From a virus: a DNA stretch of 29,034 nt. Positions within the stretch are counted from its first letter, which is position 1; each line of letters begins with the position of its first letter. A program made the position numbers and the translations under genes. The DNA is taken from positions 1 through 29,034 of the IMG/VR virus record IMGVR_UViG_3300021197_000740; one strand, 5' to 3'. The notes under the pieces are model-generated. The model saw only the letters and a program-made list of their open reading frames with translations. It ran no database searches and was not told where the DNA came from. Below are positions 1 to 29,034 of the stretch, piece by piece.

Positions 1-1
1 A

Positions 2-52
2 TTTATACAGAGAGATTATAGTGAAAGAGCATTAAAAAAGAATAACCCATGA
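2..52 (+). CDS. C-terminal end of an upstream gene, cut by the window edge
   Basis: An open frame enters from the left edge, encodes FIQRDYSERALKKNNP and stops at TGA 50-52. The stop overlaps the ATG of the next gene (49-51) in an ATGA arrangement, which is typical of translationally coupled phage genes. Only 16 residues are visible, so the product cannot be identified. Confidence 0.45.
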   Translation, partial: FIQRDYSERALKKNNP

Positions 53-351
53 AAAAAATAACAACCATACTAATACTAATACTATCATTAGGAGTATATA
101 GCCAAGACATTAAAATAACATACGATAAGGAACAACAATAGTATATTATAAACTCAAACGAACCTATTAAAAAAATAGAATACGCAAGAGTAAAGAACAA
201 ACAATACAATCATTTAAAGACTGTAGAACCATGTAATAATACTTACGTAATACCTAACAACCATTTTAAATATAAAACCATTAGAGTAACTATAACAACA
301 CACTCGGGTGCAATGATACAAGACTTTATAACTAAAAATAAACGTATGTAA
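49..351 (+). pseudogene. Small secreted protein gene interrupted by an in-frame TAG
   Basis: The ATG at 49 begins a signal peptide (MKKITTILILILSLGVYSQ, with the likely cleavage after a residue near SQ). The frame meets TAG at 139-141 (codon 31), then continues with no further stop for 69 codons to TAA at 349-351. The part after the TAG looks like ordinary protein, with a mix of charged, aromatic and polar residues and one Cys, and it has no Met near the TAG that could serve as a new start. As written, the product is a 30-residue stub. The full frame would give a secreted protein of about 100 residues of unknown function. The stop overlaps the next ATG by one base (TAATG), so the gene order is intact. 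The choices are a nonsense mutation, a sequencing error or amber read-through; the sequence alone does not decide. Confidence 0.5.
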
Positions 352-590
352 TGGATAAGTTTAAAATAGAATCACATAATGCACTATTAATATATGTAGC
401 AGCTTGTTTAATATTTTTATTTGCTTTAGCTATCAGTGGAGCGTCAGAAGTTGAGAAAAGAGAAGAAGCGCTATCTACTTTTATTGGAGATAAATACAAA
501 ACACATAAGATTGTATGATATAAATATCCAAATAGTTTATTGCTAAGCAGTGGTGAATGGATTGATTATAGAATCGTATTAAATAAATAA
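351..590 (+). pseudogene. Small single-pass membrane protein gene with an in-frame TGA
   Basis: The ATG at 351 overlaps the stop of the preceding gene. The first 55 residues hold one membrane segment (around residues 12-29, rich in L, A, I and F), followed by a charged stretch, and end at TGA 516-518. The same frame then runs on for 23 codons (YKYPNSLLLSSGEWIDYRI and onward) to TAA 588-590. That extension reads like the end of a small beta-rich domain rather than noise. If TGA is a true stop, the product is 55 residues (351-518). If it replaced a sense codon such as TGG or CGA, the original protein was about 79 residues. The function is unknown. This is the second neighbouring gene with a single in-frame stop. 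Confidence 0.45.
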
Positions 591-670
591 CTAAAACAAA
601 AAGAAAGTAATAATAAAAGGGATAAGCCGAAACCCTAAATAGTCGGTAAACATTTAAAAACAATTACATT

Positions 671-895
671 ATGTTAAAAAACATTTCAAATTTAGGAACA
701 GTATTAAGTAAACAAGACCAGCAAAAAGTAAAAGGTGGACAGCATTATGCAGTACATCATTGTGGGTCAAATATATTTCACGAAACATGTAACAGTAGTG
801 GTTATTGTAGGTATGAAAGATATGTAGTTCATAACGGTGATGTAGTAGAGTATTTTGCAAATTCAAGTCAAGGCGTAATGGCAGAAGTTTGCTAA
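671..895 (+). CDS. Double-glycine leader, bacteriocin-like peptide precursor
   Basis: This is a 74-residue precursor. The N-terminal 23 residues form a typical flavobacterial GG leader: it starts MLKNISNLG, has the pattern L-S-K-x-x-Q-Q in the middle and ends VKGG (residues 20-23). Such leaders are normally removed during export by a peptidase-containing ABC transporter. The predicted mature peptide has 51 residues, is rich in His and Tyr near its start, and has four Cys (residues 31, 40, 46, 74), enough for two disulfides, with the last Cys at the very C-terminus. No exporter, modification enzyme or immunity gene is visible here, so host machinery would be needed. Hairpins that could terminate transcription follow the stop. 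The leader class is a strong match; antibacterial activity is inferred only. It could also be a signalling peptide. Confidence 0.75.
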   Translation: MLKNISNLGTVLSKQDQQKVKGGQHYAVHHCGSNIFHETCNSSGYCRYERYVVHNGDVVEYFANSSQGVMAEVC

Positions 896-908
896 AAAAT
901 AATACATT

Positions 909-941
909 AAAAGCCTTGTATATAACACATAAGGCTTTTAT
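909..941 (+). terminator. Hairpin terminator after the GG-leader peptide gene
   Basis: A perfect 9-bp stem, AAAAGCCTT (909-917) with AAGGCTTTT (931-939), encloses a 13-base loop. It starts 13 bases after the peptide stop codon. The T-run lies mostly inside the stem, so termination may be partial. The stem also carries promoter elements (see 916-946). Confidence 0.55.
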
Positions 942-946
942 CTTTG
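916..946 (+). promoter_or_regulatory. Bacteroidota-type promoter inside the terminator hairpin
   Basis: TTG at 916-918, a 20-base spacer, then TATCTTTG at 939-946. This matches the Bacteroidota consensus (-33 TTG, -7 TAnnTTTG) exactly. The start point would be near 950-953. The -33 element lies in the left arm of the hairpin and the -7 box begins at the last base of the right arm. Confidence 0.55.
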
Positions 947-950
947 CAAA

Positions 951-1021
951 GCATGAATGTAAGGGACTCATGTAATTTATATATTAAGGGGTGAAACACG
1001 TTGTAAAAGGCGTGTTTTTTT
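951..1021 (+). ncRNA. Possible small RNA of about 70 nt
   Basis: The interval is bounded by a consensus-like promoter (916-946) and an intrinsic terminator (994-1021), which predicts a discrete transcript of about 70 nt. The only reading frame inside is ATG 953 to TGA, 13 codons, starting MNVRDSC. It could be a small regulatory RNA or encode a micro-peptide. No known RNA family is recognised. The 3' end overlaps the stop codon of the opposing minus-strand gene, so it could interact with that message. Confidence 0.35.
994..1021 (+). terminator. Rho-independent terminator
   Basis: The stem AAACACG (994-1000) pairs perfectly with CGTGTTT (1011-1017). The loop has 10 bases, and the stem is followed by an unbroken T-run to 1021. 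It suits transcripts from the left, either read-through from the GG-leader gene or the putative small RNA. Confidence 0.7.
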
Positions 1022-1217
1022 ATACAAGTCTTTGGAAGTTATAAGCACCATTACTAAATTCATCTTGTTCTTTGAATCTTCTATAGTACCAGTTATAACT
1101 TCTTTTAACTTCAGCTACATTATTAAACAGCGTAACGAACTCACTTAGATTCGTGGCTATTACTATTACTTTATTATCCTTACAGCAGCTATATAAGCTC
1201 TTCACCTCATTATTCAT
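1020..1217 (-). CDS. Small hypothetical protein, 65 aa
   Basis: This minus-strand frame begins at ATG 1217 and ends at TAA 1022-1020. The product starts MNNEVKSLYSCCKDNK and then VIVIATNLSEFVTLF. It is of mixed charge with a Cys pair (residues 11-12) and several aromatic residues near the C-terminal half (YNWYYRRF). There is no membrane segment or recognised domain. It is not opposite any plus-strand gene, and an exact -7 box (TATATTTG, minus strand 1229-1222) lies 4 bases upstream of the ATG. Both points favour a real gene. The promoter position implies a leaderless or nearly leaderless message. The gene runs head-on into the terminator at 994-1021. Confidence 0.6.
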   Translation of the reverse strand: MNNEVKSLYSCCKDNKVIVIATNLSEFVTLFNNVAEVKRSYNWYYRRFKEQDEFSNGAYNFQRLV

Positions 1218-1221
1218 GTTA

Positions 1222-1229
1222 CAAATATA
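1222..1229 (-). promoter_or_regulatory. -7 box for the 65-aa minus-strand gene
   Basis: TATATTTG on the minus strand matches TAnnTTTG exactly and lies 4 bases from the ATG at 1217. No clear TTG element is seen 18-22 bases further upstream, so the promoter is only half supported. Confidence 0.45.
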
Positions 1230-1258
1230 AAAAATAAACGGGATTATTTTATAAAAAG

Positions 1259-1290
1259 TTTGGTTATTATGTAAAAAGTATATATCTTTA
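1259..1290 (+). promoter_or_regulatory. Promoter for the leader/tRNA region, probably the late operon
   Basis: TTTG at 1259-1262, a 20-base spacer, then TATCTTTA at 1283-1290 (seven of eight bases fit TAnnTTTG). The start point would be near 1295. It lies upstream of the attenuator-like leader and the tRNA. No comparably good promoter is seen between the tRNA and the terminase genes, so the late genes may depend on read-through from here. Confidence 0.55.
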
Positions 1291-1299
1291 CAGTGCTAA

Positions 1300-1385
1300 A
1301 AGTAGATTTTTTCATATTAAATTTTGCTCTCTACTTGTAAAAAGAAATGAGGTGATTAATGAAGTAGTACAAGTAGAGAGTTTTT
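1300..1385 (+). promoter_or_regulatory. Attenuator-like leader with two competing hairpins
   Basis: A perfect 12-bp inverted repeat, CTCTCTACTTGT (1327-1338) and ACAAGTAGAGAG (1369-1380), has a 30-base loop and is followed by five Ts. That makes a strong terminator-like stem just before the tRNA. An upstream AAGTAGA (1300-1306) can pair with TCTACTT (1330-1336) in the left arm of that stem, so the two structures exclude each other. This is the usual layout of an antiterminator and terminator. The loop contains only start-stop mini-frames. No known riboswitch class is recognised. Confidence 0.45.
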
Positions 1386-1389
1386 AAAC

Positions 1390-1506
1390 GGTAAAGTGGC
1401 GGAATTGGTAGACGCTATTAATAGTCAGGGCGATATCCCTATAAAGTAAAGTTAGATATAACTTGAAATTGATAACGGCGTGCAGGTTCGAGTCCTGTCT
1501 TTACCA
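1390..1506 (+). tRNA. Leu-type tRNA-like gene with an enlarged centre; anticodon not assignable
   Basis: The acceptor arms GGTAAAG (1390-1396) and CTTTACC (1499-1505) pair over all 7 bases. The D arm GCG...CGC with the GAATTGGTAGA loop (1399-1415) is the class II Leu pattern. The T arm is GCAGG, TTCGAGT, CCTGT (1482-1498), and A1506 is the discriminator. The span of 117 nt is about 30 longer than a normal tRNA-Leu. Between the D and T arms lie two hairpins, AGGG/CCCT (1427-1430 with 1437-1440) and AAGTTA/TAACTT (1449-1454 with 1459-1464). Neither is a standard 5-bp, 7-nt anticodon arm. ATTAA (1417-1421) could pair with TTGAT (1469-1473), which would make the interior an insertion. The tRNA shape is well supported; function and isotype are not. 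No CCA is encoded. Confidence 0.65.
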
Positions 1507-1513
1507 CAAAGTT

Positions 1514-1590
1514 AGTTTTTAGTATCAGTAATTAGTTAGTTTAATTATTAAGTCCCTCGTATAGTTAGCGGGGGATTTTACCTAAAAACT
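1514..1590 (+). terminator. Terminator after the tRNA, nested in a second inverted repeat
   Basis: TCCCTCG (1553-1559) pairs with CGGGGGA (1569-1575) with one G-T pair, has a 9-base loop and is followed by TTTT. An outer perfect 9-bp repeat, AGTTTTTAG (1514-1522) and CTAAAAACT (1582-1590), encloses it. The inner hairpin probably ends or processes the tRNA transcript. The outer repeat may let either strand act as a terminator. Confidence 0.5.
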
Positions 1591-1635
1591 ATAACAAACG
1601 TAATAATAAATTAAATAACAATAAACTAAAACACC

Positions 1636-1686
1636 ATGAATAAATTAAACATAACAATAGAGACTAAAGAACATACTTTGAACTAG
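1636..1686 (+). CDS. Possible 16-aa micro-ORF
   Basis: ATG 1636 to TAG 1684-1686 encodes MNKLNITIETKEHTLN. Its start context (AAAACACC before ATG) resembles those of other genes here, and it ends 8 bases before the next gene. It could be a leader peptide that helps translation of the next gene. Nothing else supports it. Confidence 0.2.
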   Translation: MNKLNITIETKEHTLN

Positions 1687-1694
1687 ATTAAGAT

Positions 1695-2060
1695 ATGATT
1701 AAAGCAAACGATTTACGAATAGGAAATTATATATGGAATCCTGTACAACAATGTTATACAAAAGTAAATTTACAAGTATTAAGCAATATTATATCAGATG
1801 ATTACTATAAAAGAAAAAATGAATATAGGTTTCAAGAGATTGAATTGACGGATGAAATCCTTCTAAAGTGTGGTTTTAATAGGAATCATGACGAATATGA
1901 ATTAGAAGGGTTTATAATAGAAGAGGCTGGATGCGGAGAATATTATTATACTGCTGGTGAAGGTGTAAAGTTAAACCAATTACCAATACAGTATTTACAT
2001 GCACTACAGAACTGGTATTATTTGTACCAAGGCGATGAAGAACTAGAAATAAAACTATAG
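1695..2060 (+). CDS. Conserved Bacteroidota phage protein, 121 aa, unknown function
   Basis: The product begins MIKANDLRIGNYIW and ends with a segment of the type YLHALQNWYYLYQGDEEL. The pair of an N-terminal LRIGNxI and a C-terminal HxLQNxYY...GEEL pattern is a combination I associate with a small, widespread Bacteroidota phage and prophage protein. It also has an acidic middle with LTDEILLKCGF (residues 52-62). Its function is not established. It is soluble and has no membrane segment. It stops at TAG, and the next small gene starts 3 bases later in the same frame. Confidence 0.7.
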   Translation: MIKANDLRIGNYIWNPVQQCYTKVNLQVLSNIISDDYYKRKNEYRFQEIELTDEILLKCGFNRNHDEYELEGFIIEEAGCGEYYYTAGEGVKLNQLPIQYLHALQNWYYLYQGDEELEIKL

Positions 2061-2063
2061 ACA

Positions 2064-2228
2064 ATGGACTACGATATAATAATACATAGAAGACCTAAGT
2101 CAATAAATGATGCATTGATTGTTAAGTGTAAATTTACAGGTATTTATTTATTAGATATACCACTTACTAGTGATACAGTTTATCAATTAACAAAAGTAGT
2201 TAACGAAATACACGATAAAAATAAGTAA
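2064..2228 (+). CDS. Small hypothetical protein, 54 aa
   Basis: ATG 2064 to TAA 2226-2228 encodes a 54-residue soluble protein starting MDYDIIIHRRPKSINDALIV. It fits tightly between its neighbours, with a 3-base gap upstream and 4 bases downstream, as in a phage operon. There is no recognised domain. It follows the TAG of the previous gene in the same frame, so a read-through fusion is formally possible. Confidence 0.55.
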   Translation: MDYDIIIHRRPKSINDALIVKCKFTGIYLLDIPLTSDTVYQLTKVVNEIHDKNK

Positions 2229-2232
2229 CACA

Positions 2233-2556
2233 ATGAGAGAACTAACTAAACAAAAAATAAAACAACTATTAAACCATCAAGAAACAGGTTTAAAAGAAAG
2301 AAATACTATAAGAAAGCATATATCTAGATTAATACCAGTATTAAGCAGAGAGTTAATAAACTACTTAGTACTTGAATTAGATGTAACCAGGGACATAGTA
2401 AAAGAAGATATTAAATTCTACGAGTTATTAAATAAATACTCTAGGAAAGACTTTGAAGATTCAAACGATAAGAACCTTCCAACTATCTTGCATAAAATGA
2501 ATATGCTAAGTGTTTATATAAACTCAATTAATAACGCAGAAGAACGATTAAAATAA
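2233..2556 (+). CDS. Hypothetical helical protein, 107 aa
   Basis: The product begins MRELTKQKIKQLLNHQETGL. It is highly charged and predicted mostly helical, with heptad-like hydrophobic spacing over residues 30-75 and no Cys. There is no recognised family. It lies just upstream of the packaging genes in a tightly packed operon, so a role in packaging or late regulation is possible but not shown. Confidence 0.6.
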   Translation: MRELTKQKIKQLLNHQETGLKERNTIRKHISRLIPVLSRELINYLVLELDVTRDIVKEDIKFYELLNKYSRKDFEDSNDKNLPTILHKMNMLSVYINSINNAEERLK

Positions 2557-2589
2557 ATTTACGTACCTTGTATGTAGTAAATAGATAAT

Positions 2590-2706
2590 ATGGGTAAAAG
2601 TAAATGCATAGAAAGACTAGTATTTAAATACGATCCAATACTAGGATTAACATTCTATTTAAAGAAGTATAAAACGTATAACAAAGAAAGTAAATATATA
2701 AAGTAA
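2590..2706 (+). CDS. Small basic hypothetical protein, 38 aa
   Basis: ATG 2590 to TAA 2704-2706 encodes a 38-residue Lys- and Tyr-rich peptide starting MGKSKCIERLVFKYDP. Its stop overlaps the next ATG by one base (TAATG), a junction seen repeatedly in this operon, which supports translation. It may help re-initiation at the next gene. There is no recognised domain. Confidence 0.45.
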   Translation: MGKSKCIERLVFKYDPILGLTFYLKKYKTYNKESKYIK

Positions 2707-3101
2707 TGTCAGCAGGAGCACCAGAAGAAAATAAGAACGCAGAGAAATGGACAGAAGATAAAGCTATTGAATTCTTTAATGATTCATTTAAGCTATGTGA
2801 TGAAAAAGGACATGACTTTATAGGGGAAGTGGCAAGAGATATGAATACTTACAGAGAAATATATGTTTATTTAAAAGATAAATATAAAAGCTGTAAGAGC
2901 CTATATAACAACCTTTTACAACTATGTGAGGCAAATTGTTTTTCACACGGAAAGAAAGGAGAGATCAATACAGCAATGGCTATCGTTAACTTAAAGAGCA
3001 ATCACGGATGGACTGATAGAGTAGATACAACCACTAAAGACAAGGAAGTATCAACAACAACTATCATTAACTTAGGAGAAGGTAAGAACCCTGATAAATA
3101 G
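2706..3101 (+). CDS. terS: Terminase small subunit
   Basis: TerS recognises the phage DNA and hands it to the large subunit. The 131-residue product lies directly upstream of the large terminase apart from one tiny gene. Its residues 89-106 (TAMAIVNLKSNHGWTDRV) match the conserved C-terminal signature of phage DNA-packaging small subunits, which has the general form xFxLKNxxGWxDK. The N-terminal half (residues 17-80) is helical and contains the kind of pattern expected for a DNA-binding domain (EVARDMNTYREIYVYLKDKY). An acidic and polar tail follows. The start at 2706 overlaps the stop of the 38-aa gene. Confidence 0.75.
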   Translation: MSAGAPEENKNAEKWTEDKAIEFFNDSFKLCDEKGHDFIGEVARDMNTYREIYVYLKDKYKSCKSLYNNLLQLCEANCFSHGKKGEINTAMAIVNLKSNHGWTDRVDTTTKDKEVSTTTIINLGEGKNPDK

Positions 3102-3104
3102 ATT

Positions 3105-3257
3105 ATGAAATCAAATAAAACATATTTATTTTGGGATAGTTCAAATCAAGGAACTTACATTAAGCCTAAGCCAAAAGTTAATAAAGAAAGTGTTGAAAAC
3201 AGATGTTGCCCTATTCCTTCAATAGAATGGACACCTTGTAATTCCAAGATAAAATAA
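3105..3257 (+). CDS. Small Cys-containing hypothetical protein, 50 aa
   Basis: ATG 3105 to TAA 3255-3257 encodes a 50-residue protein starting MKSNKTYLFWDSSNQGTYIK. It has a CC pair (residues 34-35) and one more Cys (45). It sits 3 bases after the terS stop (TAG) in the same frame and 3 bases before terL. The spacing supports a real gene. Its function is unknown; a three-Cys metal site is possible but not evident. Confidence 0.5.
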   Translation: MKSNKTYLFWDSSNQGTYIKPKPKVNKESVENRCCPIPSIEWTPCNSKIK

Positions 3258-3260
3258 TTA

Positions 3261-4592
3261 ATGCAACTACTCCCTAAACAACAACACGCAGTATATTACT
3301 TAAAAGATTCTATCACTAAAGAAATACTTTACGGTGGAGCAGCTGGAGGAGCAAAAACTACTTTAGGTTGCATGTGGTTAATAGAGAGTTGCCAGAAGTA
3401 CCCAGGAAGTCGTTGGTTAATGGGTAGGTCAAAACTTAAAGCTTTAAAGAGAACCACGCTTTCAACTTTTTTTGACTTAGTGAAAATATTTAACATATCA
3501 GATCAATTCACATATAACGCTCAGAGTAACGAGATAACATGGAATAATGGCAGTGTAATAATATTAATGGATTTGTTTCTTTATCCTTCAGACCCTAATT
3601 TTGATGATTTAGGTTCACTTGAAATATGTGGCGCATTTGTAGATGAATGTAACCAAGTAGTACACAAGGCATGGCAAATAGTTAAATCTCGTTGCAGATA
3701 TAAACTTAAAGAATTTGGAATAGTTGGAAAAGTATTAGGTAGTTGTAACCCTGCTAAAAATTGGACTTATAAAGAGTTTTATAAAAAAGATAAAGATGGG
3801 ACTTTAGATTCTACTCGAAAGTTTATACAAGCATTACCAACAGACAACCCACACCTTCCAGAGTCTTATTTAGAATCTTTATTATCGTTAGATAAGAACA
3901 GCGTACAAAGGTTATACTATGGTAACTGGGAGTACGACGATGATCCAAGTGCATTAATAGACACCGATGCAATAGCAGATTACTTTAACCCTATTCACAT
4001 ACCAAGAGGAGGCACAAAGTATTTGACTATTGATGTCGCACGTAAAGGAAAGGATAAAACAGTATTTAGAGTATGGGAAGGATTTTTATGTACTCATAGA
4101 TATGAGATACCAGAGGATGAAATACCACCACAAGTAGAAAAAGCTAAAGAGATACAAAGAAATCATGGCATAAGTAACAGTTGTACTATAGCGGACGAAG
4201 ATGGTGTAGGAGGTGGATTTGTAGATATGTTGAGATGTAAAGGGTTTATAAATAACTTAACTCCTATAAAGGAATTAGTTGGCGACACTAAAATTACACC
4301 AAATTATAAAAACCTTAAATCACAATGTGCCATAAGAATGGCTAACAAAATACAAAATAGACAAGCTGGAGAACTATGTAATGATTCCTTAGTAAGAGAT
4401 AGAACCTCAGAAGAAATGGAACAGGTTAAGATTTACAACATGGATAAAGATGTTAAGTTAACTGTTCTACCAAAAGAAAAAATAAAGGACTTGATTGGAC
4501 GATCAACAGACGATTGGGATAGTATAATGATGAGATACTATTTTGAACTACAGCCAAAAAGATCAATAAGAATAAGAACACGTAAAAGATAA
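3261..4592 (+). CDS. terL: Terminase large subunit
   Basis: This is the ATP-driven DNA packaging motor with a headful or site-specific nuclease. The 443 residues fit the usual size. Walker A is GGAAGGAKTT (residues 25-34) and Walker B is GAFVDE (124-129). A coupling segment, GSCNPAKNW, lies at 160-168. The C-terminal RNase H-like nuclease has acidic residues in YLTIDVARKGKDKT (Asp258), IADEDG (Asp312, Asp314) and STDDWDSIMMR (Asp417, Asp418, Asp420). It acts with TerS and docks on the portal encoded 13 kb downstream. The gene is intact. Confidence 0.95.
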   Translation: MQLLPKQQHAVYYLKDSITKEILYGGAAGGAKTTLGCMWLIESCQKYPGSRWLMGRSKLKALKRTTLSTFFDLVKIFNISDQFTYNAQSNEITWNNGSVIILMDLFLYPSDPNFDDLGSLEICGAFVDECNQVVHKAWQIVKSRCRYKLKEFGIVGKVLGSCNPAKNWTYKEFYKKDKDGTLDSTRKFIQALPTDNPHLPESYLESLLSLDKNSVQRLYYGNWEYDDDPSALIDTDAIADYFNPIHIPRGGTKYLTIDVARKGKDKTVFRVWEGFLCTHRYEIPEDEIPPQVEKAKEIQRNHGISNSCTIADEDGVGGGFVDMLRCKGFINNLTPIKELVGDTKITPNYKNLKSQCAIRMANKIQNRQAGELCNDSLVRDRTSEEMEQVKIYNMDKDVKLTVLPKEKIKDLIGRSTDDWDSIMMRYYFELQPKRSIRIRTRKR

Positions 4593-4898
4593 ATGATGAG
4601 TAAATTTGTAAAAAAACCAATTATAATTGATGCGTTTCAGTTTTATATTGACAGCATGCCTGATTGGTTTATGAATAAGGTCAGCAGTAATGATGTTATA
4701 TTAAAAAAATGCGATTTTAATAAATACACTATTCAAGAAGCTTATTGTGAAATAAAAACTAGTGAAGGCATAATGACCTGTAATGGTGGTGATTATGTAA
4801 TACTAGAACCGTTTGATAAAGACAGAGTTTTATACCCATGTAAAAAAGAAATATTTGAATTAACTTATGAGAAACTACACACTCAAGACATACGTTAA
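4593..4898 (+). CDS. Conserved phage protein of the PxKxxIFExTYE type, 101 aa
   Basis: The N-terminus FVKKPIIIDAFQF and the C-terminal pattern GGDYVILEPFDKDRVLYPCK followed by KEIFELTYEKL match a small protein common in many phages. Members usually read KKPVxIEAxQW near the start and GDWIIxGxxGExYPCKPDIFxxTYE at the end. Its function is not established. It starts directly at the end of terL. ATGATG offers two starts (4593 or 4596). Its last 32 bases overlap the next gene. Confidence 0.75.
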   Translation: MMSKFVKKPIIIDAFQFYIDSMPDWFMNKVSSNDVILKKCDFNKYTIQEAYCEIKTSEGIMTCNGGDYVILEPFDKDRVLYPCKKEIFELTYEKLHTQDIR

Positions 4899-5502
4899 GA
4901 ACAAAGAAAAGTACGGAGTCCTTGAACATGTAATCGGTAAACCAGATTACAATGGTAAGACTATTGATATTGACGAGCTTACATTTGCTGAAGTAAAGTT
5001 TGTTATGAAAGGATTGGGTGAGATAAGTACATGGGATAGTATCAAAGAGATATTTAAGAACTGTTTTAGTTGGGATAAACAATTAGAAGATGATTTAATA
5101 AATAATAAGAATAGAATATTTAGCGCAAAAGAATCTAAAGTAAAGAAACGTCACGATAAATCATTAGATAAATGGTTTTGGAGTGGAAAAGTAGTTGAGT
5201 TCTTTGAAGCTCGTAATTTTATTATAGCAGAGTTCAAGAAACTTATAGAGCAAGAACAGAAAATGCTAAGTAGTGTTGATCCTGTCAACTCTTTATTATG
5301 GAAGCAAGCAGGAGGTGATAAGTTAAATAGATTTGGTGGTATATTGCCACTTAATCAATTAGGTAAATTATATGGACAATTTCCTTTTGATCTACAAAAT
5401 AGGAAATATATGGAAATTTTCTTACTTTTAACAATCGAAAAGGAGAGTGGAGAAATACAAACAAAGTTCAGTAAATTAAAGGCGCAAACTAATAAGAAGT
5501 AG
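4867..5502 (+). CDS. Hypothetical protein, 211 aa
   Basis: This is a charged, soluble protein with a helical middle (residues 80-145, many Lys, Phe and Glu), and no signal peptide or membrane segment. The C-terminal 65 residues contain AGGDKLNRFGG and LGKLYGQFPFDLQ. I do not recognise the family. It overlaps the preceding gene by 32 bases and is followed 2 bases later by a small gene. Being between terL and neck genes, it may act in head or neck assembly or packaging; this is inference from position. Confidence 0.6.
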   Translation: MRNYTLKTYVKNKEKYGVLEHVIGKPDYNGKTIDIDELTFAEVKFVMKGLGEISTWDSIKEIFKNCFSWDKQLEDDLINNKNRIFSAKESKVKKRHDKSLDKWFWSGKVVEFFEARNFIIAEFKKLIEQEQKMLSSVDPVNSLLWKQAGGDKLNRFGGILPLNQLGKLYGQFPFDLQNRKYMEIFLLLTIEKESGEIQTKFSKLKAQTNKK

Positions 5503-5504
5503 AT

Positions 5505-5639
5505 ATGAATGTAATAATTGAAATGGAGAACGACGACGACAGAATCCATAATCTTCATATTGTAAGTAATGCAATAAATGAATTAGGATTGCAAGTTACT
5601 ATACAAGCCAGAAATAAACAATGCATAGAAAACAACTAA
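5505..5639 (+). CDS. Small acidic hypothetical protein, 44 aa
   Basis: ATG 5505 to TAA 5637-5639 encodes a 44-residue protein starting MNVIIEMENDDDRIHNLHIV. It fills the gap between its neighbours exactly, 2 bases after one stop and directly abutting the ATG of the next gene, which supports it. There is no recognised domain. Confidence 0.5.
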   Translation: MNVIIEMENDDDRIHNLHIVSNAINELGLQVTIQARNKQCIENN

Positions 5640-6086
5640 ATGAGAGACTTAGTTAGAATATTACAAAGTTATTGTGCTGCAAATAGCATAGAGTTTAGAT
5701 ACGGTTCAGAACAGCATTTAAACTTGCTACAAGGTACACTTACTTACAATCAAGTATATTTACTATTGTTTCCAGTTACTAGGTTGACAGTTCAAAACGC
5801 TGATAGTATAAAAGTACAGGGAACTAGATTTACTGGTAGGTTTATGTTAGTACGTGGTAGCGACCTTGCAAACCATTACTTTAATGAGAATCAAAAAGAC
5901 CAAGCAACAAGTAAATATACTATTAACATTGAACCGTTATTAGCAACTAATAGGGCAATAGCAGAACACTTAATGTGTAATGAAAGTTTAATAATAGATC
6001 AACACCAATGCCAGGACGCTGTTAATGTAATGGATGCTAATAAGGACGGTCTTTGGTGTACGTTTAACTATAGACAGTTTAGATAA
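5640..6086 (+). CDS. Probable neck or tail-completion protein, 148 aa
   Basis: This soluble protein of mixed alpha and beta pattern ends with VMDANKDGLWCTFNYRQF. The size, the beta-rich middle (LFPVTRLTVQNADSIKVQGT and following) and the position directly before the HK97 gp10-like gene resemble small neck or tail-terminator proteins of siphoviruses. I do not recognise a specific family. Its stop overlaps the next ATG by one base. Confidence 0.5.
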   Translation: MRDLVRILQSYCAANSIEFRYGSEQHLNLLQGTLTYNQVYLLLFPVTRLTVQNADSIKVQGTRFTGRFMLVRGSDLANHYFNENQKDQATSKYTINIEPLLATNRAIAEHLMCNESLIIDQHQCQDAVNVMDANKDGLWCTFNYRQFR

Positions 6087-6550
6087 TGGACACATCAGCG
6101 GAAATTGAAAGAGAACTTAATATACTTATGCAAGAGCTAATCGCAGCTTATGATGCAAAAGGTATGAGGGCTTCTGGTAGATGGGCTGATAGTTTACAAG
6201 TAGAAGTTAATGGAACACGAGGTATATTAACAGGATTACAATATACAGAACAACTACAATATGGTAGAAGGGCTGGAAGGTTTCCACCAGTTGAACAGAT
6301 TGAACAATGGATAAGAGATAAAGGGATTCAAGCAATAGACGCAAGTATAAACATTAGAACACTTGCTTTCTTAATAGCTCGCAAGATATCACGTGAAGGA
6401 TGGAATAGGCAAGGATTTGGAGGAGTTGAATTAGTGGACGAGGTATTAACACCAGCAAGAATACAACAAGCCTTAGATAATATTTCTTTAACAGCAGCGA
6501 CAGTATTAAGTGAAATGATTATGGTAGAGTTTTCAGATTTAAACGTATAG
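6086..6550 (+). CDS. HK97 gp10-like neck / tail completion protein
   Basis: The gp10 family helps join the tail to the head. The 154-residue product shows the family's features: a central LQYTEQLQYGRRAGRFPP (residues 51-68) followed by VEQIEQWIRDKGI (69-81), then LAFLIARKISREGW (93-106). This corresponds to the usual pattern of a GR-P-G--PP segment, a helix starting with I--W, and an A--IA--I---G segment. The C-terminal helix lies at residues 125-150. It is coupled to the preceding gene through TAATG and is 1 base from the next gene. Confidence 0.7.
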   Translation: MDTSAEIERELNILMQELIAAYDAKGMRASGRWADSLQVEVNGTRGILTGLQYTEQLQYGRRAGRFPPVEQIEQWIRDKGIQAIDASINIRTLAFLIARKISREGWNRQGFGGVELVDEVLTPARIQQALDNISLTAATVLSEMIMVEFSDLNV

Positions 6551-6551
6551 A

Positions 6552-7694
6552 ATGGCATTAGTATTTACAAAAGAATTAGCACCAGACAAATGGTTACTAT
6601 CAGATAACAATAATATTATACAGTTTACGGACGATGTAACTAGTAGAACCATTTTATATGCAGACTTTACAGTAGGAATAGAAACACCTAGTAGAGTGTA
6701 TGCAGACCCTAATGGTGTTATATGGTATAATGTAAGGGAAAATGTATCAGCTCGCTTAAATGACTACGACGATACGTTAGACTTTAATAATATCACACCT
6801 TCAGACATAAACACTTTCTTTTTAAATAGTGATAAGAACTATCTTAGTTACACCATAGCGATTAATGTTGTGTTTACTAACGCTGAAACATTAGCAGCAA
6901 CAACTACATCAAACTTTCTTTTGGGAGTAGAACAGACTGAGGACTTTTTTAAGGGTGTTACTATCAAGAACAAAGACATTGCTATGTTAAGCCCATTAAA
7001 AGACAATACAAATACTAGAAGCTACTTAAACTACTGGGAGGGTTATCCTTTTGATGTTGGTTTTACAAGGAAAATAAGTGATTCAACAAACATAACTACA
7101 ATACAAAACTTATCTACTGGGCAAACATCGCCTACATTTTCGATTACTAATATAATTAGCAGACTTGTATTCTCAAATGGAACTACCAATATCACTATTG
7201 AGGATCATTTACCATTAGGTACTGGGTTAAATATATTACAATTAGATGCTAATACGCAACTGGAGATAAATAAAATAGAAGCTACTTGCGGTAGTTATAT
7301 TAAATGGCTTAATCAATATGGAGGTTTTAACTATTGGTTATTTGCTACTAGTTCACGAGCTATTAGAACTAGAGATAGAGGTACAATAAACAATGACTTT
7401 AACAACATTGAAGATTCAGTAAGCGAACGACGTTCTTTAGGTAGAGATGCAAGCGAACAGTTAACTGTGTTCTACGAAAACTTAAACGATAATGATATAC
7501 GTTTACTTAAAGGAATGATACAAAGCCCTAAGATATACTTATACATGGGTGAGAGATACACGCCAAGAGCTTTACAAAATTGGATTGAGATTACTTTGCC
7601 TAATAAGAACATGGATCTGAATAACTTTAGGAATAGAGTGCCTAATGGAACTATAGTTATAGATTTACCACCAGTTAAAACTATTGCACTATAA
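6552..7694 (+). CDS. Tail tip / distal-tail-like protein, 380 aa
   Basis: This mostly beta protein contains GSYIKWLNQYGGFNYWLF (residues 247-264), a motif I associate with Bacteroidota phage tail proteins encoded just before a very large tail-tip gene and the tape measure gene. A hub at the distal end of the tail tube is the likely role. The exact homology to a Dit protein is not proven. Asn and Thr are abundant, as is usual for virion proteins. The stop overlaps the ATG of the next gene (TAATG). Confidence 0.55.
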   Translation: MALVFTKELAPDKWLLSDNNNIIQFTDDVTSRTILYADFTVGIETPSRVYADPNGVIWYNVRENVSARLNDYDDTLDFNNITPSDINTFFLNSDKNYLSYTIAINVVFTNAETLAATTTSNFLLGVEQTEDFFKGVTIKNKDIAMLSPLKDNTNTRSYLNYWEGYPFDVGFTRKISDSTNITTIQNLSTGQTSPTFSITNIISRLVFSNGTTNITIEDHLPLGTGLNILQLDANTQLEINKIEATCGSYIKWLNQYGGFNYWLFATSSRAIRTRDRGTINNDFNNIEDSVSERRSLGRDASEQLTVFYENLNDNDIRLLKGMIQSPKIYLYMGERYTPRALQNWIEITLPNKNMDLNNFRNRVPNGTIVIDLPPVKTIAL

Positions 7695-10330
7695 TGGGTA
7701 GGCTATTTATAAATAACCAGGAACTAGACTTACCTAATAACTTTAGATTTGCTAGGACTAAACAAGTTAATACAATTGGTAGATTAGATAATAGACAAGC
7801 TAATTATACTCAGAACATAAGACTACCAAGGACTAAGAATAATACTAGAATATTTAATTACTTAGGAGCTTTAGGTAATAGCTCAGTAGCACCATACCAG
7901 TTAAACGGATTAAGATATGTTAACGAAAGTGGTATAGATGAGATATTCGACGGCAGGGCTACAGTAAGAAATACAAACGAGTTTTATAACATTGCAATAT
8001 ATGATGGATTCGTATCATTTACCAAGGCAATTGAAAATAGAGTTTTAACCGATATAGATTTATCAGAGTTAAACCATCTTAAGAATCTAACAACAATAGA
8101 AAATTCTTGGAATCAAAACTTAAACTACAGATATATAATAGCAGACTATAATGGTAACACTACTGTTAATGGTAGGTGGAACATAGATTTTTTAATACCT
8201 AGTGTTAATGTCAGATACCTTTGGGACAGAGTACACCAGTTTGCAGGTTTTACTTATGATGCTAGTATTGTGACTGATAACTTATTAGACGACCTTTGGA
8301 TAACATACCCAAAAGCAATAAGCGATGATACTCAAGTTACGATACCGTTATTTAACAGAACTTGGACAACTGAGATAAGATACAGAACTATAGGTCAAGA
8401 CCCTTCTACAATAGCCAATGTAAGTTCTGCATTACAAGTTACTGTTAATAACACAGGTACACCGATACCAATAAACAATGCTTACTTATTAGGTAGAGCT
8501 TTGACAGTTCAAAATCCTAATACTGCAGATCCTAATCCTAGAATATTAGATAACTTCTATGTAGAGATAGTACAAACTGCTTTATTTAAAGTAAGTGTAA
8601 GAGGTACTATTAATAGAGATAACAGTCCACTTACAGGAGGTAATTTATCAGTGGTTATATATAACCCTCCAGTAGATAATCCAGTACCTTCAGAAACTAG
8701 GGAAATAGGATCATTTTCTTTTGGACAAGAATTTAATCATGTATTTTACACTAGTGTTACCGCAGGTAGATTTATTAGTATTGATGCTATATATGCAAGT
8801 CTTGATCCTAATCAAATAAATTCAACAGGTAGTGTAATTGTAGAAATAGAAGCCGTTACTGGTAATACGATTGATTTTGAGGAAGCATTTATTGATTTTT
8901 CTATACAAGACTTTATCAATGAGATTCTTTGGAGATTCAGTTTAACACCATTTAAAGAGAAATATAGAAACCATATACAATATTTGACCAGTGCTGAGTG
9001 GTTACAGAATACAGAGCGACTAGATTGGAGTGCATCACAAAATAAATACATAAGCCCTAACAATGAATCTTATGTGTTATCAGGATATGCACAAAGAAAT
9101 TATATGAGGTATCAATATGACGACGACATACTAAATCATAACGACGGATTTTTAGATGTGGCCAATTCTAATATAGCATCAAATAGAGATATTATAAGCA
9201 GTAATATGTTTTCTCCAGAGCCAGAAAGAAGCAGCGTATTAGGTGTTATATATAACATATATAAGTTTTGGGACAGAGAACCACAAGACAGTGGAGAAAT
9301 AAAATATAAAGATTTAGAGAATAGATTTTACATGATACGTTCGCAACGTATTAATCAAATCATCGGTTTAGAAAGTGAATTGTCTGGCCAGACAGCAGCA
9401 GGAAGTGCTTATGATAGGGAATCATTTAGCGGATTATCTTTCACTGAAATTATAAATAACTATTATAGACCGTTACATAGTATTTTAAATAGTGCAAGAC
9501 TATTAACAGCCAATATATATTTAAACGATTTAGACATAGCTAACATTGATTTTAGAAAGCTAATATATATTCGCGAGGAAGGTTCGTATTTTATTATTAA
9601 TAGAGTGCCTAATTATATAGATGCTGGAATATATAGAGTTCAATTACTAGAAGTAGATTTAGGTGCAGTTGATCCAGAAGAAAATGTAGGAGGTGTAACA
9701 CCATCTATTGCATTGTCTAGTGAAGCCGTAGCACCAACAACAGGAAAAGTAAATTGGTCTATAGTAAGTAACGTACAATTTATATCTTATACACCACAGG
9801 ACGGTGTTATAGTTAGGGCGTTACAAATAAACCCTACGACTGGACAGCAAACTGGCGTGTTTATGGAAGGAGATGTTGATGAGTCAACAGGATTGCAAAC
9901 GTTTGAATTACCAAACTCATTGACACCGCAAACATGTGGGCTATGGCAATTATTCGCTATAGATGCTAATAGAATGTTTACTTCAACAGCATCAGAAGTA
10001 ATTGTTCCTTGTCCTACATTTGTAAACGAACCAAGGGCTACTATATTTGTAAGGAACGAACCAGTACCAGGGAGTACATTGAATCCAATTACAAGGGAAG
10101 TCGTATATAGATTTGAAAATTATACACCTACATCTGGAAGTATTACAATACAAAGACTAGCATTTCCTAATGGTAACCCAGTTGGATCAATATCAACAAA
10201 TACTATAACACAATTTGCACCAGACACGGATCATGTAGTTAACTTAGTGTTTCAAGATGGTTTAGATTGGTATAGAGTAACATTAATAACTCCAGAAGTA
10301 ACAGTACAATGGGCAGCTATTGTAACATAA
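7694..10330 (+). CDS. Large tail tip / baseplate protein, 878 aa
   Basis: The N-terminal 60 residues (GRLFINNQELDLPNNF and on) and the region DFLIPSVNVRYLWDRVHQFA (residues about 165-184) resemble the large tail-tip proteins of Bacteroidota siphoviruses. The central part (residues 190-420) is beta-rich. From about residue 650 the chain looks like two or three fibronectin or Ig-like domains (segments such as GKVNWSIVSNVQFISYTPQDG and EVVYRFENYTPTSGSITI). Position just before the tape measure gene agrees with a tail-associated tip or adhesion role. No peptidase or lysozyme motif is seen. It is coupled to the preceding gene. Confidence 0.6.
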   Translation: MGRLFINNQELDLPNNFRFARTKQVNTIGRLDNRQANYTQNIRLPRTKNNTRIFNYLGALGNSSVAPYQLNGLRYVNESGIDEIFDGRATVRNTNEFYNIAIYDGFVSFTKAIENRVLTDIDLSELNHLKNLTTIENSWNQNLNYRYIIADYNGNTTVNGRWNIDFLIPSVNVRYLWDRVHQFAGFTYDASIVTDNLLDDLWITYPKAISDDTQVTIPLFNRTWTTEIRYRTIGQDPSTIANVSSALQVTVNNTGTPIPINNAYLLGRALTVQNPNTADPNPRILDNFYVEIVQTALFKVSVRGTINRDNSPLTGGNLSVVIYNPPVDNPVPSETREIGSFSFGQEFNHVFYTSVTAGRFISIDAIYASLDPNQINSTGSVIVEIEAVTGNTIDFEEAFIDFSIQDFINEILWRFSLTPFKEKYRNHIQYLTSAEWLQNTERLDWSASQNKYISPNNESYVLSGYAQRNYMRYQYDDDILNHNDGFLDVANSNIASNRDIISSNMFSPEPERSSVLGVIYNIYKFWDREPQDSGEIKYKDLENRFYMIRSQRINQIIGLESELSGQTAAGSAYDRESFSGLSFTEIINNYYRPLHSILNSARLLTANIYLNDLDIANIDFRKLIYIREEGSYFIINRVPNYIDAGIYRVQLLEVDLGAVDPEENVGGVTPSIALSSEAVAPTTGKVNWSIVSNVQFISYTPQDGVIVRALQINPTTGQQTGVFMEGDVDESTGLQTFELPNSLTPQTCGLWQLFAIDANRMFTSTASEVIVPCPTFVNEPRATIFVRNEPVPGSTLNPITREVVYRFENYTPTSGSITIQRLAFPNGNPVGSISTNTITQFAPDTDHVVNLVFQDGLDWYRVTLITPEVTVQWAAIVT

Positions 10331-10339
10331 ATAAAGAGT

Positions 10340-13111
10340 ATGGCAGAAAGAATAACAATAGCAGAATTAAATATTGATGAATCAGCGTTAGTACGTTCGA
10401 CTCAGGCGATACGTGAACAGATAGATTCTTTAAGGTTATCGCAAAGACAATTAGACAGAAGTACTGAAGAAGGTAGAACACAATTTGTTCGTAATGAAGC
10501 AACTATAAGGAGTTTAAATACTGAATATAGAAATAATCAAAGAGCTTTAAACCAAAGAATTACAGTTACACAAGATGCAACCGTAAGAGAAGAACAATTA
10601 AATCAAGTATTAGGTAGAGAGGTAACGACAATAACAGAAGCTAGAGAGCAAACACAAGTGTTAACTAGGTTACGAAATGAAACCAATGCAACTACTGAAG
10701 AAGGTGCTGAATTAATAGCAAGACTTAATCAACAAATAAATAGCAATACTGAATTTACTAGAGAAAATGGAGATGCGTTTTTGCAGAATAGGTTAAATGT
10801 TGGTAATTATACACAAAGTGTAAGAGATGCGTTCGAAGAGATAGAAGCGAGTAGAACAGTTTTGCGTGAACAATCACAGTCTTTACAAGATTTGAGAGAT
10901 GAAACTGAGGAAGGATCGCAGCAATGGAATTTCTACAATCAACAGATAACACAAGTTAATATAGAAATAAGGTCACTATCTGATTCTTTGGGAGAAATTA
11001 ACGAAGAAGCCGTTTCTACTAGTGCGGCAAGTCAGTTATTGTCTGGAAATTTTACAGGATTAGCTGAAACTTCTGCTAGTGCAGGTGGAGCAATGGGATT
11101 ATTAACTGCTGGATTAAATACCGCTAGAGCTGCTGTGATAAGATTTACACAATCTACATTAGCTTTTTTAGCAACTCCTATAGGTGTAGTAGTTGCATTA
11201 ATAGCTGGCGCATTCGTACTAGTTCAAAACGCATTAAGCAGAAGTGAAGAAGCTACAAATAGATTAAGTGGTGCTTTTGCTGGTATTAGTGGAATATTAA
11301 ACGCAGTGCTTAGAGCTTTAGAGCCATTAGGAAATATTTTAATTGATGGTATTGTTGCAGGTTTTGAATTAGCAGCAAGCGCAGCGGAAGCATGGCTAGA
11401 TACAGCAGCACGAGTTGCAAGTTTTTTAGGGTTCGATAGCGTTGCTGAAAGTATTAATTCTTTTGGAGATTCATTGGAACGAGCAGCGGAAGAAGGCAGA
11501 AGGTTAGCAGCAGCAGAAAACCAACTAGCAGCAGCACAAAGACGATCACAAGTTATACAATTAGAATATCAAAGAACAGCAGAAACATTAAGACAAACAC
11601 GTGACAATGATGTATTAAGTATCAGAGAGAGAATTGCAGCTAATGACGAACTAGGAAGGGTGTTAGAACGACAATTGGCTGAGGAGTTAAGAATTGCAAA
11701 TTTAGCTTTAGAAGTTGCAAATTTAAGAATACAGGCAGAAGGAAGAACGCAAGCAACATTAGATCAACAAGCAGAAGCACTAACACAGATAGCAGATATA
11801 CAAGAACGTATTACAGGGCAAGAAAGTGAACAGTTAACAAATAGAAACTCTTTATTAAGAGATGCAGCAAACTTATTAACAGCTAGACTGGAACAAGAAC
11901 AAGAAGCATTTAGATTAGAACGACAGCTAATAGATGAAAATGCACAAGATAGATTAGATACTGAGAGACAAGCATCGCAAAGACAATTAGAACTTTTAGA
12001 AACTCAACTACGTAATAGATTAATAACCAGAGAACAATTTAATGTTGGTAGATTAAATATAGCTATTGCTTTAAGGGATGCCTTACAAGCTGTAGAAGAT
12101 GAAGAAGAAGAACAAAGAGAAGCACGTTTAGAAAGGGAACGAGCATTTGAAGGTAGAAGAGATCAATTATTAAATGAAATTAGATTAGCCAGAGAAGAAG
12201 CTGGGCAAGCTAGGGAAGAGTTAAGAGTACAACAAGAATTCGAAGCTAATGTAGCAGAGTTGGAACGACTAGAAATAACAGAAACCGAACGAACTGAATT
12301 ACTTGCTTTATTAACGGAGCAACGTGGACAGGTATTACAAGACATTAGAAATAGATTAGCGGAAGAATCACTAAGTGCTTTTCAAGATACATTAGATGAA
12401 GAGAATTCTGCGCGTCAAGCAGCGGGTGATGCAAGTGTGGCTATTCAATCACAAATAGCCAGCGCATTAGTAGGAATACTTGGAGATAGTTTAGGAGCTA
12501 GATTAGCAGGTATTGCAATTGAAGCAGCTTTACAAGTAGCACAAGTGCAATCAACAGCAGCAGCAGCTTCAGCAACTAACTTAGCTCAAGCAACAGCAGC
12601 AGCACCTCCACCATTTAACTTACCATTCATTGCTACCGCCTTAGGACAGAATGCAGGTATAGAAGCGAATGCAGGTATTCAAACATCTAGAATTGTTGCA
12701 GCGGCAGCAGTACAAGGATTGACAAGTAGCTTGAGTAGTTTAAGATTTGAGAAAGGTGGTATCGTTGGAATTGACGGAGCGAGGCACGCACAAGGAGGTG
12801 TACCGATATTTGCGGGCAATCAATATGTAGGTGAAGCTGAAGGAGGCGAAGGTATCGGTATTTTAAATCGTGCTGCATATTCAGATTTTATGAATTATAA
12901 TAACAGTTTTAACGGAGGAAACTCTGGCAATGGTAAATTCCAAGGTGGTGGAATTATTACGCAAGCAGTAGCACCGATAAACAGTACAGATGATATGGTG
13001 GCAGGTATAGCACAATCTTTACAGGAAATGCAAGTATTTGTAGCGGTCGAAGATATTAACACAGGGCAACAAAACTTTGCTCAAATAGAAAACGAAGCAA
13101 ACCTTGGATAA
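10340..13111 (+). CDS. Tape measure protein, 923 aa
   Basis: This protein sets tail length and may help DNA pass the host envelope. Residues 1-225 and 370-690 are long, Gln- and Glu-rich coiled-coil stretches. Between them are hydrophobic segments (about 273-298, FLATPIGVVVALIAGAFVLV, and about 312-348), as usual for tape measures. Ala- and Thr-rich helices follow at about 700-800. The last 120 residues are Gly-rich, with KGGIVGIDGARHAQGGVPIF and GEAEGGEGIGILNRAAY, a common C-terminal style of Bacteroidota tape measures. A length of 923 residues predicts a tail of about 140 nm, if the usual 0.15 nm per residue applies. Confidence 0.85.
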   Translation: MAERITIAELNIDESALVRSTQAIREQIDSLRLSQRQLDRSTEEGRTQFVRNEATIRSLNTEYRNNQRALNQRITVTQDATVREEQLNQVLGREVTTITEAREQTQVLTRLRNETNATTEEGAELIARLNQQINSNTEFTRENGDAFLQNRLNVGNYTQSVRDAFEEIEASRTVLREQSQSLQDLRDETEEGSQQWNFYNQQITQVNIEIRSLSDSLGEINEEAVSTSAASQLLSGNFTGLAETSASAGGAMGLLTAGLNTARAAVIRFTQSTLAFLATPIGVVVALIAGAFVLVQNALSRSEEATNRLSGAFAGISGILNAVLRALEPLGNILIDGIVAGFELAASAAEAWLDTAARVASFLGFDSVAESINSFGDSLERAAEEGRRLAAAENQLAAAQRRSQVIQLEYQRTAETLRQTRDNDVLSIRERIAANDELGRVLERQLAEELRIANLALEVANLRIQAEGRTQATLDQQAEALTQIADIQERITGQESEQLTNRNSLLRDAANLLTARLEQEQEAFRLERQLIDENAQDRLDTERQASQRQLELLETQLRNRLITREQFNVGRLNIAIALRDALQAVEDEEEEQREARLERERAFEGRRDQLLNEIRLAREEAGQAREELRVQQEFEANVAELERLEITETERTELLALLTEQRGQVLQDIRNRLAEESLSAFQDTLDEENSARQAAGDASVAIQSQIASALVGILGDSLGARLAGIAIEAALQVAQVQSTAAAASATNLAQATAAAPPPFNLPFIATALGQNAGIEANAGIQTSRIVAAAAVQGLTSSLSSLRFEKGGIVGIDGARHAQGGVPIFAGNQYVGEAEGGEGIGILNRAAYSDFMNYNNSFNGGNSGNGKFQGGGIITQAVAPINSTDDMVAGIAQSLQEMQVFVAVEDINTGQQNFAQIENEANLG

Positions 13112-13364
13112 TCCTATTAAAATAGCACAGGCATGGGTTAATGTATTTATCAAAGACCCCAAAGTAGAAAAGGAAGCAAAACGTAGAGCTGAAATATGTG
13201 GGCAATGTGATTTTGCAAAGTATGGTAAAATACTTAAATTTGTAAAAGACGACTTAAAAGAAGTAGAAGGTATGTATTGCAGTGATTGTAATGGATGTCC
13301 TTTAATAGCAAAAATACGAGGAGAGGTTATATGCAAGAAATGGAAAGCAGATACGAAACAATAA
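13104..13364 (+). CDS. Small zinc-ribbon-like phage protein, 86 aa, TTG start
   Basis: Cys32, Cys35, Cys59, Cys62, Cys65 and Cys77 lie in the pattern ICGQC...YCSDCNGCPLIAKIR...CKKW. This is the layout of a small Cys-rich, probably metal-binding protein often found near tape measure genes in Bacteroidota phages. The frame has no ATG before Met57, so the start is taken as TTG 13104, which overlaps the tape measure stop by 8 bases. This overlap and the family's usual 80-90 residues support it. Its function is unknown; it may aid tail assembly. Confidence 0.6.
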   Translation: MDNPIKIAQAWVNVFIKDPKVEKEAKRRAEICGQCDFAKYGKILKFVKDDLKEVEGMYCSDCNGCPLIAKIRGEVICKKWKADTKQ

Positions 13365-13369
13365 GTTCA

Positions 13370-13585
13370 ATGGGCGATGAGTTTATAAAATTTATTAGGA
13401 TTGGATTAATACCAATACATCTAACTACTTACAAAGTTGTATATGAAGAATACAAAAAACAGCTTCAAATACATTCAGACGAACCATTTAAAGCTGTTAA
13501 AAATACCGCTATAGATTACGATTTACAGATAAGGCAAGTATATCGAATTATAGAATACATGTCTACTTCTTTTCAAACTCAATAA
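13370..13585 (+). CDS. Small helical protein, possible HTH type, about 71 aa
   Basis: The frame is open from ATG 13295, but that start lies deep inside the previous gene. ATG 13370 is 5 bases after that gene's stop and is preferred; ATG 13331 and 13340 are other options. From 13370 the product begins MGDEFIKFIRIGLIPIHLTT and has a C-terminal segment, AIDYDLQIRQVYRIIEYM, that resembles the recognition half of a helix-turn-helix. A DNA-binding or assembly role is possible. It is the last gene of the left structural operon, and its 3' end overlaps the opposing minus-strand gene by 23 bases. Confidence 0.55.
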   Translation: MGDEFIKFIRIGLIPIHLTTYKVVYEEYKKQLQIHSDEPFKAVKNTAIDYDLQIRQVYRIIEYMSTSFQTQ

Positions 13586-13889
13586 TATCTGGATTAAATT
13601 GCACGCTAAATTTAGTATCTCCCATTTTTATACTAGTTACATGAGTTACTAATCCTAACTTAACGTTTCTGTGACATAATATAAATTCGTCTGGGGATTC
13701 ATTATCATCTCTATACATTTTAATACAATTCTTAAAATCTTTTTCAGTTGGTGCATATCCTAAATATTGATTTAAGACTTTAGTTATACAGTTTAATTCG
13801 CATTCTTGTTGTTTTTTGATTAAATCAATTGCTAATTTAGTAACTAATTTTTTATCTTCTTGAATTCCTTTTAAAGCTACTGGCTTCAT
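13563..13889 (-). CDS. Single minus-strand gene inside the structural cluster, 108 aa
   Basis: The product begins MKPVALKGIQEDKKLVTKLA. It is soluble and charged, with three Cys (residues 29, 34, 55) and a beta-rich C-terminal half (VKLGLVTHVTSIKMG and FSVQFNPDI). I do not recognise a family. It is the only minus-strand gene in 27 kb of plus-strand genes, and it has its own upstream promoter-like elements (13914-13942). This is the typical setting of an accessory gene, or moron, expressed separately from the late genes. It could act in the lysogen or early, but no function can be assigned. Its 3' end overlaps the convergent gene. Confidence 0.65.
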   Translation of the reverse strand: MKPVALKGIQEDKKLVTKLAIDLIKKQQECELNCITKVLNQYLGYAPTEKDFKNCIKMYRDDNESPDEFILCHRNVKLGLVTHVTSIKMGDTKFSVQFNPDIIEFEKK

Positions 13890-13913
13890 AATATATTAAT
13901 TTATGGGTTATGA

Positions 13914-13942
13914 CAAAATGATGTCATTGATTGTACTTGCAA
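13914..13942 (-). promoter_or_regulatory. Promoter-like elements for the 108-aa minus-strand gene
   Basis: On the minus strand, TTG (13942-13940), an 18-base spacer and TCATTTTG (13921-13914) fit the Bacteroidota pattern with one mismatch in the -7 box. The start point would be near 13908, giving a leader of about 20 bases. It overlaps the plus-strand promoter of the head module. Confidence 0.4.
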
Positions 13943-13957
13943 TTTACATTATTTTTG
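13927..13957 (+). promoter_or_regulatory. Promoter of the head module
   Basis: TTG at 13927-13929, a 20-base spacer, then TATTTTTG at 13950-13957 (exact TAnnTTTG). The start point would be near 13962, about 28 bases before the ATG of the protease gene. It divides the structural genes into two transcription units, with the minus-strand gene between them. Confidence 0.6.
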
Positions 13958-13990
13958 TTAGAATGAGAAATTTTAACAAAATCTAAATAT

Positions 13991-15145
13991 ATGCCAACAG
14001 TAGGAAATATTATTATAGATGGTTCTATTGGAAATTTCGACGGAGAGAAATCTGTAGAGTTAGTTGATGTTATTGCGCAAGTTAATATGCAGAAGGACGC
14101 TGACTCTTACAATGTCTATATTAATAGCCCAGGTGGTTACGTAGATGTTGGTTTTGCTATTTACGATTATTTAGTATCATTAAAAAAGCCTATTACTAGT
14201 ATTGGTGAAAATATGGTTGCAAGTATAGCGACTGTAATTTTTATGGCTGGTAGTAAAAGGATAATGAGACCAAATACAGAATTTATGATACACTTACCGT
14301 CTGGAGGTGTTGAAGGGAATTCTGAACAAATAGCAGAATATTCAGCTTATATCCAAGAAGAAGAAAAGAGAATTATTAAATTTTACAAAGATAATACTGA
14401 TTTAAACGAGGAAGCAATCAGACCGATGTTATCAGATGAAACTTGGTTAAACCCTCGTAAAGCTTTTGAGTTAGGTTTTAGTACAATAGAGCCAATTGAA
14501 TTAAAAGCGGTAGCAAAGTATAATTTAAAACCAGAGAATAAAATGAGTAAAGAACAGAAACAAAAACTATCACAAGAAGATAGTACGATGTTCGACAAGT
14601 TTTTTAATAGATTCGAAAAACTATTAGGGACAAAAGTAAAAAACATTATCGTACAAGACGCCAATGGCGAGGAGTTAGATTTTGTTGATTTAGAAGAAGG
14701 TCAAGAAATATCAGTAGGAGATATGGCGACTAAAGACGGTGCGCCAGCTGAGGGTGAGTATGTTTTACCAAACGGAGAAACGTATGTATTTACTGCGGGT
14801 GAATTAACTGAAATCATTCCAGCCGAAGAAGGTGAAGGTGAAGGAGAAGAAACCGTTGAAGATTTATTACAACAAATCGAACAATTAACTGCAAGTAACG
14901 TAGAATTAGAAGCTAAGTTAAAAACTGAAGAAACTAAATCTAAAGAAGCAGAAGCTAAATTTAAAACTGTATCAACAGAATTTAAATCTTTTAAAACTAA
15001 GTTAGAAAGTAAATTTGATTTTACAGCTAAAAAGGATAAGAAGAAAGAAGATGTTCAGCAAGTAGAAGGAACTAAGGCGTTGAAAAACAATTTCTTTGAG
15101 AAAAGAAAAGAAAGAAGATTAAAAAACAGAAATAAAAATAAATAG
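13991..15145 (+). CDS. Head maturation protease (ClpP-like) fused to a probable scaffold
   Basis: Residues 1-175 form a ClpP-type serine protease of the prohead type. YNVYINSPGGYVDVGFAIYD (residues 40-59) is followed by the nucleophile Ser78 in NMVASIATVIFMAG, His101 in FMIHLPSGG and Asp149 in MLSDETWLNP. Residues 185-384 are acidic and then coiled-coil and basic. They include a DGxY-type segment (EGEYVLPNGETYVFTAGEL) and a Gly-Glu linker, and fit a scaffold domain that would fill the prohead and be digested by the protease. A Met at residue 185 (KMSKEQKQ) could be an internal start for a separate scaffold. The gene lies 2 bases before the capsid gene, the classic order. Confidence 0.85.
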   Translation: MPTVGNIIIDGSIGNFDGEKSVELVDVIAQVNMQKDADSYNVYINSPGGYVDVGFAIYDYLVSLKKPITSIGENMVASIATVIFMAGSKRIMRPNTEFMIHLPSGGVEGNSEQIAEYSAYIQEEEKRIIKFYKDNTDLNEEAIRPMLSDETWLNPRKAFELGFSTIEPIELKAVAKYNLKPENKMSKEQKQKLSQEDSTMFDKFFNRFEKLLGTKVKNIIVQDANGEELDFVDLEEGQEISVGDMATKDGAPAEGEYVLPNGETYVFTAGELTEIIPAEEGEGEGEETVEDLLQQIEQLTASNVELEAKLKTEETKSKEAEAKFKTVSTEFKSFKTKLESKFDFTAKKDKKKEDVQQVEGTKALKNNFFEKRKERRLKNRNKNK

Positions 15146-15147
15146 AA

Positions 15148-16221
15148 ATGGCAAGTCAAATTAATAACGGAACGTTTACGTTCAACCAAGAGGAGTTGCA
15201 GGATTTATCAGAAGTAATCCACGAACTTATATATAACAATGAAGATTTACGTAGAATTCACGACGTAGAAACTGGAGTAATTTGGAATAGACAAATTGTA
15301 TTCGCAGGAAACATTGGATTAATGGGTAAAACTGTTTCTGGATGTACACCTAATGCAATTTCTGGTGTTACAATGACGGAGAAAACTTGGACACCTGTAA
15401 AAGAAGATTTTAGATTAGAGCACTGTAATGCAGATGTAAATGATCAAGATAAATTATTACAGAGATTCGCAAGAATGAACCCAGACTTTTACGATGTAAT
15501 CGACGGATCAAGTTCAGCTATCGGTCAATTCTTAATCATGAAAGTATTAGAAGGATTCGTTGAAAATCTTTTACGTAAAGTATGGTTTAATGATACAGCT
15601 GCAGCTACAATTGCTAACTCTGGTGTAATTACTGACGGTACAGATGTAGGATTCTTTAATTCTTTCGATGGATTATTTAAGCAAATCATGACTAACATTC
15701 CAGCAGGTAATGCTTTACATGTTAACATTGCTAAGAACGAACAAACAACTTATGCAGCTCAGGCTTTAGCTAGTACTGAAGGGATGGCAATTTTAAGATC
15801 AATGTACGATGCAGCAGATACTAGATTAAAAGGTTTAGGAGACGCTAGATTCTTAGTAACTCAAACTATCTGGGATGCTTATTTAAATGATTTAGAAACT
15901 ATCCAAAATACTGGGGCTGGTAATACTTTAATCAATGAAAACGGACAAGTAACTTTACGTTATAGAGGTTTAGAGGTTATCGCGATGAATACTTGGGATA
16001 GAAATATTAACGCATATCAAAATAGCACTACAGCGTGGAACTTACCACATAGAGCTGTATTAACTATTCCTTCAAATATTCCAATTGCTACAACGGCAGA
16101 GAGTGATTTTGGAGACGTAGATGCGTTCTTTGATAGAACAACTAAACAAAATATTATTGATGGTGTTTATACTATTGATGCTAAGCATTTAGAGAACTAT
16201 TTAACTGTAGCAGCTTACTAG
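15148..16221 (+). CDS. Major capsid protein
   Basis: This 357-residue protein directly follows the protease-scaffold gene, the standard place of the HK97-fold capsid protein. Its length, the early helix (NQEELQDLSEVIHELIYNNE), the long spine-like helix around residues 120-150 (GQFLIMKVLEGFVENLLRKV) and the C-terminal GVYTIDAKHLENYLTVAAY style are all consistent with Bacteroidota phage capsid proteins. There is no propeptide signal that can be read with confidence. The family assignment rests on context and general features. Confidence 0.8.
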   Translation: MASQINNGTFTFNQEELQDLSEVIHELIYNNEDLRRIHDVETGVIWNRQIVFAGNIGLMGKTVSGCTPNAISGVTMTEKTWTPVKEDFRLEHCNADVNDQDKLLQRFARMNPDFYDVIDGSSSAIGQFLIMKVLEGFVENLLRKVWFNDTAAATIANSGVITDGTDVGFFNSFDGLFKQIMTNIPAGNALHVNIAKNEQTTYAAQALASTEGMAILRSMYDAADTRLKGLGDARFLVTQTIWDAYLNDLETIQNTGAGNTLINENGQVTLRYRGLEVIAMNTWDRNINAYQNSTTAWNLPHRAVLTIPSNIPIATTAESDFGDVDAFFDRTTKQNIIDGVYTIDAKHLENYLTVAAY

Positions 16222-16222
16222 T

Positions 16223-16603
16223 ATGGCATTAGTAGACAACGGATTAAAAGTGAGTGTAGCTGGCGGGCAATTACCCGCTGGTGCATCTGCTCAGGCTGTA
16301 ACAGAGTTTACAGATTTTGAGTATGTAAGAAACGAAACATTTAGCGTATTAAAATCGACTGTACAAGATTCAAGTAAAGCAACTACATTCGATAATATTT
16401 TAAATGAAGCATCTATAGGTGTTAAGGCGCAGGTTACTGCATTAATGACAGCGGATTATATAGCAACTAATACTGTTACATATTATTCTGAGATAACATA
16501 TATTACAACTAACATAGCGGGTAATAGTACAGTAGGAGATTTCTATAACGATACTGCCGTTAGTTACATGTGTGTAGTTAGAATTTTTGTTAAAACAGCT
16601 TAA
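16223..16603 (+). CDS. Hypothetical virion-associated protein, 126 aa
   Basis: The product is Ala-, Thr- and Val-rich, probably mostly beta, and begins MALVDNGLKVSVAGGQLPAG. It starts 1 base after the capsid stop and 13 bases before the tube gene. The position suggests a capsid decoration or head-tail accessory protein. No family is recognised, and it has no Cys-rich or membrane features. Confidence 0.5.
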   Translation: MALVDNGLKVSVAGGQLPAGASAQAVTEFTDFEYVRNETFSVLKSTVQDSSKATTFDNILNEASIGVKAQVTALMTADYIATNTVTYYSEITYITTNIAGNSTVGDFYNDTAVSYMCVVRIFVKTA

Positions 16604-16616
16604 AACGTATTAAATT

Positions 16617-17204
16617 ATGAATTGTAAAGGATTTTTAACAGGAGATATAAGTTACGATTGCGATAATGGAAGTATTGCAGGATTAGAAACTAATGTAGTT
16701 TTAATTAATTCTGACGATATCAACAGAGCGTCAATTACTTTTGATCCTACTAATAAAATGGTAATGACAGGTTTCCAACTTAACAGTGGAAAACGTGGAT
16801 TTACTCTACAAGGTGTAAAGCAAGTTAATTCGACAGCTTTTGAACTTGTAAAGAAAGAAACTTCAGCAGATAAGAAGCGACACGTATTTAATGGTGTTAT
16901 TTTAAGTTTATCAGCTGTTAATAAACTACAATTAGAACAAATGTCTGAGGGCGGTTCTTACGTTGTAGTAGTAGAGAAAAAATGGAAAGGTGCAAACGAT
17001 GTTGATGCGTTTGATGTGTTAGGTATAGACGTTGGTTTAGAATTAAACGTAGCAACATTCAATTCAAATGAATCTGACGGAACGGCAACTATTGAATTAT
17101 CTTCGGTAGCAGACTTCGAAGAACCTAAATTCCCAGTTAATTTATTGTTAACTGATTACACAACGACTATGACGGCTCACGGTAACGGATTCGTACAGCC
17201 TTAA
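16617..17204 (+). CDS. Probable major tail tube protein, 195 aa
   Basis: The chain is beta-rich with a typical tube-protein size. Residues about 133-165 (DVLGIDVGLELNVATFNSNE and following, then ATIELSSVADFEEPKFP) resemble the C-terminal part of Bacteroidota phage tail tube proteins, which carry a GxDVGLEL...GTxxLxLSS...EPxxP pattern. It is unusual that it lies between the capsid and portal genes, far from the tape measure gene. A second capsid-associated protein is the alternative. Confidence 0.55.
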   Translation: MNCKGFLTGDISYDCDNGSIAGLETNVVLINSDDINRASITFDPTNKMVMTGFQLNSGKRGFTLQGVKQVNSTAFELVKKETSADKKRHVFNGVILSLSAVNKLQLEQMSEGGSYVVVVEKKWKGANDVDAFDVLGIDVGLELNVATFNSNESDGTATIELSSVADFEEPKFPVNLLLTDYTTTMTAHGNGFVQP

Positions 17205-17752
17205 TGAATTGGTCGAGTAAAACATTAGAACAAATCGTCGGGGGTAAAAACCTTGACGGTTCTTCTATGTTACAATCCTTTTTAAAGGATTACGCAAAGC
17301 TTACAAGCACTTTGTTAAGTTCGTTGCAACCTGGTTGCCCAAGTTGTTTAAGTAAATATTATAGAGAATACACCCTAAAAACACAAATTATGTCAAACGA
17401 ATGTAATTATGTACTTCAGAAAAGATATAACGGTCTGCCTTTAGCATTTGGAAGTAAAGTTTTATTAAATAATACTAACCTTACGGATGAATATGCAGAA
17501 CAGTTAATTTCTAGGTACTTAGATATATATGAAAGTAGAGAAGATGATTTTGAACCTTCTTTGTTATTCACAAAATACCCAGCTAATTGGGAAGATGCTC
17601 AATTCGAAAAAGAAGAAGTGCATGTAACTTCAGCAGGATCACAAGAACAAGAACCAGAAGATGCAGAATTAACTTTGAGCCAATTAAGAAAAAAATACCC
17701 AGGAATAAAAGCAGGCAGTGCAAAATCATTTTTGGAGAAATTAAATAAATAA
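17204..17752 (+). CDS. Hypothetical protein, 182 aa
   Basis: This soluble protein has a CPSC motif (residues 45-48) in an otherwise helical N-terminal half, with one further Cys nearby (residue 66). The C-terminal 60 residues are acidic (QEQEPEDAELTLS) and end with a short helical unit, LSQLRKKYPGIKAGSAKSF, which resembles a small SAP- or HeH-like module. It is coupled to the tube gene through an overlapping TAATG. It could be a tail assembly chaperone by position; no slippery sequence was found to support this. Confidence 0.5.
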   Translation: MNWSSKTLEQIVGGKNLDGSSMLQSFLKDYAKLTSTLLSSLQPGCPSCLSKYYREYTLKTQIMSNECNYVLQKRYNGLPLAFGSKVLLNNTNLTDEYAEQLISRYLDIYESREDDFEPSLLFTKYPANWEDAQFEKEEVHVTSAGSQEQEPEDAELTLSQLRKKYPGIKAGSAKSFLEKLNK

Positions 17753-17758
17753 TAAACT

Positions 17759-18946
17759 ATGCGCGTTAAGTTTTTTGAGATATTTAAAAAATTAGTCGCT
17801 TTTGACAAGAAAGCGGAAATATTTGTTAATGGTGAAGATAATGCCTATCCAGAACGCGTGGATAGGCTTATTAATAATAGTGTGACTGCTAAGATGGCTT
17901 CTGATCTAATGACTCAATACTTCGTAGGTGAAGGTTTTGGAGAAGAAATTGAAAGGCTTATTATTAATAGTCAACATACTACCACTATTAAACAATTTTC
18001 TGAGAATATTGCAAAGGAATTAGTAGACAATAGAGGTGTATTTATACAAGTTGGCTACAGAATAGACGACAGTGCAAATATAGTTAGAACTAATCCAAGA
18101 GTTTTACCATTTGATTCGTGTCGATTAGGTAAAGAAGATAGCGGAGGTTATAGCGGTAAGATACATGTAAAGAATGATTGGAGAGATTCAAAAGATGAGG
18201 AGCGTATATTTGATGTATATAACACAAATGAAAAAGTTATCATAGCTCAAATAGAAAACGCTGGTGGCATTGAAAAATACAAAGGGCAAATATACTATTA
18301 TAACGCAGATAATCGTTCACATTATCCTTTAGCTCGTATTGATTCAGTTATAAATGACTGTGATAGTGAGGCACAATCTTCAATATACAAAAACCAATTA
18401 TTAAGAAAAGGATTCTTTGGTAATACTTTAGTAGTCACAAGACCCTTAATAGATCATAGTGTAAGTGAATTTATAGTTAAGGACGGTGAACAAATACCAA
18501 ATGCAGAGTATCAAAAGCTAGCTTCAGAAGCAGACCAATTTGTAGATCAATTAGAAGATTTCTTAGGTGCTGGTAACTCTGGAGGTGTTATGCACGCTTC
18601 TTTAGATGCAGCGGGAGACGATTTGGACAAGGCTATAATGATTAAAAACATTGAAGCTAATATAGACCCTGATATGTTTCAGAACGTTGAAACAAGCGTA
18701 CGAGAAAATATTTTGATAGCATTCAATAATTTACCAGTAGGATTAGTTAAATCTAATGAAGGTTTGTTTTCGGATAGTGCAGCAGCTATACAAGAAATGA
18801 AAAGGACTTATTGGGAAAACACAATGAAGGATAGGCAAACATTTTTAATGATATTAAACATGTTCACCAATATTGTTACTGAAACAGATTTAGTACCTAC
18901 GCCTATAGTTGAATTAGCACCTTCACCAACTCAAACACCAGAATAA
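17759..18946 (+). CDS. Portal protein
   Basis: The portal is the dodecameric ring through which DNA enters the capsid. The 395-residue product has the Bacteroidota portal layout: an N-terminal NGEDNAYPERVDRLINNS (residues 24-41) followed by a helix, YFVGEGF (54-60), then LLRKGFFGNTLV (214-225), and near the C-terminus LPVGLVKSNEGLFSDSAAAI (325-344) followed by the helix QEMKRTYWENTMKDRQTF. A Pro- and Thr-rich tail ends the chain. It is coupled to the connector gene by an overlapping TAATG. Portal genes normally precede the protease; here it is downstream of the capsid gene. Confidence 0.75.
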   Translation: MRVKFFEIFKKLVAFDKKAEIFVNGEDNAYPERVDRLINNSVTAKMASDLMTQYFVGEGFGEEIERLIINSQHTTTIKQFSENIAKELVDNRGVFIQVGYRIDDSANIVRTNPRVLPFDSCRLGKEDSGGYSGKIHVKNDWRDSKDEERIFDVYNTNEKVIIAQIENAGGIEKYKGQIYYYNADNRSHYPLARIDSVINDCDSEAQSSIYKNQLLRKGFFGNTLVVTRPLIDHSVSEFIVKDGEQIPNAEYQKLASEADQFVDQLEDFLGAGNSGGVMHASLDAAGDDLDKAIMIKNIEANIDPDMFQNVETSVRENILIAFNNLPVGLVKSNEGLFSDSAAAIQEMKRTYWENTMKDRQTFLMILNMFTNIVTETDLVPTPIVELAPSPTQTPE

Positions 18947-19524
18947 TGTTAAATACAAAAATAATAACACGAGCAGAAATACAACAATACAAACAATTGA
19001 GTGACAGCGGTAACGACGCTAAATTAAATCAGGTTATTATTGAATCTCAATTATCAGATATAAAACCATTGTTAGGAGAGAGGTTATTTAATGCGGTTTT
19101 AAAAGACGTTAGAGACGCAACTAACACAAATGGTTCAACATATACAGCTTTATTGAATGGTGGAGATTATACAGTCTCAGGAACAGAGAGATTTAATCCA
19201 GGTCTAAAATCTGTATTAGCTAATCATGTTTACGGACGTACGATTATGTGGGGGGATGTTGTAGATAATCCATTCGGTGCATCGTTTAAAATCAACCCAC
19301 AAAGCAGTGAGCGCATAGATATGGCTACTAAGAAATCGTTTTATAATGAAAACAAAAACTTTGCTTATAATCTTTGGGTAGATGTTAGAAAGTTTCTTAT
19401 TTTAACAGAAGAACCATTATTTTATAAGTGTCAAGAACCAGTAAAACAAATTAAGTTAAATAAAATAGGAGGGAATACCCCGAGAAAATATGGCAGTAAT
19501 TATAAATACCGTCGACTCTACTAG
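18946..19524 (+). CDS. Head-tail connector / adaptor protein, 192 aa
   Basis: The product resembles the small helical connector proteins that attach beneath the portal in Bacteroidota siphoviruses. It begins with a helical region (EIQQYKQLSDSGNDAKLNQV) followed by ESQLSDIKPLLGERLFNAVL (residues 33-52), the characteristic IxxAQxxxIxPxLGxxLYxxL-type segment of this family. The middle (GLKSVLANHVYGRTIMW) and C-terminal helices fit too. The position directly after the portal is expected. Its last 35 bases overlap the next gene in another frame. Confidence 0.7.
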   Translation: MLNTKIITRAEIQQYKQLSDSGNDAKLNQVIIESQLSDIKPLLGERLFNAVLKDVRDATNTNGSTYTALLNGGDYTVSGTERFNPGLKSVLANHVYGRTIMWGDVVDNPFGASFKINPQSSERIDMATKKSFYNENKNFAYNLWVDVRKFLILTEEPLFYKCQEPVKQIKLNKIGGNTPRKYGSNYKYRRLY

Positions 19525-19969
19525 ATTTAGTCTAAACGGAATAGAGTATTTTAAAAATTTTACATCGTTCGTTCAAGGTAATAGAATACAGATATTCAAT
19601 GCTTATGATCGAACTTTTGAATTAATACCATATACTATATTTAGTGATGTAGTATTAAACGGTACAACACACGCAAACCCAGCAGCATTACAATCTGCTA
19701 TATTACCAGTAATATACACTAGAGATTCATTAGGTTCTGGAGGTGGTACAATAGTTACACCAAGAATTACAGTATTTGGTAATAGCTTTTTTTTAATTAA
19801 GCACCCAAACAATAATAACCCATCAAACGTAAACACTTTAGAAGTTAACGATATGATTGCTAATGGATTTAACAGTACTTCAGAGTTCTGGTACTTAGCA
19901 CAATATCAAACGGCTGGAGATATAAACAACGTAGTTAACTGGGATATATTAAATGACCAAGGATTATAA
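19490..19969 (+). CDS. Phage structural protein upstream of the tail fibres, 159 aa
   Basis: The product begins MAVIINTVDSTRFSLNGIEY and is Asn- and Thr-rich and mainly beta. Residues 17-60 (GIEYFKNFTSFVQGNRIQIF and following) and LPVIYTRDSLGSGGG (around 72-86) look like a small conserved protein often found just before fibre genes in Bacteroidota phages. Its likely role is a virion component or fibre attachment. It overlaps the connector gene by 35 bases. Confidence 0.6.
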   Translation: MAVIINTVDSTRFSLNGIEYFKNFTSFVQGNRIQIFNAYDRTFELIPYTIFSDVVLNGTTHANPAALQSAILPVIYTRDSLGSGGGTIVTPRITVFGNSFFLIKHPNNNNPSNVNTLEVNDMIANGFNSTSEFWYLAQYQTAGDINNVVNWDILNDQGL

Positions 19970-19982
19970 TACAATACAAAAC

Positions 19983-21980
19983 ATGAACAAATTATTAACA
20001 ATATTATTATTATTTATAACAATTTCTATATCAGCTCAGACTAGACATAGAACAAAAGTAGAACTTAAAGATGTAGACGAAGAAACTACTGTATTAACCA
20101 CTACTAGAATGTTATTAACAGATGCTACAACTGGAGAAATAAAATACATTCCATTAAGCACGGTACAAGCAAACGTAATTGTCCCGGTAACAGGGGCTAC
20201 AAATGGTTTAACTTTAGTAGGTACTAATGCCGAACTTGGTGGTGTAATGACTAAAAATACATCTATTGGGTTTGGAACTAATACTTTTACTTTAAATAAT
20301 CTAAGTGCTGCTAATTTCATTTCAATGAATGGGACTACTGGGTTAAATACATTCCATGGAAGCACACAAACATTTACAGGTACAACAACAAATTTAAACA
20401 GTACAAATACAAATGTAAACGGTAATTTAATTATAGACCCAGCTTCAAGCGGTTCAAACATAGCTAGTTCAATATTGACAGTTAAAAATGGTTCTACAAC
20501 TACATCAACAAATGTAACTCAGTTTATAGATGTTGCAAGAAATAATACATCTGATGCAGCAACAGGAGAAACTAGCGCTTTAGTTAGTAGAGTTATAAAT
20601 AGTTCGTCAAATGTAAACGACGGTATTTATGGAGCGCAATTTATAGGAAGAAAAACAGGCAGCGGAAATAGTACATTTAATTACGGTTTATTTAGTACAG
20701 CAGACCAACAAGCAAGTGGAAATATTGATTTTTTAAATTCAGCAGTATTAAGAACAAATATAACAGGCACAGGTACCACTACTGTAGACTTTGCTAGAAA
20801 TATCGGTACTGATTTAGTTATAAATAATCCAAACGCTACAGTAAACAATGTTCAAGCTATGCATCCAAGTATTCAAATGAATGCGGGGACTATTGGTACA
20901 GTGACAAATACATTTTTAGATTTAGATTATGATGGCTCAGGTGTAACGGTTACTGGAGATATAAATTATCTTCTTATAAATAATGATGTTTTGCCAACTC
21001 CAACAGGTAGTATTTATGCTATTAAATCAAACACTACTGCGCCTTCTGAGTTTGCCGGGTTAGTTTCTACAGCTCAAACTAATACGCAAATAGATGCTGC
21101 TTCTGACCAAGCCTTAATACCTAAAGGGTGGTTTAATGCGAACACACCTAACAATACGGATTTTGTAGACTTAACTACAAATCAATCAAATATAGGAGGT
21201 AATAAAACATTTACAGGCTCAATAAACGGGCAATTAATACAATCGTCAGCACCAGTATATAGTATAGGTGGAGTAGGTTTTTTCGCAATACCAGGAAATG
21301 ATTTAAATATATTTACAGACAATAATAACCACGATATTAACATTAGAGCGCATGGAACGGGAATGTTAAATGTCGAAAACGACAATCCAGTAATCGGGCT
21401 TACTGATATCAATAATTCTCATAGAGTTAGTACGATACAAGCAGACCCATTGGCCACAGGTAGTTTTAATCATACATTGCAAGGTTCTAAAGGTGGTATG
21501 ATAGCTCATTTAGACGATGTTAAAAATGTATTTGATACACAAACAACAACTTTTACTAGTGGAGTGGGTAGTAATCAGAATTATTATACATATAATATGC
21601 CAGCTAATACGTTAAAAGTTGGGGATATTGTAGAAGTTAATGTAAACGGTAGAATTGCAAATACAGCAGGGACAAACACTGTAACAGTAGGTTTAAGCGG
21701 TGTAGTTTTCACTAAAAACTTTACAGCTACTGTAGGTACAAGTTTCGACCTTAAAATGCGCGTAATTGTATTAAGCTCCACAACATTTAAAGCTATAAAT
21801 GTAGGGAATGATTATAACAACTTTGGAGGTACAGCTAATAACGAGAGATTTAGGGGAGTTAGTAGTAGTGGTGCTGGATTTGATATAACAAATACGGTAA
21901 CCGTATCAGGTACGGTATCTACAAATAATGCAGGTGGAATTATTATAGATATGGTAACAACTGAAGTAAAAAGATTTTAA
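19983..21980 (+). CDS. Fibre-type protein with N-terminal signal peptide, 665 aa
   Basis: From ATG 19983 the chain begins MNKLLTILLLFITISISAQ. This is a textbook flavobacterial signal peptide with cleavage predicted after SAQ or nearby. The frame extends 10 codons upstream to ATG 19953, but that start would overlap the previous gene and bury the signal, so 19983 is preferred. The rest is Thr-, Asn- and Ser-rich and shows fibre-like repeats (FVDLTTNQSNIGGNKTFTGS, residues about 398-417). The last 140 residues form a probable beta-sandwich head (TLKVGDIVEVNVNGRIANTA). The fibre part is well supported. A secretion signal on it is unusual; the protein may instead be exported by the host cell. Confidence 0.65.
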   Translation: MNKLLTILLLFITISISAQTRHRTKVELKDVDEETTVLTTTRMLLTDATTGEIKYIPLSTVQANVIVPVTGATNGLTLVGTNAELGGVMTKNTSIGFGTNTFTLNNLSAANFISMNGTTGLNTFHGSTQTFTGTTTNLNSTNTNVNGNLIIDPASSGSNIASSILTVKNGSTTTSTNVTQFIDVARNNTSDAATGETSALVSRVINSSSNVNDGIYGAQFIGRKTGSGNSTFNYGLFSTADQQASGNIDFLNSAVLRTNITGTGTTTVDFARNIGTDLVINNPNATVNNVQAMHPSIQMNAGTIGTVTNTFLDLDYDGSGVTVTGDINYLLINNDVLPTPTGSIYAIKSNTTAPSEFAGLVSTAQTNTQIDAASDQALIPKGWFNANTPNNTDFVDLTTNQSNIGGNKTFTGSINGQLIQSSAPVYSIGGVGFFAIPGNDLNIFTDNNNHDINIRAHGTGMLNVENDNPVIGLTDINNSHRVSTIQADPLATGSFNHTLQGSKGGMIAHLDDVKNVFDTQTTTFTSGVGSNQNYYTYNMPANTLKVGDIVEVNVNGRIANTAGTNTVTVGLSGVVFTKNFTATVGTSFDLKMRVIVLSSTTFKAINVGNDYNNFGGTANNERFRGVSSSGAGFDITNTVTVSGTVSTNNAGGIIIDMVTTEVKRF

Positions 21981-22019
21981 ATGATATAAATTAATAATTA
22001 AACTAAAAACTAAAACAAA

Positions 22020-25000
22020 ATGGCAGCAAGATTTGAAATATCAAATAACTCACTAGTTGTAACTGATACGGTTACATCTGCTGTAATATTTGATAGACCA
22101 GCAGCAAGCGTATATTACGACTTGGACGAACTAAATAACGATAGAGTTGTAATAACCAACAACAACGCATTAGACCCTAAAGCAAATCCATTATTCACTA
22201 GAGATTTAGCAGACTCACAAAATGCATCAGCGGTTACATTTACCACTACTACATTCAGGGCTTTCGCTAATGAGTTTCTGGGAAATAGCACAGGCGGGGG
22301 CAACGGCGGAGGGGTTGTACCAACTAATGACCATATATTTGCAAGTGTTTCTGAAAGGGATTCGCACTTCGCAACTAGGTTAAGTGAGTTGATAGCAGGG
22401 ACACCTATTTTTGTGGGTGGGGTTACACTTCCACAAGGAGGTACTGGTACTGCATTACAGGAATGGGGAGGACAAAGTAATCCATCTTCATACGATAATA
22501 CACAATGGGCACAAGGAGGAATATTGAGCTTAACACCTATTCAAATAAAATCCTTATATGAATCAAATAGTGATACCAACGCATTTACTGATGCATTATT
22601 AGTTAAGTTAAATGCAGTTAAATTATACCCTAGCTTAACAGAAGAATCGGATAGAATTGTATCTACTAAAACTATAGTAACACCAGACGCCTCTTTACAA
22701 ATAGGTAACTGGCAGTTAAGTAATTATGGTTTTGCTATTGGAGCAGAAGAGTTAGCTTCAGAAAGTGTATTTTTACCTATATCTTATGAGTTAACTAGTA
22801 GTGGTTCACAATTACCTATAATGTTAGACTTCGCTGCTGAAGCTGTAGCTCCGGTTACAAATGCTACAAATGCAGATGAAACATTCACAGGTAATATGCA
22901 GTTCACTACGCCTGTTTTAAATACGGGCATTGCGTTAGATTATAGGTTAACATCTGCTGTAAATACATTAGATTGTAATATTATAATCAGGTTGAATTCT
23001 CACACTGATGAACCAGCAGTTTTTAATTATAAAAGGTCAACAGGTGGTACAGGTTTTGATTTAAGTGTAGGGCAAAATACTATACTTTTACCAAACCCTT
23101 TATTTTTTAGACAAGGAGTACCGTTATTCGTAACAATAGAAAGTACTAATGCTTTATCTTTACAAGGTGAAACAGTAGGCGGTCAACAAATACCATTTGC
23201 AACAGGCAATGCTCAACTTGCGGTTGATGAAATAATTGCTACTAGAAGTTGGGTAAATGAATTAATAGTTGATGATTTAATATCAACTTCACCAACAAAT
23301 GCTTTATCTGCAAATCAAGGTAGAGCTTTAAATACTAGACTAAGTACACTAGAAAATACAGCTTTTAACAGCGGTAGGTCTTTTGTTAGATTTAATGATG
23401 GATTTACTATTGATAGGAATAACTTAGCTACATTTGAAGATAAGAATATAATATATACAGCTAAGAATGATAAACCTATTACTAGTCCAACTAGACCAGA
23501 TGTAGTATTACCAAATGATGCTGAGATTGCAGCTAGTGGAGAAGCTTATCCTATTGTTTTTGAATTTACTCATTTAGGCGGATCAGCAAGAATAACAGAT
23601 GGGCAAAGTAATGTTGTTAGATTTGTGATAGATGGTGTTATCTCTAGTACAACATTATTTAGAGATGATATAGCTATAGTTACTAAAGAAGGTGTAGGGC
23701 AAGACTATAGTATTCAAGTAGGTGAATTTGACCCTAATGATACTTTACTACCTACTGGTGTATTTAACTTAAAGACAGATACTCCTATTGATGATATATC
23801 AACTATTGCAACAGAGTTATCTGGTATAACTATAGTTGCAGGAGATGCTTATTTAGTAGAGATAGGTGGAACTTGGTCAGGATTAACTGTACCAAATAAT
23901 TCAGTATTAGTAGCTTTAGTTAATAGCGCTTCTTTAACGGATAGTTTAACTAATAACGATTGGCTACTTTTAGATAATCCTAGGGTTAATGCTAAATCAG
24001 CGGCATTATTAGCTAATTTTGCACAGGACGGTATTGTATTTAGTGCGAATAGAAATATTAAAGTAGACCCAACTAATGTAACTATTTTTAATTCTTTAGC
24101 AACTGGAACTCCTATAACTAGACAGATAGGAACTAATACACAAGGCTTTAATAGGCAAATAAGATATGACAACGTACCTATTCAACTTGCAGACATAGTT
24201 GGTGGAAAGTTACAATTAATGTTTTCGATACAAACTACTAGGTCTAGTGGGTTTGAAATAGAACCTATTGATATTACTCTACACTATAGCGATACTATAC
24301 AATTTGTATTTCCTTTAAACACTTTTCAGATAGACTCTGGAAATGTACTTTTGGAAATAGATATACCGAATTCAGATTATAGCTCTATCTTAAATACAGA
24401 TGTGTCTTTAAGATTCAATTATAATTTTAGAGGAGCAACGTATCTTGGTAATATGATAGTTTCTGGATTAGTAAATATAGCCAAAGGTAATTTACATGAT
24501 CCAATAGTTTCAATAGCAGACCAAAGAGCGCAATTAGTAAGAGCTGAGTTAGATACAAAAATTACAAATTTAATCGGAGATATTGATGCTGAACATCAAA
24601 ATCTAGGTGCTATTGAATATAGAATTAGTCCTATTAGGAGAGTTAGCACAAATACACCAGATATAACAGCTAGGTTTGCAGATGATACAGGTGGAGCATT
24701 TCCGACAAACCCTACACAAGTAAGTACAGACAACCCACAATTTCAATGTGGACAGACTTCGTGTTTTGTTTACACAGTTGGAGGTGGAACATACGCCCTT
24801 AGTAATGTAACTCAGAATACTATTGTACCGTTAATTGATGGAAATTCAATAGCTTCTACACAAATAGGTGATTTAACTTATTTTGTACATAGAGTCGCTG
24901 TAGCTGTTAATGATATATTAGAAGTAGAAACTGTAAATTCGTCTAACGTTGCTGCATGGCAAGACGATATAAATTCTCTAAAAGACGGATTAGATAGAGT

Positions 25001-26213
25001 GGATGCAGAGTTAGAGCACGCGGCTTTAAATCTACCAGAGGCTTTAGTACAAGTGTTAGAAAACGAAACCACCGTAACAGAAGAAACTAACGCAACAGTA
25101 GTTTCAACACCTTACAATAACGGTTTAGGCGACACAGGTACTCAAACAGTATTTTATGAAACTAATCCAAATGCTGCTAGTGGAGGCTTAATTAACTCTA
25201 AACCTATAAGCGACACAACAGGAGATAGAGCTAGGAGAAAACTAATCTATTATCCAGATACAACTACGTTTAATAACGAAGCTACTTTAGTTGCTTTTGA
25301 CGGAACTACAGGAAGGGATTTAATAAGATATGGCAACGGAATTTTTAGTGCTCAAGTATTTGTACCCGCAGTATCAGCAGGAACAGCTACAAGTACTATT
25401 TACCCTGCACCATCTAATAGAATTTCTGGATCAGGTATATGGCAAACAATACCTACACTTACTTTTGTGAATGGGATTCCAGTACCAGAAGCAGACGAGT
25501 TATTTTTTACTAGAAATATACCAGCAACGTCTGTAGCAGTAACGGTTAATTACCGAGGGCACGCAAATGGTAATATTTTTGGAGCAGGCTCAATAACTTT
25601 GCCGGCTAATCAAAACTCTGTAACATTTACACTTAATGATGGAAGTGAGACAGCTACAGTAGAAGTGCTTAGAAGAAATAACGAGATAAGAGTTAGTACA
25701 ACTGAAAGAGTTAATGCAGGTTTACCAACTATCAATGATATACAAGTTATACTATCTTACACAGAGACAAGGACAGTACCGGCAGTACCGGCTACAGTTA
25801 GGGAAGTACCTATTGAAAGTGTGTCACAAGGTTATCAAGTATTTGCTATTAAACCAAGTGCGACTAACACGTTAATACTTGTAGGGGATAATACAGAAAT
25901 AGATACAGGTTATTTATATACAACATTATTTGGAGCATCTGAAGGTGGACATTTAATATCTGCTGAAGAAACAAGTACTTTCTTAGATTACGAAGATTTT
26001 AACCCGATAGATAGTACGATTAGAGACTTAGAAAATCACGCTACTTTACCGCAGTTTGGTTTATTTACAACTCAATACACTAGGGAAACTTTATTGAATT
26101 TAGGTATTACGATTAGACCTGATGGTATAAACGTCGGTAATTTACCAACATCTGCAACAGGATTGGTAGCAGGTGATTTATGGAACAATGGCGGTGTATT
26201 AACCATAGTATAA
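22020..26213 (+). CDS. Giant tail fibre / receptor-binding protein, 1397 aa
   Basis: At 1397 residues this is the largest gene in the window. It has no signal peptide. The N-terminal 110 residues look like a virion-attachment domain and are followed by a Gly linker (GGGNGGG). A segment, STSPTNALSANQGRALNTRL (residues about 421-440), is a motif typical of trimeric tail fibres. Multiple beta-rich modules follow. The C-terminus is GNLPTSATGLVAGDLWNNGG, the usual end of many phage fibre and tail proteins. Host recognition is the likely role. No glycosidase or peptidase signature is visible. Confidence 0.7.
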   Translation: MAARFEISNNSLVVTDTVTSAVIFDRPAASVYYDLDELNNDRVVITNNNALDPKANPLFTRDLADSQNASAVTFTTTTFRAFANEFLGNSTGGGNGGGVVPTNDHIFASVSERDSHFATRLSELIAGTPIFVGGVTLPQGGTGTALQEWGGQSNPSSYDNTQWAQGGILSLTPIQIKSLYESNSDTNAFTDALLVKLNAVKLYPSLTEESDRIVSTKTIVTPDASLQIGNWQLSNYGFAIGAEELASESVFLPISYELTSSGSQLPIMLDFAAEAVAPVTNATNADETFTGNMQFTTPVLNTGIALDYRLTSAVNTLDCNIIIRLNSHTDEPAVFNYKRSTGGTGFDLSVGQNTILLPNPLFFRQGVPLFVTIESTNALSLQGETVGGQQIPFATGNAQLAVDEIIATRSWVNELIVDDLISTSPTNALSANQGRALNTRLSTLENTAFNSGRSFVRFNDGFTIDRNNLATFEDKNIIYTAKNDKPITSPTRPDVVLPNDAEIAASGEAYPIVFEFTHLGGSARITDGQSNVVRFVIDGVISSTTLFRDDIAIVTKEGVGQDYSIQVGEFDPNDTLLPTGVFNLKTDTPIDDISTIATELSGITIVAGDAYLVEIGGTWSGLTVPNNSVLVALVNSASLTDSLTNNDWLLLDNPRVNAKSAALLANFAQDGIVFSANRNIKVDPTNVTIFNSLATGTPITRQIGTNTQGFNRQIRYDNVPIQLADIVGGKLQLMFSIQTTRSSGFEIEPIDITLHYSDTIQFVFPLNTFQIDSGNVLLEIDIPNSDYSSILNTDVSLRFNYNFRGATYLGNMIVSGLVNIAKGNLHDPIVSIADQRAQLVRAELDTKITNLIGDIDAEHQNLGAIEYRISPIRRVSTNTPDITARFADDTGGAFPTNPTQVSTDNPQFQCGQTSCFVYTVGGGTYALSNVTQNTIVPLIDGNSIASTQIGDLTYFVHRVAVAVNDILEVETVNSSNVAAWQDDINSLKDGLDRVDAELEHAALNLPEALVQVLENETTVTEETNATVVSTPYNNGLGDTGTQTVFYETNPNAASGGLINSKPISDTTGDRARRKLIYYPDTTTFNNEATLVAFDGTTGRDLIRYGNGIFSAQVFVPAVSAGTATSTIYPAPSNRISGSGIWQTIPTLTFVNGIPVPEADELFFTRNIPATSVAVTVNYRGHANGNIFGAGSITLPANQNSVTFTLNDGSETATVEVLRRNNEIRVSTTERVNAGLPTINDIQVILSYTETRTVPAVPATVREVPIESVSQGYQVFAIKPSATNTLILVGDNTEIDTGYLYTTLFGASEGGHLISAEETSTFLDYEDFNPIDSTIRDLENHATLPQFGLFTTQYTRETLLNLGITIRPDGINVGNLPTSATGLVAGDLWNNGGVLTIV

Positions 26214-26232
26214 AGATTAAAAATAAATTTAC

Positions 26233-26240
26233 TAACTTTG
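26233..26240 (+). promoter_or_regulatory. -7 box upstream of the lysis module
   Basis: TAACTTTG matches TAnnTTTG exactly. It lies 16 bases before the ATG at 26257 and 19 bases after the giant fibre stop. No good TTG is found about 20 bases upstream. It may be a weak or activator-dependent promoter for the lysis genes. Confidence 0.4.
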
Positions 26241-26256
26241 TTAAAAAGGTATAATT

Positions 26257-26490
26257 ATGACAACAACACAGAGAAATAGATTTTGGAGGAGAGTTTTGCG
26301 TGTAATGGCAGCCTTCGCTTTATTAACAGAGTTAGTATTTAGTATTATGATTCCGAAGATTAAAGGTGACCCTGTATTTTTAGACAAAAACGACGGATAT
26401 ATCATAGGATTTTCCGTAGCTTTGTTAATATCAATTGAAGTCGTTAAGATGGCGATTGATAAGTATGTAAACAAGCATACAAACAAATAG
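26257..26490 (+). CDS. Small two-helix membrane protein, holin candidate, 77 aa
   Basis: Two membrane segments lie at about residues 15-33 (RVMAAFALLTELVFSIMIP) and 47-66 (YIIGFSVALLISIEVVKMAI). There is a basic N-terminus (RNRFWRRVLR) and a basic tail (KYVNKHTNK). The size, topology and position upstream of the endolysin fit a class II holin, which makes holes in the inner membrane for lysis timing. No family is recognised, and the next membrane proteins compete for this role. Confidence 0.55.
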   Translation: MTTTQRNRFWRRVLRVMAAFALLTELVFSIMIPKIKGDPVFLDKNDGYIIGFSVALLISIEVVKMAIDKYVNKHTNK

Positions 26491-26520
26491 AATTAAGACT
26501 AACTTTATATAACTAAAACA

Positions 26521-26634
26521 ATGATCGAAAACTTTTATTTACAACCAGACGGAGAAAATGAAGAATTACAAACCCCACCACAAGACACAGGAGGTCAGAC
26601 CGATCCAGTGGATGATGAAGAGTCTCAGGCGTAA
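26521..26634 (+). CDS. Small acidic protein, 37 aa
   Basis: ATG 26521 to TAA 26632-26634 encodes a peptide starting MIENFYLQPDGENEELQTPP and ending in an acidic stretch (DPVDDEES). The start context (AACTAAAACA before ATG) matches that of other genes here. It overlaps the beginning of the next gene in a different frame. It is Pro- and acid-rich and unlikely to be membrane-bound. Its function is unknown. Confidence 0.4.
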   Translation: MIENFYLQPDGENEELQTPPQDTGGQTDPVDDEESQA

Positions 26635-26971
26635 TGCCAAGAATTACTTACTGTTATCGGTTATAATATTAAGCCAGTTACACATGCATTTTCATGGCAT
26701 TGAAAAGCGTGTGGACTGGTTTTTACTTATAGACCATACAAGAAGAATAGATTACGCTGTAATGTATTTATGTAAACATCTAATCTACATAGTATATTCG
26801 TATTGTTTATTGTTTCCTTCTGGAATACATAAAGACACTAAAGTGTTTATTTTCATATTAGCTATTTGTGACTTACTACACTATTTTTTAACTTCTCATA
26901 TTGAATTTGCGCTACCTAAATTAGTATTATGTTTGGGGATATTCTATGTATATAAAAAAATATCTAAATAA
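26612..26971 (+). CDS. Four-helix membrane protein in the lysis module
   Basis: The frame is open from ATG 26558, but most of its first 18 codons lie inside the 37-aa gene. ATG 26612 or 26615 gives MMKSLRRNAKNYLLL, a basic start followed by a membrane segment, and is preferred. About four membrane segments follow: YLLLSVIILSQLHM, YLCKHLIYIVYSYCLLFP, VFIFILAICDLLHYFL and LPKLVLCLGIFYVY. Tyr and Cys are frequent. It might be a holin, antiholin or other membrane factor. The stop overlaps the next ATG by one base. Confidence 0.55.
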   Translation: MMKSLRRNAKNYLLLSVIILSQLHMHFHGIEKRVDWFLLIDHTRRIDYAVMYLCKHLIYIVYSYCLLFPSGIHKDTKVFIFILAICDLLHYFLTSHIEFALPKLVLCLGIFYVYKKISK

Positions 26972-27318
26972 TGGGAAACTTTTTTAGAGGATGGGATTTA
27001 TTAAGCGGTGCATGTTATTTAATAACTGGTTGGTATTTGTCGGAGTTCTTAGTAATGACGGTTACATTTTCACTAAAGGAATTGTTTACGGCTGGAGAGA
27101 TAGGGAAAATAGTAGTTCCTATTGCTGTTTGCTTGTTTTGGTACGGTAGATACAGAATGTTAAAAAGAAAGTACGCAAAAGAAGAGAAAAGCCTTGATTT
27201 AGATATAAAATGGAAGGAAATGCGTAACAACAGAGAAGATATGAAAGATGAGATTAATAAATTTATAAAACATAGCGACAATGGAAGTAGCATTAGTGAT
27301 AGGTCACACAAGATTTAG
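26971..27318 (+). CDS. Two-helix membrane protein with charged tail, holin candidate, 115 aa
   Basis: Membrane segments are at about residues 12-34 (SGACYLITGWYLSEFLVMTV) and 45-61 (GKIVVPIAVCLFWYGRY). They are followed by a highly charged, coiled-coil-like tail to the C-terminus (KRKYAKEEKSLDLDIKWKEM and on). This organisation, with the gene overlapping the endolysin gene by 38 bases, is holin-like. Which of the membrane proteins actually makes the hole cannot be told from sequence. Confidence 0.55.
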   Translation: MGNFFRGWDLLSGACYLITGWYLSEFLVMTVTFSLKELFTAGEIGKIVVPIAVCLFWYGRYRMLKRKYAKEEKSLDLDIKWKEMRNNREDMKDEINKFIKHSDNGSSISDRSHKI

Positions 27319-27790
27319 AAAAGGAGCTTATTCAAAGTATTTAAACTTATCAGAATACACATTCTGGAAACAACATGAACAATCCCTTAAAACAATTGGC
27401 GATGTATTTTACCACAATCCTTACACGACTAGTTATACTAAAAGACAAAAGGCGATGGCGCAAAAGACTCACCGCTACGACGTAGTTTTTGAGTTACACT
27501 TTAATTCATCAAATGGCAAGGCTAGAGGTTGCGAAGCTTTATATTACTTTGCTAACGACACTACACGAGTTATAAGCGAATTATTCTGTAATGAATATGC
27601 AAAGCTATCTAAAGTAAGAAATAGAGGCGCAAAAGAGCTACATAAGAAGTCACAGCGTGGCTTTGGCTTTGTTTATAACCAGAAACCTAACGCAATTATA
27701 CTAGAACCGTTCTTTGGCGATAACTTAATCGACGTTACTAAATTTGAAATAACCAACTTTATAGAATCAATTAAATGTTCCTTACCATGA
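27281..27790 (+). CDS. N-acetylmuramoyl-L-alanine amidase (endolysin), Amidase_3 type
   Basis: It cuts the bond between muramic acid and the stem peptide of peptidoglycan. The 169-residue product has zinc and catalytic features of the Amidase_3 fold: His9 in LVIGHTR, Glu25 in NLSEYTFW, His73 in FELHFNSS and Glu142 in IILEPFFGDN. There is no signal peptide, so a holin is expected to release it. There is no cell-wall-binding domain. The gene overlaps the preceding membrane protein gene by 38 bases, and its TGA overlaps the ATG of the spanin gene (ATGA). Confidence 0.85.
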   Translation: MEVALVIGHTRFRKGAYSKYLNLSEYTFWKQHEQSLKTIGDVFYHNPYTTSYTKRQKAMAQKTHRYDVVFELHFNSSNGKARGCEALYYFANDTTRVISELFCNEYAKLSKVRNRGAKELHKKSQRGFGFVYNQKPNAIILEPFFGDNLIDVTKFEITNFIESIKCSLP

Positions 27791-28341
27791 AAAGATTAAT
27801 TATACTATTATTTATATTAAGTAGCTGTACAGTTACTAAAAAGCGTTTATATAGTGAAAAGGAGTTAAGGCAAAAGTTAGACTCAACTGCAATAGCAAAC
27901 TTCAGTATACGAACAGACACTTTTAAAGAGATAGAAAAGGTTTACATTACAAAACCTATATACAATACTGTAACTATTCCCCTGGAGTGTGACGAGGAAG
28001 GAAACGTTAAACCAATTAACTATAATACTTCAAGCGGAAATAACAACGCTAACGCACAAATAAAAGATAATCAACTATCACTAGGTTTTAATATAGATAG
28101 TGTAAAGCAGTCCGTAAAAAACACATACATTGCTAAAGAGAAGCAGGATAGTATAAGGCATTATAAAAACGCTAAAGAATTATACCAAAAAGAAACAAAC
28201 AAAGAAACAGTAAAAGCGGAAATAAAACTATTTACACACCTTTACTGTTATATTATTATTGGACTTTTAGTATTACTTAATTTATATTTACTTTACACTA
28301 TATTCAAAGATAAAATTAAATCAAGGTTTAAGTTGTTCTAA
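27787..28341 (+). CDS. Unimolecular-spanin-like lipoprotein
   Basis: From ATG 27787 (overlapping the amidase stop as ATGA) the chain begins MKRLIILLFILSSC, a lipoprotein signal with lipobox LSSC and acylated Cys14. ATG 27775 would add four residues and is less likely. Residues 20-140 are charged, with a coiled-coil-like part (KEKQDSIRHYKNAKELYQKE). One membrane segment lies near the C-terminus at about residues 153-173 (YCYIIIGLLVLLNLYLLYTI). An N-terminal lipid anchor for the outer membrane plus a C-terminal inner-membrane anchor is the layout of a u-spanin, which fuses both membranes in the last step of lysis. The position after the endolysin agrees. Confidence 0.7.
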   Translation: MKRLIILLFILSSCTVTKKRLYSEKELRQKLDSTAIANFSIRTDTFKEIEKVYITKPIYNTVTIPLECDEEGNVKPINYNTSSGNNNANAQIKDNQLSLGFNIDSVKQSVKNTYIAKEKQDSIRHYKNAKELYQKETNKETVKAEIKLFTHLYCYIIIGLLVLLNLYLLYTIFKDKIKSRFKLF

Positions 28342-28458
28342 TTTAACTTTTATTAATTGATATTCTAACAATGTTAAAGCTCCAATTTCTGTAAGTTCAT
28401 TTGCTGATTCAAGCCATTTAAGTGTATTTATTTCGTTATCTAAATAAGGTGTTTTCAT
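28321..28458 (-). CDS. Small helical protein, 45 aa
   Basis: The minus-strand ATG at 28458 leads to TGA at 28323-28321. The product begins MKTPYLDNEINTLKWLESAN and is mostly helical with a Leu-rich second half (LTLLEYQLIKVKLEQLKP). It lies 35 bases downstream of the other minus-strand gene and probably shares its transcript. The 3' end overlaps the spanin gene by 21 bases. The function is unknown. Confidence 0.5.
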   Translation of the reverse strand: MKTPYLDNEINTLKWLESANELTEIGALTLLEYQLIKVKLEQLKP

Positions 28459-28493
28459 ATTATATTTACTTTATAAGTTGTTTAAGAGTAAGA

Positions 28494-28925
28494 TTAGCTA
28501 AACTTTAATTGGTTTATTGCTGATTGTGTTAGTTCTGGCTCTAAATCTTGTAGACTCTCTATAGTTGAATTAACAATTAGAAACACCTTAATATTATTCC
28601 TTTTATCTTTATAGTAAATATATTGGTCATCTACTTTAAACCCTTTAAACAATACACGTTCTTTTGCTTTTTGGTACTCTTTAAAGTCAATAAAATAATT
28701 TTCACTTATACCATTTGCGTCTTTGTAATAATCATCATTTGAATTTGGCTCTTCCAGTACATTACTTTCTAAATCACAAGGCACGAACATGCCAAGGGTT
28801 AAAGGTTGTTTTAGAAATTCTGCATAATATAGAATTTTATTTAGTCTAACTTGTATTTGACTTGAATCACTCGATAAATGATTTTTACTATCTAATACGT
28901 ATTCTATCATTGATATTAATTTCAT
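28494..28925 (-). CDS. Hypothetical protein, 143 aa
   Basis: The frame is open from ATG 28970, but a -7 box lies downstream of that start and before ATG 28925, so the start is set at 28925 (MKLISMIEYVLDSKNHLSSD). This gives 143 residues. Residues around 25-60 contain KILYYAEFLKQPLTLGMFVP followed by CDLESNVLEEP, a recognisable conserved-looking block. The protein is soluble and of mixed charge. I do not know its function. With the 45-aa gene it forms a two-gene minus-strand unit opposing the lysis module, possibly an early or control unit. Confidence 0.6.
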   Translation of the reverse strand: MKLISMIEYVLDSKNHLSSDSSQIQVRLNKILYYAEFLKQPLTLGMFVPCDLESNVLEEPNSNDDYYKDANGISENYFIDFKEYQKAKERVLFKGFKVDDQYIYYKDKRNNIKVFLIVNSTIESLQDLEPELTQSAINQLKFS

Positions 28926-28948
28926 GGTATATATTTTTAAATTCCCTA

Positions 28949-28975
28949 CAAAGATACATCTACCATTCAAATATA
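28949..28975 (-). promoter_or_regulatory. Two -7 boxes upstream of the minus-strand pair
   Basis: On the minus strand, TATCTTTG (28956-28949) and TATATTTG (28975-28968) both match TAnnTTTG. The nearer box would start transcription around 28943, leaving about 18 bases before ATG 28925. A clear -33 TTG at the right distance is absent for both. Confidence 0.45.
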
Positions 28976-28977
28976 AG

Positions 28978-28996
28978 TGTTAAAGAAATGTTAAAG
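28978..28996. repeat. Direct repeat TGTTAAAG x2, possible operator
   Basis: TGTTAAAG occurs at 28978-28985 and again at 28989-28996. The 11-base period is close to one helical turn. The pair sits just upstream of the -7 boxes of the minus-strand genes, a usual place for a regulator to bind. It is short and could be chance in AT-rich DNA. Confidence 0.3.
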
Positions 28997-29034
28997 TGTA
29001 ATAATAATTCTAATAACATCATAATACTTTATAT

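Follow-up and report, generated by a model that had tools for sequence, protein, structure and literature searches.

The window analysed here is the complete IMG/VR record of a virus fragment (29,034 bases, linear). Its ORF at 671-895 (+), which has an ATG start and a TAA stop and encodes 74 AA, is fairly likely to be a captured member of the double-glycine (GG) leader, Cys-rich peptides of the phage's hosts, exported by the host machine. As judged from the sequence, the phage probably relies on the secretion machine of the bacterium for export of the peptide, and it is the phage location that is the unusual feature. Counted for this explanation were the identity of the leader, the traits of the peptide family, the co-occurrence with C39 exporters, the phage neighbourhood and the rarity in viruses. 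Counted against it were the longer, Cys-poorer and His/Tyr-richer core, the missing family-type promoter, the Gln at position -7 of the leader, the core without a relative, the single viral instance and the lack of a recognised integrase or repressor in the fragment. The precursor gene consists of the following parts:

671..739 (+): double-glycine leader of 23 AA, MLKNISNLGTVLSKQDQQKVKGG, with C39 cleavage predicted after G23
740..892 (+): core of 51 AA with four Cys, taken from the sequence
893..895 (+): TAA stop codon that ends the precursor gene

The full precursor is composed of MLKNISNLGTVLSKQDQQKVKGG as leader and QHYAVHHCGSNIFHETCNSSGYCRYERYVVHNGDVVEYFANSSQGVMAEVC as core, and the leader is 57-78% identical to 40 bacterial leaders. 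An HMM trained on 69 bacterial leaders, with the phage sequence left out, scored the phage ORF at 48.5 bits (E = 7.5e-13) among 24,979 frames from the window and 80 related phage loci. The runner-up among these frames had 10.5 bits, and the maximum in 60 codon-shuffled windows was 13.3 bits. The leader of flavobacterial type claimed in an earlier note on this DNA is therefore borne out, and the comparison supports the phage ORF as a true flavobacterial GG-leader precursor. A chance ORF, for which the core without a homologue could speak, is refuted by a leader score far above all of these controls, and its probability is practically nil.

Both traits of the MLKNISNLG-type peptide family are present in the phage ORF, namely the conserved leader of 23 AA with a GG end and a short core in which the Cys count is even, here four. 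Recognition by C39 peptidases involves positions -4, -7, -12 and the GG (PMC6363468), and C39/PCAT substrates are expected to be hydrophobic at -4, -7 and -12 and acidic at -8; the phage leader matches at L(-12), D(-8), V(-4) and GG. The ComA/LahT consensus has a hydrophobic residue, Leu, at position -7 (PMC6363468), whereas Gln occupies this position in the phage leader and family-wide, with few bacterial exceptions. Scans of the precursor ORF with Pfam, NCBIfam and PHROGs gave no meaningful match.

A leader scan covering 84,980 species genomes identified 73 bacterial loci that share the phage leader, nearly all of them in Tenacibaculum, Aquimarina or Dokdonia. The copy number of the leader ranges from 3 to 40 per genome (20 genomes counted). 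Across the bacterial family the leader is near-invariant and the core hypervariable. The 153 distinct bacterial cores have a median length of 33 AA and most often four Cys (four in 96 cores, six in 39). Since the number of Cys is even in 144 of the 152 cores analysed, disulfides are favoured. None of the Pfam and NCBIfam models attains its cut-off on the bacterial members tested, and the leader family of Tenacibaculum, Aquimarina and Dokdonia is large, dispersed and essentially unnamed. The NCBIfam model NF047798 (leader_Chryseo) is alike in describing a short GG leader domain of a bacteriocin-like protein; it matched three bacterial members weakly (12-13.5 bits, cut-off 23.5) and did not match the phage ORF.

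At the DNA level, the identity between the phage gene and the bacterial genes begins about 15-24 bases before the leader, covers the leader and ends at the core. A search with the core alone in 397 Flavobacteriaceae genomes returned chance-level matches only (best E 0.004 per genome), and no relative of the phage core was found among the 153 bacterial cores. Of the separate searches with leader and core that the earlier note had proposed for flavobacterial genomes, the one with the leader thus found relatives and the one with the core found none in the 397 genomes. The note had also held that homologues with a non-conserved core would speak against its proposal. This test would be misleading, as members of this family have hypervariable cores as a rule.

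The core of 51 residues with four Cys, rich in His and Tyr and located beside late genes, was confirmed from sequence and annotation as it had been described. It contains 4 Cys, 5 His and 5 Tyr in 51 AA, and the computed mass of the mature core with two disulfides is about 5795 Da. The phage core is longer than 95% of the bacterial cores, fewer than 5% of which reach 51 AA; its Cys content is lower (4 of 51) and its His/Tyr content higher than in the bacterial cores. A single-sequence AlphaFold2 model suggests a beta-beta-beta-beta-alpha arrangement with a pLDDT of about 71-87 for residues 21-74, a fold that is provisional since the model was built without an alignment. Foldseek searches of the PDB and BFVD with this model gave nothing below E 0.1, and no VIA-align comparison reached a Z of 5. 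In the second BFVD row, a protein of Tenacibaculum phage PTm1 was considered as a fold relative and judged to be a chance match (E 0.15). Provisionally, the modelled four-Cys core would belong to no known fold family.

Because such peptides were expected to lie beside an exporter, the location of the precursor without one had been regarded as special. For 72 of the 73 nearest bacterial relatives, no C39 gene lies within 8 kb, which rules out the missing exporter as an anomaly. The central surprise of the earlier note is therefore a property of the leader sub-type and not of the phage. Its general expectation holds in part for the broader Flavobacteriaceae family, in which 26 of 58 leaders are within 5 kb of a C39 domain, and fails for the leader sub-type, in which 1 of 73 loci has a C39 gene within 8 kb. 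No recurring maturation gene was found beside the nearest bacterial relatives, whose neighbours are mutually unrelated. In the 29-kb record itself, a linear fragment of the phage, no C39 gene was found.

Exporters of the expected type are nevertheless available in the genomes of the relatives. C39-peptidase ABC exporters are present in 20 of 20 genomes bearing the phage-type leader, which answers the proposed check for a C39 transporter as far as the genomes of the relatives are concerned. When a strong C39 match was scored in 299 Flavobacteriaceae genomes, it was present in 18 of the 20 genomes with the leader vs 64 of the 279 without it (Fisher p = 2e-9). In Tenacibaculum, the loci L230 and L231 contain about 16 GG peptides with a sister leader (MKKSILNLGK...) around a C39-ABC exporter, which in L230 has 728 AA. 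An HlyD protein is encoded in L231, and an ORF that matches it lies at the edge of L230, which also encodes a protein fusing C39-like, VKOR and thioredoxin domains. In a further Tenacibaculum locus, L233, the lengths and sequences of the ORFs indicate the same layout, and a C39-VKOR-thioredoxin fusion is probable there. Together, the three loci represent a large secreted-peptide system for which Pfam and NCBIfam have no leader model.

According to the preferred explanation, the precursor would be made in a marine flavobacterium during infection or lysogeny, and a C39-peptidase ABC exporter of the host would recognise the leader via L-12, D-8, V-4 and GG. This exporter would cut after Gly23, the core of 51 AA would leave by a type-I-like path with HlyD, and the two disulfides would be formed by VKOR/thioredoxin proteins of the host. 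The exported peptide would have about 5.8 kDa, with the phage giving the payload only and the secretion machine being that of the host. More speculatively, the peptide may inhibit related bacteria or alter cell-cell signalling and so favour the phage-carrying cell, as sublancin does for the SPbeta lysogen; the bacteroidetocins offer a second analogy for a competitor-directed peptide. That the phage adds its own four-Cys payload to the hypervariable arsenal of its hosts and retains just the leader as an address, favouring phage-carrying cells over competitors while the host cleaves, oxidises and exports the peptide, is possible but somewhat less likely than not. An alternative is that the host exports a signalling peptide for phage-phage or phage-host communication instead of a toxin. 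C39 exporters export pheromones as well (PMC7018657, PMC6363468), and no immunity gene was recognised near the precursor. However, no receptor or regulator gene was seen adjoining it, with 51 AA and four Cys the core is larger than expected of a pheromone, and the cores of the family are hypervariable, of disulfide type and bacteriocin-like. We therefore regard this alternative as unlikely.

Among known systems, the nearest are the MLKNISNLG-type GG peptides of Tenacibaculum, Aquimarina and Dokdonia themselves, which share with the phage gene the 57-78% identical leader, the GG, the four Cys and the location away from an exporter. The phage gene differs from them in being phage-borne, in its unrelated and longer core with fewer Cys per residue, and in having no TAnnTTTG promoter. 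Contrary to the initial assumption that no characterised example exists in a phage setting, sublancin 168 (SunA/SunT/SunI/BdbB) of the Bacillus prophage SPbeta is a characterised phage precedent, although one with its own exporter (PMC8270828). It is similarly phage-encoded and, as predicted for the peptide described here, leader-cleaved, disulfide-bonded and dependent on a leader-cleaving transporter. SPbeta itself supplies the exporter, glycosyltransferase, oxidoreductase and immunity gene, none of which was recognised among the ORFs scanned in the 29-kb phage fragment. By analogy, the phage precursor may work like a phage-borne bacteriocin, with the other genes of the cassette missing from this record.

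The bacteroidetocins are GG peptides of Bacteroidota with four Cys, a C39 ABC transporter and a thiol oxidoreductase; they have a leader of 15-16 AA, a core of 42 AA and a four-gene cluster including a TM protein (PMC6671954). The phage gene does not encode a bacteroidetocin, as its leader has 23 AA and the record contains neither such a cluster nor a C39 gene. Prochlorosins and synechococsins are comparable in that their precursors are hypervariable and their genes can be scattered away from the maturation genes (PMC10783134). These cyanobacterial peptides are lanthipeptides made by a LanM enzyme, whereas disulfides are inferred for the phage core.

Phages with whole biosynthetic clusters are known, for example for sublancin (PMC8270828), and further ones are attributed to Dragos et al. 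2021, as cited in PMC12094771. Phage-borne secreted weapons have so far been known as whole cassettes. If the preferred explanation is true, a lone precursor that borrows the host's secretion via a leader label would be a cheaper route, and one could then test whether marine flavobacteria owe part of their hypervariable peptide pools to mobile elements. In addition, the analysis reveals a large family of dispersed GG peptides linked to a C39-ABC, HlyD and VKOR-thioredoxin system.

No other case of the leader patterns was found in 2.9 million viral contigs of IMG/VR; as a control, the pattern retrieved the bacterial loci and the window itself. The leader consensus had no match in 50,697 phage records or in 72,556 plasmid records, and the leader was not found in 38 related phage records. 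These scans may not include the record of the window itself or close copies of it, and rare diverged cases could escape the contig scans because these use exact degenerate patterns. A single viral instance suits a passenger gene equally well, that is, a bacterial GG-peptide gene acquired by recombination, of no benefit to the phage and exported if expressed. This is consistent with the one instance across the viral collections searched and none in the 38 related phage records, with leader DNA that is close to bacterial DNA (blastn, 92% over 38 nt and 78% over 83 nt) and with the family-type promoter absent upstream. On the other hand, frame and leader are intact in a gene-dense phage, the core is unlike bacterial cores in length and composition, and a fairly confident fold is predicted from the single core sequence. 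Overall, a passenger without benefit appears somewhat unlikely.

Terminase genes and late structural genes follow about 2 kb downstream of the peptide gene, which is 670 bp away from the contig end. Two features frame this context:

2..348 (+): left flank with the end of an upstream gene and an ATGA overlap with a small secreted-protein ORF
2706..4592 (+): terminase small and large subunit genes, the large subunit matching phrog_2 (E 9e-31)

Behind the terminase genes lie those for the tail, a protease, the capsid, the portal and an endolysin. The terminase shares 73% identity with its counterpart in Cellulophaga phage phi10:1 and 57% with the one in Flavobacterium phage 11b, and DNA of the small-subunit region matches Olleya phage Harreka_1. 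From these relatives, the host of the phage is taken to be a flavobacterium, very likely a marine one. No integrase or repressor was recognised in the 29-kb fragment, and nothing in it points to lysogeny.

The proximity to the contig end raises the alternative that the left end is bacterial DNA, as a prophage flank or an assembly chimera, and that the peptide gene belongs to the host. A tRNA-like element (1390-1506) between the peptide gene and the first recognised phage gene would fit this. Yet positions 1-1690 had no match in 397 Flavobacteriaceae genomes beyond the leader, tRNA pieces and short AT-rich stretches, the base composition is even across 1-3000, and an insertion of 40 nt in the anticodon loop is odd for a host tRNA gene. 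Moreover, the small gene with the ATGA overlap resembles an arrangement upstream of the terminase in other phage contigs: a small gene directly 3' of a regulator-like gene and upstream of the terminase is also found in the viral contigs L229, L050, L041 and others. This arrangement supports, without proving, that the peptide gene is flanked by phage DNA to its left and right, and a bacterial left end seems quite improbable.

The small secreted-protein ORF at 49-348 (+), MKKITTILILILSLGVYSQ..., has one in-frame TAG at 139-141 and is otherwise open. Viral contig L229 encodes, upstream of its terminase, a protein with a similar signal peptide. Genome-wide recoding of TAG was judged an unlikely reason for this in-frame codon because TAG also terminates an ORF at 2060; the phage protein encoded by 1695-2060 has no close viral relative. 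The tRNA element at 1390-1506 (+) is above the Rfam threshold (37.2 bits). Its leucine-type 5' half is identical over 22 nt to flavobacterial DNA, an insertion of about 40 nt interrupts the anticodon loop, and ARAGORN detects the element only when introns are allowed. Two minus-strand genes lie further downstream, a lone one of 108 AA without a clear family within the late operon (13563-13889) and one of 158 AA at the right end (28494-28970) that corresponds to PHROG 12560, of unknown function.

Two putative regulatory features adjoin the precursor gene:

647..670 (+): 5' untranslated stretch like that of the bacterial members (blastn to Flavobacteriaceae, 78-84% identity)
909..939 (+): hairpin AAAAGCCTT / AAGGCTTTT with a 13-nt loop behind the gene, read from the sequence

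The blastn matches in Flavobacteriaceae genomes begin at 647-656 and extend through the leader; the resemblance of the untranslated stretch is weak evidence because it is AT-rich and offset by an indel. No TAnnTTTG promoter was found within 130 nt upstream of the phage gene, vs 48 of 120 bacterial genes having one. The hairpin at 909..939 is a possible transcription terminator. An automatic terminator scan found none behind the gene and missed this hairpin because its 13-nt loop exceeds the limit of the scan. In the stretch 939-1021 (+), a promoter of flavobacterial type (TTG, 20 nt, TATCTTTG) overlaps this hairpin and is followed after about 70 nt by a second hairpin with a T run. This combination of promoter and hairpin could possibly specify a small RNA of 70-80 nt.
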